In this document: positions 1 through 64,000 of the stretch, piece by piece
Numbering within the stretch: the first letter of the stretch is position 1
How the letters are laid out: the number at the start of each line of letters is the position of its first letter
Source of the DNA: Planotetraspora silvatica
GTDB lineage: Bacteria > Actinomycetota > Actinomycetes > Streptosporangiales > Streptosporangiaceae
Direction of reading: 5' to 3'
DNA: 64,000 bases
Assembly: GCF_016863315.1 (NCBI RefSeq)
Contig: NZ_BOOQ01000041.1
Coordinates: forward strand, 1 to 64,000
Program-made: the position numbers and the translations under genes
The notes under the pieces: generated by a model
The model's input: only the letters and a program-made list of their open reading frames with translations
What the model was told of the DNA's origin: nothing
The model's database searches: none

Positions 1-66
1 TCGATGAGAAGGAGTGACGTCTCCCGTGTGAGTCGTCCACGGCGGCACCCCTTCCACTCACCTGTA

Positions 67-82
67 TCGAACACGTGTCTGA
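67..82. promoter_or_regulatory. LexA-like box (candidate)
   Basis: TCGAACACGTGTCTGA matches 12 of 14 defined positions of the actinobacterial SOS box TCGAACRNNTGTTCGA. It lies about 27 bp upstream of the possible leftward GTG start at 40-38 and 500 bp from qcrB. With no visible target gene it could be chance. Confidence 0.3.
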
Positions 83-117
83 ATAATCTCACACTGAGTA
101 ATCGTCTCGCTACAGAT

Positions 118-135
118 TTAGAACAGAAGTTCTAA
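118..135. repeat. Perfect inverted repeat (7-4-7)
   Basis: TTAGAAC and GTTCTAA flank AGAA. It is a possible operator or small hairpin of unknown role, lying in AT-richer sequence upstream of qcrB. Confidence 0.4.
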
Positions 136-360
136 GCCGCGAGCGAACGTATAAGTCTGCGGCGGTCGGTGCGAGCGGGTGCTCCAGGTGCGGCCGGGTT
201 CATCGAGGAACTCAAGGTTTGTCATGAAAACAGATGGATAGGTTGGAAGGAACTGAAATAGGACCGTCTGGCCGAATTCGCCACATATGTGCGGAGGGCA
301 TCCGTCTGGCGAGTCGTGACCGTTCCGCCTTGTCGCCTTCATGCCGTGAAAGCTTCACGC

Positions 361-446
361 GGTGAAGGCGCCGTGATCACATTGTGAATGCGTCGTGAAA
401 ATGCGGTGAAGGCATCGTGATCACACCGTGAAGGCGTGCCGTCCGT
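361..446. repeat. Two 44-bp direct repeats with GTGATCAC cores
   Basis: GGTGAAGGC followed by GTGATCACA occurs twice. The palindromic cores at 373-380 and 417-424 are exactly 44 bp apart, and further GTGAA words lie between. The TGATCA core and adjoining GAAGG/CCTTC words recall the 53-bp repeats around cobD at 48.7-50.1 kb. Function unknown. Confidence 0.6.
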
Positions 447-581
447 GGTGGGGGCCGCGGATGGCCCGGGAGGCGGCGGCAAGGCGAAGCCAGGGGCCGG
501 ACCGGCGACGCGCAGGCCGTACTGTCCAGCCGCGGCGACGCGCAGGCCGTACCGTCCTGCCCGATCTCCGAGAGGGGCTTC

Positions 582-2267
582 ATGAAAACCGCCCCGAAAC
601 TCATCGCGGGGGTCTCGACCTTCCTCGACGACCGCATCGGCCCGGGGAGCTTCCTCAAGCGCAACCTGAGGAAGATCTTCCCCGACCACTGGTCGTTCCT
701 GCTGGGCGAGATCGCGCTGTACTCGTTCATCATCCTGCTGCTGACCGGCACGTTCCTGACGTTCTGGTTCAGGCCGAGCATGGGCGAGGTGGCGTACTCG
801 GGCTCCTACCAGCCTCTGGTGGGCGTGAGGATGTCCGAGGCCTACGCGTCGGCTCTGAACATCAGCTTCGACATCCGCGGAGGCCTGCTGATCCGGCAGA
901 TCCACCACTGGGCGGCGCTGATGTTCGTGGCGGGCATGACCGTGCACATGCTGCGGGTGTTCTTCACCGGCGCGTACCGTAAGCCGCGCGAACTGAACTG
1001 GCTCATCGGCCTCGGTCTGCTCACGCTGGCGCTGCTGGAGGGCCTGACCGGCTACTCCCTTCCCGACGACCTGCTCTCCGGCGCCGGTCTGCGGATCACG
1101 CAAGGCGTCATTCTGGGCATCCCCGTGGTCGGAACGTATTTGGCGTTCCTGCTCTTCGGCGGAGAGTTTCCCGGCCATGACATCATTCCGCGGTTCTTCA
1201 CGATCCACATCCTGCTGATCCCGGGCATCCTGCTGGCGCTGATCTCAGCCCACCTGGTTCTCATGTGGGTGCAGAAGCACACGCAGATGCCGGGCACCGG
1301 CCGCACCGAGAAGAACGTGGTGGGCGGGCCCTTCTACCCGTCCTTCATGGCGAAGTCGGGCGCGTTCTTCCTGTTCACCTTCGCCGTCATCGCGCTCCTG
1401 GCGACCTTCGCCCAGATCAACCCGATCTGGCTGTTCGGTCCCTACACGCCGGCGGCCATCTCGGCGGGCAGCCAGCCCGACTTCTACATGGGATTCCTGG
1501 AGGGCTCGCTGCGGCTGATGCCCTCCTGGGAGATCAACTTCCTGGGTCACACGCTGTCGCTGAGCGTGCTGATCCCGGCGCTGTTGCCGATGGGGGTCAT
1601 CCTGACGGGCCTGGCGCTGTATCCGTTCATCGAGCAGTGGGTGACCGGAGACCGGCGGGAGCACCACTTCGCCGACCGGCCGCGCGACAATCCCGTCCGC
1701 ACGGGGATCGGCTTCGCGGGGATCACCTTCTACGGTCTCCTTTGGCTGCTCGGAGCGAACGACGAGATCTCGGCCAACTTCCACATCAGCCTGTACCTGA
1801 CGACGATCTTCGGGCGCTTCGCGATCTTCATCGGTCCCGCGCTCGCCTTCATCGTCGCGTACCGGATCTGCATCGGCCTCCAGCGCAGGGACGCCGAGAT
1901 GCTGTTCCACGGCGTGGAGTCCGGCGTCATCAAGCGCCTGCCGCACGGTGAGTACATCGAGGTCCACACTCCGGCGGCGCAGGACATCGCCGACCACATC
2001 CGGGGCAAGGAAGAGATCCCGATCATCGAGAGCGGAGCGGACGGCGGCATCCCGCCGAAGGAGACCCGCACCGCCATCGGACGGCTGCGCGCGAAGGTCA
2101 GCGAGGCCTACGGTACGGACCACGTCCCGCTCGAGGAGGGACACGGCCACGACGAGCACGCGGCCATCGGCACCGGCGACGACGTCCATGCCGATGCCGG
2201 AGAGCGCAAGCCGCTCACGAGGCGCAGACGACAACGCTCCGGCAGGCCCGGCGGCGGGGCCCGCTAG
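582..2267 (+). CDS. qcrB: Menaquinol-cytochrome c reductase cytochrome b subunit (QcrB), orphan copy
   Basis: This is the membrane cytochrome b of the actinobacterial bc1 complex, which oxidises menaquinol and passes electrons towards cytochrome c. Haem-ligand histidines fit helix pairs around H108/H109-H122 and H209-H224. The quinol-site segment near residue 295 reads PDFYMGF where QcrB usually has PDWYMGF. About nine hydrophobic segments are followed by a soluble, charged C-terminal tail (about residues 440-561), as in actinobacterial QcrB. The start is an ATG behind GAGAGGGG. Oddly, neither the Rieske protein gene (qcrA) nor the cytochrome c gene (qcrC) is adjacent, so this is probably a second, stand-alone copy. 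Short repeats flank it on both sides. Confidence 0.93.
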   Translation: MKTAPKLIAGVSTFLDDRIGPGSFLKRNLRKIFPDHWSFLLGEIALYSFIILLLTGTFLTFWFRPSMGEVAYSGSYQPLVGVRMSEAYASALNISFDIRGGLLIRQIHHWAALMFVAGMTVHMLRVFFTGAYRKPRELNWLIGLGLLTLALLEGLTGYSLPDDLLSGAGLRITQGVILGIPVVGTYLAFLLFGGEFPGHDIIPRFFTIHILLIPGILLALISAHLVLMWVQKHTQMPGTGRTEKNVVGGPFYPSFMAKSGAFFLFTFAVIALLATFAQINPIWLFGPYTPAAISAGSQPDFYMGFLEGSLRLMPSWEINFLGHTLSLSVLIPALLPMGVILTGLALYPFIEQWVTGDRREHHFADRPRDNPVRTGIGFAGITFYGLLWLLGANDEISANFHISLYLTTIFGRFAIFIGPALAFIVAYRICIGLQRRDAEMLFHGVESGVIKRLPHGEYIEVHTPAAQDIADHIRGKEEIPIIESGADGGIPPKETRTAIGRLRAKVSEAYGTDHVPLEEGHGHDEHAAIGTGDDVHADAGERKPLTRRRRQRSGRPGGGAR

Positions 2268-2341
2268 GCATCCCGGCCCCCCGATGTCCGCTAGGCATCC
2301 CGGGCCCCCGATGTCCGCTAGGCCCCCCGGGTCGCCCGATG
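2261..2341. repeat. 27-bp tandem repeat, three copies, at the 3' end of qcrB
   Basis: Units begin at 2261, 2288 and 2315, each starting CCGCTAGG and ending CCGATG. The first two differ at one base and the third is diverged. The first copy contains the qcrB stop codon (TAG, 2265-2267). TAG recurs in each unit. Confidence 0.75.
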
Positions 2342-2524
2342 CCCGGCACCCGTGCCGCCGAGTTCGGCGCCGCTTCTCCCTGACGGCGGGCCGCGTCGGT
2401 GTAAGTGATCCGCAAGCGCGGTTGTCAGGCGCCGTAATCACGCTGCAAGGAACGTGATCTATCTCTTGTCGTGCGGTCCCGGGAGCGTCGCGGGAGCCGG
2501 CCCCCTCACTTCAGGAGAATCACC

Positions 2525-3277
2525 ATGCACCTCTTCACGCGCGCCCAGATCGGGGCCGAGGCAGGTAATCGCCGCATCGCCGTCCGCCTCGCCTCATTGA
2601 CCGCCGCCGTCGGCGTCCTCGGCACCTCCCTCATGGGCTGCGGGGTCATCGGCCAGGTCACGAACGTGGTCGATTCCGCCAACACGCTGTCCACGTTCAG
2701 CGACAGGCTGGGCAAGTCGGCCGGCCTCACATTCACCGCCACGTACAAGTCCACCGACGGGGGCACGGTGACGCTGGTCCAGGAACCGCCGAAATGGGTG
2801 TTCATCGGCCCTGACGGCAGGTACATCTTCACGCCCGACCACATGCTGCTCTGCGCGGAGAACACCTGCACCCGCGCGCCGGCGACCGGCGACGCCGCCG
2901 ATGCCGGAGCGCTGACGGCCGCGACCGGGCCCGGCTTCGTCACGCCGGAGCTGGCGCTCGGGGTCGTCGCGGCCGCCGCGGTGGTTCCCGGCGCCGACAT
3001 CGAGAGCGAGGAGAAGGAGATCGCCGGTCAGGACTCGCTCTGTGCCACCGCCACAGGGCTGGAGGCGGCCGCGTCGCCGGGGGAGACCGACGCGCCGCGC
3101 GACTTCTCGGTGTGCGTCACGGACGCGGGCGTTCTCGCCTCCTTCACCGGCACGTTGACGAACGGAGAGAAGGCCGCGATCGAGCTGGTGAGCTTCACCG
3201 ACGAGGCTGACCCCAAGGCGTTCGAAGCGCCCGAAGGCGCCGAGGTCGTCGACGCCGCGAGCCTCTCGGCCGGCTGA
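2525..3277 (+). CDS. Putative secreted lipoprotein
   Basis: A 250-residue protein of unknown function. A positively charged N-terminus is followed by a hydrophobic stretch and the lipobox L-M-G-C, with Cys39 as the predicted lipidated residue. It is therefore probably anchored to the outer face of the membrane. The ATG at 2525 is chosen because AGGAG at 2513-2517 lies eight bases upstream; an in-frame start at 2471 has no such site. The mature part resembles actinobacterial lipoproteins that carry a beta-rich domain (residues 58-100, with TFTATYKST near its start), but I cannot name the family. It is preceded by repeats and followed by a haemoglobin gene. Confidence 0.8.
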   Translation: MHLFTRAQIGAEAGNRRIAVRLASLTAAVGVLGTSLMGCGVIGQVTNVVDSANTLSTFSDRLGKSAGLTFTATYKSTDGGTVTLVQEPPKWVFIGPDGRYIFTPDHMLLCAENTCTRAPATGDAADAGALTAATGPGFVTPELALGVVAAAAVVPGADIESEEKEIAGQDSLCATATGLEAAASPGETDAPRDFSVCVTDAGVLASFTGTLTNGEKAAIELVSFTDEADPKAFEAPEGAEVVDAASLSAG

Positions 3278-3325
3278 GCCGGTCTTGGAAGGACCTCGGG
3301 CGGCCGGACGCCGGCCTGTGGCACA

Positions 3326-3859
3326 GTGGTAGCCGTGTCGCGGCCATCGATATTCGAGTTCGCCGGCGGCGAGCAGGCGTTCCTCGCGCTCGCGGCCGCC
3401 CACCACGAGCGCTGCCTGCGGGACCCGGTGCTTAACCATCCGTTCTCGCATCCCGGTCACCCCCGGCACGTGGAGAGACTGGCGAGCTACTGGGCTGAAG
3501 TGTTCGGTGGTCCCACCCTCTACTCGCAGTCGTGCGGGGGGCACTCGGCGATGCTCGGCATCCACGCCGGCCAGGGCGCGGAACACGACCTGGGGGAACG
3601 CTTCGTCAGGTGCTTCGTGCAGGCGGCCGATGACGCGGGCCTGCCCGATGACCCCGACTTCCGGGCCGCTCTGCGGTCGTACATGGAGTGGGCCGTGGGA
3701 GAGGTGGTCTCGTACTCTCCGCGCGGTTCCCAGGTGGCTCCGAGCCTGCCCGTGCCCCGTTGGTCCTGGGAGGGCCTGGCCGACATTAAAACCGACACCA
3801 GAACCGACACCAGAACCGACACCGGCGCGGCCTCTCAGGTCGTGTCTGACACTCCCTAG
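3326..3859 (+). CDS. Group II truncated haemoglobin
   Basis: A haem-binding globin probably involved in oxygen or nitric-oxide chemistry in the cytoplasm. The family pattern is visible: DPVLNHPF, a proximal segment HPRHVERLASYWAEVFGGP, a later GGHSAMLGIHAG, and ADDAGLPDDPDFR followed by SYMEWAVG. The size (177 residues) fits trHbO-like proteins apart from the C-terminal extension. That tail carries a threefold TDTR repeat encoded by a 12-bp tandem repeat (3789-3825). A second in-frame GTG at 3335 is an equally plausible start, and neither has a clear ribosome-binding site. It converges with the gamma-glutamyltransferase gene. Confidence 0.85.
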   Translation: MVAVSRPSIFEFAGGEQAFLALAAAHHERCLRDPVLNHPFSHPGHPRHVERLASYWAEVFGGPTLYSQSCGGHSAMLGIHAGQGAEHDLGERFVRCFVQAADDAGLPDDPDFRAALRSYMEWAVGEVVSYSPRGSQVAPSLPVPRWSWEGLADIKTDTRTDTRTDTGAASQVVSDTP

Positions 3860-3895
3860 CCGGTGCCGTCGGCGTCATCGATTCATGCTCCCGGG

Positions 3896-5707
3896 CTACC
3901 TGCCCACGGCGTATCCCTGGGCGCCGCGCGGGTTGGCCGCCGCGTGGAGGAATCCGCCCGGAGCCGCGTCCCGCGCGACCGCGCTCAGCCTGCCGAGCGA
4001 CCACGGACCGAGCACCTCCACCTGGTGGCCGCGCCGCCGCAACTCGGCGACGAGTGCCGGATCGGCCCGCTCCTCGATGTGCAGGACACCGGGCAGCGAG
4101 CCGCGGGGGAAGAACGAGCTGGGGAAGTGCTCGGAGTGGAACATGGGGTCGTCGACGGCCTCTTGGAGGCCGAGCCCGCCGTGGACCACGGAGAGGAAGA
4201 AGTTCAGGCTCCACTGATCCTGCTGGTCCCCGCCGGGGGTGCCGAACGCCAGCCAGGGCCTGCCGTCCCGCAGGGCGAACGAGGGGGACAGGGTGGTACG
4301 CGGCCGGCTTCCCGGGCGCAGCGACGCGGGCAGCCCGTCCTGCAGCCAGAACATCTGGCCCCTCGTGCCCAGGCAGAACCCGAGCGAGGGGATCGTCGGT
4401 GAGCTCTGCAGCCAGCCGCCGCTGGGCGTGGCGGAGACCATGTTGCCGTGCCGGTCCACGACGTCCACGTGGCAGGTGTCGCCCCTGACCCGGCCGTCAC
4501 CGCCCACGGTCGGTTCTCCCACACCAGCGGTCCCGCGTGTACGGGACACCCCCGGCGCGTGGCTGACCGTGCCCGGCCCGGGCAGGTCGGGGAGCCAGGG
4601 AACGCGGCCACCCGGGGCCCCCGGCCGCAACTCGTAGGACGCCTCCGCGCCCACCAGCGCGCGCCGCTCCGTGTTGTACGCCTCGCTCAGCAGGCCGGCC
4701 ATCGGCACGTCGGCGAACTCCGGATCTCCGTACCACGCCTCTCTGTCGGCGAAGGCCAGCTTGGCGCACTCGATGACGGTGTGCACGTAGTCCGGGCCGA
4801 GGTGGCCCATCCCGCCCAGGTCGAACCCGGACAGCAGCGCGAGTTGCTGCAGGAAGACCGGCCCCTGACCCCACGGCCCCGTCTTGCACACGGTGTGGCC
4901 GTGGTAGTCGAAGGTCAGCGGCTCCTCCACGGACGCCGCCCAGCCCGCCAGGTCGTCGCCGGTGAGCAGACCCGAGTGCGGCTCTCCCGAGCTGTCGCGC
5001 CAGGCCTTGCCCGCACTGAAGTGGGCGATCTCCTCGGCGACGAAGCCCCGGTACCACGCGTCCCTGGCGGCGGCGATCTGCCCCTCCCGCGTGCCGGAGG
5101 CCTGTGCGGCCTCGGTCACCAGCCGCTGGTAGGTCGCGGCCAGAACCGGGTTGGTCAGCCGCGAGCCCGGCTCGGGCACCTGGCCGTGCGGCAGCCAGGT
5201 GGCGGCCGAGGTCGGCCAGTCCTCGGTGAACAGCCGCTCCACCGTGCCGATCGTCGCCGAGACGCGCTCCAGCACCGGGACGCCGTGCTCGGCGTAGGAG
5301 ATGGCGGGTTCCAGCACGTCGGCCAGCGACCACGTGCCCCAGCGCTCCAGCATGAGCATCCACCCGCCGAAGGCGCCGGGCACGGTGGCGGCCAGCAGTC
5401 CGGTCCCGGGGACGACGTCCAGACCGAGATCGGTGAACCGCTCGATGGTCGCCTCCGCGGGTGCCACGCCCTGCCCGCAGACCACGAAGGGCCGCTGCTC
5501 GGCCTCGCTCCACAGCAGGATCGGCACCTCGCCGCCGGGTCCGTTGAGGTGCGGCTCGGCCACCTGGAGGACGAACCCCGCCGTCACGGCCGCGTCGAAG
5601 GCGTTGCCCCCGCGCTCCAGCACGCTCATCCCCGCCGCGGAGGCCAGCCAGTGCGTGCTTGCCACCATTCCGAAGTCGCCCGTCAGTTCGGGCCTTGTGG
5701 TGAACAC
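3896..5707 (-). CDS. ggt: Gamma-glutamyltransferase family protein
   Basis: An N-terminal nucleophile hydrolase that would cleave gamma-glutamyl bonds. N-terminal family features are visible: GMVASTHWLAS, GGNAFDAAV and NGPGGE. The autoprocessing and catalytic threonine is predicted at Thr411 in GDTCHVDVVD, followed by GNMVSATPSGGW and, near the C-terminus, FGTPGGDQQ. Many relatives have a second Thr after the nucleophile; here it is Cys412. No signal peptide is apparent, so it may act in the cytoplasm. The start is a GTG behind AGGAAG. Just upstream on the same strand lies a relic of a peptide-ABC ATPase, so the gene probably once belonged to a peptide or glutathione uptake operon. Confidence 0.9.
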   Translation of the reverse strand: MFTTRPELTGDFGMVASTHWLASAAGMSVLERGGNAFDAAVTAGFVLQVAEPHLNGPGGEVPILLWSEAEQRPFVVCGQGVAPAEATIERFTDLGLDVVPGTGLLAATVPGAFGGWMLMLERWGTWSLADVLEPAISYAEHGVPVLERVSATIGTVERLFTEDWPTSAATWLPHGQVPEPGSRLTNPVLAATYQRLVTEAAQASGTREGQIAAARDAWYRGFVAEEIAHFSAGKAWRDSSGEPHSGLLTGDDLAGWAASVEEPLTFDYHGHTVCKTGPWGQGPVFLQQLALLSGFDLGGMGHLGPDYVHTVIECAKLAFADREAWYGDPEFADVPMAGLLSEAYNTERRALVGAEASYELRPGAPGGRVPWLPDLPGPGTVSHAPGVSRTRGTAGVGEPTVGGDGRVRGDTCHVDVVDRHGNMVSATPSGGWLQSSPTIPSLGFCLGTRGQMFWLQDGLPASLRPGSRPRTTLSPSFALRDGRPWLAFGTPGGDQQDQWSLNFFLSVVHGGLGLQEAVDDPMFHSEHFPSSFFPRGSLPGVLHIEERADPALVAELRRRGHQVEVLGPWSLGRLSAVARDAAPGGFLHAAANPRGAQGYAVGR

Positions 5708-5732
5708 CCAGTCTCTTCCTTCAGTAAACCGA

Positions 5733-6000
5733 TCAGTACTCGAGCGCCCGCCCGGGGACGGCCGCGTCGGGCCGGCGTTCGGGCGTCACCAGGTGACAGG
5801 CGGCCGGGTGGTCGCCGCCCCGGGGGTCGGTCAGCGCCGGATCGACCGTACGGCAGTCGCCGAAGGCCAGCGGGCAGCGGGTGTGGAAACGGCAGCCCGC
5901 CGGAGGGTCCAGAGGGCTCGGGACGTCTCCGATGAGCACGATCCTGCGGCGTTCGCGTGCCCTGGCGGGGTCGGGCACGGGAGCCGCGGACAGCAACCCT
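5733..6000 (-). pseudogene. C-terminal fragment of an oligopeptide ABC transporter ATPase (OppF/DppF type)
   Basis: The minus-strand frame carries the hallmark tail of DppF/OppF ATPases: [10 protein letters not shown], then a short linker, [11 protein letters not shown] and a cysteine-rich segment ([20 protein letters not shown]). Reading upstream, the similarity stops near 6000. No Walker A, signature or Walker B motif remains, so about 80% of the gene is missing. The position directly before the ggt gene matches operons that pair peptide importers with gamma-glutamyl hydrolases. Confidence 0.75.
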
Positions 6001-6159
6001 GCGATCTTTCCATCGGCGCGCATCGACGGTGCGAATCTCTCGGGAGCGGTCCACGAACTGTCCGATTTGGCGCTCAGTGTTGCCGTATGACCTATTTGTC
6101 GAAACGATGGACGCCGACGGTCACACGACACAAGAGAGACACAAGGAGAGGTGAAGACG

Positions 6160-7230
6160 GTGGCGGACGCCAAGAAGCTTGATCAGGACGGGGTCGCGGA
6201 GTTCCTGGGACGGGTGGCCGCCGACAGTGCCGCCGCGTTCGCGGGACTGTCCACCTCGATCGGTGCCCGGCTCGGTCTGTACACGGCGCTGGCCGGGGCC
6301 GGACCCCTCACCTCGGAGGAAGTGGCCGAGCGCACCGGGCTCGTCGAGCGGTACGTGAGGGAGTGGCTGGCCGTCCAGGTGGCCGGCGAATACGTGCTCT
6401 ACGACGCCGGGACGAGCACCTACCTGCTGCCGGACGAGCACGCGGCCGTACTGGCGGACCCCGGCGCCCCCACGTACCTGGTCGGCGCCTTCACGATGCT
6501 CAAGCCGCTGTACGCCACCGAAGACGCGTTGGTGGACGCCTACCGTACGGGCGAGGGCGTGGCCTGGCAGGAGCACGGGCCGGAACTGTACGAGGGGGTC
6601 GCCGCGTTCTTCCGTCCCGGCTACGCGGCGATGCTGGTGCGGGAGTGGCTGCCGGCGCTGGACGGCGTCGTGGAGAAGCTGGAAAGGGGGGCGTCGGTCG
6701 CCGACGTCGGGTGCGGCTTCGGCCACTCCACCCTGCTCATGGCACAGGCGTTCCCGAAGTCCCGCTTCCACGGATTCGACTTCCACGCTCCGTCCATCGA
6801 GGCCGCGCGCGGTGCGGCGCGGGAGCAGGGGCTGGGGGACAGGGTGACGTTCGACGTCGCCGCCACCACGGACTTCCCCGGCGGCGACTACGACCTGATC
6901 ACCTTTTTCGACTGCCTGCACGACCTCGGCGATCCCGGCGCGGCCTTCCGCCACGCCGAGCGGGCGCTGGCCGCGGACGGCGGCTGCATGGTCGTCGAAC
7001 CGAACGCCCCGGCCGATCCCCTGGATCTGATCAGCCCGATCGGCCGGTCCTTCGCGTCCACCTCCGCCGTGCTCTGCCTGCCTGTCGCGATGGCCCAGAA
7101 GGGCCCGCACGCGCTGGGCAACCACGCGGGCGAGGAGGTCATGAGGAGCATCGCCGGCGAAGCCGGACTGCACAGGTGGAGGCTCGCCACGGAAACCCTC
7201 ACCAACCGCGTCTACGACGTCAGGCGATGA
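6160..7230 (+). CDS. Class I SAM-dependent methyltransferase
   Basis: About 356 residues. The N-terminus (residues 20-110) looks like a winged-helix dimerisation domain: [12 protein letters not shown], then [12 protein letters not shown]. The methyltransferase fold follows, with motif [13 protein letters not shown], an acidic motif II ([10 protein letters not shown]), [13 protein letters not shown] and GGCMVVEP. This two-domain build is shared with small-molecule O- and C-methyltransferases, and the substrate is unknown. An AAGGAGAGGTGA ribosome-binding site at 6143-6154 favours GTG 6160 over the in-frame GTG at 6151, which it overlaps. It stands alone between an ABC relic and a convergent membrane gene. 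Confidence 0.85.
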
Positions 7231-7285
7231 CACTCCCTGAATGATGAGCCGGGCGCCCTGTCCGCGGGCGATCGCGAGGACGCCC

Positions 7286-7702
7286 TCAGCGAGCCTTGTG
7301 GATGAGAGACGTCGTCAGGGCGGCGGCGGCGGGGATGAGGGTGAGAGCCACCAGGAACACCACGCCGACCGGCCACAGGCCCTGGTCGTCCTCCCCGAGG
7401 TCCCTGATGATGGTGATCGCGAAATATATGAAGAACGGAGCGGCGGCGAGCAGGCCCCACAGGATCCCCGTCCGGGGGACGAACCATCCGGCCAGGCCGG
7501 CCAGGACCCCTAACCCCGCGAACGCGAGCAGCAGGTAGGGCGAGTCGAAGAAGTCGCGGGGGGCGTCGGGGGCGATTTCGGGGGCGGTGAGGACACAGAC
7601 GGCCACCGCGACGGACCCCGCGATGACGAGGCCGAGCGCCCACACGAGGGCGGAACGGGGCATGGGACTCCTCGGCGCGAATACCTGCTGCTCAAGACTC
7701 AT
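7286..7702 (-). CDS. Small integral membrane protein, unknown function
   Basis: 138 residues with about four hydrophobic segments (roughly 18-38, 55-73, 80-98 and 110-130) and a short, positively charged end. I do not recognise the family. An internal Met14 (7663) could be the real start. It lies between the convergent methyltransferase gene and the SARP gene, on the same strand as the latter. Confidence 0.6.
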   Translation of the reverse strand: MSLEQQVFAPRSPMPRSALVWALGLVIAGSVAVAVCVLTAPEIAPDAPRDFFDSPYLLLAFAGLGVLAGLAGWFVPRTGILWGLLAAAPFFIYFAITIIRDLGEDDQGLWPVGVVFLVALTLIPAAAALTTSLIHKAR

Positions 7703-7744
7703 CCTGATCGACCATGGGCCTTTCCGGTTAGCGCGGAGATATCG

Positions 7745-10700
7745 TCATGATTGAGTAGATTGCGATGTCGGATCGGATGCCGTCCCGGTGAGCGCGTCCA
7801 CTTCCCGGCGTGCCACGGCAGCCGCCGAGAGGTCGCCCGCCGCGGTGTAGGCGTCGGCGAGGCTGCTCAGCGCGCCCGCGAGGAAGTCCTGCCAGCCACG
7901 AGTGCGCCAGAGCCGCACAGACTCCTCCAGATGGGTGACCGCCTCGCCGAACCTGCCCTCTGCCAGGTCGACGTCGCCGAGCACCCAGAGCGCGTCGGCC
8001 CTGTGATGGGCCAGGTGATGGGAGCGGCTCAGCGCCTCGGCGGCCTCCGCCGCGGCCCTGGCCCGGGGGTCGCGGGCCACGCCGTAGAGCTTGGCCAGCG
8101 CCACCAGGCCCATCGCCTCCAGCAGCGGGTCGCGGAACTGGCGGTAGATGGCCAGCGCCTTGACCAGATATTCGAGACCGGCCTCGAACTCTCTCGCATG
8201 GGCGTGCGCGAGGCCGAGGAACTGCAGCGTCGTGGCCTCGAAGCGCGGGTTGCCCAGCTTCTCGGCCAGCGGCAGGGCTTTCAGCAGGTGGACGATGGCC
8301 ATCCTGATCTCTCTGGGGCCGTACGTCACGGCCATGCAGACGTGTGCCCTGGCCTGGCCGCTCAGGTGGCCGCTGCCTTCCGCCAGGCGCAGCGCGATCT
8401 GCCCTGACCGAAGGCCCTGCGCCATGTCGCCCCTGGCCGCCTCCCCCCAGGCGCGCAGCACGTAGGCGTCGGCCAGGCCGCGATCCTCGCCCAACTCGGT
8501 GAACATGGCGATCAGCTGCTCGGCCCCGTCGTACTGCGCGGCCATGGCCCCGCCGGTCTCCATCCACGTGGTGGCGTGCGTGAGCCCTCGAAGGATCATC
8601 GCTTCGCCGAGCCTGTTGCCCGCCTTACGGCATGCCTCCAGGACGCGCTCGTGCAGGGCGCGCCAGTCGTCGAACTGGCCGCTTACATCGAAGTAGCGTT
8701 CCACGCAGCAGGCCGTATCCCATGCGACCTCGGTCAAGCCCATCGAGCAGGCTTGGCGGATCGACGCGATCAGCGCCGTCCGCTCGGTGTCGAACCACGC
8801 CATGGGGTCCCGCTCGGCCAAACCCGCCCAAGCGGCTCCGTCGGGGGAGTTCCAGCGAGGAGCGGTGCCGTGGATGATGGCGGAGGAGGTGCCCTGCACC
8901 CTCTCCGTGGCACGTTCTGCCAGCGTGAGCCAGGCCCCGAAAGCCCTGCCCAGTGCCGCGGAGACGGCCTCCGGCTCGTCTTCGAGTCCGTTGCGCTCGC
9001 GGGCGTACAGGCGGACGAGGTCGTGGAAGCGGTAGCGGGGCTGCCCCACCAGGTCCGTTCCGCTGACGAGCACGAGCTGCGTGTCCACCAGAGCCTCGAC
9101 CAGCTCCTCTCCCGCGGCCACCGGCAGGTCGAGCAGCGCCCCGGCGACCCAGCCGGCGAATTCGGGCACGTCCAGCGAGCCGAGCAGCCGGAACGCCCTG
9201 CGCGTGACGTGGTCGAGACCGACGTAGCTGAGCGCCAGGCTGGCCCTGACCGCGAGATCGCCGGTGGCGAACTGGTCGAGGCGCCGCCGTTCGTCGGTGA
9301 GTTGCCCGGCCAGGCGGGTCAGCGACCAGTGCGGCCGCGCGGCGAGGCGGGCCCCCGCCACCCGGACGGCGAGCGGGATGTGGTCCGACAGCCGGACGAT
9401 CTCGGCCGCCGCATCCGGCTCCGCCGCCACCCGGCCGGCCCCCGCGATCCTGGAGAGCAGTTGTACGGCCTGCTCGGGCAGGAGCACGGAGAGCTCGATC
9501 AGATTCGCGCCGGACAGCCCGTTCAGCCGGGACCTGCTGGTGACGATGACCGCGCAGCCGGGCGTGCCGGGGAGCAGCGGGCGGACCTGCTGCTCCGAGG
9601 CGGCGTTGTCGAGCACGATGAGCATCCGGCGTCCCGCCAGCAGGCTCCGGAAGAACGCGGCCCGTTCCTCCGTGGTCTCCGGCAGGGTGGAGCGCGGCGC
9701 GCCGAGCGCGGTGAGGAAGGCCGCGAGCACCTGGGAGGGGTCCGCGAGGGAGGCCTCGGCGCCGTGCAGGTTCGCATGGAGCTGGCCGTCGGGATAATGC
9801 CGCGCGACCTGATGGGCGGCGTGTACGGCGAGCGTGGTCTTGCCGACGCCGCCCATCCCCGTGATGACGCACACACGCACGGGCCCGGGGCCCGGGGGAG
9901 GCTCCTTGCCGAGGAGGTCCGTCAGCTGGGCCAGGTGGTCGTCCCTGCCGGTGAAGTCGGAGATGTCCGTCGGAAGCTGGGCGGGGGTGACATCACCTGA
10001 CGAGACCGTGGAGGGGTCGACGGGGAGTGTGCCGGTGAGGATGGCCTGGTGCAGGTGGCGGAGCTCGGCACCGGGGTCCAGGCCGAGTTCGGCGGCGAAC
10101 ACCCGGCGGGCGTCCTGGTAGGTGGCCAGCGCCTCCGCCTGGCGTCCCGACCTGGCCAGGGCGAGCATGAGCTGCATGCGCGGCCGCTCTCTCAGCGGGT
10201 GCTCGGCGACGAGCCCGATCAGCTCGGCGATGCACGCGGCATGCATCCCGCGAGCCAGGTCCGCCTCGATCCGGTTCTCGAGCGCGGTGAGCCGTTCCTC
10301 TTCGAGGCGGTGGGCGTGCTCGCTGAGCCCGGTGGTGAGGTTCAGCCCCGCGTACGCGGGACCACGCCACAGTTCCAGCGACTCCCTGAGCAGCGCGGCG
10401 GCCCGCTCGTGGTCTCCGGCGGCGAGGGCGGTCCCGCCCTGTTCGGCGAGGGTCTCGAACCGGCCTGCGTCCAACTCGCCCGGATGGATGGACAGAACGT
10501 AACCGGTGCTGGTGCGCGTGATCCGGTCAGGGCCCAGCGTCCTGCGGAGTTGGTGCACGTAGAGCCGGAGGTTGTCCGTGGCGGTGCGTGGCGGCGACTG
10601 CCCCCACAGCGCCTCAATGAGGGTGGAAGGGGGCACGGCGCGTCCCATATGGCAGATGAGTTCGGCGAGCAGGGTGCGCTGCTTCCCCGCACCGAGGGGC

Positions 10701-10753
10701 AGAGGCTGGGCTTCGGCTGCGACGCGAAGCGGTCCTAGGACGGCGAACTCCAT
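7745..10753 (-). CDS. SARP-family transcriptional regulator with NB-ARC and TPR domains (AfsR-like)
   Basis: About 1002 residues. Residues 1-95 form an OmpR-like winged helix (MEFAVLGPLR, LLAELICHMG, IEALWG, LRLYVHQLRRTLG). Residues 95-245 form the bacterial transcriptional activation domain. A P-loop NTPase follows, with MGGVGKTT around K305 and the Walker B MLIVLDNA. TPR-like helices fill the C-terminal 350 residues. The ATG at 10753 is chosen because SARPs begin this way and GGGAG precedes it; in-frame starts further upstream are unlikely. Such proteins activate secondary-metabolite or developmental genes, but no biosynthetic cluster is adjacent. It lies downstream of the RHS gene with a strong hairpin between. 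Confidence 0.93.
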   Translation of the reverse strand: MEFAVLGPLRVAAEAQPLPLGAGKQRTLLAELICHMGRAVPPSTLIEALWGQSPPRTATDNLRLYVHQLRRTLGPDRITRTSTGYVLSIHPGELDAGRFETLAEQGGTALAAGDHERAAALLRESLELWRGPAYAGLNLTTGLSEHAHRLEEERLTALENRIEADLARGMHAACIAELIGLVAEHPLRERPRMQLMLALARSGRQAEALATYQDARRVFAAELGLDPGAELRHLHQAILTGTLPVDPSTVSSGDVTPAQLPTDISDFTGRDDHLAQLTDLLGKEPPPGPGPVRVCVITGMGGVGKTTLAVHAAHQVARHYPDGQLHANLHGAEASLADPSQVLAAFLTALGAPRSTLPETTEERAAFFRSLLAGRRMLIVLDNAASEQQVRPLLPGTPGCAVIVTSRSRLNGLSGANLIELSVLLPEQAVQLLSRIAGAGRVAAEPDAAAEIVRLSDHIPLAVRVAGARLAARPHWSLTRLAGQLTDERRRLDQFATGDLAVRASLALSYVGLDHVTRRAFRLLGSLDVPEFAGWVAGALLDLPVAAGEELVEALVDTQLVLVSGTDLVGQPRYRFHDLVRLYARERNGLEDEPEAVSAALGRAFGAWLTLAERATERVQGTSSAIIHGTAPRWNSPDGAAWAGLAERDPMAWFDTERTALIASIRQACSMGLTEVAWDTACCVERYFDVSGQFDDWRALHERVLEACRKAGNRLGEAMILRGLTHATTWMETGGAMAAQYDGAEQLIAMFTELGEDRGLADAYVLRAWGEAARGDMAQGLRSGQIALRLAEGSGHLSGQARAHVCMAVTYGPREIRMAIVHLLKALPLAEKLGNPRFEATTLQFLGLAHAHAREFEAGLEYLVKALAIYRQFRDPLLEAMGLVALAKLYGVARDPRARAAAEAAEALSRSHHLAHHRADALWVLGDVDLAEGRFGEAVTHLEESVRLWRTRGWQDFLAGALSSLADAYTAAGDLSAAAVARREVDALTGTASDPTSQSTQS

Positions 10754-10860
10754 CGTGCTCCCGGACAGAACGATCACGCACAAACAAGATCGAAGCCGCC
10801 TTAATATGCACGATCGTTTTACTCCCGTCAACACTGGAGTCGGGCCGGGCCACCTGTGCG

Positions 10861-10891
10861 CCGGCGGGAGCCGTCCTGCGGCTCCCGCCGG
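10861..10891. terminator. Strong hairpin between the RHS and SARP genes
   Basis: A perfect 13-bp stem (CCGGCGGGAGCCG and its complement) with a 5-base loop lies 34 bp beyond the RHS stop codon. It probably terminates the RHS transcript (minus strand). No T-run is obvious, as is common in high-GC actinomycetes. Confidence 0.75.
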
Positions 10892-10924
10892 TGCGGGTTT
10901 CAGCGGTTCAGCGGGAGGCCGCGG

Positions 10925-13900
10925 CTAGCCGATGTAGTGCACCGCGAGGTAGTACTTGTAGGCGATGCCCCTGCAGGTCCCCTTCCAGAAGTAGTGCGAG
11001 CAGACGCCGTAGTAGAGGACGTAGTAGAAGACGTTGTCGACCTCGCCCTTGCTGCGGACGTATCCCATGTTGCGCAGGGCCAGTCCGTAGTCGTGCATCA
11101 TGCACGCCTGCCGGAAGTCGTACCCGAGTGGCTTGTCGGGGGAATGCGTGCAGTAGTCGTACTTGATTCCGCGGATCCACCATCCCGCCGGGGTCTTCGT
11201 CCAGTAGACCCAGCGCCAGCTGCCGTGATACCAGGCGTAGTTGACGCCACAGTGGCTGAACGCGAAGTCCCAGAAGTTCGAGCACCAGTACCACTTCTTG
11301 CCGTCCAGGTCGGCGTTGGAGGTGGGCGACTGGCCCGCGTAGTCGTAGGCGTTGGCGCTGCCGCCCGCCACCGGGTCGGTCTGGAGGAACCGTCCCAGCT
11401 TGGGCTGGTAGAGCCGGACACCCATGAGCATGGTGCCGTCAGGGGTGTCGGCGGCCCGCTCGGCCGCACCGTGCCAGCCGTACCTCGTCGTGGGCTGACC
11501 CGCGCGCGGGTTGCCGAACTCGTCGAAGTCCAGCGCCAGCGGGACTCCGCCGGCCAGGCTGTACACCACGTTGATGTCGTCGTGCAGGTTGGTGAGTTGC
11601 AGCTGCACGTCACCCGTCGCGGACGTCACCGCCGCCAGGCCACCCGAGATCGAGTGGACGTTCCTGGTCACGGCTCCTGATGCGGTGTTCTCCACCACCC
11701 ACGCGGGCGTGTCGTCATCGGCGTCGAAGTGGTCGACCCGCGTTCCGACGTTGTTCCAGGCGCCGCCGGACAGCTGTGCGACCACGGTGGTGCTGCGGCG
11801 CAGTTGCGGGTCGAGCGTGTAGGACTGCCGCACCGAGCCGGAGGTCATCGACTTGACCAGGTCGGTGTTGTAGTACTCCGTCGCCAGCCCCGAAGGAGTG
11901 GCCGTGGTACGCCCGTAGGCGTCGTACACGTAGCCGGAGTCGGCCAGCCGGTCCCCGCCGTCGTAGACGTGGGTCTCGGTGACCGCACCCGAGCCGTCGC
12001 AGCGGCTGCTGGTCAGCGCGGTGCGGTTGGAGTCGGCGTCGTACCCGTAGGCCCGTCGAGCGCAGGTCCCGCTCACGGTGTCGTCCACCGAGCTGATCCT
12101 GCCCAGCTTGTCATAGCCGATCTGCTGGGCCGACAGTCCGTTGTGCGAGACCTGCTGGCCGTGGATCGACCAGGTCACCGAGTCGTCGACCAGCTTCACG
12201 CCGGCGGCGGTCTGGTAGCCGCGCCAGGTCGGCGCGCCTGACGGGTCCCTGGTGACGCTGTAGGAGACGCCGCCGGGAAGGTTCTCGTGGTTGACGCCGC
12301 CGTCCACGTCGTAGGTGGCGGTGAACGCGCCCGCGATCGAGTCGGTCATCGAGGTGAGCACGCCCCGGGGGTCGGCCCCGGTGTCGTAGACGTAGGTCAC
12401 CGTGGACGGTGCGCCGTCCGTCTTCTTGGTCACCCGGTCGAGCGCGTCGTACTCGACCTTGGTCACACCGCCGTCGGCGTCGGTGTACGACACCTGGCGT
12501 CCCAGCACGTCGTACTCCCGGGTGATCGCCTTTCCGTCGGGTGTGCCGGTCTTCAGGGTGCGGCCGGCCGAGTCGTAGGTCGTGGTCGCCGTGGGCACCG
12601 CAGTGCCGACGCCACCGGTGACCGCGGTCTCCACGGTCCGTCCCGCCGCGTCGTACTCGGTGGTCGTGGTCCTGGTGACACCGTTCGCGGTCTCCGTGAC
12701 CGCGGACACGAGGCCGCCCGGCTCGTAGGTGTAGACCTTGGCGACCAGTTCGGAGGGGTTGGAGCCGCTGTTGGAGATCGTGGTCTTCGCCTTCGTACGG
12801 CACAGCAGCCCGGCCCAATCGGCCCTGCCGCCACAGGTTCCGGTGCCGTCGGCGGTGTAGTACTCGGTGGTCGTCGTGCCGGCGTCGTCTCCCGACGACT
12901 TCGGCGTGGTGGTGCGGATCACCCTGCCTTCCGTGTCATAGCCGGTCGTCTTGGTGATCGCCAGGCCGCCGGGGTCGTCGACGGTCTTGGTGACGTTGCC
13001 GGAGGTCCAGTCGTAGTAGGTCTTGCCGACCCGGAGATCGGCGTCCGCCGTGCTGCCGGGCACCCAGGCGCCGGTGGTGACGGTGGTGACCAGGTTCGCC
13101 ACCTTGGCGTCCGCCGGCCGTCCCTCGTCGAAGGTGTTGACCGTGTGCTTCCTGGCGGGGACCTGAACGCCGTTCAGCTGGATCAGGTGCAGCGGCCCGG
13201 ACGAGGATTCCTCACGCTGCCCGTCGGCGCTGTACGTGGTCTCGTCGGAGAGCAGCCGGGCCCGCTCCGCGGTCGGGGTGTTGAGCAGGCCGAGCCGGGT
13301 CAGATCGTTCGCCGCGTTCGGCCCCTGACCCAGGGCGAGAGCCCGGTTGCCCGCGGAGAGCGAGAGCACGGTGTTGCCCTGCGCGTCGTACTGGCTGGTG
13401 GACACGCCACCACCCGGTTCCGCGCGGTTGACCACCTGTCCGGACGCGTTGAGGTAGGTGATCGTGGCACGGCCGTAGTCGGATCCGGCCAGGCCGCCGC
13501 GCCCCGTGTTGTTCGCGGGTACCTGGTCGGCCGGGAAGATCGCGGTCGCGTCGACGGGCGCGTCGCTCTGACCCCAGGCCGCCGTGGTCGCCCCGGCCAG
13601 GTTGTACGGCGAACCGCTCCCGCTGATCGGGACGTCGTACACGACCGAGGCGGTCGCCGTGCCGTTGGTCTCGCTCAGGGTTCCCGGACGGAGCGTCGGC
13701 CTGGACACGCTGAGCAGCATCCCGTCGGACGCGGTGTCGGAGTTGCCCGCCTTGCCGTAGGTGAAGGTCCACGGCAGCTCGCCGGGCGGGGTGTACCGGT
13801 TCACCCGGCCCCCGAGGTCGTAGTCGTAGCGGGTCTTGACCTCAGGAGTGTTGGGGTTCCACTGCTCGCGGAGGCGGCCCAGGTCGTCGTAGCGGTACTC

Positions 13901-16900
13901 GGCCAGACCCTGCGGAGCGCTTGCCCCGCCCTCCCAGAGGCTGATCTGCTTGACCTGGCCCGCCACGTCGCCGAGTTGCGCGCCCGCGGTCGTCGTGGCG
14001 GCGTAGGTGAACTTGATCAGCCGGCAGCCCTTGGGCAGGTTGGTGAGAACGTCCACGTCGCAGTCGGTCTGCGAGGAGACCGACCACGACGGGGCAATGA
14101 TCTTGAGTGGTCTGGCCAGCGGCTTGCCGTCGGAGCCGGTCACCGACTCCCAGACGAAAACCGTGCTGCCCTTGCCGCTCGCCGGGTAGACGGCGCGGAC
14201 CAGGTAGATCGTCCCTGAGGGGTCGACCTTGGCGAAGACCGTCCGCTCCGCGGAGTTGACGTCGGACAGGGTGTAGCGGTCCGTCGCCGAGTCGAAGGTC
14301 AGCGCCAGATTGGCGGCGTCGGGCTGGGGGGTGAAGGAGCCGTCGGTGTTCTTGGTGAACGCCACGGAGGCGCCGTCGCCGCTGAGCTCGACCGAGGTGG
14401 CCGAGGTGGGGCGGAGCTGTGCGAAGGTGCCCTGCCCCGTCGTGGCGAGTCCACCCGCGGTCCACTCGGTGCCGAAGATGGCCGCGACTCCCGGCAGCGA
14501 CGAGCCCTTGCGTGGGTCGCGTGAGGAGAAGGAGCGCATGAGCCCGACGCCGAACACGCTTGCGTCCGTGGCCGCCATCTTGAAGTCACCGGTGAGCATG
14601 TTGACCAGGCCCGGCCCGACGGGCTGGGTGGTCGCGCCCTCCGCGTCGCGGTCGACGATCAGGTCGACGGACTGGGACGCCGCCGTTCCGGTCGAGGTCG
14701 CGAACTCGGCACGCACCTGGATCACGCCGTCGTCGGCGAGCGTGTGCGTGGTGTCCCAGACCAGGGCGGGGGAGACGCCCGACGCCATCGCCACCGGCCA
14801 GGTGATCGCCGCGCCGTCCGCCTTCTTCCGGACGTCCGCGGCGGGAACCTGGTGCCAGGTGTCGGTCTCACCGCGCCGGTAGGTGAAGGTGACCGCGGTC
14901 AGTCCCGGGCTGCCCGTCGCGGCCAGCACGGTCCGGTGAGCGCTCGACTGCCCGTCCTTCGGGGAGGTGACGGCCGATGTGCCGGCGTTGAAGGCGTACG
15001 TGGTGGCGGGCGACAGGTTGCCCGCCTTGTCCTTCACCCACGCCTTCAGGGTGTGCGGGCCGTCGCTGCCGGGGGTCCAGTTGAGCGCGTACGGCGCGCC
15101 GGAGTTCGCCACGGACTGCTGGGCGCCGCCGTCGAAGGACCAGAGCACCGCCGACACGTCGGTGCCGCCGGGCGTGATGGTGAACTTGCCCGCCTGGCCG
15201 GATCCCTTCGCCCACCCGTCCTCTGGGTAGTCGTCGGAGGAGACGGCGGGAGCGGGCGGAGGAGTGGCGTCCACGGTGAAGGTGAACCAACTCGACCACG
15301 CGCTGTAGTCGGTGCCGTCGAAGGAACGGACCCGCCAGTGATAGGCGGTGTTGGCGAGAGGCGTGCCCACCTTCCACGATCCGGTGGCGCCGGAGGAGAT
15401 GTTCGAGACGGAGCCGCCGGTGACCTTGGTCACGTGGTCGGGAGTCCACACCTCGAAGTCGGCCCGCTGCGCCTGCGCGTCCGTGTCGCTGACCTTGGCG
15501 GACAGCGTCGGCTGGGGAGCGCTTACCAGGGCGGGACTGGCACACGTGGTGCATGGCGCGATCGCCAGGCTCGCGGGCGTCGCCGGGATCGTGTTGTAGG
15601 TGATGGAGATGCTCGGGTTGTTCTCGAACCGCTTCCAGTAGTAGTTGTCCGTCTCGCTGCCGGCCTTGACCATGAACGTGATGGACGTGCCGCCGGCGGT
15701 CACGGTGCTCTGCAGGGCGCTGGTCACGTCCCAGCCGACGACGGCCGCGGGGCAGGTCGAAGGGCCGCCGAGCCCGCTGGACGACCAGCCGTAGGCGACG
15801 TTCTTCGCGCCGATGGACAGGTTGGAGGCGGGCTGGTTGTTCCAGTTGGTGGAGGAGCCCACCGCGGCGGTTCTGTGCAGCTCGACGTTCCTGGCGGAGC
15901 AGGACCAGGCCCAGGTCTCCTTGATGTTGAACGTCGCGGAGATGATGTGCTTGCCCGTGCCCATCCCCGAGAAGCTCATGTTGAAGAACGAGCGCCGCTT
16001 GGCCGAGCCGGCGCTACTGGTGCCGGCCGTGGCGTCATTGGTTGAGTTGTAGTAGGCGCTGGTCGGATAGGCCGAGTCGACGTACGTCCAGCCCGACTTG
16101 GCGGCGGTGAAGCTCGGGTCGATCGTCACGGGGAAGACGGTGGCGGGGTCGGTGAGCAGGGCCGCGTCGGGGGTGACCTTCAGGGCGCCGGCCGAAAGCC
16201 GCACGTCCATCTTGCTGCGCTTACCCGTCGGCGCGCCGACGGCCGAGGTGGCGGGGTTGCGCGTCATCGCCTTTTCCGCGGTGGCGTCCCACATCTCCGC
16301 GGCCGAGGTGGTGAACACCGGGTCGTCCTTGGCGTTCACGATCGCGACGTTGCCGTGCTCGTCGGCCTTGATCCTGCCCTTCTTCAGGGAGGTGGCGAAC
16401 GTCAGCGCCTTCAGCCGGGAATCGGCGGCCGCTTGGCGGGACTTGACCACGAGCTTCTCGGCGAACCCGTCGACATCCGCGGTCAGCACCAGGTCGACGC
16501 CGGGAAGCACCTCGGGGTAGGTGGCGGTCGCGCCGTTCAGCACCGGCTTGGGCAGAGCGCCGAGTGGCGAGTCCAGAGAGAACTCGGTGCCCTTCTCGGA
16601 TGCGCGCACCAGTGGGCCCTGACCGCCGCCGGAGAAGCTGTAGGAGACGGACGAGGCCTTCGGAGCGATCGACCCGTCCGGGTTCGCGACCAGCGTCGCG
16701 TCCGCGGCGGCCCACTCATCGCCACGTTTCACCCGTACGGGGCGGTAGCGGTGCTCCTGAGTCACCGTGCCGTCGGGGTTGACGAAGTACTCGTCGGTCT
16801 CCGAGGTGAGTGACGCCACCTTGATCCGTTTGTCGCAGACCGCGGCGGCCAGCCTGGCGGAGATCTCGGTCGGCATCTCGTCGGGACAGGTCGTGGCCGG

Positions 16901-17020
16901 CGCCTGGGCCTTGGCCGGGACCGGCACCGCCCTCGCTGGGACCGGCACCACGGCAGTGGACACCAGCACCAGGGCTATGAGGGGCGGTAACGCGGTCAGC
17001 CGCCTTGATTTCTTCAACAT
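10925..17020 (-). CDS. Secreted RHS/YD-repeat protein with C-terminal prokaryotic phospholipase A2 domain
   Basis: 2031 residues. Residues 1-31 are a signal peptide ending A-R-A. A DNRLRE-like domain follows (about 290-450, from SGWTYVDSAYPTS to VGWDVTSAL), then FN3/Ig-like modules (about 500-780). YD repeats such as EYDAAGRTV and YDVLGRQVSY fill about 1000-1850, and the RHS core sits just before residue 1907 (RLYQPKLGRFLQTDPV). Residues 1909-2031 match secreted prokaryotic phospholipase A2: a Cys1957 / Cys1973 pair, ACMMHDYG with His1976-Asp1977, a second Asp at 1995, Cys2007 and Cys2016, and a terminal KYYLAVHYIG. Spacings and length (about 122) fit the Streptomyces violaceoruber enzyme. 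The prediction is a surface toxin or lipase delivered by an RHS shell. The start follows GGAGG. I see no immunity gene beside it. Confidence 0.9.
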   Translation of the reverse strand: MLKKSRRLTALPPLIALVLVSTAVVPVPARAVPVPAKAQAPATTCPDEMPTEISARLAAAVCDKRIKVASLTSETDEYFVNPDGTVTQEHRYRPVRVKRGDEWAAADATLVANPDGSIAPKASSVSYSFSGGGQGPLVRASEKGTEFSLDSPLGALPKPVLNGATATYPEVLPGVDLVLTADVDGFAEKLVVKSRQAAADSRLKALTFATSLKKGRIKADEHGNVAIVNAKDDPVFTTSAAEMWDATAEKAMTRNPATSAVGAPTGKRSKMDVRLSAGALKVTPDAALLTDPATVFPVTIDPSFTAAKSGWTYVDSAYPTSAYYNSTNDATAGTSSAGSAKRRSFFNMSFSGMGTGKHIISATFNIKETWAWSCSARNVELHRTAAVGSSTNWNNQPASNLSIGAKNVAYGWSSSGLGGPSTCPAAVVGWDVTSALQSTVTAGGTSITFMVKAGSETDNYYWKRFENNPSISITYNTIPATPASLAIAPCTTCASPALVSAPQPTLSAKVSDTDAQAQRADFEVWTPDHVTKVTGGSVSNISSGATGSWKVGTPLANTAYHWRVRSFDGTDYSAWSSWFTFTVDATPPPAPAVSSDDYPEDGWAKGSGQAGKFTITPGGTDVSAVLWSFDGGAQQSVANSGAPYALNWTPGSDGPHTLKAWVKDKAGNLSPATTYAFNAGTSAVTSPKDGQSSAHRTVLAATGSPGLTAVTFTYRRGETDTWHQVPAADVRKKADGAAITWPVAMASGVSPALVWDTTHTLADDGVIQVRAEFATSTGTAASQSVDLIVDRDAEGATTQPVGPGLVNMLTGDFKMAATDASVFGVGLMRSFSSRDPRKGSSLPGVAAIFGTEWTAGGLATTGQGTFAQLRPTSATSVELSGDGASVAFTKNTDGSFTPQPDAANLALTFDSATDRYTLSDVNSAERTVFAKVDPSGTIYLVRAVYPASGKGSTVFVWESVTGSDGKPLARPLKIIAPSWSVSSQTDCDVDVLTNLPKGCRLIKFTYAATTTAGAQLGDVAGQVKQISLWEGGASAPQGLAEYRYDDLGRLREQWNPNTPEVKTRYDYDLGGRVNRYTPPGELPWTFTYGKAGNSDTASDGMLLSVSRPTLRPGTLSETNGTATASVVYDVPISGSGSPYNLAGATTAAWGQSDAPVDATAIFPADQVPANNTGRGGLAGSDYGRATITYLNASGQVVNRAEPGGGVSTSQYDAQGNTVLSLSAGNRALALGQGPNAANDLTRLGLLNTPTAERARLLSDETTYSADGQREESSSGPLHLIQLNGVQVPARKHTVNTFDEGRPADAKVANLVTTVTTGAWVPGSTADADLRVGKTYYDWTSGNVTKTVDDPGGLAITKTTGYDTEGRVIRTTTPKSSGDDAGTTTTEYYTADGTGTCGGRADWAGLLCRTKAKTTISNSGSNPSELVAKVYTYEPGGLVSAVTETANGVTRTTTTEYDAAGRTVETAVTGGVGTAVPTATTTYDSAGRTLKTGTPDGKAITREYDVLGRQVSYTDADGGVTKVEYDALDRVTKKTDGAPSTVTYVYDTGADPRGVLTSMTDSIAGAFTATYDVDGGVNHENLPGGVSYSVTRDPSGAPTWRGYQTAAGVKLVDDSVTWSIHGQQVSHNGLSAQQIGYDKLGRISSVDDTVSGTCARRAYGYDADSNRTALTSSRCDGSGAVTETHVYDGGDRLADSGYVYDAYGRTTATPSGLATEYYNTDLVKSMTSGSVRQSYTLDPQLRRSTTVVAQLSGGAWNNVGTRVDHFDADDDTPAWVVENTASGAVTRNVHSISGGLAAVTSATGDVQLQLTNLHDDINVVYSLAGGVPLALDFDEFGNPRAGQPTTRYGWHGAAERAADTPDGTMLMGVRLYQPKLGRFLQTDPVAGGSANAYDYAGQSPTSNADLDGKKWYWCSNFWDFAFSHCGVNYAWYHGSWRWVYWTKTPAGWWIRGIKYDYCTHSPDKPLGYDFRQACMMHDYGLALRNMGYVRSKGEVDNVFYYVLYYGVCSHYFWKGTCRGIAYKYYLAVHYIG

Positions 17021-17085
17021 CCTCTACCTCCGCACAACGTGAATACGCAGTCGGAAATCATGTTGATCAACGGCTGTATAGGTGC

Positions 17086-17120
17086 CGTATAGATGGCGTT
17101 AGGCCTATAGATGCGTTAGG
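17086..17120. repeat. Imperfect direct repeat in the RHS/hydroxyproline intergenic region
   Basis: CGTATAGATGGCGTTAGG is followed at once by CCTATAGATGCGTTAGG. These abutting near-identical units lie 66-100 bp upstream of the RHS start codon, where a direct-repeat-binding activator could act. Role unknown. Confidence 0.45.
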
Positions 17121-17226
17121 TCGCCGATTGTGCGATTTGCGGGGATCCTCACGCATGAAGCGGAAGCGCACGGTCTCGGCCGAGATGGGCGCCGCCGGTC
17201 TTGAAAATCACCTGACGGCGCTCTAA

Positions 17227-17239
17227 CAATGTGACATTG
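17227..17239. promoter_or_regulatory. Palindrome upstream of the hydroxyproline operon (candidate GntR operator)
   Basis: CAATGT-G-ACATTG is a perfect 6-1-6 inverted repeat 35 bp before the first start codon. It fits the TGT-N-ACA style of FadR-subfamily GntR sites. The likely binder is the GntR protein encoded third in the operon. Confidence 0.5.
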
Positions 17240-17273
17240 CACCAGCCGCAAACCGCACTGAGGAGAGCTCGGG

Positions 17274-18179
17274 ATGACCACCTCCGCCAGGCCATGGCGC
17301 GGCGTCCACGTCGCGTCGGCGCTGCCCTTCAACGAGGACCTCTCCGTCGACCACACCGCGTTCGCCGAGCACGTGCGGTTCCTCGCCGCGGGCGGCTGCG
17401 ACGGGGTGGTGCCCAACGGTTCCCTGGGCGAATACCAGACGCTCACCCCGGAGGAACGGGCACGCGTCGTCGAGACGGCCGTCGAGGCCGCCCCCGCCGG
17501 GTTCGGCGTGATGCCGGGCGTCGCCGCGTACGGCGCGCTGGAGTCCCGCCGCTGGGCCGAGCAGGCCGCCGCCGCCGGGGCCACGTCCGTCCTTCTGCTC
17601 CCGCCGAACTCCTACCGCGCCGGGAGGGAGGCCGTCGTCGAGCACTACCGAGAGGTGGCCAAGGCCGGACTGCCGATCGTCGCGTACAACAACCCCATCG
17701 ACACCAAGGTCGACCTGACGCCGGGACTGCTCGCCGAACTCTTCCACGAGGGCCTGATCGTCGCCGTCAAGGAGTTCACCGGCGACGTCCGCAGGGCGTA
17801 CGAGATCGCCGAACTGGCGCCCGGCCTCGACGTGCTGGTCGGCGCCGACGACGTGCTGCTCGAGTTGGGCATCGCCGGGGCCGTCGGCTGGATCGCCGGC
17901 TACCCGAACGCGTTCCCCGAGGCCACGTCCGCGCTGTACCGGCTGGTCACCTCCGACGACGCCGCGGACATCGCCACCGCGCTGCCGATCTACCGTGACC
18001 TGCACCCACTGCTGCGCTGGGACTCCAAGACCGAGTTCGTTCAGTCGATCAAATTGTCGATGGACGTCGCCGGCCGCAAGGGCGGTCCCTGCCGCCCGCC
18101 GCGCCTGCCGCTCCCGCCGGAACTGGTCGCCCGCATCATTGCCGACACCGAAGCCGTCCTCGCGAAGGGCTACAAGTGA
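17274..18179 (+). CDS. DapA-family aldolase, probable 1-pyrroline-4-hydroxy-2-carboxylate deaminase
   Basis: 301 residues forming a TIM barrel of the dihydrodipicolinate synthase family. The Schiff-base lysine is predicted at Lys166 (VAVKEFTGD), the catalytic tyrosine at Tyr138 (VAYNNP), and the substrate loop is GSLGEYQTL. In trans-4-hydroxyproline catabolism this family deaminates and dehydrates pyrroline-4-hydroxy-2-carboxylate to 2-oxoglutarate semialdehyde. The next genes encode the epimerase and the dehydrogenase of the same route, which is why I prefer this role over a lysine-biosynthesis DapA. The start follows GGAGAG. The stop overlaps the next GTG (GTGA). Confidence 0.85.
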   Translation: MTTSARPWRGVHVASALPFNEDLSVDHTAFAEHVRFLAAGGCDGVVPNGSLGEYQTLTPEERARVVETAVEAAPAGFGVMPGVAAYGALESRRWAEQAAAAGATSVLLLPPNSYRAGREAVVEHYREVAKAGLPIVAYNNPIDTKVDLTPGLLAELFHEGLIVAVKEFTGDVRRAYEIAELAPGLDVLVGADDVLLELGIAGAVGWIAGYPNAFPEATSALYRLVTSDDAADIATALPIYRDLHPLLRWDSKTEFVQSIKLSMDVAGRKGGPCRPPRLPLPPELVARIIADTEAVLAKGYK

Positions 18180-19177
18180 GATCACGCCGCACCTTCCACG
18201 CCGTCGAGTCCCACACCGAGGGCATGCCCACGCGGGTCATCGTCGGCGGCATGGGGACGATTCCCGGCGAGACCATGGCCGAGCGCAGGCTGTGGTTCAT
18301 GGACAACAGCGACGACGTCCGCACGCTGCTCATGTACGAACCGCGCGGGCACGCCGCGATGAGCGGCGCGATCCTGCAGCCGCCCACGCGTCCCGACGCC
18401 GACTACGGCGTGCTGTTCATCGAGGTCTCCGGCCTGCTGCCGATGTGCGGTCACGGCACGATCGGGGTCGCGACGGTCCTCGTCGAGACCGGGATGGTGC
18501 CCGTCGTCGAGCCGGTGACCACGATCAGGCTCGACACTCCCGCCGGGCTCGTCGTCGCGTCCGTCGCGGTCGAGGACGGCGCGGCGACGTCGGTCACCAT
18601 CCAGAACGTGCCGTCGTTCTCGTACGCGCTGGACCGGAAGGTCGAGGTCCCCGGCTTCGGCGAGGTCGGCTACGACATGGCGTTCGGGGGGAACTTCTAC
18701 GCGGTCGTCGAGCTGTCGGACCTGGGCCTGCCCTTCGACCGATCCCGCGCCGGCGACCTGCTGGCCGCCGGATTGAAGATCATGGACGCGGTGAACGAGC
18801 ACGACCGGCCCGTCCACCCGGAGCGCGACGACATCAACGGCTGCCATCACGTCTATCTGAAGGCACCCGGCTCGACCGCCGAGTTGTCGCGGCACGCCAT
18901 GGCCATCCACCCCGGCTGGTTCGACCGTTCACCGTGCGGCACGGGCACGAGCGCCCGGATGGCCCAGCTCCACGCGCGCGGAGAGCTGGGGATCGGTGCG
19001 GACTTCGTGAACGAGTCGTTCATCGGCACGCGCTTCACGGGACGACTGCTCGGCGAGACCACGGTCGGGTCGGTTCCCGCGGTGCTGCCGTCGATCACCG
19101 GCCGGGCATGGGTCACCGGAACCTCGCAGTTCCACCTCGACCCCACCGACCCGTTCCCCGCCGGTTTCCTGCTGTGA
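18176..19177 (+). CDS. 4-hydroxyproline 2-epimerase (proline racemase family)
   Basis: 333 residues. Proline racemase-family enzymes use two cysteines; both are present, Cys91 in MCGHGT and Cys254 in PCGTGT, with FHAVESHTEGMPTR at the N-terminus. The enzyme would convert trans-4-hydroxy-L-proline to cis-4-hydroxy-D-proline, feeding the dehydrogenase encoded downstream. A proline racemase activity is possible from family alone, but the neighbours favour hydroxyproline. The start GTG overlaps the previous stop codon by four bases, indicating translational coupling. Confidence 0.88.
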   Translation: MRSRRTFHAVESHTEGMPTRVIVGGMGTIPGETMAERRLWFMDNSDDVRTLLMYEPRGHAAMSGAILQPPTRPDADYGVLFIEVSGLLPMCGHGTIGVATVLVETGMVPVVEPVTTIRLDTPAGLVVASVAVEDGAATSVTIQNVPSFSYALDRKVEVPGFGEVGYDMAFGGNFYAVVELSDLGLPFDRSRAGDLLAAGLKIMDAVNEHDRPVHPERDDINGCHHVYLKAPGSTAELSRHAMAIHPGWFDRSPCGTGTSARMAQLHARGELGIGADFVNESFIGTRFTGRLLGETTVGSVPAVLPSITGRAWVTGTSQFHLDPTDPFPAGFLL

Positions 19178-19857
19178 GTCCTGCCTCCGTTCCCGGCCTG
19201 CCGGACATCGGCCGGCGCGAGAACCTCCGCGACCGGATCAGGGACGCCCTGCGGGCCGCGATCATCTCCGGTGAACTGGAGCCCGGCGTGGTCTACTCGG
19301 CTCCCACGCTGGGCGCGCAGTTCGGCGTCTCGCCCACCCCCGTGCGGGAGGCCATGCTCGACCTGGTGAAGGAGGGCCTGGTCGTCGCGCACCCGAACAA
19401 GGGATTCCGGATCACCGAGGTGTCCGACGAGGATCTCGACAACCTCGCCGCCGTACGGCTGCTCATCGAACCGCCGACCGTTCGGGACGCCGTGACCGTG
19501 ATACCGGCGGAGGACTTTCCCGGGCTGCGGACGCTGGCGCAGGCCATCGTCGACGCCGCCGAACGCGGCGACCTCGTCGGATACATCGAGGCCGACCACG
19601 TCTTCCACCTGACCTTGCTCGGCTACAGCCGCAACCGGTTCCTGCTGGAGGTCGTCTCCGGCCTGCGCGCCAAGACACGGTTGTTCGGCCTGGCCTCGCT
19701 GCTGCGCGGCGGCAGGCTGGGCGCCTCGGCCGCCGAGCATCACGAACTGCTGGACCTCATCGAGGCCCGCGACCCGGTCGGGGCCGAGATCCTCATGCAC
19801 CGCCACGTCGGTCACGTGCGCGGGTTGTGGGCAGGTGCCGCCGCGGACGCCCCATGA
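19174..19857 (+). CDS. GntR-family (FadR/FCD) transcriptional regulator
   Basis: 227 residues. The winged helix-turn-helix covers roughly residues 15-80 (LRDRIRDALRAAII, PTLGAQFGVSPTPVREAML, VVAHPNKGFRI). An FCD all-helical ligand domain follows, with the metal-ligand type motif EADHVFHLTLL and a later EHHELLDLI. The GTG start overlaps the epimerase stop and the stop overlaps the next ATG. It is probably the local repressor, acting on the palindrome at 17227-17239 with a hydroxyproline intermediate as ligand; this is inferred from context. Confidence 0.85.
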   Translation: MSPASVPGLPDIGRRENLRDRIRDALRAAIISGELEPGVVYSAPTLGAQFGVSPTPVREAMLDLVKEGLVVAHPNKGFRITEVSDEDLDNLAAVRLLIEPPTVRDAVTVIPAEDFPGLRTLAQAIVDAAERGDLVGYIEADHVFHLTLLGYSRNRFLLEVVSGLRAKTRLFGLASLLRGGRLGASAAEHHELLDLIEARDPVGAEILMHRHVGHVRGLWAGAAADAP

Positions 19858-21011
19858 GTGCGGACCTCGTCATCGTCGGGGCGGGCGTGGTGGGCGCGGC
19901 CAGTGCGTACTTCGCGTCGCTGGCCGGGCTGCGGGTGGTCGTCGTCGAGCGCGGCGCGCTCGCCGGAGGCACGTCCAGCGCGGGGGAGGGCAACCTGCTG
20001 GTCTCCGACAAGGAGGCCGGCCCCGAGCTCGACCTGGCGCTGTACTCGCAGCAGGTCTGGCGTGAGGACCTGGCGGAACACGCCGGTCTGTGGGAGTTCG
20101 AGGCCAAAGGCGGACTGGTCGTCGCAGGCTCGGAGCGCGGCCTCTCCTCGCTGCGCGAGCTCAGCGTCCACCAGCGCCGGTGCGGTGTCGAGGTCCGGGA
20201 CGTCGCGCGGGACGAGTTGCACGATCACGAGCCGCACCTTTCCCGCGAGCTCGCCGGGGGCGCCTTCTACCCCCAGGACGCCCAGGTCCAGCCGATGCTG
20301 GTGGTCGCGCACCTGCTCCGCCTGGCCCGCGAATCAGGGGCGGAGGTGCGCACGCGCACCGAGGTCGTCGGGTTCCTGCGCGACGGCGACCGGGTCAAGG
20401 GCGTGCGGACCTCCGGCGGCGACATTCCGGCCGGTGCGGTGCTCAACGCGGCCGGCACGTGGGCCGGCGGCGTCGCCGACCTCGCCGGAGTGCACGTCCC
20501 CGTGCTGCCCCGCCGCGGCTTCATCCTGGTCACCCAGCCCATGCCGGTCCGGACGATCCGCCACAAGGTGTACGCCGCCGAGTACGTCGGGGATGTGGCC
20601 AGCTCGGACGCCGCCCTGCAGACCTCGCCCGTGGTCGAGGGAACCGGCGGCGGCACGATCCTCATAGGCTCGTCGCGCGAGCGCGTCGGTTTCGACCGTA
20701 CGGTGTCCGTCACCGCGATCAGCGCCCTCGCCGCCAAGGCGATCGCGCTGTTCCCGATGTTGCGGGAGGTCCGCGCGATGCGCACCTATCTCGGCTTCCG
20801 TCCCTACTGTCCCGACCACCTGCCCGTCATCGGCCCGGATCCGCGCGCGCCCGGCCTCTGGCACGTCTGCGGGCACGAGGGCGCCGGCATCGGCCTGTCC
20901 GCAGGGACGGGCAAGCTGATCGCCCAGGCTCTCGCGGGGGACGAGCCCGGCCTGGATCTCGCGCCGTTCGCCCCCGGCAGATTCCCCGACGCCGAGGAGG
21001 TGCTCAGGTGA
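19854..21011 (+). CDS. FAD-dependent D-amino acid dehydrogenase, probable D-hydroxyproline dehydrogenase catalytic subunit
   Basis: 385 residues of the DadA/glycine-oxidase fold. The Rossmann motif for FAD is at residues 6-14 (VIVGAGVVG), and the C-terminal FAD segment includes GFRPYCPDHLPVIGPD and GHEGAGIGLS. Coupled with the two following genes, it matches the three-subunit cis-4-hydroxy-D-proline dehydrogenase of hydroxyproline operons (LhpB with partners LhpE/LhpF). It oxidises the epimerase product to the pyrroline that the first gene's enzyme consumes. ATG 19854 overlaps the GntR stop (ATGA), so the in-frame Met nine codons upstream is unlikely. Confidence 0.85.
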   Translation: MSADLVIVGAGVVGAASAYFASLAGLRVVVVERGALAGGTSSAGEGNLLVSDKEAGPELDLALYSQQVWREDLAEHAGLWEFEAKGGLVVAGSERGLSSLRELSVHQRRCGVEVRDVARDELHDHEPHLSRELAGGAFYPQDAQVQPMLVVAHLLRLARESGAEVRTRTEVVGFLRDGDRVKGVRTSGGDIPAGAVLNAAGTWAGGVADLAGVHVPVLPRRGFILVTQPMPVRTIRHKVYAAEYVGDVASSDAALQTSPVVEGTGGGTILIGSSRERVGFDRTVSVTAISALAAKAIALFPMLREVRAMRTYLGFRPYCPDHLPVIGPDPRAPGLWHVCGHEGAGIGLSAGTGKLIAQALAGDEPGLDLAPFAPGRFPDAEEVLR

Positions 21012-21316
21012 CCTACCGGATGACCTTCCGCGGAGCCGCCGTCCCCGCAGAGCCCGGTCAGAGCGTCGGCGCGGCCCTGGTGGCGGCGGGGATCCTCGAT
21101 TGGCGCACCACCCGCGGGAGCGGCAGACCCCGCGGCCTGTTCTGCGGCATCGGCGTCTGCTTCGACTGCCTGATCTCGGTCGACGGCGTGCCCGGCCAGC
21201 GTGCCTGCCTCGTCCCGGCCGGGGACGGCATGCACCTCGGCGACGACGCGCGCCATGAGACCGTCGGTCACGGGGAGGACGGCGGCCACGCCGGCGACGC
21301 GGGGGGACCGCGATGA
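21008..21316 (+). CDS. (2Fe-2S)-binding subunit of the D-hydroxyproline dehydrogenase
   Basis: 102 residues. A ferredoxin-like ligand set is seen: Cys46, Cys51, Cys54 (LFCGIGVCFDC) and Cys67 (QRACL). Such small iron-sulfur subunits sit between two FAD proteins in hydrogen-cyanide synthase-like and hydroxyproline dehydrogenases and carry electrons between them. The start GTG overlaps the upstream stop by four bases and the stop overlaps the next ATG. The last 25 residues (Gly/His/Asp-rich) look unstructured. Confidence 0.85.
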   Translation: MTYRMTFRGAAVPAEPGQSVGAALVAAGILDWRTTRGSGRPRGLFCGIGVCFDCLISVDGVPGQRACLVPAGDGMHLGDDARHETVGHGEDGGHAGDAGGPR

Positions 21317-22851
21317 CGGGGAGGGCGGCCGTGCCGTACACGCATGACGTCGCCGTGGTCGGCGCGGGCCCGGCCGGGCTCGCCGCCGCCGTGGAGAGCG
21401 CCGAGGCCGGACTGGCCGTCGTCCTCGTCGACGCCGCCGGACAACCCGGCGGCCAATATTGGCGGCACTACGACGAGAGCCACGCCCGTCCCGGCGACCA
21501 CCGCGGCCATCACGGCTGGTCGGCCTTCACCCGACTGCGCGACCGTCTGGACGTCCTGACCGCCGACGGCCGGATCCATTACCTCCCCGGCCACCAGGTC
21601 TGGCTCATCACCCGTGACGATCCCGGCGTGTTCACCCTGCGGGTGACGCGCTCATTCGGCGGGTCCGCCGGACGCGTCGGGGCCGGAGTGAGCGGGGGCA
21701 CGGAGACCGGGCCGAGCCGGGCGGTTGCGGCGCGGGCGCTGATCCTCTGCCCGGGGGGATATGACCGGCAGTTGCCCGTCCCCGGGTGGGACCTGCCCGG
21801 GGTCATGGCCGCAGGCGGTGCACAGGCCCTGCTCAAGGGTCATCGCACGCTTGCGGGCAGGCGTGCCGTCGTCGCCGGAACCGGGCCGTTCCTTCTTCCG
21901 GTGGCCACGGGCCTCGCGCGAGCCGGTGCGAGTCTGGCGGCCGTCGTCGAGGCCAACGGCACGCTCGGCTGGCTGCGTGATCCCGTGGGCGCGATGTCGG
22001 TCCCGGGCAAGGGCGTGGAGGCGCTGCAGTACGCGGTGCTGATGGCACGCCACCGCATTCCCTACCGCCGAAGGACCGTGATCCGCGAGATCCTCGGTGA
22101 GGACAGGGTCGAGGCGGTCCGGATGGCCAGGGTCGATCGCGAGGGCCGTCTCACCGGGCCGGATCGGGAGGTCGCCGCCGACCTCGTGGCCCTCGGCTGG
22201 GGCTTCACCCCCTCGCTCGAGCTGCCGCTCATGCTCGGCGTGGACACCAGGAAGGACGTGGACGGCTCTCTCGTCGTGGTCGTCGACGACCTCCAGCGCA
22301 GCAGCGTCGACGGCGTGTACGTCGCGGGAGAGGCGACCGGCGTCGGCGGCGCGGCCCTGGCCGTCGCCGAGGGCCGCCTGAGCGCCCTCGCCCTCAGTGC
22401 CTCACTTCGCCGTCCGGCGACGGCGGCCGTGGTCCGGCGGTTGCAAAGGGCGATCCGGCGGGGACGGAAGTTCGCCGCCGCCATGCATCGCGCGTATCCG
22501 GTGCCGGGTGCGTGGACGGAGTGGCTGGCCGAGCCGACGCTGGTGTGCCGGTGCGAGGAGGTCTCTTACGGTGATCTCCTCCGGGCCTGTCACGACCTCG
22601 GCGCGGAGGATGCGCGCACGTTGAAGATGCTGGCCAGGCCCGGGATGGGCTGGTGCCAGGGACGCATGTGCGGCTTTGCGACTGCGGAGATCGCGTCCTG
22701 CCTGAGCGGTCGCGAGACCACTGCGGAAGACCTCCGTTCGCTGTCCACCCGCAGCCTCGCGTTCCCGGTGACCCTGGGCGAGCTCGCCGCACTCACGGAT
22801 GACACGGCATCGGATGGAACGGCATCAGAGGCCACGACGGAGCGGGGCTGA
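21313..22851 (+). CDS. FAD/NAD(P)-binding oxidoreductase subunit with C-terminal [2Fe-2S] domain
   Basis: 512 residues, HcnB/LhpE-like. The first Rossmann motif is at residues 14-22 (AVVGAGPAG), and a second nucleotide-binding segment (RRAVVAGTGPFLLPVA) lies near residue 185. The C-terminus has a BFD-like iron-sulfur ligand set: Cys412, Cys414 (VCRCEEV), Cys448 and Cys453 (WCQGRMCG). It completes the presumed dehydrogenase complex. The 2-oxoglutarate semialdehyde dehydrogenase that should finish the pathway is not encoded here. The gene overlaps its neighbour by ATGA and is the last of the operon. Confidence 0.85.
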   Translation: MTGRAAVPYTHDVAVVGAGPAGLAAAVESAEAGLAVVLVDAAGQPGGQYWRHYDESHARPGDHRGHHGWSAFTRLRDRLDVLTADGRIHYLPGHQVWLITRDDPGVFTLRVTRSFGGSAGRVGAGVSGGTETGPSRAVAARALILCPGGYDRQLPVPGWDLPGVMAAGGAQALLKGHRTLAGRRAVVAGTGPFLLPVATGLARAGASLAAVVEANGTLGWLRDPVGAMSVPGKGVEALQYAVLMARHRIPYRRRTVIREILGEDRVEAVRMARVDREGRLTGPDREVAADLVALGWGFTPSLELPLMLGVDTRKDVDGSLVVVVDDLQRSSVDGVYVAGEATGVGGAALAVAEGRLSALALSASLRRPATAAVVRRLQRAIRRGRKFAAAMHRAYPVPGAWTEWLAEPTLVCRCEEVSYGDLLRACHDLGAEDARTLKMLARPGMGWCQGRMCGFATAEIASCLSGRETTAEDLRSLSTRSLAFPVTLGELAALTDDTASDGTASEATTERG

Positions 22852-22975
22852 GGCTACCCGGCCCGGTTTCGGTATGAATGTCGTGGTTTATCCCGTCCTC
22901 AGGGGAGCCCGGTACACGCATGCTGGTGGAGTGGGTTCGACCGCACGTCCAGCCGTGGATCGAGGAAATCCGAGA

Positions 22976-23893
22976 ATGCCGAGTATGAACCGCATCTGGA
23001 GCTCTGCCGAGCAGATCACTGAGCATGCGCTCAGGCAGCAGCGCCAGTTCGCCGCCGATGCGTCGCACGAACTGCGCACCCCCCTCGCCGCCGTCCGTGT
23101 CGAGCTGGAGGCGGCGCTGCTGTATCCGGCGGACGCGTGCGAGGCGATCAGCGGGGCGCTTGGGGCCCTCAACAGGCTGGAGACGATAGTGGCCGACCTG
23201 CTGCTGCTGGCGGACATCGGGACCGTGCCGCCGGCCGCCGGAGATGAGGTGGATCTGGGGCGACTGGTCACGGGCGAACTCCGGTGCCGCTCGGGACGAC
23301 GGCCGATCCGGCTCCACCGGGAGGCGGGCGTGACCGTCGAGGGGTCGCGCCCCCTGCTGTCCCGGCTGGTGGCGAGCCTGCTGGACAACGCGGAACGGCA
23401 CAGCGCGACGATGGTCGACGTGGAGGTCCGCCGGGACGGCGAGCGAGCCCTGTTGTCGGTGGGCAACGACGGCGAGCCCGTGCCCGAGGAGGACCGTGAG
23501 CGGATGTTCGACCTGTTCTCCCGGAGGGACACGGCCAGGAGTAGAAGCGACGGCGGCCCCGGCCTCGGCCTGGCCATCGTCCGCGAGGTCGTCGAGGCGC
23601 ACGGCGGAGACATCCTCGTCCAGGACGCCGAACCCGGCGTCCGGTTCGTCGTCCGCCTCCCGCTCGCGTCGTCTGCCCAGACGCCCCCGGGGGAGCATTG
23701 GCCGTACGGACGCCCGCTGGACGCGGTCGCGCCGAATTCGCCGCTCACCTCATCCAGGGAAGTCAGAGAAGTGCGGCACCTCCGGGGACAGCGGGGCGCG
23801 GCGGGTGAACCGGCGCACGATCCCTCTATGGCCTTGCTTGCTCAGCTGCCTTTCGAGCCGTCATCCAGGCCGCGATCTGGGTGCGCGACCTGA
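22976..23893 (+). CDS. Sensor histidine kinase, N-terminally truncated and orphan
   Basis: About 305 residues. The phospho-acceptor box is at the very start (FAADASHELRTPLAA, His31), then an N box (LLDNAERHS), a G1-type box (VGNDGEPVPEEDRERMFDLF) and a G2-type box (GGPGLGLAIVREVVEAHGG). No membrane segment or sensor domain precedes the H box, and no response regulator is adjacent, so the 5' part has probably been lost. Starting at ATG 22976 is a guess. After RFVVRLPL, where the family normally ends, about 65 unrelated residues follow and overlap the convergent LuxR gene by 68 bp. That suggests a decayed 3' end as well. Confidence 0.6.
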   Translation: MPSMNRIWSSAEQITEHALRQQRQFAADASHELRTPLAAVRVELEAALLYPADACEAISGALGALNRLETIVADLLLLADIGTVPPAAGDEVDLGRLVTGELRCRSGRRPIRLHREAGVTVEGSRPLLSRLVASLLDNAERHSATMVDVEVRRDGERALLSVGNDGEPVPEEDRERMFDLFSRRDTARSRSDGGPGLGLAIVREVVEAHGGDILVQDAEPGVRFVVRLPLASSAQTPPGEHWPYGRPLDAVAPNSPLTSSREVREVRHLRGQRGAAGEPAHDPSMALLAQLPFEPSSRPRSGCAT

Positions 23894-26171
23894 ATCCGAG
23901 CTTGGTCAAGATGTGCTTGACATGGCTCTCCGTGGTGCGCTGGGCGATGACGAGCGCGGACGAGATCTCCTTGTTGCCCAATCCCCGGGCGACCAGCTCC
24001 GCGACCTCGTGCTCTCGCCTGGTCAGCGGCGACGGCTTCTCCGCCGCCTTCTTCTCCTCGGCCTTCTTCTCCGCGTCAGGCCCGATGCCGAGCGCCTCCG
24101 CGGTCGCGTTCTCGACCGTCAGCCCGCCGCCCTGCCGTACGGCGCCGGCGAAGGCCTCGTCGCCCAGCTTCTCCCGCAGGGTGGCGACGCACTGCTCGTG
24201 GAACTCGGTGTGCTGGCTCCAGCGGGTGAAGATGCCGGCCGTGCGGCGCACCTCGTCCGCGGCGCCGAGCATGCGAGCCGCGCCGATGAGGTGACCCTCG
24301 CTCGCCAGGATCCAGCCGAGCGCCCTCATGCCGATCGTGATGATCAGCCGGTCGTCGAAGTCGCGCCCGACCACCAGGCTTTCGCGTAACAGCGAGATCG
24401 CCCGCGCGTTGTCGCCGTTCTGCCAGGCACCGACGGCGACGATGATCAGCACCCAGGAGCGGATCCAGCTCTCCCCGTGCGCCTCGGACAATGCGAGACT
24501 CCGCTCGATCAGCTCGGCGGCCCGCCGCCGGTCGCCGAGGTAGTGGGCGGCCGTTCCGAGGGAGAGTAGGGCGCACACCAGACGGAAGGTGTTGCCCGCG
24601 GCGGCGTTCCTGGTCGCGGCATCCTCGAGCAGGACGGCCGCCCGCCCGTAGTCGCCCCTGATGTTCGCCGCCATACCCGAGATCAGCGAGGCCAGGCCCA
24701 TGGCCTGCGAGTGATCCAGCTCGCGGGCCAGCACCCGGCCCTCCTCGACGAGAAGCTCGGCCGCCGCGATGTCACCCTGGGTCAAGGCGGCGTCGGCCTC
24801 GGCGCACAGGGCCTCCGCTCGCGTGGCGGTGGGCCCCGGAGCAGCCTCCAGCATGCGGTCGAGCCAGTGACGGCCCTCGCTGTAGAACGCGTTGGGCTTC
24901 CAGTGGGTCTCGTACAGGCTGGTGGCGATGTGCAACCCGGTCTCCGCCTCGCCGGGCTCCTGCAGGCAGAACTCCATGGCGGCCCGCAGATGCGCGCGCT
25001 CCAGCCGCAGCCGGGTGAACCAGGAGACCTGCTGGGGGCCGAACCATTCGGCGGCCGCCTGATCGACCAGCAGCCGGTACCGGTTCCGGTGCCTCCGCAG
25101 CAGCGACCGCCGTTCGTCGGCGCCCAGCCGCAGCCGCCCGAACTCCCGGAGCGTCTCCAGCATGCGATACCGGACCTGTCCCTCGTGCTCCTCCCGCTGC
25201 AGTAGCGACTTGTCCAGCAGCGCGTCGACCAGGTCCAGCGCGTCCTGCCGCTCGATGCCGCCGCCCGTGCAGACGGATTCGACGGTCTCCAGATCGAAGT
25301 CCCCCTGGAAGATCGACAAGCGACTCCACAGCGTCTGCTCGCTGGGGGAGAGCAACTGGAAGCTCCAGTCGACCAGCGCGTGCAGGGTCCGCTGACGCGG
25401 CGCGGCCGTACGGCTGCCGCGCGTCAGGAAGCGGTAACGATCGTTGAGGTGCTCGACGAGCGTGTTCACCGACAACGCCCGCAGACGCACCGCGGCGAGT
25501 TCGATCGCCAGAGGGATGCCCTCCAGCCGACGGCACAGCTCGGCGACCGCCGCCTGGTTGTCCTGGTTCAACGAGAACTCGGGCAGCACCGCCACCGCCC
25601 GCTCCATGAACAGGGCGAGCCCGTCGTACAGTTCCGGCGCCTTCGCCGTCAGGGGCTGATCCGGGCCGGGAACGGCGAGCGGCGCCACCGGCATCCCGCG
25701 CTCGCCCGGGATGCCGAGCGACTGCCGACTTGTCGCGATGATCCGCAGTTCCGAGGCGGTCCGCAGAAGACAGTCGGCGAGCCCGGCGCAGGCGTCGCTC
25801 AGGTGCTCGCAGTTGTCGAGGACGAGCAACGTCCGCTGCGAAGACAGCAGCAGGGAAAGCCTGTCCAGTGGGCGGGTCGTGGACTCGTCGCGCAGGCCGA
25901 TGGTCGCCGCGACCGTCTCCACCACGACTTCCGGGTCGTCGAGGCCGGTCAGGTCCACCAGCCACACCGCGTCGAACGCGCGATGCTCCTCGGACGCCGC
26001 CCGAAGGGCGAGCCGCGTCTTGCCGACGCCGCCCGGCCCGGTCAGCGTCACCAGCCGCGAGACGGTCAGCAGCTGCTTGATCTCGGCGAGTTCCCGTTTC
26101 CTGCCCACGAAGCTGGTCAGGTCGGCAGGCAGGTTGCCAATCCGCTGCATATGCCGCAAACCGACCATCAC
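23826..26171 (-). CDS. LuxR-family regulator with NB-ARC-type ATPase domain
   Basis: 781 residues. The N-terminus carries the usual LPADLTSFVGR entry and a P-loop (GPGGVGKTRL, residues 45-54), with a Walker B-like segment LLVLDNCEH. A helical, TPR-like middle follows. The last 65 residues form a LuxR helix-turn-helix (LTRREHEVAELVARGLGNKEIS, then TTESHVKHILTKLG). A Lys/Glu-rich linker precedes the DNA-binding domain. This is a large ATP-dependent activator of the type abundant in actinomycetes; ligand and targets are unknown. It converges with, and overlaps, the truncated kinase gene. Confidence 0.9.
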   Translation of the reverse strand: MMVGLRHMQRIGNLPADLTSFVGRKRELAEIKQLLTVSRLVTLTGPGGVGKTRLALRAASEEHRAFDAVWLVDLTGLDDPEVVVETVAATIGLRDESTTRPLDRLSLLLSSQRTLLVLDNCEHLSDACAGLADCLLRTASELRIIATSRQSLGIPGERGMPVAPLAVPGPDQPLTAKAPELYDGLALFMERAVAVLPEFSLNQDNQAAVAELCRRLEGIPLAIELAAVRLRALSVNTLVEHLNDRYRFLTRGSRTAAPRQRTLHALVDWSFQLLSPSEQTLWSRLSIFQGDFDLETVESVCTGGGIERQDALDLVDALLDKSLLQREEHEGQVRYRMLETLREFGRLRLGADERRSLLRRHRNRYRLLVDQAAAEWFGPQQVSWFTRLRLERAHLRAAMEFCLQEPGEAETGLHIATSLYETHWKPNAFYSEGRHWLDRMLEAAPGPTATRAEALCAEADAALTQGDIAAAELLVEEGRVLARELDHSQAMGLASLISGMAANIRGDYGRAAVLLEDAATRNAAAGNTFRLVCALLSLGTAAHYLGDRRRAAELIERSLALSEAHGESWIRSWVLIIVAVGAWQNGDNARAISLLRESLVVGRDFDDRLIITIGMRALGWILASEGHLIGAARMLGAADEVRRTAGIFTRWSQHTEFHEQCVATLREKLGDEAFAGAVRQGGGLTVENATAEALGIGPDAEKKAEEKKAAEKPSPLTRREHEVAELVARGLGNKEISSALVIAQRTTESHVKHILTKLGFRSRTQIAAWMTARKAAEQARP

Positions 26172-26331
26172 TACACGCTAGAGAGGGCTAAGGCGCTGGT
26201 CAACGTCCTAGTCCATCGGTTCGCGGAACCCGGGAAGATCTTTGAGTAGCGTGCCCTTTGATGCACGACGAGGCCGGCGGCAGCGCGGTTCGTTGTACCT
26301 CAACGGGTTCGGCCGGACCCACCCGTGATCA

Positions 26332-26913
26332 TTACTGGCCTATGCGTCCGTCGATCCGCTCGCGCAACAGGTCGACGTGACCCATGTGGCGGCCGTACTC
26401 CCAGATCGATCCGACCAGCACCTCGCGCAGCGACATCGCCCCTCCGCCGCTGCCATGCTGATTCAAGGGATCGTCGCAGGTGATGTCGAGACTGGGCGCC
26501 TCGGCCACGAACCGCTCGGCGAAGTCCACCTCCGCACGCCATGCGTCCCACGCCTCCGCCACCACCTGAGGGTCGGGAACAGCACCGTCGAAATCACCGT
26601 CACGGTCGGTGTCGGAGGTGAACAGCCGGGGCGCGTCCTGCCCTGCCATCAGTACCCGGAACGTCGCACGCTCCACCTCGGCCAGGTGCCGCACCAGCCC
26701 CAGGAGTGACATCGTCGACGGCTCGACGGAACGCCGCGCCATGGCCTCCGCATCAAGACCTGCGCATTTCATCTCCAATGTGAGACGTGCACAGCGCAGG
26801 GCTTCGACCAGCGTGGTGCGCTCGCCGCCCAACGTTGGTCCGTTCTCACGCGGGTCGTCGTCGGACGGCCTGCCGTCAGCGGTGAACATGTCGGCTCGTC
26901 GTGTCGTGGCCAT
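26332..26913 (-). CDS. DinB-family protein (DUF664)
   Basis: 193 residues from the chosen ATG (an in-frame Met 19 codons upstream is less likely). The four-helix DinB pattern is visible: GERTTLVEALRCARLTLEMK, SLLGLVRHLAEVERATF and a C-terminal SIWEYGRHMGHVDLLRERIDG. The histidines in these helices are the usual metal ligands. Actinobacterial members belong to the mycothiol-dependent maleylpyruvate isomerase/DinB superfamily, thought to be thiol transferases. The substrate is unknown. It is alone between the LuxR gene and the lactonase-marR operon. Confidence 0.85.
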   Translation of the reverse strand: MATTRRADMFTADGRPSDDDPRENGPTLGGERTTLVEALRCARLTLEMKCAGLDAEAMARRSVEPSTMSLLGLVRHLAEVERATFRVLMAGQDAPRLFTSDTDRDGDFDGAVPDPQVVAEAWDAWRAEVDFAERFVAEAPSLDITCDDPLNQHGSGGGAMSLREVLVGSIWEYGRHMGHVDLLRERIDGRIGQ

Positions 26914-27044
26914 GGCCGCAATCATCGGCGATGAGCATGGCGGCGGACAACGGATTATCGACGCCCGCACTGATGGTCCGGGTTAGGGCGAATCGTCCCG
27001 GGAGTAGAAATGAGACCGATTCCTGTTCCTGGGAGATCAGGGGC

Positions 27045-27503
27045 TCATTCAGTGGTGCTGCGACGGGCCAGGGCCTGGCCGGCGGGCAGGTCGGCGACGA
27101 AGGCGCGGAGAAAGCCGGTGATCTGCTCGAGGTCGTGGCCTTCGGACGCGGCGTCGATGAACTCGTAGAGGCCCTCTTCGATCGCGGCGATCTGCCCGGC
27201 GAGGCGCAGGCCCTCCGCTGTGAGGGTCACCTCGACGTGACGGCGGTCGTGTGCCGACACCTGGCGATCCACCAGGCCCGCGGACGCGAGCCGGTCGACC
27301 AGACGGCTGGGACTGTTGCCGCTCTCACAGATCAGCAGATCGCCGAGGCCGTTGAGGGTGAGCGACCGGCGATCCTGCAGGATGCGGAGCACCTCGGCCT
27401 GGGAGGGGGTGATGCCGAGCGGCCGCAGTGCTTGGCCGAGCAGCCGGTTGCCCTCACGCTGGGCGGCCAGGATGAGGTACCGGAGTTCTTCGGCGGATCT
27501 CAC
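27045..27503 (-). CDS. MarR-family transcriptional regulator
   Basis: 152 residues with a winged helix: LGITPSQAEVLRILQDRRSLTLNGLGDLL is followed by SPSRLVDRLASAGLVDR and the wing HDRRHVEVTLTAEG. The GTG start overlaps the lactonase stop by four bases, so the two are one transcript. It is probably the repressor that binds the 20-bp palindrome in the promoter of this operon and so controls itself. The signal is unknown; aromatic or lactone compounds would be typical. Confidence 0.9.
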   Translation of the reverse strand: MRSAEELRYLILAAQREGNRLLGQALRPLGITPSQAEVLRILQDRRSLTLNGLGDLLICESGNSPSRLVDRLASAGLVDRQVSAHDRRHVEVTLTAEGLRLAGQIAAIEEGLYEFIDAASEGHDLEQITGFLRAFVADLPAGQALARRSTTE

Positions 27504-28405
27504 GTGGCGGTCTCCCCTCTCGCAGCCAGAGCCCTGGTCACGGGGGCCAGCCGTGACGCCGCCCCCGGGTCGTGGGCGGGAAGGACCACCAGGCCCGGGT
27601 TCTGCTCCCGCAGCAGGTTGATCATCTTAGTGGTCTCCGTCAGTTGGCGCTTGTTCCCGACGCCCGGCACATGGCCTTCCTCCAGCAGGTGCGCGTCGTA
27701 GGTCAGGTCGCCGACCATGAGCAGTGGCGGCTGCCCAGGGACGCGGACCAGCAGCGACAGCGACCCGGGCGTGTGGCCCGGGGTGGGCAGCAGGACCAGG
27801 CCGCCGTCGCCGAACAGGTCGTGGCCGGTCGTGAAGGGCGCGGCCTGAGGGTCGTGGATGGGGCCGGGATCGATGTGTCGCCAGCGTAGCCCGGGTAGGT
27901 CGATGTGGTCGCGAAGGAGACCGCGGGGTCCCGGCAAGGGTGCGTCGAGGCTCCGCCATTCCTCACCGCTGATCACGATCTCCGCGCCGGCCAGCTCGGG
28001 CAGCCCCCCGATGTGGTCTTGGTGCAGGTGTGAGAGCACGGCCACGCGCACGTCGGCGATGTCGTAGCCGATGGAGGCCAACTGGGCCGTGAGGGTGTCG
28101 GCGGCGCCGATGTCGAAGCGGGCCAGCCTGTCGTACACCACTCCGCTGATGCCGCCGGGGAAGTAGTCGGGGTCGGTCACGGAGGCCCGATCCTGACCGG
28201 TGTCGAACAACACCAGCCCGTCGTCGTGCTCGATCACATAGACGTTGATCGGCAGCGGACGGGTCCACCGGCGCGAGGTGAACAGCCACCAGTACAACGG
28301 TTTGCGTGTGGCGGCCACATGTTCGGGGTGGATCGACACCGTCCCGGTGCTGACCACCGACACCTGCCTGATCGGGCTTGTCGCGCTCTTCGTTTCGCTT
28401 GTCAT
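27500..28405 (-). CDS. Metallo-beta-lactamase-fold hydrolase, N-acyl homoserine lactonase-like
   Basis: 301 residues. The dinuclear-zinc motif is SHLHQDH (His126, His128, Asp130, His131), followed by LLPTPGHTPGSL, VGDLTYD and a late LPAHDPG. The N-terminal PLPINVYVIEHDDGLVLFDTG matches AiiA/AttM-like lactonases. It may open lactone rings or hydrolyse related esters; quorum quenching is possible but unproven. The ATG at 28405 is set by the promoter just ahead: the -10 box ends seven bases before it and there is no ribosome-binding site, so the mRNA looks leaderless. It is co-transcribed with the marR gene. Confidence 0.87.
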   Translation of the reverse strand: MTSETKSATSPIRQVSVVSTGTVSIHPEHVAATRKPLYWWLFTSRRWTRPLPINVYVIEHDDGLVLFDTGQDRASVTDPDYFPGGISGVVYDRLARFDIGAADTLTAQLASIGYDIADVRVAVLSHLHQDHIGGLPELAGAEIVISGEEWRSLDAPLPGPRGLLRDHIDLPGLRWRHIDPGPIHDPQAAPFTTGHDLFGDGGLVLLPTPGHTPGSLSLLVRVPGQPPLLMVGDLTYDAHLLEEGHVPGVGNKRQLTETTKMINLLREQNPGLVVLPAHDPGAASRLAPVTRALAARGETAT

Positions 28406-28412
28406 GAAAAAT

Positions 28413-28440
28413 AGATTACACGACATATATGTCGTGTCAA
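28413..28440 (-). promoter_or_regulatory. Promoter and MarR operator of the lactonase-marR operon
   Basis: On the minus strand, TTGACA (28440-28435) and TAATCT (28418-28413) are 16 bp apart. Between them lies the perfect 20-bp palindrome ACACGACATATATGTCGTGT (28437-28418), which touches both boxes. A repressor bound there would block RNA polymerase directly. The start codon follows the -10 box after seven bases, indicating leaderless transcription. Confidence 0.75.
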
Positions 28441-28550
28441 CTGTTTGCGGCAGATGCGGTGGTGCTCTCATGCTGTGGAAGGCGATTTCCCGTTGTCGGA
28501 GCGACCCAATTGAGCTGCCTCGGAGGCCGACTCGCGCGTAGCGTGCGGCC

Positions 28551-28762
28551 GTGGACAGCGAGCGCGAGGCCGAGCAGTTGCGAGCGATCGCTGAGGTCGT
28601 CGGCATCGCCGAGGAGATCGGCATCGAGGTCTGGGTTCCGGGATGCCCCGTCGGGCGAAGGACGCCGAGGACATCGCCCGGATCCAAGCCGCGTTGCGCA
28701 GACCAGATCCATGCGCAGGGTCCGATGAGTTCTTGATACGGAAGGGGTCTACACCGTCATGA
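28551..28762 (+). pseudogene. Relic of a nucleotidyltransferase-like gene (N- and C-terminal pieces)
   Basis: The first frame from GTG 28551 encodes EAEQLRAIAEVVGIAEEIG and then EVW, the usual start of aminoglycoside-nucleotidyltransferase-like proteins. Soon after (about 28643) the frame loses similarity. A second frame, from about 28643, encodes RAKDAEDIARIQAALR, which resembles the C-terminal helix of the same family. This suggests a large internal deletion with a frameshift. The family call rests on short motifs, so it is tentative. It ends against the start codon of the hydrolase gene. Confidence 0.45.
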
Positions 28763-29628
28763 CAACGCAGATACTCGAGACTCCCGAGGTCGACCTCACC
28801 TACGACGTTCACGGCCCGCTGCCGACCGCCGACGGGCGTCCGCCGCTGGTCATGATCGGTCAGCCCATGGACGCCAGCGGCTTCGGCGTGTTGGCGTCGC
28901 ACTTCGCCGACCGCACCGTGGTCACCTACGACCCGCGCGGCCTCGGCCGCAGCACCCGCAAGGACGGCCGGGTCGACCATGAGCCCAGGATCCAGGCTGC
29001 CGACGTGCACGCCGTCATCGAGGCGCTCGATGCCGGCCCGGTCGAGATGTTCGCGAGCAGTGGCGGTGCGGTGACCGCGCTCGCCCTCGTGGCGGCCTTC
29101 CCCGATGACGTGACCACCCTGGTGGCGCACGAGCCGCCGCTCATTCCGGTGCTCTCCGACGCCCAGGCTGCCGAGCGCGCCCGGGACGGCGTCCGGGATG
29201 CGTACGAGGCCAAGGGCTGGGGTGCCGGCATGGCGGCCTTCATCGCGATGACCTCGTGGCAGGGCGAGTTCACCGACGACTACTTCGCCCAGCCCGCGCC
29301 AGACCCCGCCGTGTTCGGGATGCCGACCGATGATGACGGCTCCCGCGACGATCCGCTCCTGTCCGACCGGTCGTGGGCGGTCAGCAGCTACCGGCCCGAC
29401 GTCGACGCGCTTGCCGCGGCGCCGACGCGGGTCGTGATCGCAGTGGGGGAGGAATCCCTGGACACCTTCACCGCACGCACCTCGGTGGCGACGGCCGAAC
29501 TGCTCGGTCAGCAGGCGACGGTCTTCCCGAGCCACCACGGCGGCTTCCTCGGCGGCGAGTTCGGCTACGCCGGGCAGCCTGAGGCCTTCGCCCGCAAGCT
29601 GCGCGAGGTCCTCGACGCCGCCGGCTGA
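28759..29628 (+). CDS. Alpha/beta hydrolase
   Basis: 289 residues of the alpha/beta-hydrolase fold. The oxyanion region follows PPLVMIGQPMDASGFG, then VVTYDPRGLGRS. The nucleophile elbow is predicted at FASSGGAVTAL, and a C-terminal HHGGF would supply the catalytic histidine. Related actinomycete proteins are annotated as hydrolases without a known substrate. ATG 28759 overlaps the end of the nucleotidyltransferase relic. Confidence 0.85.
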   Translation: MTTQILETPEVDLTYDVHGPLPTADGRPPLVMIGQPMDASGFGVLASHFADRTVVTYDPRGLGRSTRKDGRVDHEPRIQAADVHAVIEALDAGPVEMFASSGGAVTALALVAAFPDDVTTLVAHEPPLIPVLSDAQAAERARDGVRDAYEAKGWGAGMAAFIAMTSWQGEFTDDYFAQPAPDPAVFGMPTDDDGSRDDPLLSDRSWAVSSYRPDVDALAAAPTRVVIAVGEESLDTFTARTSVATAELLGQQATVFPSHHGGFLGGEFGYAGQPEAFARKLREVLDAAG

Positions 29629-30545
29629 CGGTCGCCCTTCTCATCGTCACGCGGTGTTCGTCTGGCTTCTCTCACGCTCGGACACATGACGAGCCGGCGG
29701 ACACCGCGGTGAAATGCGGTGGCCGGGGGACGACCGGCCCGATCGCGGCATGCCGCGTCACCAGCAACGTGTTCGGTCGCTTACGCGCATCGATGGCCAG
29801 CGCCGAGCAGGGCCACGGAGGTGCACGTGCGCGAGCCTTCCTGGCGCCGGCCTGCACGAAGGGGTTCTTGTACGACGCAACGAGACTCCGAACCCGGGCT
29901 GCCGGCTCAGTGCGAAGAGATCAGTATCCGGCCATGCGGTGGTACCACCATTTGTCCAGCTGCCATGGGCGCAGTTGACAGGGGCGGCGTTCCGACGCAT
30001 GCCACATCTCGACTCCGTGAACCACCCGGAGGCGTCCGCGGAGAGGCTCGGCCAACTGGAGCGCTCCCCGGATTACGGTGTCCGGTCTCACCTGCCTGAT
30101 CACGTCGGGTCCGGGTTCGATGAGATCACCTCCAGGCAACCTAACAACTCATAAATTACGAATTAATGTTGACATGCTGCCGTAACGAGATACAAGATCC
30201 CTGGAAACAACCACCTCAGGAGTGCGGACATGACTGGGTCTGGCAGCCGGTCGGGGACGTTCCTCGAAGGTCTCGGAGCCGCTGTGCGCCGTGGCTCACG
30301 TCGGCTGGTACGCCACCCCCGCGTCGGACATCTTGAGCAAGTCCTCCCAGCTGGGCCGACGTGAGCCGGACGACTGACGTGCTCCTGGCGCAGCGGGCGA
30401 ACACACGGCGCCGCTCGCGCCGGTGCGCACCCCGCGCGGGCGCGGGAGCGAGGTGAAGACGGAAGTACGAGCCGGCCCAGAACAGGAAGTCCGGCAAGTA
30501 GCCCATCGCGGCGTCCGCCATTCCCCGGCAGCAAAGGAACCCGAT
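29629..30545. other. Gene-poor stretch between the hydrolase and alpha-galactosidase genes
   Basis: About 900 bases without a gene I can support. Codon use is irregular in every frame. A promoter-like pair (TTGACA at 30169-30174 and TACAAGAT at 30191-30198, 16 bp apart) and a short ORF (30230-30364) occur here. One frame around 30290-30380 reads GWYATPASDIL and may be a decayed gene end, which I could not identify. Confidence 0.4.
30230..30364 (+). CDS. Short ORF behind a promoter-like sequence (44 aa), doubtful
   Basis: ATG 30230 follows a good AGGAG site (30218-30222) and a sigma70-like promoter about 40 bp further upstream. The 44 residues are basic (starting MTGSGSRSGTF) and match no family I know. 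It could be a small peptide, a leader for the alpha-galactosidase mRNA, or chance. Confidence 0.25.
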   Translation: MTGSGSRSGTFLEGLGAAVRRGSRRLVRHPRVGHLEQVLPAGPT

Positions 30546-32639
30546 GTGAAACGACATGTGCTCACCGCTGTGACCGCCCTCGTGGCCGGTCTGCTGGTCG
30601 CGCCCGCGACCGCCCAGGCCGACGCGGGTACCGGCGTGGGTGCGGGGGCGACAGGCCGACGGCCCGCACCTCAGCAGGTGGTCAGCCCGACGCCGTACCA
30701 GGGCTGGAATACCTACTTCGGCCTCGGCGGCGTCTTCTCGGAGGAGTCCGTCAAGGAGGTCGCCGACGCGCTCGTCTCCCGCGGCCTGGCCAAGGCCGGC
30801 TACGACATCGTCTGGCTGGACGGCGGCTGGCAGGACCCGGAGCCGCGGACGGCCGCCGGCGACCTGCAGGCCGACCGGACCCGTTTCCCCGACGGATTGA
30901 AGCCGCTGGTGGACTACATCCACAGCAAGGGCCTGAAGGCCGGCATCTACACCGACGCGGGGCCGTACATCCCCGGCAGGTGCGGACTCGGCAGTCACGG
31001 TTACTACCAGCGAGACGCGGACCAGTTCGCCGCCTGGAAGTTCGACGCGGTGAAGGTGGACTTCCTCTGCGGGATCGCCGCCAACCTTGACCCGAAGACC
31101 GCCTACACCGAGTTCGCCCAGGCGCTGCGGAACAACGCCGGCCACCGGCCGATCATCTTCAGCCTGTGCAACCCGGTGACCTCGCCGGACTGGGGAAACT
31201 ACCCGGAGGAGCAGCAGTCGACGTTCTCCTGGAGCTACGCCCCGGCGATCGCGCAGTCCTGGCGGACCTACACCGACGTCGGCTTCGTCGGCGACATCAA
31301 GTTCAAGGACGTGCTGCGCAACTATGACGCCAACGCGCGGCACCCCGAGGTCGCCGGGCCCGGTCACTTCAACGACCCGGACTACCTCGGCCCCGAATTG
31401 GGGATGACGGACGAGGAATTCCGTACCCAGATGACGCTCTGGTCCGTGGCCGCCGCGCCGCTGGTGATCGGCAGCGACGTCCGCAAGCTCAGCCAGACCT
31501 CCGTGGACATCCTCACCGACCCTGACGTGATCGGGATCAACCAGGACGCCGCCGGTGTGCAGGCCGTCCGCGTCGGCCCCGCCGGTACGACGGAGACCTG
31601 GGTGAAGCGGCTGGCCGACGGCGACCGGGCAGTGGTGCTGCTCAACCGGGGCGACAGCTCGAAGACCCTGACCACGAAGGCGTCCTCGGTCGGCCTGTCC
31701 GGGGGCCGGTTCACCCTCAAGAACGCGTGGACGAACCAGGTCACCGAGAGCGCAGGCATCATCAGCGGGGCCGTCCCCGCCCACGGCGCGGCGCTGTTCC
31801 GGGTCGGCCGGGCCCACGGCACGCCGGGTCTCCCGCACGTGGTCGCCGGCCTGCCGCAGGTGACGATGGTCGGCAACGCCCCGGTGCCGGACGGGTCGGC
31901 GCCCGTGGCCGCCGGTGGCGACGAGGCGCGGGTCGAGGTGGCCGTGCGCAACGACGGCACGCGGCCGGTCTTCTCGCCGCGGGTCAGGTTGACGGCGCCC
32001 ACCGGCTGGACGGTCCGTGAGCTCAGCAAGGCGCCGAAACTGCTGGGCTCCGGCCACGCGGCCACCTTCGCCTTCGCCGTGGCCCTCCCGGCCACCGCCG
32101 CTGCCGGTAGCGCCGCACTGACCGCCACCACGTCGTACGACGTGATCGGGCACGGCCGCCCGCAGCAGACGACGGTTTCTGCGGTGGTGGTCGCGCCGGT
32201 GCCCCCGGACGGCGAGGCCGTACTGTCACACCACACCTGGATCAGCGCCACCAGCGGGTGGATGAGCCCGACGGTCGACCTCAGCGTCGGCGGCGGGTCA
32301 CCGATCAGCATGCTCGGCCAGGTGTACCCGACCGGCCTCGGGGTCGCCACACCGTCCACGGTCCGCTACTACGTCGGTGACCAGTGCAAGCGGCTGACCG
32401 CGACCGTCGGCCTGGACGACGCGGTGCGCAACGTCGGCCCCGAGGGGGCCACGTCGACGTTCCAGGTCATCGGCGACGGCCGGGTGCTGTTCGACAGCGG
32501 AGTGCTGACCCGAGACGACGTCCGCCAGGTCGACGTCGACCTGACCGGCGTCCGGATGCTCGACCTGGTCGTCGGCGACGCGGGCGACGGCGGTTACAAC
32601 GACCGTGCCGACTGGGCGGGTCTGAACGCCAGTTGCTGA
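30546..32639 (+). CDS. Secreted alpha-galactosidase (GH27) with C-terminal NEW3/NPCBM modules
   Basis: 697 residues. Residues 1-26 are a signal peptide (ending ATAQA). The GH27 barrel follows: PYQGWNTYFGLGG, DIVWLDGGWQ, then nucleophile Asp172 in VKVDF and probable acid/base Asp244 in SWRTYTDV, and PGHFNDPDYLG. A beta-sandwich domain ends near residue 420, then a NEW3-type module (about 435-540), and the last 140 residues form an NPCBM carbohydrate-binding domain (VYPTGLGVATPS, FDSGVLTRDD). It would release alpha-linked galactose from plant galactosides outside the cell. GTG 30546 is chosen because AAAGGA lies just upstream and a signal peptide follows. A FadR-type gene lies downstream. Confidence 0.93.
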   Translation: MKRHVLTAVTALVAGLLVAPATAQADAGTGVGAGATGRRPAPQQVVSPTPYQGWNTYFGLGGVFSEESVKEVADALVSRGLAKAGYDIVWLDGGWQDPEPRTAAGDLQADRTRFPDGLKPLVDYIHSKGLKAGIYTDAGPYIPGRCGLGSHGYYQRDADQFAAWKFDAVKVDFLCGIAANLDPKTAYTEFAQALRNNAGHRPIIFSLCNPVTSPDWGNYPEEQQSTFSWSYAPAIAQSWRTYTDVGFVGDIKFKDVLRNYDANARHPEVAGPGHFNDPDYLGPELGMTDEEFRTQMTLWSVAAAPLVIGSDVRKLSQTSVDILTDPDVIGINQDAAGVQAVRVGPAGTTETWVKRLADGDRAVVLLNRGDSSKTLTTKASSVGLSGGRFTLKNAWTNQVTESAGIISGAVPAHGAALFRVGRAHGTPGLPHVVAGLPQVTMVGNAPVPDGSAPVAAGGDEARVEVAVRNDGTRPVFSPRVRLTAPTGWTVRELSKAPKLLGSGHAATFAFAVALPATAAAGSAALTATTSYDVIGHGRPQQTTVSAVVVAPVPPDGEAVLSHHTWISATSGWMSPTVDLSVGGGSPISMLGQVYPTGLGVATPSTVRYYVGDQCKRLTATVGLDDAVRNVGPEGATSTFQVIGDGRVLFDSGVLTRDDVRQVDVDLTGVRMLDLVVGDAGDGGYNDRADWAGLNASC

Positions 32640-32646
32640 ACCGGAC

Positions 32647-32682
32647 GGTCGCACCCAGGTGATGATTCATCTGGGTGCGACC
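32647..32682. terminator. Hairpin terminator after the alpha-galactosidase gene
   Basis: GGTCGCACCCAG pairs perfectly with CTGGGTGCGACC, and the stem extends by three weaker pairs around a 6-base loop. It begins eight bases after the stop codon. Confidence 0.8.
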
Positions 32683-32800
32683 GCCGTTGCCGGGTCTGCT
32701 TCCCGGCGCGGTCGTCCCGGTGGTGGACGGGGGCTGGACCGCGGTGAAAACCTCATCCTGAAAGATCGACAGGGACGAGGAAGAAGGGGGGCGAAGAGCA

Positions 32801-33499
32801 TTGGCACGGTATGCCCGCCGCGGCGTCCACGGGCAGACCGTCGAGGTCATCGCGCGCCGCATCCTCGCCGGAGAGATCGCCGCCGGTGAAACGCTGAACA
32901 TGACGGCGCTTCAGGAAGAGCTGGACGTCAGCCTCACCGCGCTGCGGGAAGCGCTCAAGGTGCTCTCCGCCAAGGGCATGGTGGACGCCCGGCAGAAGCG
33001 CGGCACCTTCGTCCGGCCTCGCGCGGACTGGAATCTGCTCGACGGTGACGTGATCCGTTGGCAGTTCGCCGAGGGCGCCGATCCGCGACTGCTCGACAAG
33101 TTGCACGAGGTCCGCAGCATCATCGAGCCGGCCGCCGCCCGCCTGGCCGCCGGCCGGGCGACCGAAGACGACCTGGCCGCGCTGGCCGGCGCACTGGACG
33201 AGATGGCCGCTGCGAACGGCGACCCGGTCGCCGCCGTCGCCGCCGACCTGAGCTTCCATCGTGCGCTGCTGACCGCCACGCACAACGAGTTGCTGGAGCG
33301 CATGGAGGTCGTCATGGAGACCGGCCTCGCGGAGCGCGACCGCCTGGTGCACGGCGGCGTCGAGCCGCATGACGACCCGGTGCCGAGTCACCGGGCGGTG
33401 GTGGACGCGATCCGGGCGCAGGACGCGACCGCGGCCGAGACCGCCATGCGGGGATTGCTGGAGAAGGCCGTGCGGGACGTCGAGAAGGCACGCGGATGA
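32801..33499 (+). CDS. GntR-family (FadR/FCD) transcriptional regulator
   Basis: 232 residues. The N-terminal winged helix includes VEVIARRILAGEI, MTALQEELDVSLTALREALKVL and VDARQKRGTFV. The FCD domain carries VRSIIEPAAARLAA, ADLSFHRALLTATHN and SHRAVVDAI. Sugar-acid and sugar utilisation loci often carry such proteins (DgoR/FadR-like), so control of the adjacent alpha-galactosidase gene is plausible, but a terminator separates them. The start appears to be TTG at 32801 behind GAAGGGGGG; no better in-frame start is visible. Confidence 0.85.
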   Translation: MARYARRGVHGQTVEVIARRILAGEIAAGETLNMTALQEELDVSLTALREALKVLSAKGMVDARQKRGTFVRPRADWNLLDGDVIRWQFAEGADPRLLDKLHEVRSIIEPAAARLAAGRATEDDLAALAGALDEMAAANGDPVAAVAADLSFHRALLTATHNELLERMEVVMETGLAERDRLVHGGVEPHDDPVPSHRAVVDAIRAQDATAAETAMRGLLEKAVRDVEKARG

Positions 33500-33571
33500 A
33501 GGTCGGCCGGACCTGCGCACTCAACGCCGAGCACGCCGGCCCCCTCCTCTGTCCGCCTTACGGCCTGAGCC

Positions 33572-34492
33572 TTACTTGTCCCCCGGAAGCGCGAGCATGG
33601 CCAGGAGGGCTTTGACTTCCGTCTGTTCCTCTACGTGCGCCTCGCGCAGGAGAAGTACGAAGTTGCGGCGGATCAGTGGATCCAGCAGATCGACCACGCG
33701 GCGCATACGTTCAGGTGCCGTCCGCTGGTGGTCGTAGCCGAAGTCGTTGAGCGTGATCATCAGCATGAGATGGGCCGCAAGGAGCCTCTGGTACTTGAGC
33801 CTGCCCGGCTGCAGTCCGTCGAGGAACATGAAGATCGACCGATACGTCTCCGGCTCGTCATCCAGGGCCGCGGTGAAAGCCCTCCGCAACTCGCCCAAAG
33901 TCATGTCCCCGTCGCCGTCGGCGGACGCCAGAAGCGATGTCACCATGTCGGACAACTGGCCCTGGAAGAAATGCTCAGTGGCACGGGCCGGGTCATATGG
34001 AAGGCCTTCGAACAGACTCGCGTCGGTCCATATGCCGATGTTGAGTCTCAAGATTTTCAGGAATGCCAGATCTCCCTTTGTGGCCACCGTGGCGTCGACA
34101 TAAATAGCGGAATCCGTGAACTGCTGGATGACGCACCAATGCGAGATGAGACGCTGAGCAAACGTCCTGGAATATGATCCGCCAGGGTACCGTCCCTCCA
34201 GCACCAGCCAGTCCTTCGCATCGGCCAGGCGCACGAAGTTCGCCAATCGATCGTTCAGGTCAGCCGCCGTCTCCAGAATCCGGCCTTTGTGTCGCGCGAT
34301 ATGTTCCCGAAGTGCCTTCCGTTGCTCAGACCGGTAGTGCAGGTCCAGTTTCCGTGACTCGAGTCGACTGTCCAATCCGTATTTCAGAGTGGGCGCCAAG
34401 AGTACGGTCATCACCGCTACGGCAACCGATACCACGGCGGAGATCAAGGCCGCGGCCAAGGAGGGGTCGATTGATTCTAACCATCCCAGCAT
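33572..34492 (-). CDS. Membrane-anchored protein of unknown function
   Basis: 306 residues from ATG 34492, chosen because AGGAGA lies just upstream; an in-frame start 26 codons earlier has none. One membrane segment (about residues 12-34, AAALISAVVSVAVAVMTVLL) is followed by a basic, probably coiled-coil helix (LESRKLDLHYRSEQRKALREH) and a soluble alpha-helical domain. I do not recognise the family. The arrangement (short outside, long cytoplasmic helical part) resembles stress or phage-defence accessory proteins, but that is speculation. It converges with the FadR-type gene. Confidence 0.65.
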   Translation of the reverse strand: MLGWLESIDPSLAAALISAVVSVAVAVMTVLLAPTLKYGLDSRLESRKLDLHYRSEQRKALREHIARHKGRILETAADLNDRLANFVRLADAKDWLVLEGRYPGGSYSRTFAQRLISHWCVIQQFTDSAIYVDATVATKGDLAFLKILRLNIGIWTDASLFEGLPYDPARATEHFFQGQLSDMVTSLLASADGDGDMTLGELRRAFTAALDDEPETYRSIFMFLDGLQPGRLKYQRLLAAHLMLMITLNDFGYDHQRTAPERMRRVVDLLDPLIRRNFVLLLREAHVEEQTEVKALLAMLALPGDK

Positions 34493-35173
34493 GATTCTCC
34501 TGAAAGGCCGGCCAAACCCCGGATCCCTATTCCACCCGGTCTGGAGGGCGAAGGCGTACCCGGCTTCCAAGGAGTGTCCTCAGGCAGGCCCGCCACAGCA
34601 AGTGAACGAGCGACTGAGTGATCGCTTCGTGGCGCGATCTCGCGCGGCCATCGCTGCAGGCGGCCCTTCGGGAAACCGGCGGAGGACGGCAAGGCGGCGG
34701 TTCTCCTTGCCCGGACCGACCTGAACCGATGGTGTCCATCGGATGCGCCGCGTTCGATCTCCCGGTCGACCGCCCCCGCCCATCGAGTCCGACAGACGTC
34801 GTCGCCGTCCCTCGCCCCGGTATAGACCGGCTGTGGCAACAGTCGCCGTTGTTGCGAATCCGATACATGGCGGTATGGACCAAAACTTTAACTTCTGTTT
34901 ACCCTGACAGCCTGAGACCCCTACATAAGGGATCTATCCGCCGCCCAAGGCCGCCAACCGGTATAGACCAGTCACCCCCCAAGAGCAAGGCGGTAATCGA
35001 GATGAGCAAGAAGATCGCCGGGATGGTCGGTCTCCTGGCCGCGTGAACTCCCCACCACCACATCAGGAAGCTGCACGGACGCTGCAGCGCCGAACGGGTC
35101 GCCGGACATGTCCAACCAATGCCCGGACGCGGCCCGTGCTGGAGGTATGCGGTACCCCGATTTAAGGAGTGAC
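34493..35173. other. Long upstream region of the hexosaminidase gene
   Basis: 680 bases with no confident gene. It contains a DasR-like site (34957-34972), a weaker copy of the same word (34816-34831) and a 14-codon ORF at 35002-35046 encoding MSKKIAGMVGLLAA. That looks like the start of a signal peptide cut short, or an upstream leader peptide. Confidence 0.5.
34957..34972. promoter_or_regulatory. DasR-like operator (dre site)
   Basis: ACCGGTATAGACCAGT matches 14 of 16 positions of the dre form ACTGGTCTAGACCAGT. A second copy, CCCGGTATAGACCGGC (34816-34831), matches 11. DasR, a GntR/HutC regulator, represses chitin and N-acetylglucosamine genes in actinomycetes. The gene 202 bp downstream encodes a GH20 hexosaminidase, a typical DasR target. 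Confidence 0.65.
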
Positions 35174-38100
35174 GTGAAGATCTCGTTCCTATCGGCGAAG
35201 CGCGAGCAGAGAAGGGGCCGCGGCGGAAGTCGACGGCCTCGGGCCCGCGCGCTCTCTGCTTTGACAATCGGTGCGCTCCTCGCCACAACCTTCACCGGTG
35301 TCACGGCGAACGCCGCACAGGCCGGCACGGCGTCGACCTCCCCGGAATCACCCCAGATCGCTCCTCTCCCGGTTTCGACGAGCGCCACGGCCGAGAGCGT
35401 CAATCTCGCGCTCCTGCCGGGTGCGGTCGCCTCCGCCAAGTCTCAACGCATGACCGCCCCCGCTGCGACGTACGCGCCCGCCAACGCCATCGACGTCTTC
35501 GTCCACAACGGTTGGACCTCGAACTATGCGTCGGTCGGTAACGGCTATGACCCGGCTCAGGACTGGTTCCAGGTCAAGCTGGCCACGCCCGCCCCGGTTT
35601 ACGAGGTGTTCAGCCGCTGGACGTCGCCGGCCAAACCGACGGAGTACGACCTGCAGGTCGCCACGGACGCCGACTGCCAGACGTGGTCGACGGTCGCCCA
35701 CGTGGTGAATCCGAGCGACAAGGATTCCCAGGTCATCGATCGCAAGGACCCGATCTCCTGCGTACGGATGCAGGCCCTGGCCACGAATTCCACGACCGGA
35801 TACACGATCAACGAGTTCGAGGTGTGGTCCGGCCCCAAGCCGGCGCCGGTCGTGGGCCAGATCATTCCCGTGCCGGTGCAGCAGACGCCCGGCACCGGTC
35901 AGCCGTGGGAGCTCACGGCTGAATCCCGGATCGTGGTCTCCGGCAGTGGCCTCGCCGCCACGGCTGAAGTTCTCGCGGGCTACCTGCGGCCGGCTACCGG
36001 GTACGAACTCCCCGTGGTGACAGGTTCCGCCACCGCCGCCGATATCGCCCTCGCCGTCGCTCCAGTGGCCGGCCTTCCGCAGGGCAACGAGGTCGCCGCG
36101 GCCGAAGGCTACTCCCTCACGGTGTCGAGTACGGGCGTGAGCATCGTGGCCCCGAACACCCACGGCCTGTTCAACGGCTTTCAGAGCTTTCGGCAGTTGT
36201 TGCCGGCGGCGACCTACTCGCCTTCGATCGGCGTGGGGCCATGGACGGCACAGCCCATAACGGTGGTGGACTACCCACGTTATGAGCATCGAGGTCTCCA
36301 GCTCGACCCGGCCCGTAACTTCATGACGGTGGCCGAAGTCAGGTCCATGATCGACCAACTGGCGGCGTTGAAGGGCGACCAACTGCACCTGCACCTCAGC
36401 GACAGCCAGTCCTGGCGCCTCGAGATCAAGGGCTACCCGGCACTGGACGGCACCGGGTGCAACGGAGCGGCCTGCCTCGCGGGTTTCTACACGCAAGAGG
36501 ACTTCAAGGGCCTGGTCAAGTACGCGGCCGATCGGTTCATCGAGATCGTCCCCGAACTGGAGGGCCCGGCCCATGCCACGGCGGCGGTCACCGCCCTGGG
36601 CGGCCGCGCGGTCGTGGGTTGCCAAGGCCAGACCCAGACCGACCGGTTCTGCACCAATCCGAATGACCCGGCCAGTGCTCGGGCCCTCGCGTTCTGGAAG
36701 GACGCGATCGCGCAGCTTGCCGCGATCTCTCCCGCACCCATCATCCACATCGGCGGCGACGAGGCCATCGGGATGCCCCACGAGGACTACAAGTGGTGGA
36801 TCCGGCAGATGGAGATCATCGTCAACGACAACGGCAAGCGGATGATGGGCTGGAACCCGGCGCTGGAAGGGTACGCACCGGGGTCCACCTCCATCAACCA
36901 TTACTGGTCCGACTACACCGGCGGTGGGCCCGCTCTCATCAAGCCCGAGTGGTTCAACCAGGGCCGGGACGTCATCGTGACCCCGGAATACAACGCCTAT
37001 CTCGACTTCGGGTATGACGGCTCCCCCGGCAGGACGCCGCGGACGGAACTTCTCCAGGCCTACTCGTGGGACCCGGAATGGGTGTACGAGAAGTACCGGT
37101 CGGTCTGGGCCCAACCCGCTTACGGCGGGCCGAAGGCTGAGGACATCCTCGGTATCGAGGCGCCCATCTGGGGCGAGCAGATGCGTGGGCTGGCCACGAA
37201 CGAGTACATGGTCTTCCCGCGGCTGGCCGGAATCCTCGAAAAGGCCTGGTCTCCCAAAACGCTCAGCCAGGACTACGACGCGTATCGGCAGCGGCTCAGC
37301 GTGGCCGGACCCCGGTGGGCGTTCGCGAACGTGAACTACGGCACCATCTCCCAGGTCACCTGGAGCCCGGCGGCGATGGGAACGGTCGCCCGGTTCGGCG
37401 TGGACAAGACCCTGAGCAATACGCCCCTGGCGCGTCTGACCGCCGGCTCGATTCCGCCCGGCAATGTCGCGGCCGTGATCGATTGGGGCGACGGATCCCC
37501 GACGGAGGCGGCCAGTGTCGCGGGACGCGATTACGTGGCGAGCCAACGGCAAGGGAGAAGCCTGATGTCGGTCAGCGGGAGCCACACCTATCCGGCGGAC
37601 CAGGCGTACCACGGAACCGTCACCTTCAGTTATCAGGACCAGACCTGGGTCGTGCCGTTCGTCGCCGGACCGGATTCCATTTACGGTGCGGTCACCGGTC
37701 CAGATGGTGGGACCCTGTCCGGGGTGCGCGTGACGGCGCACGATCCGGAAACGGGAGCGACCGTCGGCACACCGGTGACGACGGACGAGCACGGGCGCTA
37801 CCTGCTCAGCGTTCCGGACGGCACGTATGACGTGTGCTTCGACGCAGAGCAGGCCGAAGGTGCCGGGGCTCAGTTCGGTTTCGTCTCGGCGTGTTCGCAG
37901 GGAATCACGGTCGGGGCCGTGAACGTCGGCGCTCATGATCGACAGCTTGCCTCCGCCTGCACGACGAAGGTGACGGGCCGGGTGAACGAGCCTCTGCCCG
38001 TTTCCTCCGGACTGACCTGCCTCGACGGCGCGGTGGTCTCCGGGCCGGTGACGGTCGCGGCCGGCGCGGGACTGGTCGCGGTGAAGGCCAAGCTGTCCGG

Positions 38101-38440
38101 GCCGCTGTCGGTGACCCGCGCAGCTCAGGTACGACTGATCGATTCTGTGGTGAGCGGGCCCGTCTCGGTGTCCGGGGCCACGGGTCCGGTCTCGCTCACC
38201 GACACCACGGTGAGTGGTCCGGTCACGGTGTCCGGGGTCACGGGCCGGCTCTCGATAAGCGGCACGAAGGTGGGTGGCCCGCTCAGTGTGACGGGCAACT
38301 CGGTGCAGTCGGCGCCGGTGATCGCCGCGAACCATGTCGGTGGTCCGCTGTCCTGCTCTGGCAACACCCCGCCGCCCACGAACACCGGGAAGCCCAACTC
38401 GGTGTCCGGCCCGAAGACGGGACAGTGCGCCGGGCTGTAA
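35174..38440 (+). CDS. Secreted GH20 beta-N-acetylhexosaminidase, multidomain
   Basis: 1088 residues from GTG 35174 behind AAGGAG. A long, arginine-rich signal peptide ends around TANAAQA (about residue 50). Next come an F5/8-type (CBM32-like) domain (about 80-220), the GH20b beta domain, and the GH20 barrel with HRGLQLDPARNF, LHLHLSDSQSWR and the catalytic pair Asp529-Glu530 in HIGGDEAIG. A PKD-like segment (IDWGDGSPTEA), a carboxypeptidase-regulatory-like domain (GAVTGPDGGTLSGVRVTA) and a repetitive SGPVTV-type C-terminus follow. It would release terminal N-acetylglucosamine or N-acetylgalactosamine from chitin or glycans outside the cell. A DasR-like site lies upstream. Confidence 0.93.
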   Translation: MKISFLSAKREQRRGRGGSRRPRARALSALTIGALLATTFTGVTANAAQAGTASTSPESPQIAPLPVSTSATAESVNLALLPGAVASAKSQRMTAPAATYAPANAIDVFVHNGWTSNYASVGNGYDPAQDWFQVKLATPAPVYEVFSRWTSPAKPTEYDLQVATDADCQTWSTVAHVVNPSDKDSQVIDRKDPISCVRMQALATNSTTGYTINEFEVWSGPKPAPVVGQIIPVPVQQTPGTGQPWELTAESRIVVSGSGLAATAEVLAGYLRPATGYELPVVTGSATAADIALAVAPVAGLPQGNEVAAAEGYSLTVSSTGVSIVAPNTHGLFNGFQSFRQLLPAATYSPSIGVGPWTAQPITVVDYPRYEHRGLQLDPARNFMTVAEVRSMIDQLAALKGDQLHLHLSDSQSWRLEIKGYPALDGTGCNGAACLAGFYTQEDFKGLVKYAADRFIEIVPELEGPAHATAAVTALGGRAVVGCQGQTQTDRFCTNPNDPASARALAFWKDAIAQLAAISPAPIIHIGGDEAIGMPHEDYKWWIRQMEIIVNDNGKRMMGWNPALEGYAPGSTSINHYWSDYTGGGPALIKPEWFNQGRDVIVTPEYNAYLDFGYDGSPGRTPRTELLQAYSWDPEWVYEKYRSVWAQPAYGGPKAEDILGIEAPIWGEQMRGLATNEYMVFPRLAGILEKAWSPKTLSQDYDAYRQRLSVAGPRWAFANVNYGTISQVTWSPAAMGTVARFGVDKTLSNTPLARLTAGSIPPGNVAAVIDWGDGSPTEAASVAGRDYVASQRQGRSLMSVSGSHTYPADQAYHGTVTFSYQDQTWVVPFVAGPDSIYGAVTGPDGGTLSGVRVTAHDPETGATVGTPVTTDEHGRYLLSVPDGTYDVCFDAEQAEGAGAQFGFVSACSQGITVGAVNVGAHDRQLASACTTKVTGRVNEPLPVSSGLTCLDGAVVSGPVTVAAGAGLVAVKAKLSGPLSVTRAAQVRLIDSVVSGPVSVSGATGPVSLTDTTVSGPVTVSGVTGRLSISGTKVGGPLSVTGNSVQSAPVIAANHVGGPLSCSGNTPPPTNTGKPNSVSGPKTGQCAGL
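38039..38355 (+). repeat. About 20-residue SGPVxV repeats in the hexosaminidase C-terminus
   Basis: Six units begin SGP[VL][TS]V or GGPLS[VC] and recur roughly every 20 residues, for example SGPVSVSGATGPVSL and SGPVTVSGVTGRLSI. The pattern predicts a right-handed beta-solenoid. It probably serves as a stalk or surface-binding module. Confidence 0.65.
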
Positions 38441-38467
38441 CCGCTGATTCCTACGACGAGACGTGAT

Positions 38468-38511
38468 GGTGGGACGAAGCGCTCCGCGGACGTGGAGCGG
38501 TTCGTCCCACC
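38468..38511. terminator. Hairpin terminator after the hexosaminidase gene
   Basis: An 18-bp stem with one mismatch (GGTGGGACGAA, one mismatch, CGCTCC and the complement) and an 8-base loop, starting 28 bases after the stop codon. Confidence 0.8.
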
Positions 38512-38539
38512 GATCAAGGAGGATCAGCCCAGCGCCGAG

Positions 38540-38602
38540 CCCCCCGAAGGCTTGGGCACGCATTGGGCAGGAACGGCCGCAAACGAAGATCGTCAGCCGT
38601 AG
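38540..38602 (+). pseudogene. Possible integrase C-terminal tail (tentative)
   Basis: One plus-strand frame ending at TAG 38600-38602 reads EGLGTHWAGTAANEDRQP. GTHWA-type tails are, to my recollection, seen at the ends of actinobacterial tyrosine integrases. The frame is lost upstream in the terminator hairpin. The position, 84 bp from a partial tRNA copy, is where an integrase gene would end beside an attachment site. Weak evidence. Confidence 0.25.
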
Positions 38603-38616
38603 GCGGCCGGACACAG

Positions 38617-38661
38617 GGAACCCCCGTACGACTGCATCTCTGCAGTTCGGCGGGGGTTTCC
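38617..38661. terminator. Hairpin next to the partial tRNA copy
   Basis: GGAACCCCCG pairs with CGGGGGTTTCC (one bulge), with an inner GACTGCA/TGCAGTT stem and a TCTC loop. It has a terminator-like shape and lies 25 bp left of the tRNA fragment. Confidence 0.55.
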
Positions 38662-38685
38662 GCTGTTTAGAGCGAGCGCGCGTTC

Positions 38686-38711
38686 TGCAGGATTTCGAAC
38701 CTGCGACCGTC
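38686..38711 (-). other. Partial tRNA-Arg copy (candidate attachment site)
   Basis: 26 bases repeat the T-arm and variable region of the tRNA-Arg gene at 46651-46724 in the same orientation, with one inserted T. The shared words are TGCAGGATT and CGAACCTGCGACCGTC. The match stops at the anticodon stem on one side and decays in the acceptor stem on the other. This is the expected form of the far attachment site of an element inserted at the tRNA 3' end. Confidence 0.6.
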
Positions 38712-38797
38712 CCCCGGGCCATCGAAGCCGTAGGAACCTTTTCTCGTGCCCGTCGGTACTACCTGGTGAGTCATCCCACTGGGCAGGAAGGCGAAGC

Positions 38798-39988
38798 GTG
38801 GACGATCAGGAGGTACTCGACAGCGGAAACGGGACACGCGTCGCGCGCTGGGTGGTCGTGGCAGCAGGCGTGTTCGTAGTGCTGCTGGCAGCCGTGACGG
38901 CCTGGCCTAGGACGGCCGGGATGCGGTCCGCGGACAGTCCGACGGCGTCGGCGGCCACGCTCACGCCGTCCGTGCCGGCATCGGCGGTGGCGACCGCGAC
39001 GGCGGTGGCTCCCGGGATCTGGATAGGCGTTGAGAGGGCCGACGAAGACCGGCTACCCCGGCTGGAGACGGTCCTGCCTGACAAACTCTCGCTGAACGGC
39101 GCCACTCCGCTATCCGCCGCGCCGATGGCGCGGGCGCTGGCGTTGTTCCAACGAGGCGGCGAGGGCGACCCCGGCCCGGTGCTCGCCCTTGGGGGCGACG
39201 GCGGATTGCGCGAACTGGACGACATCGGGTTGGCCAGGGTGACCGACCGGCATGGGAACGAGCAATCTGCCTTGGACGACACCTCGCTGAGCCCGGACGG
39301 ACGTATGGCGGCCTTTCCACAGCGGGATGAGGTCGTGGTCGTCGACCTGACTGACGCGACCTCCCGCCGCTGGCCGGTGCCCGGCTTCAACGAGAGCGTC
39401 TCCTGGCGTCCGGACGGCGTCACGCTCGTGGTCGAGCAGGAGGAGGCGGTGTACCTGGTGGACAGCGACACCGGGAGGGTCAGGCATCCGCCGTACCCCG
39501 GGTTCGGGACGGTGGCGGGCGGAGAGCCGGAGACAGACCTCTACCGACTGCACAACCCCTCATCGCAGGTGGCTGAACTGACACGCTGGGACACCTCTGG
39601 GACCCTGCTGAACCGCATGCGCGCTCGACTCGCCGTGGGCACGGGCGAGTGGTGGGGGACGGGCTGGCTGCGCGGCGGACGTATCGCCGGGGATGTATTC
39701 GGAGCCGGAGGCCCGCGCCCCTATGCCGACGTCATCGAGGCCGAAGTGATCGTGGTGCTGGACGCCGAGACAGGGCAACTCGCCGCAGGACTTGTGTTGC
39801 CGGGGACGGATCGGTGGACGGGGTGCTGTCAGGTGATGGGCTGGTACGACGAGGACACGGTGCTGTTCGCCAGTCGGGGCCGGCCCTCCCGGCTGCTGGC
39901 CTGGCGGGTGTCCCGCGGCGAGCTGCTGCGGGTCGCCGACCTGCCTGACAACGCCATGGTCGCGCTGGGAGACCTCAGGCGCGGCTGA
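38798..39988 (+). CDS. Membrane-anchored beta-propeller-like protein, unknown function
   Basis: 396 residues. A short cytoplasmic N-terminus, one membrane segment (about residues 18-36) and a Ser/Thr/Ala-rich linker lead to an extracytoplasmic domain. That domain has WD40/TolB-like signatures: LSPDGRMAAFPQRDEVVVVDL, SWRPDGVTLVVEQEEAVYLVD and GQLAAGLVLPG. Similar actinomycete proteins are often encoded beside ECF sigma factors and may sense the envelope, but no sigma-factor gene is present here. The start is GTG with CAGGAAGG upstream. It is the first gene inside the tRNA-bounded block. Confidence 0.7.
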   Translation: MDDQEVLDSGNGTRVARWVVVAAGVFVVLLAAVTAWPRTAGMRSADSPTASAATLTPSVPASAVATATAVAPGIWIGVERADEDRLPRLETVLPDKLSLNGATPLSAAPMARALALFQRGGEGDPGPVLALGGDGGLRELDDIGLARVTDRHGNEQSALDDTSLSPDGRMAAFPQRDEVVVVDLTDATSRRWPVPGFNESVSWRPDGVTLVVEQEEAVYLVDSDTGRVRHPPYPGFGTVAGGEPETDLYRLHNPSSQVAELTRWDTSGTLLNRMRARLAVGTGEWWGTGWLRGGRIAGDVFGAGGPRPYADVIEAEVIVVLDAETGQLAAGLVLPGTDRWTGCCQVMGWYDEDTVLFASRGRPSRLLAWRVSRGELLRVADLPDNAMVALGDLRRG

Positions 39989-40063
39989 GAAAGCCGCTCG
40001 CTGTTGGAGTCTGTGAAAGCCACCGACGCCGATGACTATGCGATTGTCGGGGCAGTGGAGGCA

Positions 40064-40822
40064 TTACGCGGGTGAGCGTGGATTGTCGGTCGCTCCGACG
40101 GGTGTGATGAGGCCGGTCTCGTAGGCCAGCACCACGGCCTGAACCCGATCCCGTAGGTGCAGTTTGCCCAAGATGTGGCCAACGTGGGTCTTGATCGTGT
40201 GCTCGGATACGACGAGTTCGACCGCGATATCCGCGTTGGTAAGGCCTTTGGCGACGAGGGTGAGGACCTCCGTTTCTCGTGTGGTCAGCTCGGCCAACCG
40301 CTCGGGGCGCACCGGCGGTGTCGAGCGGTCAGCTCGGATGAAGTCGGCGATGAGCCGCTTGGTCACGGCCGGGGCCAGAAGAGAATCGCCTGCGGCGATG
40401 ACCCGCACGGCTGTGACGAGTTCGGTCGCGGTGGCGTCTTTGAGGAGGAATCCGCTAGCGCCCGCGCGGAGCGCCTGGTAGACGTACTCGTCGAGGTGAA
40501 AGGTGGTCAGCACGAGCACCTTGAGCGGCTGGTCGGCCGGCGGCACGAGACCCGATGAGAAGTCCGATGCCGGGTCGTCGTGCGCGGACCGCGTGAGCAG
40601 TCGGCGGGTCGCCTCCAGCCCGTCCAGCTTCGGCATCCGGATGTCCATCATGACCACATCCGGTCGCTCACCCTGCCGGCTGAGCTCCGCAATCGTCGCC
40701 AGCGCCTCCACACCGTCTCCGGCGGTCCCCACCACGGACAGATCCGGCTGCGCATCCAGCAGGAACGTGAATCCTTCCCGCACCATGGCCTGGTCGTCGA
40801 CGATGAACACCCGCGTCACCAC
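40064..40822 (-). CDS. NarL/FixJ-family response regulator
   Basis: 252 residues. The receiver domain (1-125) shows FIVDDQAMVREGF, the phosphorylation site Asp in VVMMDIRMPKLDG, and VLTTFHLDEYVYQALRAGASGFLLKD. The LuxR helix-turn-helix is at the C-terminus (LTTRETEVLTLVAKGLTNADIA, HTIKTHVGHILGKL). A 25-residue loop within the receiver is longer than usual. It overlaps the kinase gene and forms a two-component pair with it. Confidence 0.93.
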   Translation of the reverse strand: MVTRVFIVDDQAMVREGFTFLLDAQPDLSVVGTAGDGVEALATIAELSRQGERPDVVMMDIRMPKLDGLEATRRLLTRSAHDDPASDFSSGLVPPADQPLKVLVLTTFHLDEYVYQALRAGASGFLLKDATATELVTAVRVIAAGDSLLAPAVTKRLIADFIRADRSTPPVRPERLAELTTRETEVLTLVAKGLTNADIAVELVVSEHTIKTHVGHILGKLHLRDRVQAVVLAYETGLITPVGATDNPRSPA

Positions 40823-42168
40823 AGTGCTCCACGATGGTCGGCGGTCACCGGCACCGCGGCGCTGACGGTGAACCCGCCGTCCGGTCGTGGCGCGGCGGCC
40901 AACTCGCCGCGCACGATCGCCATCCGTTCACGCATCCCCGCGAGACCATACCCGGACCCTGCCGGTACCGGCCGGACGGGCCGGGGCGGCGGATCGTTGT
41001 CCACGGTGACCAACACCTGGTCGGCCGCGTGCCGCAGCTCGACGCGCACCGGCGCTCCGGGGGCGTGTCGCCGCGCGTTGCTCAGGGCCTCCTGTACGAC
41101 TCGATACACCACGAGGCCAACGGTGGGCGGCACAGGGAGGGGGTGCCCGTGCACCGTCAGCGTCGCGGGCACGCTGGAGGAGTGAGCCTCGGCCACCAAG
41201 GCGTCGATGTCACCCAGGCCGGGCTGCGGTGCGAGGTCCACTTCGTCGTCGTCGCGGCGCAGCACGCCGAGGAGTTGGCGGGTCTCGTTGAGCGCCTGCC
41301 GGGTGGCGTCGCCCACCGCGGCGAACTCAGCGCGTACCGGATCATCATCCGTCGCCGCGCGCAGGGCGGCCAGCCGGTACGGCGCGCTCTCCGTCCGCAC
41401 CGCGATAAGAGACAGATGGTGCGCGATGATGTCGTGCAGCTCACCGACGATGCGGGCGCGCTCCTCCAGTACGGCCCGCCTGGTCTGCTCCTCGGCCACC
41501 GATCGGTTCACCACGTCGAGTTGCTGTTCGATCCGGTCCTGCCGGCCGACGCCCAGGCCTGCCAGCGTGGCGGCGCTCACCGCGAGAATCCCGGATATCC
41601 CGGCGCCGGACAGCGGCCCGGCGCCGACCGCCATCCCTGCTGGGATGACCAGCAGCAGGCTGACTCCGGCGACGGCCAGGTCGCAGGGAAACGGACAGCG
41701 CGCGATCGTCATCATCAGGACGGGAAGGTACAGCAGCATTCCGGCTGTCCAGGGTGTCCCGAGGTCGTGCCCGCCATCCCCGTGGGTGAGCATCGCCGCA
41801 ACGGCCAGTGTCAGCACGGTGCCCGCGACAGTGAATCGCCAGGCGGTCAACGGCCGACGCCGCATGAGCAGAATCGGAACCATGTGCAGCAGGACGACGA
41901 TCGGGACCACCGCGCCCCCGTAGGTGGGGAGGTACCCGTTGCTGATCTCGCTCGCGAACAGCACCGCCACCGCGAGCACGAGCAGCGCCCGCTGGGCGTA
42001 CCGTTTCCGGCCGGTGCCCCAGGCGGACGGCGCCAGGTCCCGGTCCCGCCCGGTGACCAGCACGTACCGCAGCGCGTACCCGGCCCGACCGGCAAGCCCG
42101 CCGAGGCCGAGTCTGCCTGCCGTGCTGTCCATACCGGCCAGGGTAACCAGCCGAGAATCCGTCGGCAT
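40816..42168 (-). CDS. Sensor histidine kinase (HisKA_3/NarX-DesK type)
   Basis: 450 residues. About five membrane segments (residues 60-200) are followed by a dimerisation box with the phospho-acceptor histidine in ARIVGELHDIIAHHLSL and a HATPase domain (VVYRVVQEALSNARRHAPG, SGYGLAGMRERM). The start is uncertain: Met13 (42132) is equally possible. It overlaps the response-regulator start by seven bases. The input signal is unknown. Confidence 0.9.
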   Translation of the reverse strand: MPTDSRLVTLAGMDSTAGRLGLGGLAGRAGYALRYVLVTGRDRDLAPSAWGTGRKRYAQRALLVLAVAVLFASEISNGYLPTYGGAVVPIVVLLHMVPILLMRRRPLTAWRFTVAGTVLTLAVAAMLTHGDGGHDLGTPWTAGMLLYLPVLMMTIARCPFPCDLAVAGVSLLLVIPAGMAVGAGPLSGAGISGILAVSAATLAGLGVGRQDRIEQQLDVVNRSVAEEQTRRAVLEERARIVGELHDIIAHHLSLIAVRTESAPYRLAALRAATDDDPVRAEFAAVGDATRQALNETRQLLGVLRRDDDEVDLAPQPGLGDIDALVAEAHSSSVPATLTVHGHPLPVPPTVGLVVYRVVQEALSNARRHAPGAPVRVELRHAADQVLVTVDNDPPPRPVRPVPAGSGYGLAGMRERMAIVRGELAAAPRPDGGFTVSAAVPVTADHRGALW

Positions 42169-42268
42169 CGCTCTGTGGGGCGATCCTGAACGTCACCATC
42201 AGGTCGCACTCCCGCCGCGCGGACGGCGACGCGGATGAGGTGGGAAATCAGTCAGCGGGCCGACGCGG

Positions 42269-43045
42269 ATGAGTCCCCGTGACTCCCAGCCTGTCCGCAT
42301 GGGTACCGTACAACCGCACGCAACCGCCGTCGTCGATCCCAACCCGCGCCGCCTCGCTCGGATGCTTGCCGGCGTCGGGTCGCTATGGATCGCTTGCGCG
42401 CTGGCCACCGCGCTCGCCGGCGAGCTGGGCCGGCCGGGCGGCATCGACCTGATCCGCCCCACCTTCAGCGAGCTGATCTTCACCAACCTCGGCGCGCGTC
42501 TAGTCGGCATCAGCATGATCGCGCTCGCTTTCGCGTCGATCTGCATCGCTTTCGCGTTGGTCGACCTGCGAGCGCCGGACGATCGCCTCGCCTGGGTGCT
42601 GTTCGCCGGCTGGACCGGCGCTCTGGTGATGGCCGCGATCTTCCCGATGGCGCCGGTGGGAGCGCCGCCGATCTGGCATGACACGCTGCACCGCTACACC
42701 GCGCTGGTCGGGTTCGTCTGCCTGCCGGTGGCCGGGCTGCGGCTGGCCCGTCGATTCCGAACCGATCCCCGCTGGCAATCGACGGTGGCCCTCGTCCGGC
42801 TCCTCTCCACGGCGAGCCTTCTCGGCATCGCCGCGTTCGTCGCCACGTTCATTCCTATCGATGACCCTATGTGGCTGCTGGGCGCACGTCAGTACAGCGG
42901 CATCGCCGAGCGCGTACCGCTGGTCACCAACATCGCGTTGCTGGCCACGCTGGCGGCGGCAGTACTGCGTGCCGACCGTCCAGCGCAGATCGATCTGTCC
43001 ATGGGGTTGGCTTGTCGGGTGCGGAAACTCAGCCGCCGAGGTTGA
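42269..43045 (+). CDS. DUF998-family membrane protein
   Basis: 258 residues with six hydrophobic segments (about 33-52, 72-95, 105-125, 140-160, 180-200 and 215-235). DUF998 traits are seen: LLAGVGSLW-like entry (MLAGVGSLWIACALA), FPMAP after the third helix, HDTLHRYTALVGF and a late polar pair before the last helix. Function unknown. Met11 (42299) is an alternative start. It is divergent from the two-component pair and may be a target. Confidence 0.8.
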   Translation: MSPRDSQPVRMGTVQPHATAVVDPNPRRLARMLAGVGSLWIACALATALAGELGRPGGIDLIRPTFSELIFTNLGARLVGISMIALAFASICIAFALVDLRAPDDRLAWVLFAGWTGALVMAAIFPMAPVGAPPIWHDTLHRYTALVGFVCLPVAGLRLARRFRTDPRWQSTVALVRLLSTASLLGIAAFVATFIPIDDPMWLLGARQYSGIAERVPLVTNIALLATLAAAVLRADRPAQIDLSMGLACRVRKLSRRG

Positions 43046-43503
43046 CCTGGGGGTTCGTGGCTCGAGCATGATGAGGTCTCGGGCATCCTGCTGACGATGT
43101 TGTGGTCCTCGCTCTACCTCATCCTCGGGCGTGGTGCTTCGCCATCAGGCCGCCGTATTCGCCGTCAGGTGAACCGGCCCGATCTCCAGCCGGGGGATCG
43201 GGCCGGGCTGCCATTGCCCGGAGCGAGCGACGGGAAGCGAGCCCGCTGTCAGCTTGGGAAGTGTATGGATTACGGCTCGTAGGGCCGCTGAGCTGGGCTT
43301 CGGGCTGGTCATGAGTGACCGTGGTTGACCCCTCGTCGCCCTGTCCAAGTGCACGCTAATTGCACGATGATCAAGCAGGTAGCCTGGTCTTCGCCTGCAC
43401 GGCGCGTACGCCACGCCTTCTGATCATCTCGGAGCGTAAACGCCGGCGCCACGGTCGGGGCGACCTCCAATCCAAGCCCCTCTGGCATATGCCGTTCGCC
43501 GCC
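43046..43503. other. Intergenic region between the DUF998 and DUF1963-like genes
   Basis: About 460 bases. Several short frames are open on both strands, but none has a ribosome-binding site, family motif or typical codon bias. I see nothing I can name. Confidence 0.5.
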
Positions 43504-44493
43504 CTACTGCATGCTCATCCCATACGGGTGGTCGAACGAGACCGGGCAGGTGAAAACCCACAGCGCATACCCACGGCCGATCGTGATCGCCGTCGGGTCC
43601 CATCGGTTTGGGTACTCGTGGAACTCACTCTGGGGCCCGGCGTCCTCCAGGGGCCGCCAGCTCCCCGTCCTGTCCCACTCTCCACCGCCGATCTTCAAGA
43701 GCAACTCCATGTCGGCGCCGCAATCGCACGCCATCTGCTGGGGGCCGCTGAGATTCCAGGAGGCGTAACCGCCCACCTTCCAGCCGCCGGCGATCGACAG
43801 CTCGGAGAAGTACCGGTGCCCGCTGGATTCCTCCCAGATCCGAATCCGCTCCCTCAGATGACCGGGCAGAAAATCCTCGTAGGGGTACTCGACGACCTGC
43901 TCGGGATGCAGTACGCATGGCTCAGGCAGGTAAGTGTCGTACTCCATGATCTCTGGCTCGGGCTGTTCAGCAAGCACGTCCGTGACGTCGGCCGAACGAC
44001 GCCAGCGCAGGAGCAGCGCAGGGCAGGAGAGGGGGGCATGATCGCGGGGACACCAGAGGATCTGCATGACATCGGCACCGGGCGGTCCCACTAGGTCTGG
44101 CACGTCCCGCAAGAAGAGTTGGGCGACGGCCAGCATGGTGGTCGGGGTATCGGGGTCGGGGTCCTCCTCCTCAAGGCGGTCGAGTTCGGCTCGTTCCTCG
44201 GGTGTGATGGCGAACTGCTCGCCCCTTGGTGTCCGCCCCCAGGCTGCCGACAGAATGCGTCTGCGGTGACGCTCGGCGTCCAGGCGGGTGAAGTCGCCCC
44301 CGTCCTCGTGCGACTCTTCGCACAGTGGCCATGACTCGTCGGAGGGCCAAAGCAGGGGACCGCCGATCGAACTGTCACGCACGCCGGGTGTTCCAGGCCG
44401 CGGATGCAGGCGCGTGGCCGTCCGGGCTAGCGGTGCGATCTCAGGAAATACAGCCGTGATGTCAACGGGGCGCGGCGGAGTCGTTCGAGCCAT
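43504..44493 (-). CDS. DUF1963/YwqG-like protein
   Basis: 329 residues, cytoplasmic. The DUF1963 pattern is visible: IGGPLLWPSDESWPLC near residue 43, MLAVAQLFLRDVPDL around 120, ADVMQILWCPRDH, and a C-terminal SWNLSGPQQMACDCGADMELLLKIGGGEWD. Such proteins are often fused or adjacent to contact-dependent systems or handle unknown ligands, but no function is established. The start ATG is at 44493. It stands alone. Confidence 0.75.
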   Translation of the reverse strand: MARTTPPRPVDITAVFPEIAPLARTATRLHPRPGTPGVRDSSIGGPLLWPSDESWPLCEESHEDGGDFTRLDAERHRRRILSAAWGRTPRGEQFAITPEERAELDRLEEEDPDPDTPTTMLAVAQLFLRDVPDLVGPPGADVMQILWCPRDHAPLSCPALLLRWRRSADVTDVLAEQPEPEIMEYDTYLPEPCVLHPEQVVEYPYEDFLPGHLRERIRIWEESSGHRYFSELSIAGGWKVGGYASWNLSGPQQMACDCGADMELLLKIGGGEWDRTGSWRPLEDAGPQSEFHEYPNRWDPTAITIGRGYALWVFTCPVSFDHPYGMSMQ

Positions 44494-44566
44494 ACCAACG
44501 AAACCTAATGGACCCCTCCGTCAAAACGGCTTGCCCGGTAGGGGCTGCGAGTCGGGACTGTGAAGA

Positions 44567-45187
44567 TCACGTCTGGTACTGACCGCCCCGGAAAAGCATG
44601 CTCTTGTGTGGCCGAGGACGGTCGCCGTGCTCATGTGCGACGTCGGACCGGTCGGCGGGCGTCGAACGCTTGGATTGAACTCGCAGCCTCTCCAAGCCGG
44701 CGAGGACGTCAGAGCGATTGCCAGACGCCTTCATCCATCGTGGCAGTCGCGCGAACATGGCCATCGTCGGCCGAGCAACGCCGCGCTCACGTAACCGGGC
44801 GCCGACGTAGGCCGCCAGCTCGTCGACGTGGTCCTCGTTGTAGGCCCAGAGGATTTGGCTGACACAACGGGTCTGAAGCCACAGAGGTCGACGGAAGAAC
44901 GGGTCCTCGGTGCCTCCCAATGTCACGCCGACCAACCCGGCCCCCCGCAGCTCGGGTGCCCACTCGGCGACGGCTCCGCACTCCCCGCAGGTCAAACGGC
45001 GGGGCTGGAACAGCAGCTCACTGAAGTATCTAAGTTCGGGAAGACCCGGCCGGGGAACGACGACGGCGCAACCGCCGCACCGTGGGCACACTACGAGGAT
45101 TCGGCCGGCGAACTGAGCCAACCACCGTCCAGGGTCGTGGTGGCGGTCCGGATCGATGCCCGGCTCAAGCTCCATGGCGGACACCAT
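44567..45187 (-). CDS. Zinc-ribbon protein of unknown function
   Basis: 206 residues from the chosen ATG (MVSAMELEPG; Met5 is an alternative). A four-cysteine ribbon is formed by CPRCGGCAVVV and LTCGECGA. The middle reads DPFFRRPLWLQT and ILWAYNEDHVDELAAYVGARLRERG, and the C-terminus LPRWMKASGNRSDVLAGLERL. I recall a conserved actinomycete family with these words (often labelled TFIIB-type zinc ribbon), of unknown role. It is tail-to-tail with the DUF1963-like gene's start region and divergent from the lipoprotein gene. Confidence 0.7.
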   Translation of the reverse strand: MVSAMELEPGIDPDRHHDPGRWLAQFAGRILVVCPRCGGCAVVVPRPGLPELRYFSELLFQPRRLTCGECGAVAEWAPELRGAGLVGVTLGGTEDPFFRRPLWLQTRCVSQILWAYNEDHVDELAAYVGARLRERGVARPTMAMFARLPRWMKASGNRSDVLAGLERLRVQSKRSTPADRSDVAHEHGDRPRPHKSMLFRGGQYQT

Positions 45188-45423
45188 TACAAAACAGCCA
45201 TCCTGTCCGCAACCAAGTTGCGTGCCCGCGCACATTCCACCTTCCTGATCACCCCGTATGCCGTCGACCCGCCCGAAGGGGAAGCAGGTCCGACGCCTCA
45301 TGCGCGGGGCGAACACCCCGCAAAGCGATCAAGTACAGCAGCCGCAGAGTCATCCAGCGATCCTGCCCTCGCTCCTGGACGGCAACGGTGAACCAGTCGA
45401 AGGCGGGATACGTCGTGGAAGGC

Positions 45424-46383
45424 ATGAGAGCTTCTTGGCTCGTACTGGCGGTCGGCGCGATCGTGATGGCCGGATGCGGCCAGGGGGCCGCCCTGGTAGC
45501 CCCGGGTTCGACGGACGTCGACGAGCCCGCGGCCGTGGTCGCGGAGCGGTGGCGGGCGACGGGGCTGTCCGAGGAGTGGGCGCGCGGGTTCGTCCCCCGG
45601 GAGGAGCTCACAGTCCTGGGCAAGGATGTTCAGTTCACCGGTCTCAGCAAGCTGGCCTTCGTAGCCGGGAGATGGGAACTGCACGCGGATCTGCCAGGCA
45701 GCGCTCCCTCCCACGGTGAGATCCGGTGGCTTGACGGGACGACGATGACATTGCCGCTGCTGCCGGCCTCGGCGGCGTACGAGGAGATGAGCGCGCCCAA
45801 CCCGCACCAGAAGTGCGCTCCGGGCGAGTGTGGGCTGCTTACGGTCATCGGGGCGCGCCTGGGCGAGGTCCAGATCCAGACCAGCCGGGGCCCGGCGATC
45901 GTCCCGGCGTGGCAGTTCAGCGTGCGGGACGTGCCGGGTACGTTCAGCCGGGTAGCGATTGCTCCCACGGCGACACCTCCGGCTCTTGGAGCGGCGGAGG
46001 TCAACGGCTACCAGCCGGGTGAAGGGACGACCGTCCGGCTCGAGTACATGTCTGGTAGCTGTGAAACGCTGCACCGCGTGCGAAGCTTCGAGGCGGACGA
46101 CCTGGTGGTGGTCGATCTCGATGTTGGGGCGGTCGACGGTGTCTGCAGTGGAACTGCCCTGGGATTGGTCGGGGCCACCCAGGTCACACTGGCCAAGCCA
46201 CTCGGCGACCGGATCCTGCTGGACGCGTCGAGCGGGCTGCCGGTGCCGTACAGGGTGATCCAGTCCCCGGCCATGTCGCCGCCGGACAGTTCACCATCCC
46301 CACCAACCGTGGAATCGCCGACCCCGGATGCCTCCCCGCCAGACCACGCCTCGCTGCCACTGCGGACCCCCTCTCCTACATGA
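45424..46383 (+). CDS. Putative secreted lipoprotein
   Basis: 319 residues. A short signal peptide ends in the lipobox M-A-G-C (Cys18). The mature part shows a two-domain beta-rich protein with conserved cysteines (QKCAPGECGLLTV, SGSCETLH, DGVCSGTAL), and the last 50 residues are Pro/Ser/Thr-rich, probably a cell-wall spanning tail. I do not recognise a catalytic motif. ATG 45424 is chosen for its signal peptide; in-frame GTG 45415 is an alternative. It is the last protein gene in the tRNA-bounded block. Confidence 0.75.
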   Translation: MRASWLVLAVGAIVMAGCGQGAALVAPGSTDVDEPAAVVAERWRATGLSEEWARGFVPREELTVLGKDVQFTGLSKLAFVAGRWELHADLPGSAPSHGEIRWLDGTTMTLPLLPASAAYEEMSAPNPHQKCAPGECGLLTVIGARLGEVQIQTSRGPAIVPAWQFSVRDVPGTFSRVAIAPTATPPALGAAEVNGYQPGEGTTVRLEYMSGSCETLHRVRSFEADDLVVVDLDVGAVDGVCSGTALGLVGATQVTLAKPLGDRILLDASSGLPVPYRVIQSPAMSPPDSSPSPPTVESPTPDASPPDHASLPLRTPSPT

Positions 46384-46605
46384 CTCAGGAGTGTCTTGCG
46401 CAAGTGGTCGGGGATGGCCGTGGAATCGCGCCTAATCGGTTTCACCGCCGGGACCCTTCGGTGTCGCCGGAAGACTCGGAATCGTTCCGGAACCCCGCGA
46501 AATCCCTGAGCCGACCTGCGAAAACATAGTCAAGATCATTCCGGACATGTTCCAGGAGTGGTGGCATCCGGCTGCTTTCGGCGGCCTGCGCGGCGAGAGC
46601 CGTAC

Positions 46606-46644
46606 CAAGAAAAAGACCAGCTCAGAGCGCATCTGGGCTGGTCT
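46606..46644 (-). terminator. Intrinsic terminator of the tRNA-Arg gene
   Basis: Read on the minus strand, AGACCAGC pairs with GCTGGTCT, with an inner CAGA/TCTG extension, and the stem runs directly into TTTTTCTT. It lies seven bases beyond the tRNA 3' end. Confidence 0.85.
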
Positions 46645-46650
46645 GGGGAG

Positions 46651-46724
46651 CGCGCCCTGCAGGATTCGAACCTGCGACCGTCGGATTAGAAGTCCGATGC
46701 TCTATCCGGCTGAGCTAAGGGCGC
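46651..46724 (-). tRNA. tRNA-Arg (anticodon TCT)
   Basis: 74 bases fold as a cloverleaf. The acceptor stem GCGCCCT pairs with AGGGCGC, the D arm is AGCTCAGCCGGATAGAGC, the anticodon loop CTTCTAA gives TCT, and the T arm contains GGTTCGAATCC. CCA is not encoded. Its 3' part (25 bases) is repeated at 38686-38711. Confidence 0.95.
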
Positions 46725-46783
46725 TCGTGCCTAATTCTGCATGATCCCACGAGTGCCTGAACAACTGGTATTCGGCCGGAGGG

Positions 46784-47764
46784 TCAGATCGTGCCGCGCG
46801 GGGCCAGTCCTGCCTTGCGGTAGATCTCGTCGATGACCGCCATGTTGGCGATCGAATCGGACGGGGGCGTGAGGTTGCCCTCCCCGGTCTCCACGGCCGA
46901 TACGAACGCGCGGAGCTGGTAGGTGTACGTCGCCTCGCCGGCCACCCGTTCCCGCTTCGTGACGCCGTCCACCGTGTACGACAGTCGGTGGAAGGCCTGG
47001 GGGGCGATGAAGTTGAACACGCGCATCTGCCCGCGCGATCCGACCACCCTGGCGGAGATTTTCAGCAGCTGTGATGACCACAACGAGGCGTTGACCCGGC
47101 CGGTCGCCCCTGAAGGGAACTCCAGCGAGGCCGACATCGCCCGATCCACCCCCGGCGAGCGCAGCAACGCCCGCGCCGCCCGGACGGTCGGCTCTCCGCC
47201 GCCCAGAAGACGCGCCAGGTGGACGGCGTAGCATCCGGCGTCCATGAGCGCCCCGCCGGAGAGGGGCAGTGAATACCGGATGTCCGAGAAGCGGGGGAGC
47301 GGGAAGCAGAGCCACGTCTCGATCTGCTTGATCTCGCCGAGCTCCCCGACGATCGACACCATCCGGTCGGCGAGCGGGTGATACCGGTAGTGGAAGGCCT
47401 CCATCACGACGAGTCCGTGCTTGTCGGCCGCTTCGGCCACCGACCTGGCCTCGGACTCGTTCGACGCGAGCGGCTTCTCACACAGCACGTGTTTGCCGGC
47501 CTCCAGCGCCCGGAGGGTCCATTCGGCGTGCCGGGCGTTCGGCAGCGGGTTGTAGACCGCGTCGATCGACGGGTCGGCGATCAGGGCCTCGTAGGACTCG
47601 TGGACCACCGGTATGGCGTGTTTGGCGGCGAATGCTTCGGCGCGTGATCGGTCTCGGGCGGCCACTGCCGCGACCTCGACGCCCGGCACCAGCTTCGCGG
47701 GCTTGATCAAGGCGGACGGGGTGATCCGGGCGGCTCCGAGCGTTCCGATTCGCACGCGGATCAT
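46784..47764 (-). CDS. Gfo/Idh/MocA-family oxidoreductase
   Basis: 326 residues. The N-terminal NAD(P)-binding fold starts RIGTLGAARITPSA. The family's catalytic lysine lies in HVLCEKPLASN (about residue 97), then VVMEAFHYRYHPL and GGALMDAGCYAVHLAR. These enzymes oxidise or reduce sugars, cyclitols or related compounds; the substrate is unknown. It is on the same strand as the tRNA and lies just outside the tRNA-bounded block. Confidence 0.9.
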   Translation of the reverse strand: MIRVRIGTLGAARITPSALIKPAKLVPGVEVAAVAARDRSRAEAFAAKHAIPVVHESYEALIADPSIDAVYNPLPNARHAEWTLRALEAGKHVLCEKPLASNESEARSVAEAADKHGLVVMEAFHYRYHPLADRMVSIVGELGEIKQIETWLCFPLPRFSDIRYSLPLSGGALMDAGCYAVHLARLLGGGEPTVRAARALLRSPGVDRAMSASLEFPSGATGRVNASLWSSQLLKISARVVGSRGQMRVFNFIAPQAFHRLSYTVDGVTKRERVAGEATYTYQLRAFVSAVETGEGNLTPPSDSIANMAVIDEIYRKAGLAPRGTI

Positions 47765-47892
47765 CTTAAATGCCGATTCTCACCGGGATGTGACCAGTGA
47801 TCGATATTTCCGGCATGGACCATCAGAACATGCCGAAAAGGTGTGACCGAAATGGGGGCAAGGCCAGATCCTCACCGCTAAGGTGAATCGCT

Positions 47893-48714
47893 ATGGTCGT
47901 GCGTTCGACTCCTTCGGCGGTCTTCCTCGGCGGTGAAATCACCGAAGGAGTTCTGCGGGTGGGTGCCAGTGTCCGGCGCCCGATGAGGGACTGCTCGGCG
48001 TCGGTCCACGCGCTGCTGCGGCACCTCGAATCGGCCGGGTTCGCCGGGGCGCCCCGCGTGCTCGGCGTCGAAGGGCAGACGGAGATCCTCTCCTATGTCC
48101 AGGGTGAGGTCCCCGCACGTCCCCTTCCGGGCTATGCCGTGAGCGACGCCACTCTCGTCGCGCTCGCCGGTCTCCTGCGAAGGTTCCACGACGCCGCCGC
48201 CTCCTTCGAACCGGCTTCCGGGGCGGTCTGGGAGGACGGTTCCGCTCTCGACGACGATCCCGAACTCGTCGGCCACTGCGACGTCACTCCCGCGAACGTC
48301 GTCTTCCGCGAGGAGCCCTCTCCCGCTGGGCAGGCGCGGCTTGTGCCGTACGCGCTGATCGATTTCGACCTGGCGCGGCCGACGACCCGGCTGTTCGACG
48401 TGGTCACCACGTTGCGGCACTGGGCGCCGATCGCCGACCCGCTCGATCGAGACCCGCTCCAGCGCGGCCTCGACGTCGGTGCGCGGTTGCGGCTGTTCTG
48501 CGACGCGTACGGCCTGGCCCCGCGCGACAGATTGCGGCTGGTGGAGACGGCCAGGACCCGGTTCGACCGGTCCTACCTGGCGATGCGCGAGAAGGCGGAG
48601 ACCCGCGGCGGAGGCTGGGCGCGCACGTGGGAAGAGGGTGCGGGTCAGCGGATCAGAAGGGCCGCCCGCTGGCTCGACGCCAATGAGGACGCCCTCCACC
48701 AACACCTCATCTGA
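47893..48714 (+). CDS. Aminoglycoside phosphotransferase-family protein
   Basis: 273 residues. The kinase-like fold is shown by VGHCDVTPANVVF (catalytic loop, Asp) and YALIDFDLARP (metal-binding Asp), with ALAGLLRRFHDA before them. A short N-terminal lobe lacks an obvious lysine motif beyond VRRPMRD. Such proteins phosphorylate small molecules or are inactive relatives; the substrate is unknown. A C-rich tract follows directly after the stop codon. Confidence 0.85.
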   Translation: MVVRSTPSAVFLGGEITEGVLRVGASVRRPMRDCSASVHALLRHLESAGFAGAPRVLGVEGQTEILSYVQGEVPARPLPGYAVSDATLVALAGLLRRFHDAAASFEPASGAVWEDGSALDDDPELVGHCDVTPANVVFREEPSPAGQARLVPYALIDFDLARPTTRLFDVVTTLRHWAPIADPLDRDPLQRGLDVGARLRLFCDAYGLAPRDRLRLVETARTRFDRSYLAMREKAETRGGGWARTWEEGAGQRIRRAARWLDANEDALHQHLI

Positions 48715-48717
48715 TCC

Positions 48718-48746
48718 CACCCCCCACCCCCACCCCCGCACCCCCC
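48718..48746 (-). other. G-quadruplex-forming tract on the minus strand
   Basis: Four runs of five or six C separated by one to three bases start three bases after the phosphotransferase stop. The complement is a classic four-run G-quadruplex motif. It may pause polymerase or act with the repeats that follow. Confidence 0.6.
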
Positions 48747-48748
48747 GT

Positions 48749-48867
48749 CGTGATCATGCACACCTTCGGAAACCTGCCTCACGACCTGGTGTTTCACCTG
48801 TCGTGATCATGCACACCTTCGCGGACGCGCCCACCGACCTGGGCGAACCCTCGCCGTGATCATGCAC
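48749..48867 (+). repeat. 53-bp tandem repeat array, left of cobD (three cores)
   Basis: The 13-mer CGTGATCATGCAC occurs at 48749, 48802 and 48855, exactly 53 bp apart. The 40 bases between cores are also related to each other and to the right-hand array (ACCTTCG, then CGACCTGG). The array ends 33 bp before the cobD start. Confidence 0.9.
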
Positions 48868-48900
48868 GCGCCCCTCCCCGCATGCCGTACAGAGACGGGA

Positions 48901-49872
48901 ATGCGCCAGAATGCCCAGGTGATCAGGGGAAGTGGCACGACGGCAGGGATCTTTCTGGGCGCGGCGGTCGACGCGGTCGTGGGAGATCCGCGGCGCGGCC
49001 ATCCGGTGGCGGTGTTCGGCAGCCGCGTCTCCGCCCTGGAAAAGCGCATATATCGCGACTCAAGGCTTGCTGGAACGGCGTTCACCGTGATCTGCGTCGG
49101 TGCCGTCGGAGGCCTCGGGCTACTCGCCGACCGGCTGACCCGCTCGCGTCCTCTCGCGCGTACGGCCGTCACGGCCGCCGCGACCTGGGCCGTCCTCGGG
49201 GGGACGACCCTGGCCGAAGAGGGCGCGCACATGGCCGGCTCTCTGGAGTCGGGCGATCTCCGCGCCGCCCGCGAACGGCTGCCGCACCTGTGCGGCCGCG
49301 ACCCCGCCGGTCTCGATGCCGAGGAGCTCGCCAGGGCGACCGTCGAGTCGATCGCCGAGAACACCTCCGACGCCGTCGTCGCGCCGCTCGTGTGGGGAGC
49401 GGTCGCGGGCGTGCCCGGCCTGGTGGCCTACCGTGCGATTAACACTCTGGACGCCATGGTCGGCCACCGGTCGCCGCGTTACAACCGGTTCGGCTGGGCG
49501 TCCGCGCGGCTCGACGACGTCGCCAACTTCGTGCCCGCGCGGCTGACCGGCCTGCTCACGGCCGCCCTCGCCCCGGTCGTCGACGGCTCCCCCCGCCGCG
49601 CGCTCGCCGTGCTGCGGCGCGACGGACACCGCCATCCCAGCCCCAACGCCGGGCGGTGCGAGGCCGCCTTCGCCGGCGCGCTCGGCGTACGGCTCGGCGG
49701 CGCCAACAATTACGGCGGCCGCGTGGAGCATCGCCCCGAGCTGGGTGACGGCCCGCGACCCGCGGTGGCGGATGTCCGCAGGTCTGTACGGCTGGCCCGG
49801 GCGGTGTCGTACTCGGCGGTGGCGCTGGCGGTGGGCGCGAGGCTGCTGCGCTGTACGAACCGTGATGCATGA
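48901..49872 (+). CDS. cobD: Adenosylcobinamide-phosphate synthase (CobD/CbiB)
   Basis: 323-residue membrane protein of cobalamin synthesis that joins cobyric acid to aminopropanol phosphate. Family motifs are clear: GDPRRGHPVAVFGS near the start, ESIAENTSDAVVAPL around 157, and NTLDAMVGHRSPRYNRFGWASARLDD. Several hydrophobic segments fit CbiB. ATG 48901 is preceded by GAGACGGGA. No other cobalamin gene is nearby. The last codons and stop are formed by the first core of the right-hand repeat array, and a second array ends just upstream, so the gene is boxed in by inverted repeats. Confidence 0.92.
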   Translation: MRQNAQVIRGSGTTAGIFLGAAVDAVVGDPRRGHPVAVFGSRVSALEKRIYRDSRLAGTAFTVICVGAVGGLGLLADRLTRSRPLARTAVTAAATWAVLGGTTLAEEGAHMAGSLESGDLRAARERLPHLCGRDPAGLDAEELARATVESIAENTSDAVVAPLVWGAVAGVPGLVAYRAINTLDAMVGHRSPRYNRFGWASARLDDVANFVPARLTGLLTAALAPVVDGSPRRALAVLRRDGHRHPSPNAGRCEAAFAGALGVRLGGANNYGGRVEHRPELGDGPRPAVADVRRSVRLARAVSYSAVALAVGARLLRCTNRDA

Positions 49873-50072
49873 TCACGACCGGTGAAACACCAGGTCACGA
49901 GGCACGTCGACGAAAGCGTGCATGATCACGAATCGTGAACGCCCAGGTCAGGGCAGAGGTTTCCGAAAGTGTGCATGATCACGGCAAGGAAACGCGCAGG
50001 TCGCGAGGCGCATCGCCGAACCTGTGCATGATCACGCCGCTGTGCGTGATCACGCCGCTGTGCATGATCACG
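49865..50072 (-). repeat. 53-bp tandem repeat array, right of cobD (inverted, six cores)
   Basis: GTGCATGATCACG, the complement of the left-hand core, occurs at 49865 (first base changed), 49918, 49971 and 50024, all 53 bp apart. Two more at 50042 (one change) and 50060 follow at 18-bp steps. The spacers align with those of the left array in reverse. The first core overlaps the cobD stop codon. Confidence 0.9.
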
Positions 50073-50166
50073 CCCAAAGAGAGGGGGGTTGCCGGATGTG
50101 GGAAGGGAATCGGCTGCCGAGTTATCCGACCTTGGGCATATCGCCGTGCCGGGCCGTGGCAGGAAC

Positions 50167-51081
50167 ATGGCGAGCATGACAGCAGTGGTGGAGGCCGAAG
50201 GGCTGACCAAGTTCTACGGCAGGCGCAAGGGCCTGGAGGACCTCACCCTCCAGATCCAGCCGGGGGAGGTCTTCGGATATCTCGGGCCCAACGGCGCGGG
50301 GAAGACGACGACGATCCGGCTGCTCCTCGACGTGATCCGGCCGACCTCCGGCCGGGCGACGGTGCTCGGGGCGGACACCCGCGACACCGCCGTGCGCGCC
50401 CGGATCGGGTACCTTCCCGGCGAGCTCGCGCTCGAAGGGCGGGACAGGGCCCATGACTTCCTGAACTTCATGGCCGACGTCCGGGGCGGGGTGAGCCGCG
50501 GCCGGATCGACGAGCTCGCCGAGCGGCTGGACGCCGACCTGTCGATCAGGATGGGCCAGCTCTCCAAGGGCAACAAGCAGAAGGTCGGCCTCATCCAGGC
50601 GTTCATGCACGAGCCGGAGCTGCTCATCCTCGACGAGCCGACGAGCGGCCTCGACCCGTTGGTCCAGCAGGAGTTCCTGACCATGGTCAGAGAGGTCCGT
50701 ACGGCCGGCCGTACCGTGCTGATGTCGTCCCACGTGCTGGCCGAGGTCCAGAACGTGGCCGACCGCGTCGGCATCGTCCGCGGCGGGCGCCTGGTCGCGG
50801 TGGAGGACGTCGCGGCCCTGCGGGAGCGGGCGGTCCGCCACGTCGAGTTCCACTTCGACGCGCCTGTGCCCCCGGAGGCGTTCGAGGGTCTGCCCGGCGT
50901 GCGGGACGTCGTGGTGGCGGGCGCGAGCCTCCGTTGCACGATCGACGGCCGGCCGGACGCCCTCATCAAGGCCGCGGCGAAGTTCACCGTGGTCCACATG
51001 GTCAGCTCCGAGCCCGACCTCGAAGAGATCTTCCTCACCTACTACAGCGAGGAGGCCCCCCGTGCCCACGCTGGTGCGTAA
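50167..51081 (+). CDS. ABC transporter ATP-binding protein
   Basis: 304 residues. Walker A GPNGAGKTTT, signature LSKGNKQKVGL and Walker B LLILDEPTSGLDP are intact, followed by the H-loop SSHVLAEV. A CcmA/NatA-type C-terminal domain ends the protein. With the next gene it forms an exporter of unknown cargo. ATG 50167 (behind AGGAA) and ATG 50176 are both possible. The end overlaps the permease start by 20 bases. Confidence 0.9.
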   Translation: MASMTAVVEAEGLTKFYGRRKGLEDLTLQIQPGEVFGYLGPNGAGKTTTIRLLLDVIRPTSGRATVLGADTRDTAVRARIGYLPGELALEGRDRAHDFLNFMADVRGGVSRGRIDELAERLDADLSIRMGQLSKGNKQKVGLIQAFMHEPELLILDEPTSGLDPLVQQEFLTMVREVRTAGRTVLMSSHVLAEVQNVADRVGIVRGGRLVAVEDVAALRERAVRHVEFHFDAPVPPEAFEGLPGVRDVVVAGASLRCTIDGRPDALIKAAAKFTVVHMVSSEPDLEEIFLTYYSEEAPRAHAGA

Positions 51082-51862
51082 GACCCTCCGTGACTACCGC
51101 CGGAGCGTCATCGGGTGGCTGATCGGCATCTCGGCCTTCCTGTCGCTCTACCTGTCGATCTATCCGAGCATCCGGAGCAATCCGGAGTTCTACCAGCAGG
51201 CCGCCCTGTCGAAGTACCCCGGCCCGCTGAAGGACCTCATGGGCGGGCTCGCCGACATCGCGTCGGGCACCGGCTACCTCCAGACGGTCGTCTACCAGCT
51301 CCTCGTCCCGCTGCTCCTGATCATGTTCGCGATGACCCTCGGGACCCGGGCGATCGCCGTCCCCGAGGAGGAGGGGACGCTGGAGCTCACGATGACGCTG
51401 CCGATCGACCGCAGGCGGCTCGTCCTGGAGCGCTGGGCGGCCTTCGCGCTCGGCCTGCTGGCCGTCGCGCTGGTGACGATGGTCCTGGTTCTGGCACTGT
51501 CGGCGGTGGGCGACCTCAAGGTGCCGGCGGGCAACATCGTCGCCGCGCACGCCGGGCTGTTCCTGATCGCCTTCTTCTTCGGCACGCTGACGCTGGCCCT
51601 GGGCGCCGCGACGGGCAAGAGGGCTCTCGCGCTCGCCGTGGGCGGAGGTTACGCCGTCGGGGGCTACGTGATCGAGACGCTCGGCAAGAGCGTCGATGCG
51701 ATCTCGTGGCTGCGCTGGGTCTCTCCGTTCCACTACTACCTGGACGGCCGGCCGGTCTTCCAGGGCTGGCCGGTGGGGGACTACCTCGTGCTCCTCGGCG
51801 CGACCGCCGTGCTCGCGATGACGGCGATGCTCGCCTTCGAGCGGCGTGACGTAGGGGTCTGA
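51062..51862 (+). CDS. ABC transporter permease (ABC-2 type)
   Basis: 266 residues with six hydrophobic segments (about 17-37, 80-100, 120-145, 155-180, 185-205 and 235-255). A conserved-looking cytoplasmic segment AIAVPEEEGTLELTMTLPIDRRRLVLERW sits after the second, typical of ABC-2 permeases that pair with CcmA-like ATPases. It starts with GTG inside the ATPase gene and its stop overlaps the next ATG by one base. Cargo unknown. Confidence 0.88.
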   Translation: MPTLVRKTLRDYRRSVIGWLIGISAFLSLYLSIYPSIRSNPEFYQQAALSKYPGPLKDLMGGLADIASGTGYLQTVVYQLLVPLLLIMFAMTLGTRAIAVPEEEGTLELTMTLPIDRRRLVLERWAAFALGLLAVALVTMVLVLALSAVGDLKVPAGNIVAAHAGLFLIAFFFGTLTLALGAATGKRALALAVGGGYAVGGYVIETLGKSVDAISWLRWVSPFHYYLDGRPVFQGWPVGDYLVLLGATAVLAMTAMLAFERRDVGV

Positions 51863-52914
51863 TGGACGACGTTCTCGCTCGGGTTAGTGAGGCGACCGGG
51901 GTGCCCGCCGACCTTCTCGGCGGGTACCTCTCGGTGCTCGCGGCCACGGCCGCGACCGGACGGTTACCCGGCCGGGCCGAAGTGGACGACCTGAGGGCCT
52001 GCGGCGCGCTCGCCGCCGAGCGCGGCATCCCCCTGCGCGTGCTCGCCGACGCCTGCCTGCACGCCGCCGAGCTCACGGCGGGCGGTGCCTTCGGCGCCGT
52101 ACGGCGGAGCATGGCGGCCTTCGCGGAGGGTTACGAGGAGGCGCAGTTCACGGCCATCAGGAAGGAGGAGGAAGGCCGCCGCGAGTTCGTCGCCGACCTG
52201 TTGCAGGGCCGGGCCGACGCCCGGCGGGCCGAGCACTTCGGGCTGCGCCTGGCCGAGGCCTACATGGCGACCGTCGTCAAGGCCGACAGGCCCCTGGCCG
52301 GAGGAGACCCGCTGATCCGGAGGATCGAGCAGGCTCTGATCGCCAGGTTCGGTTCGCACAACATCCTGGTGGCCGCGCGGGACGGCCTGCTCGTGTGCGT
52401 CTCCCCGGGCTCGCTGAGCGCGGCCGGAGGCGAGTTCGTCCACCACGTGCGGTCGGCGCTGACGACCTGGCGGGCGGGTGTGGGCAGACCGCACTCGGGT
52501 CCCGGCGGGATCGTCACCTCCTATCAGGAGGCCGCCGGAGCCATCGAGCTCGGCGAGCGGCTCGGCCTCCGCCCACAGGTGCTGAAGGCCGCGGACCTGC
52601 TCGTCTTCCCCGTCCTGCTCCGGGACAGGAGCGCGATCGTCGACCTCGTCTCCACCGTGCTCGAGCCGCTCACCAAGGCTCGCGGCGGGCCCGAGGCCCT
52701 GCTGGAGACGTTGGAGGCGGTCTTCGCGTCCCAGGGGAACCACACCGCCGCCGCGCGCAGGCTGGGCATCAGCACCCGGACCATCACCTACCGGCTGGAG
52801 CGCATCCGCAGGCTGACGGGGTTCTCCCCGACCGACCCCACGCAGCGGTTCACCCTGGAGACGGCGGTGCTCGGAGCCCGTTTGCTGGAGTGGCCCGCCC
52901 AGCCGCTGCCGTAG
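51862..52914 (+). CDS. PucR/CdaR-family transcriptional regulator
   Basis: 350 residues. The C-terminal helix-turn-helix is clear (FASQGNHTAAARRLGISTRTITYRLERIRRLTG), following a GGDEF-like/regulatory middle (ITSYQEAAGAIELGERLG-type, here VTSYQEAAGAIELGERLG). The N-terminal helical part is of the RsbRD-like type often found in this family (DVLARVSEATG). TGATG overlap places it in the operon with the ABC exporter, which it may control. Confidence 0.87.
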   Translation: MDDVLARVSEATGVPADLLGGYLSVLAATAATGRLPGRAEVDDLRACGALAAERGIPLRVLADACLHAAELTAGGAFGAVRRSMAAFAEGYEEAQFTAIRKEEEGRREFVADLLQGRADARRAEHFGLRLAEAYMATVVKADRPLAGGDPLIRRIEQALIARFGSHNILVAARDGLLVCVSPGSLSAAGGEFVHHVRSALTTWRAGVGRPHSGPGGIVTSYQEAAGAIELGERLGLRPQVLKAADLLVFPVLLRDRSAIVDLVSTVLEPLTKARGGPEALLETLEAVFASQGNHTAAARRLGISTRTITYRLERIRRLTGFSPTDPTQRFTLETAVLGARLLEWPAQPLP

Positions 52915-52997
52915 ATCGGATGCTGTAATCGGATGCCGCAGATCGAAACAGGATCATGCCCCCGTGCGGCCGCCCGTTCCTGTCTTATATTCGTGCC

Positions 52998-53750
52998 ATG
53001 CTCACCCCCCTCCGGCTCATCCGGCGGTCCATCGGGCTGCTCATCGGGCTCGGCGCGCTGAGCTGCGCGCTCACCCTGCTCTACCTCGGCTCAAGCGCGG
53101 TCATGTCGATCGGCGGCAGCTGCGGGTCCGGCGGGCCGTACGTCGTCGAGACGCCCTGCCCGACGGGCATCTCCTGGATCGTCCCCGTCTCGATCGTGGG
53201 CGGCCTGGCCGCGCTCGGCGTCTACGCGGCTAATCTCCTTCCCGTGGGCCCGAGGCTCGTCGTGCTGGCATGGCCGGCGCTGTTCCTGAGCCTCGGCTGG
53301 GCCTTCCTCGATTCGGCGATCGATCCCGAGCTCGGCGTCGAGTGGGGCTTCATGGTCTGCGCCGTGGTGTTCATCCTCATGGGCGGCCTCCCGCTGCTGC
53401 TCCTGGCGAAGCGTGACGCGGCCCGGCGCGTCTTCTGGGGTGTCGCCCCACCGGAGGCGGCGCCACCCGGGAACGTCCCACGCCCCGGGGAGGTCCGCTG
53501 GATCACCAGCGTCGAGCTCCCCGGAGACCATGACCGTGACCGTGACCGTGACCGGGACAGGGGCAGGGAAAGGGAGCGGGAGCAGGAGTGGGACGGACAC
53601 GATCACCGGCCGTCCGCCCCGGCCTCCGCTGAGCCGAGCCCGCCGTCCGGCCTCGTGGGCGAGCTCGAACGGCTGGCCGCCCTGCGCGAGGCGGGGCGGC
53701 TCGACGAGGCCGAGTACTCCGCCGCCAAGAAGCGCCTGCTGAACGGATGA
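52998..53750 (+). CDS. Membrane protein with C-terminal SHOCT domain
   Basis: 250 residues from ATG 52998. Four membrane segments (about 12-32, 55-78, 85-105 and 115-135) precede a charged, disordered stretch built of Asp-Arg and Arg-Glu repeats (encoded partly by a GACCGT tandem repeat at 53528-53551). The last 30 residues form a SHOCT helix pair (GELERLAALREAGRLDEAEY). SHOCT modules help assemble or regulate membrane complexes. It is followed after five bases by a tiny membrane peptide gene. Confidence 0.8.
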   Translation: MLTPLRLIRRSIGLLIGLGALSCALTLLYLGSSAVMSIGGSCGSGGPYVVETPCPTGISWIVPVSIVGGLAALGVYAANLLPVGPRLVVLAWPALFLSLGWAFLDSAIDPELGVEWGFMVCAVVFILMGGLPLLLLAKRDAARRVFWGVAPPEAAPPGNVPRPGEVRWITSVELPGDHDRDRDRDRDRGREREREQEWDGHDHRPSAPASAEPSPPSGLVGELERLAALREAGRLDEAEYSAAKKRLLNG

Positions 53751-53755
53751 CACCG

Positions 53756-53857
53756 ATGAACACCACCGCTGTCCGTGTGCTGTCGATCGTCCTTCACGTC
53801 GTCGCCGTGGCCGGCGGCGTCTACCTCGGCGTGCTGATCTTCCACGCGGCCACGTGA
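53756..53857 (+). CDS. 33-residue single-span membrane peptide
   Basis: Begins MNTTAVRVLSIVLHVVAVAG and ends VLIFHAAT. One hydrophobic helix covers about residues 8-29. It starts five bases after the SHOCT gene stop, so the two are probably one transcript and the peptide may join the same membrane complex. Its stop codon is the first element of the 8-bp repeat run that follows. No family known to me. Confidence 0.5.
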   Translation: MNTTAVRVLSIVLHVVAVAGGVYLGVLIFHAAT

Positions 53858-53908
53858 CGCCGTGACGCCGTGACCTCGTGACCTCGTGACCTCGTGACGC
53901 CGTGAGGC
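53853..53908. repeat. 8-bp tandem repeat, seven units
   Basis: Seven consecutive octamers of the form CGTGACNN (GC, GC, CT, CT, CT, GC) end with CGTGAGGC. It lies between the small peptide and the convergent oxidoreductase gene and overlaps the peptide's stop codon. Confidence 0.85.
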
Positions 53909-53952
53909 CCGCGAGGGCGTGCTCACCGATGACCGCCCTCCCGGCCGGGCGG

Positions 53953-54912
53953 CTAGGGGATCAGCAGCACCTTGCCGGTCGTACGGCGGGCCTCCAGGTC
54001 GTCGTGCGCACGACAGACGTCCTCGAGCGGATACCGCTCGGAGACGTGCACCTTCAGCGCGCCCGAGGCGACCCAGCCGAACAGCTCGTCCGCCCGCGCG
54101 AGCAACTCCTCGCGGGTCGAGGTGTACCAGCCGAGAGAGGGCCGGGTGACGAACAGGCCGCCCGCCTGGTTCAGCCGCTGGAGGTCGAACGGCGGGACCG
54201 GTCCGCTGGCCGCCCCGTAGAGGGCGAGCAGACCGCGCGGCCGGAGCGACGCAAGGGAGCCCTCGAAGGTGGCGGCGCCGACGCCGTCGTAGACGACGTG
54301 GACGCCGGAGCCGGTGAGATCCTTGACGCGTTCGGCGAAGCCGTCGTAGCCGAACACCTCGTCGGCGCCGGCCGCCCGCGCGAGCTTCTCCTTCTCGGCG
54401 GTGGACACCGTGCCGAGGACCCGCGCGCCGCGCAGCTTGGCCACCTGCGTCAGCAGCAGGCCCATCCCGCCCGCCGCCGCGTGCACGAGCACGTCGTCGC
54501 CCCGCTGGATCTCGTGCGTCGAGTGCGTGAGGTAGTGGGTGGTGAGCCCCTGGAGGAGCACGGCCGCCGCCACGTCGGGAGACACCCCGTCGGGCAGCAC
54601 GATCGCCCTCGCCGCGGGGATCACGGCCTTCTCGGCGTAGGAGCCGAGGATGTTGACCCATCCCACCCGGTCGCCGACCACGATGTCGGTCACGCCGTCG
54701 CCGACGGCCGACACCGTGCCGGCGCCCTCGGAGCCGACCACACGCGGCGGCGGCAGGGGATAGCGGCCCTCGCGGTGATAGACGTCGATGAAGTTGACCC
54801 CGCTCGCGGCCACCTCGACGAGGACCTCTCCCGGCCCGGGCACCGGATCGGGGACCTCGGTCACTTCCATGGCCGACGAATCGCCGTGGGAGGGAACGAC
54901 GACGGCACGCAT
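53953..54912 (-). CDS. Quinone oxidoreductase (zinc-independent MDR family)
   Basis: 319 residues from ATG 54912 (an in-frame start 14 codons upstream is less likely). Quinone-oxidoreductase traits are present: GVNFIDVYHREGRYPLP, VGSEGAGTVSAVG, the nucleotide-binding motif HAAAGGMGLLLTQVAKLRGA and VYDGVGAATFEGSL. No structural-zinc cysteines are present, as expected. It would reduce quinones or enones with NADPH. It is the only gene between two converging blocks. Confidence 0.92.
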   Translation of the reverse strand: MRAVVVPSHGDSSAMEVTEVPDPVPGPGEVLVEVAASGVNFIDVYHREGRYPLPPPRVVGSEGAGTVSAVGDGVTDIVVGDRVGWVNILGSYAEKAVIPAARAIVLPDGVSPDVAAAVLLQGLTTHYLTHSTHEIQRGDDVLVHAAAGGMGLLLTQVAKLRGARVLGTVSTAEKEKLARAAGADEVFGYDGFAERVKDLTGSGVHVVYDGVGAATFEGSLASLRPRGLLALYGAASGPVPPFDLQRLNQAGGLFVTRPSLGWYTSTREELLARADELFGWVASGALKVHVSERYPLEDVCRAHDDLEARRTTGKVLLIP

Positions 54913-55003
54913 GTGCGACTCCTGTCTGCAGGCTTCACCTATGATCATGCCCAACCGGCGTCACGTCACCGGTTGTTCCCGCGTTCCCGCCCCCGGGATC
55001 CGT

Positions 55004-55684
55004 TCAGTCGCGGCGCGACACGAGCAGCCGCAGCAGCGGCAGGTCCACACTCTCCAGCGTGGACACCCTGGCCACCCCCGCGGGTACCGCGGCCTCCGCG
55101 CCGCCCGTCAGGATGACCGCGCAACCGGCGGCGCGGGCCGAGGCCACCCCCGTGGGGCTGTCCTCCACCGCGACGCAGCCCTCCGGATCGACCCCGAGCT
55201 TCCTCGCGGCCGTCAGGTAGGGGTCGGGCGCCGGCTTGTTCCTGGCGCTCTCCTCGGCCGCGATCGACAACTCGAACCGGTGGGCGCCGATCGTCTCCAG
55301 CACGATGTCGACGATCCGCCGGGGAGACGCGCTGACCAGGGCCGTCGGCACTCCCGCCGCCTTCAGTGAGTCGAGCAACGGGAGCGCTCCCGGCAGTGCG
55401 GTGACGCCGGCCTCGACCCGGACGGTGAAGGCCTTGGTGATCATGCTCTCCACCTCCCGTCGCGCCGGTGCGCCGTCGGCCATCCGGACGAGGCGCTCCG
55501 CGGCGTCCTCGATCGACAGGCCGAGCAGGGCATGCTGATCTGAAGCCGCCAGGGCGGACCCGAGGTGGAGGGCGACCTCGAAGCAGGCCGCCCACCACAG
55601 TCCCTCGGTGTCCACGACGGTGCCGTCCATGTCGAACAGGACGGCACCCAACTCCATGGACGGCTTCGGTGGCTCAGACGACAT
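55004..55684 (-). CDS. HAD-superfamily hydrolase (beta-phosphoglucomutase-like)
   Basis: 226 residues. Motif I is FDMDGTVVDTEG with nucleophile Asp18 and acid/base Asp20. Motif II is ALVSAS, motif III includes NKPAPDPYL and motif IV CVAVEDSPTG. A helical cap lies between motifs I and II. It probably dephosphorylates a sugar phosphate or similar product of the imported compound. It overlaps the ATPase gene by 11 bases and is the last gene of the importer operon. Confidence 0.87.
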   Translation of the reverse strand: MSSEPPKPSMELGAVLFDMDGTVVDTEGLWWAACFEVALHLGSALAASDQHALLGLSIEDAAERLVRMADGAPARREVESMITKAFTVRVEAGVTALPGALPLLDSLKAAGVPTALVSASPRRIVDIVLETIGAHRFELSIAAEESARNKPAPDPYLTAARKLGVDPEGCVAVEDSPTGVASARAAGCAVILTGGAEAAVPAGVARVSTLESVDLPLLRLLVSRRD

Positions 55685-56753
55685 CGTGCTCGGGGACCGG
55701 AACCGCCGCCGCGACGTCCGAGGACGCCGAGACCAGTACGGGCCGTTCCACGAGCTCGACCCGCACGCGAGTGCCGGGCGCGAGCCGTACGGTGTCGTGA
55801 CCGGGCACGTCGGCGAGCATCTCGAGGTCGCCGAGCTGGACCCGCAGCCGTGAGGTCGACCCGCGGAACGAGGAGACCAGGATCATCGCCTCGGAGCTCG
55901 GGTCCGGTGTGACGATCACGGTCTCCGGGCGGACGAGCACCTCGACGTCGGACGTCGCGGGGACGTCGCCCTCCACGGGCAGGTCCTGACCGAGGACGGT
56001 CACCGTACGCCCGGACAGCTTGCCGGGAATGCGGTTCATCGTGCCGACGAACTCCGCCACGAACGCCGTCGCGGGCCGGTCGTACAGCGTCGCCGGGTCG
56101 GCCACCTGCTCCAGGCGGCCCGCGCGCAGCACGGCGACCCGGTCGGCCATGGACAGGGCCTCCTCCTGGTCGTGCGTCACGAAGATCGTCGTGATGCCGA
56201 GCGAGAGCTGCAGCCGCCGGATCTCCTCGCGGAGGGTGACCCTGACCTTGGCGTCGAGCGCGGACAGCGGCTCGTCGAGCAGCAGCACGCGCGGCTCCAG
56301 GGCCAGCGCACGGGCGAGCGCCACCCGCTGCTGCTGTCCACCCGACAACTGGTGCGGGTACCGCTCACCGATCTGCGGCAGGCCGATCAGTTCCAGCAGT
56401 TCCTGAGCGCGGGCGTGCCGCTTCGCGGCGGCGACCTTGCGGACCCGCAGGCCGAAGGCCACGTTCTCCCGGATGCTCAGGTTCGGGAAGAGGCTGTACG
56501 ACTGGAAGACCATGCCCGCGTCACGCCGGTTGGCGGGCACCCGGGTGATGTCGGAGCCGTCGACCAGCACGGCGCCCTCATCCGGCTGCTCGAAACCCGC
56601 GACGCACCGCAGGGCGGTGGTCTTGCCGCATCCCGACGGCCCGAGCAGGGCGATCAGCTCGCCCGGCTCGATGGTGAGATCCAGCCCGTCCAGCGCGGTG
56701 GTGCCGGAGAAATTCCGGCGCAGCCCGCGCAGCTCCACCTTGGCCCCGTTCAT
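55674..56753 (-). CDS. ABC importer ATP-binding protein (PotA/FbpC-like)
   Basis: 359 residues. Walker A GPSGCGKTT (38-46), signature LSGGQQQRVALARA, Walker B VLLLDEPLSALD and H-loop FVTHDQEEAL. The last 120 residues form TOBE-type beta domains, as in PotA, FbpC and PhnT. ATG overlaps the permease stop (ATGA). Substrate discussed under the binding protein. Confidence 0.92.
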   Translation of the reverse strand: MNGAKVELRGLRRNFSGTTALDGLDLTIEPGELIALLGPSGCGKTTALRCVAGFEQPDEGAVLVDGSDITRVPANRRDAGMVFQSYSLFPNLSIRENVAFGLRVRKVAAAKRHARAQELLELIGLPQIGERYPHQLSGGQQQRVALARALALEPRVLLLDEPLSALDAKVRVTLREEIRRLQLSLGITTIFVTHDQEEALSMADRVAVLRAGRLEQVADPATLYDRPATAFVAEFVGTMNRIPGKLSGRTVTVLGQDLPVEGDVPATSDVEVLVRPETVIVTPDPSSEAMILVSSFRGSTSRLRVQLGDLEMLADVPGHDTVRLAPGTRVRVELVERPVLVSASSDVAAAVPVPEHDVV

Positions 56754-57640
56754 GAGCCACTCCTTTGCCTAGCGCCGGCGGACGACAGGGCGAGCAGCAG
56801 CAGCCAGGTGATCAGGAGGCTGAACACCGAGACGGCCACGGAGACTTGCGCCTGCGAGCCGGAGATCGTGTAGATCCAGACGGGGAAGGTCTGGTAGTGG
56901 AGAAGCGACGCGATCGTGAACTCTCCGAGGACGAGCGCCAGCGTGAGGAAGGACGCACTGGCCAGGGCGGACCTCAGGTTGGGCACGATCACCCGGAAGA
57001 GCAGGTGCGGCCACGAGGCGCCGAGATTCCTGGCCGCCTCCACGAGGGTGCGCGCGTCGAGAGCGCCCAGCCCCGCGTCGAGAGCCCGGTAGACGAACGG
57101 CAGCGCCAGGATGACATAGGCCAGCACCAGCACCACGGGGAAGTCGGGATTCTGCGCCGCGATGATGGTCTGGAAGAACGGGGTGTCCGCCAGATGGTCG
57201 GGTCCCCACTGCAGGATCGTGGTGATACCGGCGACGAAGGTGATCGGCGGCACGACCAGGGGGAGCGTGCAGAGGATCTCCAGGATCGGCTTCAGCTTCG
57301 GCAGGCCGAGCCGTACGGCCAGCATGGCGGGCAACGTCAGCAGCAGGACCACCACGATCGTGGCGACGCCGAGCCCGAGCGAGAGCAGCAGCGACTTGCC
57401 GAAGCCCTCGGCCGACAGGATCTGCCCGTAGGCGTCCAGCGTGAAGCCCTTGCTGGAATCCTTGACGGTGAACGTGAACGAGGCGATCAGCGGGACCAGG
57501 AAGTAGACCGCTGCCACCAGGAGGACCACGCCGCGCCACACCCGGATCCGGCGTGGCCTGCCGGCCTTGCCGCCGGGTTCCGCGGCGATGGCCGGGGGAG
57601 TCATCGGAGCCATCGGGCCCGCGGGAGTCAGCGCAGCCAT
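56750..57640 (-). CDS. ABC importer permease (second subunit)
   Basis: 296 residues. After a Pro/Ala-rich N-terminus there are six membrane segments. The EAA loop that contacts the ATPase is LVEAARNLGASWPHLLFRVIVPNL. It resembles PotC/PhnV-type subunits. It overlaps both neighbours (start inside the first permease gene, stop over the ATPase ATG). Confidence 0.9.
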   Translation of the reverse strand: MAALTPAGPMAPMTPPAIAAEPGGKAGRPRRIRVWRGVVLLVAAVYFLVPLIASFTFTVKDSSKGFTLDAYGQILSAEGFGKSLLLSLGLGVATIVVVLLLTLPAMLAVRLGLPKLKPILEILCTLPLVVPPITFVAGITTILQWGPDHLADTPFFQTIIAAQNPDFPVVLVLAYVILALPFVYRALDAGLGALDARTLVEAARNLGASWPHLLFRVIVPNLRSALASASFLTLALVLGEFTIASLLHYQTFPVWIYTISGSQAQVSVAVSVFSLLITWLLLLALSSAGARQRSGS

Positions 57641-58509
57641 CGGGCACTCCTTCGCTGCAGCGGCAGGTAGACCGCCATGACGAGCCCCGCGACGACGATC
57701 ATGTCCAGGCTGAGGGCCAGCGCGACGTTCTCGTGGCCGATGAGGACGTTGCCGGACAGCGCGTTGGCGATCTGGAGGGTGACCAGGGGGACGGTCCCTC
57801 CGACCATCGCCGCCGCCGTCGCGTAGGCCGCGAAGGCGCCGCCGAACAGCAGGACGACCCCGCCGAGCAGCGTCGGCGTCAGCACCGGGATCCCGACGTG
57901 CCGCCAGTACTGCCAGGTGTTCGCGCCGTTGTTCTGGGCCGCCTCACGCCACTGCGGGCGCAGGCCGTCCAGTGCCGGCACGACCACGACGACCATCAGC
58001 GGGATGGAGAAGTACAGATAGACCAGGGCGAGGCCCCAGAAGTTGTACAGGCTCCACCCGGCCGAGTCGAGGCCGAGGGCGGAGGTGACCACGCCGGAGT
58101 TGCCGAGGGTGGCGATCCAGGCGAAGGCGAGGGGGATGCCGCCGAAGTTGGACAGCACTCCCGATGCCGTGAGCACCGCCTCGCGCAGCAGCCGGAACCG
58201 CGAGGTGACCACGGCCTGGGCGAGGAACGTGCCCAGCAGCGCGCCGACGACCGCGACGAGCGCCGAAAGCTTCACGCTTCCGAGCAGGGCGGTGAGGTAG
58301 GCGCCCTGCAGCGAGTCGGTGACGTTCGCGGCGCTGAGCGTGCCCTCCCGGCTGAACGTCCCGCCAAGGATGATCACGAGGGGTACGCCGAAGACGAGGA
58401 CGACGAAGGCCAGCAGCGGCACGGTCGCGAGCCAGCTCTTCGACTTCTTCGGGCGGCTCCCGCCGCCGGCGGCGGCGGGAGCGGTATGGACGGGGGACTG
58501 GACCGTCAT
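57628..58509 (-). CDS. ABC importer permease (first subunit)
   Basis: 293 residues, six membrane segments, with an EAA-like loop (REAAQNNGANTWQYWRHVGIPVL). It resembles PotB/PhnU-type subunits. Its ATG overlaps the binding-protein stop by one base (TCA/CAT on the plus strand) and its end overlaps the next start by 13 bases. Confidence 0.9.
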   Translation of the reverse strand: MTVQSPVHTAPAAAGGGSRPKKSKSWLATVPLLAFVVLVFGVPLVIILGGTFSREGTLSAANVTDSLQGAYLTALLGSVKLSALVAVVGALLGTFLAQAVVTSRFRLLREAVLTASGVLSNFGGIPLAFAWIATLGNSGVVTSALGLDSAGWSLYNFWGLALVYLYFSIPLMVVVVVPALDGLRPQWREAAQNNGANTWQYWRHVGIPVLTPTLLGGVVLLFGGAFAAYATAAAMVGGTVPLVTLQIANALSGNVLIGHENVALALSLDMIVVAGLVMAVYLPLQRRSARWLR

Positions 58510-59663
58510 CAGCCGGAGACCGCCGCGCCCCAGCCGCTCGCCAGGGCCGCCTTGGCCTTGTCGACCTGCTCAGGCGTGGGGAAGGTCGGGGTGCCGTCGA
58601 CCTGGGGAAGCTGGGCCACCAGGGTGGCGTCGGCGCTGCCGTCGGCCTGCATCGCGGGCAGCAGCACCGGGCGGGCGTAGCCCTTCAGCCACAGGTTCTG
58701 GCCCTCGGCGCTGTAGAGGAACTCCTCCCACAGGCGGGCGGCCGCGGGGTGGGGAGCCGACTTGTTGATCGCCTGGGCGTAGTAGCTGGCGTACTTGCCG
58801 TCGGTCGGGATGGTGATCTTCCAGTCGACGCCCTTGCCGGCGAACTCCTTGGAGTAGCTCGCGTTGAGGTAGTCCCAGTCGATGCTGATCGGCGTCTCGC
58901 CCTTTTCGACCGTGGCAGGGGTGGACTCGACGGGGTTGTAGTTGCCGGACTGCTTGAGCTTCTTGAAGAAGTCGAGGCCGGGCTGGATGTCGTCGAAGGA
59001 ACCCTGGTTGGCCAGCGAGGCGGCGTAGACGCCGGCGAAGGCCGAACCCGACTTGGTCGGGTCGCCGTTCATGGCGACCTTGCCCTTGTACTCGGGCTTC
59101 AGCAGGTCGGCGAAGGTCGCCGGGCAGGTGGTGACCTTCTTGGCGTCGCAGCCGATGGAGACGTAGCCGCCGTAGTCGTAGAACCAGGCGCCGTTGGTGT
59201 CCTTCTGGCCGTCGGGGATCTTGTCCCAGCTCTGCACCTTGTAGTTGGCGAACAGGCCTTCCTGCGCGCCGCTCAGGGCGAAGGCGGGGCCGAGGTCGAG
59301 AACGTCGGGGGCGCGGTCCTGGCCCTTGAGGGTCTTGACGGCGTTGATCTCGTCCTGGCTGGAGCCGTCGGGGTTGTCGCTGTTGACCTTGATACCGTAC
59401 TTGGTCGTGAAGGCCTGGATGATCTCACCGTAGTTCGCCCAGTCCGGCGGAAGGGTGATGACGTTGAGCTGGCCTTCCTTCTTCGCGGCCTCAACCAGCT
59501 TGTCGAGTCCGCCGAGGTCCGCGGCGGAGGTCGCCGTGGCGGCGCTGGGGCCGGTGCCACCGGAAGTGGTCGTCGTGTCCGACTTCGGTGCGGAGCCGCA
59601 TGCGGCGGCTGTCAGGGTGGCTACGGTTAGCGCGGCCATAACGCCGGCGATACGAGTGGACAA
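58509..59663 (-). CDS. ABC importer substrate-binding lipoprotein
   Basis: 384 residues. The signal peptide ends in the lipobox A-A-A-C (Cys22). The mature protein is of the family that binds iron, polyamines, thiamine, 2-aminoethylphosphonate or sulfate (KLVEAAKKEGQLNVIT, FTTKYGIKVN, DVLDLGPAFAL, AINKSAPHPAAARLWEEFLYS). The HAD hydrolase and HutC-type regulator resemble phosphonate (PhnSTUV-PhnR) loci, but no PhnW or PhnX is present, so the substrate is open. The start is TTG 59663 behind GGGAGG. It is the first gene of a five-gene operon. Confidence 0.88.
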   Translation of the reverse strand: MSTRIAGVMAALTVATLTAAACGSAPKSDTTTTSGGTGPSAATATSAADLGGLDKLVEAAKKEGQLNVITLPPDWANYGEIIQAFTTKYGIKVNSDNPDGSSQDEINAVKTLKGQDRAPDVLDLGPAFALSGAQEGLFANYKVQSWDKIPDGQKDTNGAWFYDYGGYVSIGCDAKKVTTCPATFADLLKPEYKGKVAMNGDPTKSGSAFAGVYAASLANQGSFDDIQPGLDFFKKLKQSGNYNPVESTPATVEKGETPISIDWDYLNASYSKEFAGKGVDWKITIPTDGKYASYYAQAINKSAPHPAAARLWEEFLYSAEGQNLWLKGYARPVLLPAMQADGSADATLVAQLPQVDGTPTFPTPEQVDKAKAALASGWGAAVSG

Positions 59664-59705
59664 CGGGTGCCTCCCACTGAGATATGTGGATCGAACCTAA
59701 AGCAA

Positions 59706-59719
59706 CTTGTACAAACAAG
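59706..59719. promoter_or_regulatory. Inverted repeat between the importer operon and its GntR gene (candidate operator)
   Basis: CTTGT-ACAA-ACAAG, which contains the palindrome TTGTACAA, lies 43 bp from the binding-protein start and 58 bp from the regulator start. HutC-subfamily regulators favour GT-N-TA-N-AC cores. The site is between two divergent promoters, so one protein could control both. Confidence 0.5.
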
Positions 59720-59776
59720 CGAGACCAGTAAGTCGCACATTGATGTCAATAATGTGAACGGAGAGGTACCGGAACG

Positions 59777-60514
59777 ATGGCGCGTTATGAACACATCGCG
59801 GGAGAACTGCGGGACGCGATCATCCGGGGCGACCATCCGATCGGGACTCAGCTCCCCACGGAGGCTGAGCTGGCCTCCCGTTTCAACGCGGCACGCGGAA
59901 CGGTCCGCCAGGCCGTCGCCGTACTGGTCGCGGAAGGGCTCGTCGGCACCCGTCAGGGTGCGCGGCGGATCGTGCTCGGCAGCGAGCGCAGCCAGAGCTT
60001 CGCCGAGTTGCACAGCTTCGCCCAGTGGGCGCGCTCGGTCGGCCACCAGGCCGGCGGTCTCGTGCTGGACTCCCACCGCCGTCCGTCCACCCCGTCTGAG
60101 GCGGTACGGCTCGCGATCACGCCGGGCGAGGAGGTTCTCGTCGTGGTCCGGCTTCGCCGTCTCGACGGTGAGCCCGTCCTGGTGGAGCGGACCGTTTACG
60201 CGAACTGGATCGCCCCGGCCGTGGAGAAGCTCGACCCGGCCTGCGAGTCCGTCACCCAGGAGCTCTACGAGGCGGTCGGCCTCGTCTTCGCCTACGGCGA
60301 GCACCTGATCGACGCCGTCGCCGCGGGGGCCGAGGACGCGCGGCTGCTCGGCGTCCGCCGCGGCAGCCCCCTGCTGCGCCAGCGGCGCACGACCACGAGC
60401 CAGGAGGGGCGCCCGGTCGAGTGCTCCGACGACCGTTATCGGGCGGGCAGCGTCACCTTCAGCATCCGGAACTCCACGACCGCGAACTCCCTGGTCCGCA
60501 GGGCCGGAGATTGA
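59777..60514 (+). CDS. GntR-family regulator (HutC subfamily, UTRA domain)
   Basis: 245 residues. The winged helix is at residues 1-70 (IAGELRDAIIRGDHPIGTQLPTEAELASRF, RGTVRQAVAVLVAEGLV). The UTRA ligand domain follows, ending VECSDDRYRAGSVTFSI. It is divergent from the importer operon, and the inverted repeat at 59706-59719 lies in the shared promoter region. It probably represses the importer until its substrate or a phosphorylated derivative is present. ATG 59777 is preceded by GGAGAGG. Confidence 0.92.
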   Translation: MARYEHIAGELRDAIIRGDHPIGTQLPTEAELASRFNAARGTVRQAVAVLVAEGLVGTRQGARRIVLGSERSQSFAELHSFAQWARSVGHQAGGLVLDSHRRPSTPSEAVRLAITPGEEVLVVVRLRRLDGEPVLVERTVYANWIAPAVEKLDPACESVTQELYEAVGLVFAYGEHLIDAVAAGAEDARLLGVRRGSPLLRQRRTTTSQEGRPVECSDDRYRAGSVTFSIRNSTTANSLVRRAGD

Positions 60515-60679
60515 CGCGCCGCCGGGCCGGAAGATCCGCGGCAGGCCGAACCCGGAACCGCGCGACGGTGTCCTGTGAACGGCACTGGAACGGGCGTGCC
60601 GGGCGGGCTCCGGCTTTTCGAGTGAACGGCGTCCTTCGGGACGCGCGCCGTCGATGTGGCGACTTGCGTTCGATCTCCT

Positions 60680-60695
60680 GGGAACGTATGTTCGA
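60680..60695 (+). promoter_or_regulatory. LexA-like SOS box upstream of DUF6504-dnaE2
   Basis: GGGAACGTATGTTCGA matches 12 of 14 defined positions of the actinobacterial SOS box. It lies 75 bp before the DUF6504 start. DnaE2 is SOS-induced in actinobacteria, so the placement supports a real site. Confidence 0.7.
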
Positions 60696-60769
60696 AGTAG
60701 CGGGCATTCTGTCCGATTGATCCGCCCGTCTTCCCCCGGGTGGCAGTGGAGCCACAGGGAGAAGACGTC

Positions 60770-61036
60770 TTGAGCAGACTCTACGGTGATCCGATCGAGG
60801 TGTGGGTCCGGGACGGTCAACCTGCTCAGTTCGTCTGGCGGGACCGGCTCTACGCCGTACGGCAGGTGCAGGACCACTGGGTGGTCGCGCGCGAATGGTG
60901 GAAGACCAACGACGCCGACCCCGGAGAGCGGCGGTTCTGGCGGCTCGAGGCCGCCGCGGGCAGGGACGTCGGCACCTACGAACTGCGCTTCGACACCGCG
61001 AGCGGCGGCTGGCTCCTCCTGAGGGCCTGGGACTGA
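60770..61036 (+). CDS. DUF6504-family protein
   Basis: About 88 residues, small and soluble. The pattern YGDPIEVWVRDGQPAQFVW, DRLYAVRQVQDHWVVAREWW and a C-terminal TYELRFDT matches the DUF6504 proteins encoded between imuB and dnaE2 in actinobacteria. The TTG start at 60770 (behind GGGAGAAG) is preferred; a GTG at 60740 is also in frame but has no ribosome-binding site. No imuB gene is upstream here. It is 37 bp from dnaE2 and presumably part of the same damage-tolerance operon. Confidence 0.75.
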   Translation: MSRLYGDPIEVWVRDGQPAQFVWRDRLYAVRQVQDHWVVAREWWKTNDADPGERRFWRLEAAAGRDVGTYELRFDTASGGWLLLRAWD

Positions 61037-61073
61037 TGGGAACGATCCGGGGTTTCCGATCAGGGGGGCTCTG

Positions 61074-64000
61074 ATGACCTCCTTCACCCATCTGCACGTG
61101 GCCTCGGCCTACTCGCTCCGGTACGGCACGGCCTTCCCCGGCGCCCTCGTCCGGAGAGCGGCCGAGCAGGGCATGGACGCCCTCGCGCTGACCGACCGCG
61201 ACGGTCTCTACGGCGCGGTCAAGCACATCCAGGCGTGCCATGCCGACGGCATCGCCCCGATCGTCGGCGTCGACCTCGCGACCGAGACGCGACCGGCCCG
61301 GCCGGGGGACGACCCGGCGCGGATCGTCGTGCTCGCCCGCTCCGGCGGCTGGGCCGCCCTGTGCCGTCTGGTCACCGCGGCCCACCACGTGGGGGAGCGG
61401 GGCGAGCCGTACGTGACGCCGGGGATGGTGGCCGAGCACGCGACGGGTCCCGACGGGGACCCCCGGCTGGTGGTGCTGCTCGGCCCGCGTTCCGGCGTCG
61501 GCCGCGCGGTCGCGGAGCGGCGGGACGACCAGGCCAGGTCCCTGCTGGCCGCCTGGCGCTCCGTGGTGCCCGGCCTGGTCGTCGAGCTGTCCGACCTGTT
61601 CGGCTACCACGACGCGAACGTCGCCACCCGCATGCTCGCGTTGGCCGGCTCGATGGGCGTGCCCGCCGTGCTCACCAACGCGGTGCGTTACCTCGACGCC
61701 GCCGGGCACCAGGTCGGCAACGTGCTCGACGCGGCACGCAAGCTCGTGCCCCTGCACACGCGGCACGTCGAGAACCCCACCGCGCACGCCTACCTGAAGG
61801 ACGGCGGCGAGATGGCCCGCGTCGCCTTCAAGATCTGCGGGGGAGACTCCGACCGGGCGGCCCGTCTGCTGGAGCAGACACGCCGCGTCGCGGACGACTG
61901 CCGGCTGGACCCCGTCGAGATCGTCCCGCTCCTGGACGAGGACGACCCCCGGCTGCACCTGCCGGAGATCGGCGAGGATCCGGTCCCGCTGTTGCGGCAC
62001 CGGTGCGAGGACGGGCTGATCGACCGCGGCATGGCCCGCTCGCGCGACGCCAGGGACCGTCTCGCCGCCGAGCTGGACATCATCGAGAAGAAGCGCTTGT
62101 CCGGATATTTCATCTCAGTGGCTGGCATCACGGACATGATCCGTTCGATGGGCATCCGCTGCGCGATCCGGGGCTCCGGCGCGGGCAGCCTGGTCAACCA
62201 TCTCATCGGCATCGGCGAGGTGAACCCCCTCGAGCACGGCCTGCTGATGGAGCGTTTCCTCTCCGAGGGGCGCCGCGGCCTGCCCGACATCGACGTCGAC
62301 GTGGAGTCCGCCCGCCGCCTCGACTGCTACCGGGCCATCCTCGGCCGGTACGGCGAGACGCGCGTGGCCTGCGTCTCCATGATGGAGACCTACCGCGCCC
62401 GCAGCGCGCTCCGCGACGTGGGAGCGGCCATGGGCCTGCCGCCGCATGAGATCGACGTCATCGCCAAGGCGTTCCCGCACGTCAGGGCCAAGCAGATCCG
62501 CGCAGCCCTGTCCGACCTGCCCGAGTTGCGCGACAGCGGGCTGAACGACCGGTCGCTGCAGAACATGTTCCGGCTGGCGGAGAGGCTCGACGGGCTGCCC
62601 CGGCACATCGCGCTCCACCCGTGCGGGGTGCTGATCGGCAACTCCACCCTCCGCGACCGGACGCCCGTGGAGCGCAGCCTGCTCGACTTCCCGATGTCGC
62701 AGTTCGACAAGGACGACGTCGAGGAGGCCGGCCTGCTCAAGCTCGACGTGCTCGGCGTGCGCATGCAGTCGTCGCTGGCCTACTCGCTGCGGGAGATCGA
62801 GAGGGTCGACGGCCGGAAGATCGACCTGGACGCCGTCCCCCATGACGACCAGCCCACCTACGACATGATCCGCATCGGCCGCACGCTCGGCTGTTTCCAG
62901 ATCGAGTCGCCGGGCCAGCGGGAGCTGGTGGCCAAGCTCGAGCCCCGGACCATGCACGACCTGATCGTGGACATCTCGCTGTTCCGGCCGGGGCCGGTCA
63001 ACTCCGACATGGTCACCCCCTACCTGGAGGCCAGGCACGGCTACCGCGAGCCGTACTACCCGCACGAGAGGCTGAGGGATGCGCTCCGGGAGACCAACGG
63101 GGTGGTCGTCTTCCACGAACAGGTCCTGAAGATCATCCATGTGATGACGGGGGAGGACCTGTCGTTCGCGGAGAAGATGCGCCGCACCCTCGGGACCCCG
63201 GCGGGCCGGGAGGTCGTCCGGTCGTGGTTCGTGCCGCTCGCCCGGAAGAAAGGCTTCGACGCCGCCGCGGTCGACAAGGCGTGGAAGGTGCTCGACGCGT
63301 TCGGCGGGTTCGGGTTCTGCAAGGCGCACGCGGCGGCGTTCGCGCTGCCCACCTACCAGTCGGCCTGGCTCAAGCGGCACCACGCGGCCGCCTTCTTCGC
63401 CGGAGTGCTCACTCACGAGCCCGGCATGTACCCCAACCGCGTGATCCTCGACGAGGCCCGCCAGTGCGGGGTCGACATCCTTCCGCTGGACATCAACCGC
63501 TCGGGCCGGGAATGGCTCGTGGAGCGGACGGGTCCCGTCGCGCCCGGCCGGCCGGGCGAGCTCAGGATCGGTGAGATCGGGCGCGGGTACGGCCTGCGTG
63601 TGCCGTTCTCCGCGGTCAAGGGGGCGAGCGACGCGGAGGTCGACCGGATGGTCGCGGGCCGGCCGTACACCTCGATGGCCGACTTCTGGGAACGGGCCCG
63701 CCCCTCGCGTCCGACGGCCGAGCGGATCGTCGAGGTCGGCGGCCTCGACGCGCTGTACGGCCTGCGGCCGGGCGAGCCCCGATGGCGTCCCGGCGAGCTG
63801 ACGCGGCGCGACCTGATCGCCCAGGTGGGCGCCCTGGACCGGGCGTCCTCGACGGGCGTGAGCGCGTCCGGAGCGGCCGTGCAGCTTCCGATGGGATTCA
63901 CCGAGCAGGTCACGCCGGGGGAGTTGCCGGAGATGACCGAGGCCGAGGCGGTCGAGGCGGAGCTGTCGATCCTCGGCATGGACGTCAGCCGTCACGTGAT
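61074..64000 (+). CDS. dnaE2: Error-prone DNA polymerase III alpha subunit (DnaE2), partial
   Basis: 975 codons are in the window and the gene runs off the right edge. The N-terminal PHP domain begins TSFTHLHVASAYSLRYGT. The polymerase palm contains SGAGSLVNHLIGIGEVNPLEH and the acidic motif LPDIDVDVES, with Asp405, Asp407 and Asp409. Later come LLKLDVLGVR, FQIESPGQREL, LFRPGPVN and FGGFGFCKAHAAAFA, the last typical of DnaE proteins. DnaE2 performs mutagenic translesion synthesis after DNA damage, normally with ImuA' and ImuB. The length and context (LexA-like box, DUF6504) favour DnaE2 over the replicative DnaE1. ATG 61074 follows CAGGGGGG. Confidence 0.93.
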   Translation, partial: MTSFTHLHVASAYSLRYGTAFPGALVRRAAEQGMDALALTDRDGLYGAVKHIQACHADGIAPIVGVDLATETRPARPGDDPARIVVLARSGGWAALCRLVTAAHHVGERGEPYVTPGMVAEHATGPDGDPRLVVLLGPRSGVGRAVAERRDDQARSLLAAWRSVVPGLVVELSDLFGYHDANVATRMLALAGSMGVPAVLTNAVRYLDAAGHQVGNVLDAARKLVPLHTRHVENPTAHAYLKDGGEMARVAFKICGGDSDRAARLLEQTRRVADDCRLDPVEIVPLLDEDDPRLHLPEIGEDPVPLLRHRCEDGLIDRGMARSRDARDRLAAELDIIEKKRLSGYFISVAGITDMIRSMGIRCAIRGSGAGSLVNHLIGIGEVNPLEHGLLMERFLSEGRRGLPDIDVDVESARRLDCYRAILGRYGETRVACVSMMETYRARSALRDVGAAMGLPPHEIDVIAKAFPHVRAKQIRAALSDLPELRDSGLNDRSLQNMFRLAERLDGLPRHIALHPCGVLIGNSTLRDRTPVERSLLDFPMSQFDKDDVEEAGLLKLDVLGVRMQSSLAYSLREIERVDGRKIDLDAVPHDDQPTYDMIRIGRTLGCFQIESPGQRELVAKLEPRTMHDLIVDISLFRPGPVNSDMVTPYLEARHGYREPYYPHERLRDALRETNGVVVFHEQVLKIIHVMTGEDLSFAEKMRRTLGTPAGREVVRSWFVPLARKKGFDAAAVDKAWKVLDAFGGFGFCKAHAAAFALPTYQSAWLKRHHAAAFFAGVLTHEPGMYPNRVILDEARQCGVDILPLDINRSGREWLVERTGPVAPGRPGELRIGEIGRGYGLRVPFSAVKGASDAEVDRMVAGRPYTSMADFWERARPSRPTAERIVEVGGLDALYGLRPGEPRWRPGELTRRDLIAQVGALDRASSTGVSASGAAVQLPMGFTEQVTPGELPEMTEAEAVEAELSILGMDVSRHV

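Follow-up and report, generated by a model that had tools for sequence, protein, structure and literature searches.

The 2012 survey of Zhang et al. (PMC3482391) lists, in its available part, the domain Tox-PLA2 (fold reference 1kp4) together with RHS repeats and T2SS, and with no immunity partner. Autocleavage of Rhs proteins has been described with the two-motif arrangement that is also found here (PMC8636562, available part). For SARP regulators, the accessible portions of the literature describe targets made of direct repeats with a spacing of 11 or 22 bp (PMC10936776; PMC5930380 for a related type), and AfsR, the model of the large regulator type considered below, controls both primary and secondary metabolism (PMC10936776). 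Among the matches listed in a search of the openly accessible literature (subscription papers were outside its scope), no title dealt with an RHS-PLA2 lineage or with a SARP-controlled RHS toxin.

The locus described in this study lies in a 64,000-nucleotide stretch (the window) of the genome of Planotetraspora silvatica, a soil actinomycete (8.66 Mb, 117 contigs). The original prediction, made from the sequence of the window alone, had left it open whether the joining of an RHS shell to a phospholipase A2 (PLA2) was characterised. Tox-PLA2 with RHS is already listed in the available part of PMC3482391, and the headline combination is therefore known. Within that catalogued type, the protein described here belongs to a distinct branch with its own likely on-switch gene. 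We consider it fairly probable that the locus encodes an RHS toxin that is exported and cleaves itself, with a PLA2 tip acting outside the cell, and a dedicated STAND-SARP. The sequence itself shows the order of the domains, the conservation of catalytic residues and cysteines, the spacing of the cleavage motifs, repeats resembling an operator, the linkage of a regulator and co-evolution; that the protein is exported, cleaved, enzymatically active and toxic, that the regulator binds, and what the target is, are inferences.

Architecture of the RHS-PLA2 protein

10925..17020, minus strand: RHS-PLA2 gene, 2031 amino acids, ATG start, with Pfam and NCBIfam domains
15626..16087, minus strand: DNRLRE domain, residues 312-465 (NCBIfam NF033679, E 3.4e-18)
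11300..11524, minus strand: RHS core (Rhs_assc_core), residues 1833-1907 (NCBIfam TIGR03696)
10928..11296, minus strand: PLA2 tip, residues 1909-2031, matched by PF09056 from residue 1954

From the N- to the C-terminus, the protein contains a hydrophobic N-terminus (one hydrophobic segment by simple hydropathy), the DNRLRE domain, a weak Ig-like match below the cut-off, RHS repeats (Pfam RHS_repeat, five stretches, E 7.2e-16), the RHS core and PF09056. The presence of both RHS repeats and RHS core (Pfam, NCBIfam) is as expected for a Rhs/WapA polymorphic toxin, and with the PF09056 match it bears out the initial description as an RHS/YD-repeat protein ending in a prokaryotic phospholipase A2. 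The protein is probably exported. As far as seen, this export would proceed without a T6SS-type N-terminus, in which the protein differs from the Rhs/WapA-type autocleaving shells in the available part of PMC8636562.

With these shells it shares the RHS shell, the core and two motifs 17 residues apart in front of the tip (Asp1882-Pro and Asp1904, both within the RHS core). In all 12 proteins compared, the tip is directly preceded by a DP motif and, at this spacing, another motif with Asp; the second motif is DLDG[KR] in the 12 proteins and deviates from the DPLGL of the described shells. Given the conserved spacing but the altered second motif, autocleavage of the RHS core at the tip border is likely, yet unproven.

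Gene order and the small membrane protein

7745..10834, minus strand: large SARP regulator (Pfam Trans_reg_C, BTAD, NB-ARC, TPR), likely start Met28, about 10753
10861..10891, minus strand: terminator-like hairpin behind the RHS-PLA2 stop codon, with a stem of 13 bp and a loop of 5 bases
7286..7702, minus strand: four-helix membrane protein, tentative immunity or accessory protein, likely start 7663

A regulator with the complete AfsR-like large SARP domain set is encoded downstream of the RHS-PLA2 gene. It is found in the same orientation in all 12 full-length loci (56-99% identity in the 11 others) and is directly next to the RHS-PLA2 gene in 11 of them, the exception being L042, where the membrane gene lies in between. 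In the fetched stretches, the other neighbours in the window, the membrane gene aside, are common only to the two nearest relatives. The same holds for genes of the DHDPS and proline-racemase families that lie divergently upstream of the RHS-PLA2 gene (17274-19177, plus strand). Elsewhere in the window, a second ORF (23826-26171, minus strand) is 27-28% similar to the SARP regulator of the relatives. In each of the 12 loci the RHS stop is followed by a hairpin, which makes separate transcription of the regulator probable; a promoter-like site precedes the regulator, and on account of these two features a single operon running from the RHS gene into the regulator was rejected.

The membrane protein (125-138 amino acids, four hydrophobic helices) is encoded one gene beyond the regulator. 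Its AlphaFold model has a pLDDT of 86.6, and no Pfam match above the cut-off was found. The gene accompanies eight of the 12 loci: in six it stands behind the regulator, in L051 it is inverted behind the regulator and in L042 it directly follows the RHS gene. Counted over 297 genomes of the family, it is present in 8 of the 12 genomes with RHS-PLA2 (in G225 on a separate contig) and in 9 of the 285 without (Fisher p 7.9e-9, kinship ignored; a weak match in G125 was not counted). The four Herbidospora genomes gave no match to it, and the fetched stretches of their four loci contain no ORF of 70-299 amino acids with at least three hydrophobic segments and GC3 > 0.7. At L095 (G266:C24, 7000-7500), operator, regulator, membrane gene and, by eye, a leader remnant are present and the RHS-PLA2 gene is gone; in G266, tblastn detects the regulator and the membrane gene without an RHS gene, and at L096 (G294:C11) it detects the membrane gene only. 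Such persistence fits an orphan immunity gene but also an unrelated membrane protein. An immunity function of the four-helix protein is a tentative assignment that we hold to be somewhat doubtful; its absence from Herbidospora and its occurrence in genomes without RHS-PLA2 limit this reading.

The gene directly downstream of the RHS-PLA2 gene is the regulator in 11 of 12 loci and the small membrane protein in L042 only, which is a further difference from the Rhs/WapA-type shells in the accessible text of PMC8636562. The early statement that no immunity gene is nearby is thus accurate for the adjacent gene and incomplete with respect to the membrane protein one gene further (7286-7702). Since no immunity gene follows directly, the locus is classified as RHS-toxin-like and not as a proven toxin-immunity pair.

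Distribution, related shells and evolution

PF09056 was detected in at least 107 of the 297 family genomes. Frames of 2032-2115 amino acids with this domain occur in at least 11 of them, along with at least one fragment at a contig edge, and the RHS-PLA2 gene is patchily present overall (at least 12 of 297 genomes). Within the class, the tip alignment matched at E 1e-5 in 47 of 394 genomes; the sole frame longer than 2000 amino acids among the matches outside the family is one of 2217 amino acids in G297. PLA2 ends were also seen on other proteins. L105-L110 and L061 are 533-603 amino acids long, a length that does not suffice to form a closed RHS shell, and carry the same HDYG-type PLA2 tip; RHS repeats were found by Pfam in the four of these seven that were scanned. 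L052-L056 (1375-1442 amino acids) have a C-terminal PLA2, and the two scanned by Pfam, L052 and L054, show eight fibronectin-III stretches and a DUF5005 match.

When the 12 full-length loci are compared in pairs, the distances for shell, tip and regulator each average about 0.27 and are correlated (shell-tip 0.92, shell-regulator 0.98, tip-regulator 0.90). In four comparisons, dN/dS was 0.36-0.58 for the tip, below 1 in each, and 0.26-0.37 for the shell (residues 1101-1908). By the correlated distances, shell, tip and linked regulator co-evolve, which points to a fixed lineage; a freshly swapped cassette is ruled out by the shell-tip correlation. In a tree of 86 columns (stand-alone rows thinned by half to 27, L086 omitted as a copy of L042), the tip clusters with other RHS tips, separate from the stand-alone enzymes. 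The host genome also encodes a stand-alone PLA2, whose recruitment as the tip is ruled out by its position on the other branch of the tree.

Ten related shells, hand-picked as controls among the matches listed, show 42-51% identity across the final 408 residues of the shell and 32-45% across the aligned shell; their starts are guesses from the longest ORF. The start of L035 was placed by hand. A PLA2-like tip is absent from all ten, and the Cys-x2-His-Asp motif was not seen by eye in their last 230 residues; L114 has hardly any tip. No regulator or membrane gene was found downstream of the ten control shells among the called ORFs. Within the orthologue group, in contrast, the tip is constant. 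Taken together, these comparisons mark the shell family as polymorphic, while the RHS-PLA2 branch keeps its own tip.

Both the patchy presence and the other, non-PLA2 ends of the ten related shells, as in polymorphic toxins, argue against a physiological exoenzyme that is no toxin, in which the shell would keep the phospholipase on the cell surface to scavenge lipids, lyse hyphae or serve in development. Such an enzyme would need no immunity gene, in agreement with the lack of an adjacent one in 11 of 12 loci, and would suit the fixed shell-tip pairing, the additional stand-alone PLA2 of the genome and the metabolic range of AfsR, the model regulator, in the available part of PMC10936776. We regard this alternative as unlikely.

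Operator-like repeats and the linked regulator

17073..17102, minus strand: three direct repeats resembling a SARP operator, with a period of 11 bp, upstream of the start codon of RHS-PLA2, found in 12 of 12 loci

The three repeats score 12-14 of 15 in all 12 loci, values reached by at most two of 400 shuffles. Nine of the ten control shells score 6-9. The stretch upstream of control shell L119 scores 11 of 15 at an assumed start codon, with five of 400 shuffles as high; a divergent SARP-domain ORF (42% over 237 residues) lies alongside this shell. The two-repeat core YTATAC-N5-YTATAC is exact in 10 of 12 loci and occurs once in the whole 8.66-Mb genome; the RHS-PLA2 promoters of G062 and G202 contain only a looser form. 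In an alignment anchored on the operator, the repeats are conserved against variable flanks. A longer repeat pattern gave 14 matches in the 297 genomes, nine of which precede RHS-PLA2 genes, the remaining five being one in G266, one in G162 and three others. As the reversed control also gave 14 matches, the argument rests on position and conservation, not on the count.

At L166:7060 (G162:C30), operator-like repeats precede a tiny ORF whose start looks signal-like by eye; a large SARP that shares 41% identity with the regulator of the window lies convergent to this ORF, perhaps as another pair of a SARP and a secreted product. At L167:4777-5363 (G062:C33), operator-like repeats lie 68 bases before an ORF of 172 amino acids, whose start is signal-like and whose DUF5648 match is below the threshold.

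The regulator resembles AfsR-type large SARPs (PMC10936776, available part) in its DNA-binding, BTAD, NB-ARC/NOD and TPR domains and in the 11-bp direct repeats at its presumed target. AfsR is pleiotropic, whereas the presumed target here is a toxin-like RHS gene with a two-repeat core found once in the genome. A dedicated STAND-SARP probably governs the RHS-PLA2 gene. Alternatively, the regulator might control something else and the repeats serve another factor, in a neighbourhood that is merely co-inherited: its binding to the repeats is a prediction only, it has a promoter-like site of its own, and operator matches exist at four other places. Co-inheritance would hardly explain a linkage kept across 12 loci down to 56% regulator identity with other neighbours differing, repeats conserved against variable flanks, or a 41%-related SARP adjoining one of the other operator matches, and we judge it improbable.

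The phospholipase A2 tip

11084..11107, minus strand: ACMMHDYG, residues 1972-1979, including His1976 and Asp1977

PF09056 matched residues 1954-2031 with 45.5 bits (E 1.3e-11) in a Pfam scan of the whole protein and with 51.1 bits (E 2.3e-13) for the tip on its own, both significant against the cut-off of 29.4. Searched against PDB sequences with phmmer (up to E 10), the tip retrieved four chains, all of them PLA2s, with 1faz, the secreted enzyme of Streptomyces violaceoruber, as the best (E 7.4e-10). Counted along this alignment, Asp1955, Cys1957, Cys1973, His1976, Asp1977 and Asp1995 correspond to residues 43, 45, 61, 64, 65 and 85 of the 1faz chain; the residue numbers of the original prediction are correct and its His/Asp pair is retained. 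The aligned residues of 1faz are those which we take to have catalytic and calcium roles (catalytic His/Asp, calcium-ligand Asp). Across all 13 tips compared, no variation occurs at His1976, Asp1977, Asp1955 and Asp1995 or at six cysteines. A chance PLA2 match is ruled out by the significant Pfam and phmmer matches and by this conservation.

Compared to 1faz, 7ygk, 8k1w and 4aup, the tip shares the His/Asp pairs, the calcium-ligand Asp and two cysteine pairs; those proteins are stand-alone secreted enzymes on a separate tree branch, and the tip has one more pair of cysteines and leaves profile positions 1-28 unmatched. The region in which these positions go unmatched is aromatic-rich and divergent (28% aromatic residues in the whole tip), and the tip model has a pLDDT below 50 for residues 22-64. 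As with Tox-PLA2 in the available part of PMC3482391, a PLA2-fold tip is combined with RHS repeats, Actinobacteria are included, no immunity partner is listed, and DxC[ST] (DxCT in 13 of 13 tips) and CxxH are present. The full motif CxxHxxxYxN is absent, its Tyr position being Tyr in 10 and Leu in three of 13 tips, including that of the window, and its Asn position Leu in all 13. Further differences are the distinct aromatic-rich N-terminal region with its two extra cysteines, and the linked SARP, operator and membrane protein, which go unmentioned in that part of the survey. Because of the unmatched motif, the tip is classified as a divergent variant of Tox-PLA2, although one that would work like it.

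That the tip is no longer a phospholipase and serves membrane or surface binding would fit its divergent N-terminal region, its aromatic content and the motif of the survey's available part lacking Asn in 13 and Tyr in three of 13 tips, but is very unlikely given four active-site positions and six cysteines invariant in 13 of 13 and dN/dS below 1 in four of four comparisons. The tip is probably an active, though divergent, PLA2. A membrane-attacking tip on an exported RHS protein, as originally proposed, is still the favoured reading: the PF09056 match is significant and the His/Asp pair is kept, so that neither observation named beforehand as refuting it was made. The combination, however, is already catalogued, the profile is unmatched over positions 1-28, and the gene is not alone.

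Discussion

In the favoured reading, the linked STAND-type SARP would bind the 11-bp-spaced promoter repeats and turn on the RHS-PLA2 gene. The product, a WapA-like RHS polymorphic-toxin protein whose tip would be a divergent, disulfide-bonded, calcium-dependent phospholipase A2, would be exported from the cell, and its RHS core would cut itself at the tip border. From outside, the tip may then hydrolyse sn-2 ester bonds in a target membrane, the target most likely being competing microbes. In a more far-reaching version, which we regard as unlikely, the locus would be a sensor-effector module complete in itself. Its STAND regulator, NLR-like and dedicated to one promoter, would release a single exported phospholipase shell upon a TPR-sensed cue (competitor, phage or membrane damage), and the four-helix membrane protein would be the first immunity candidate for a toxin with a PLA2 tip.

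For RHS-PLA2, one locus offers candidates for the regulator, the operator and the protective protein, which makes three points testable: what switches such a toxin on, by what means its producer survives, and whether a lipase tip can act from outside without entering the target cell.
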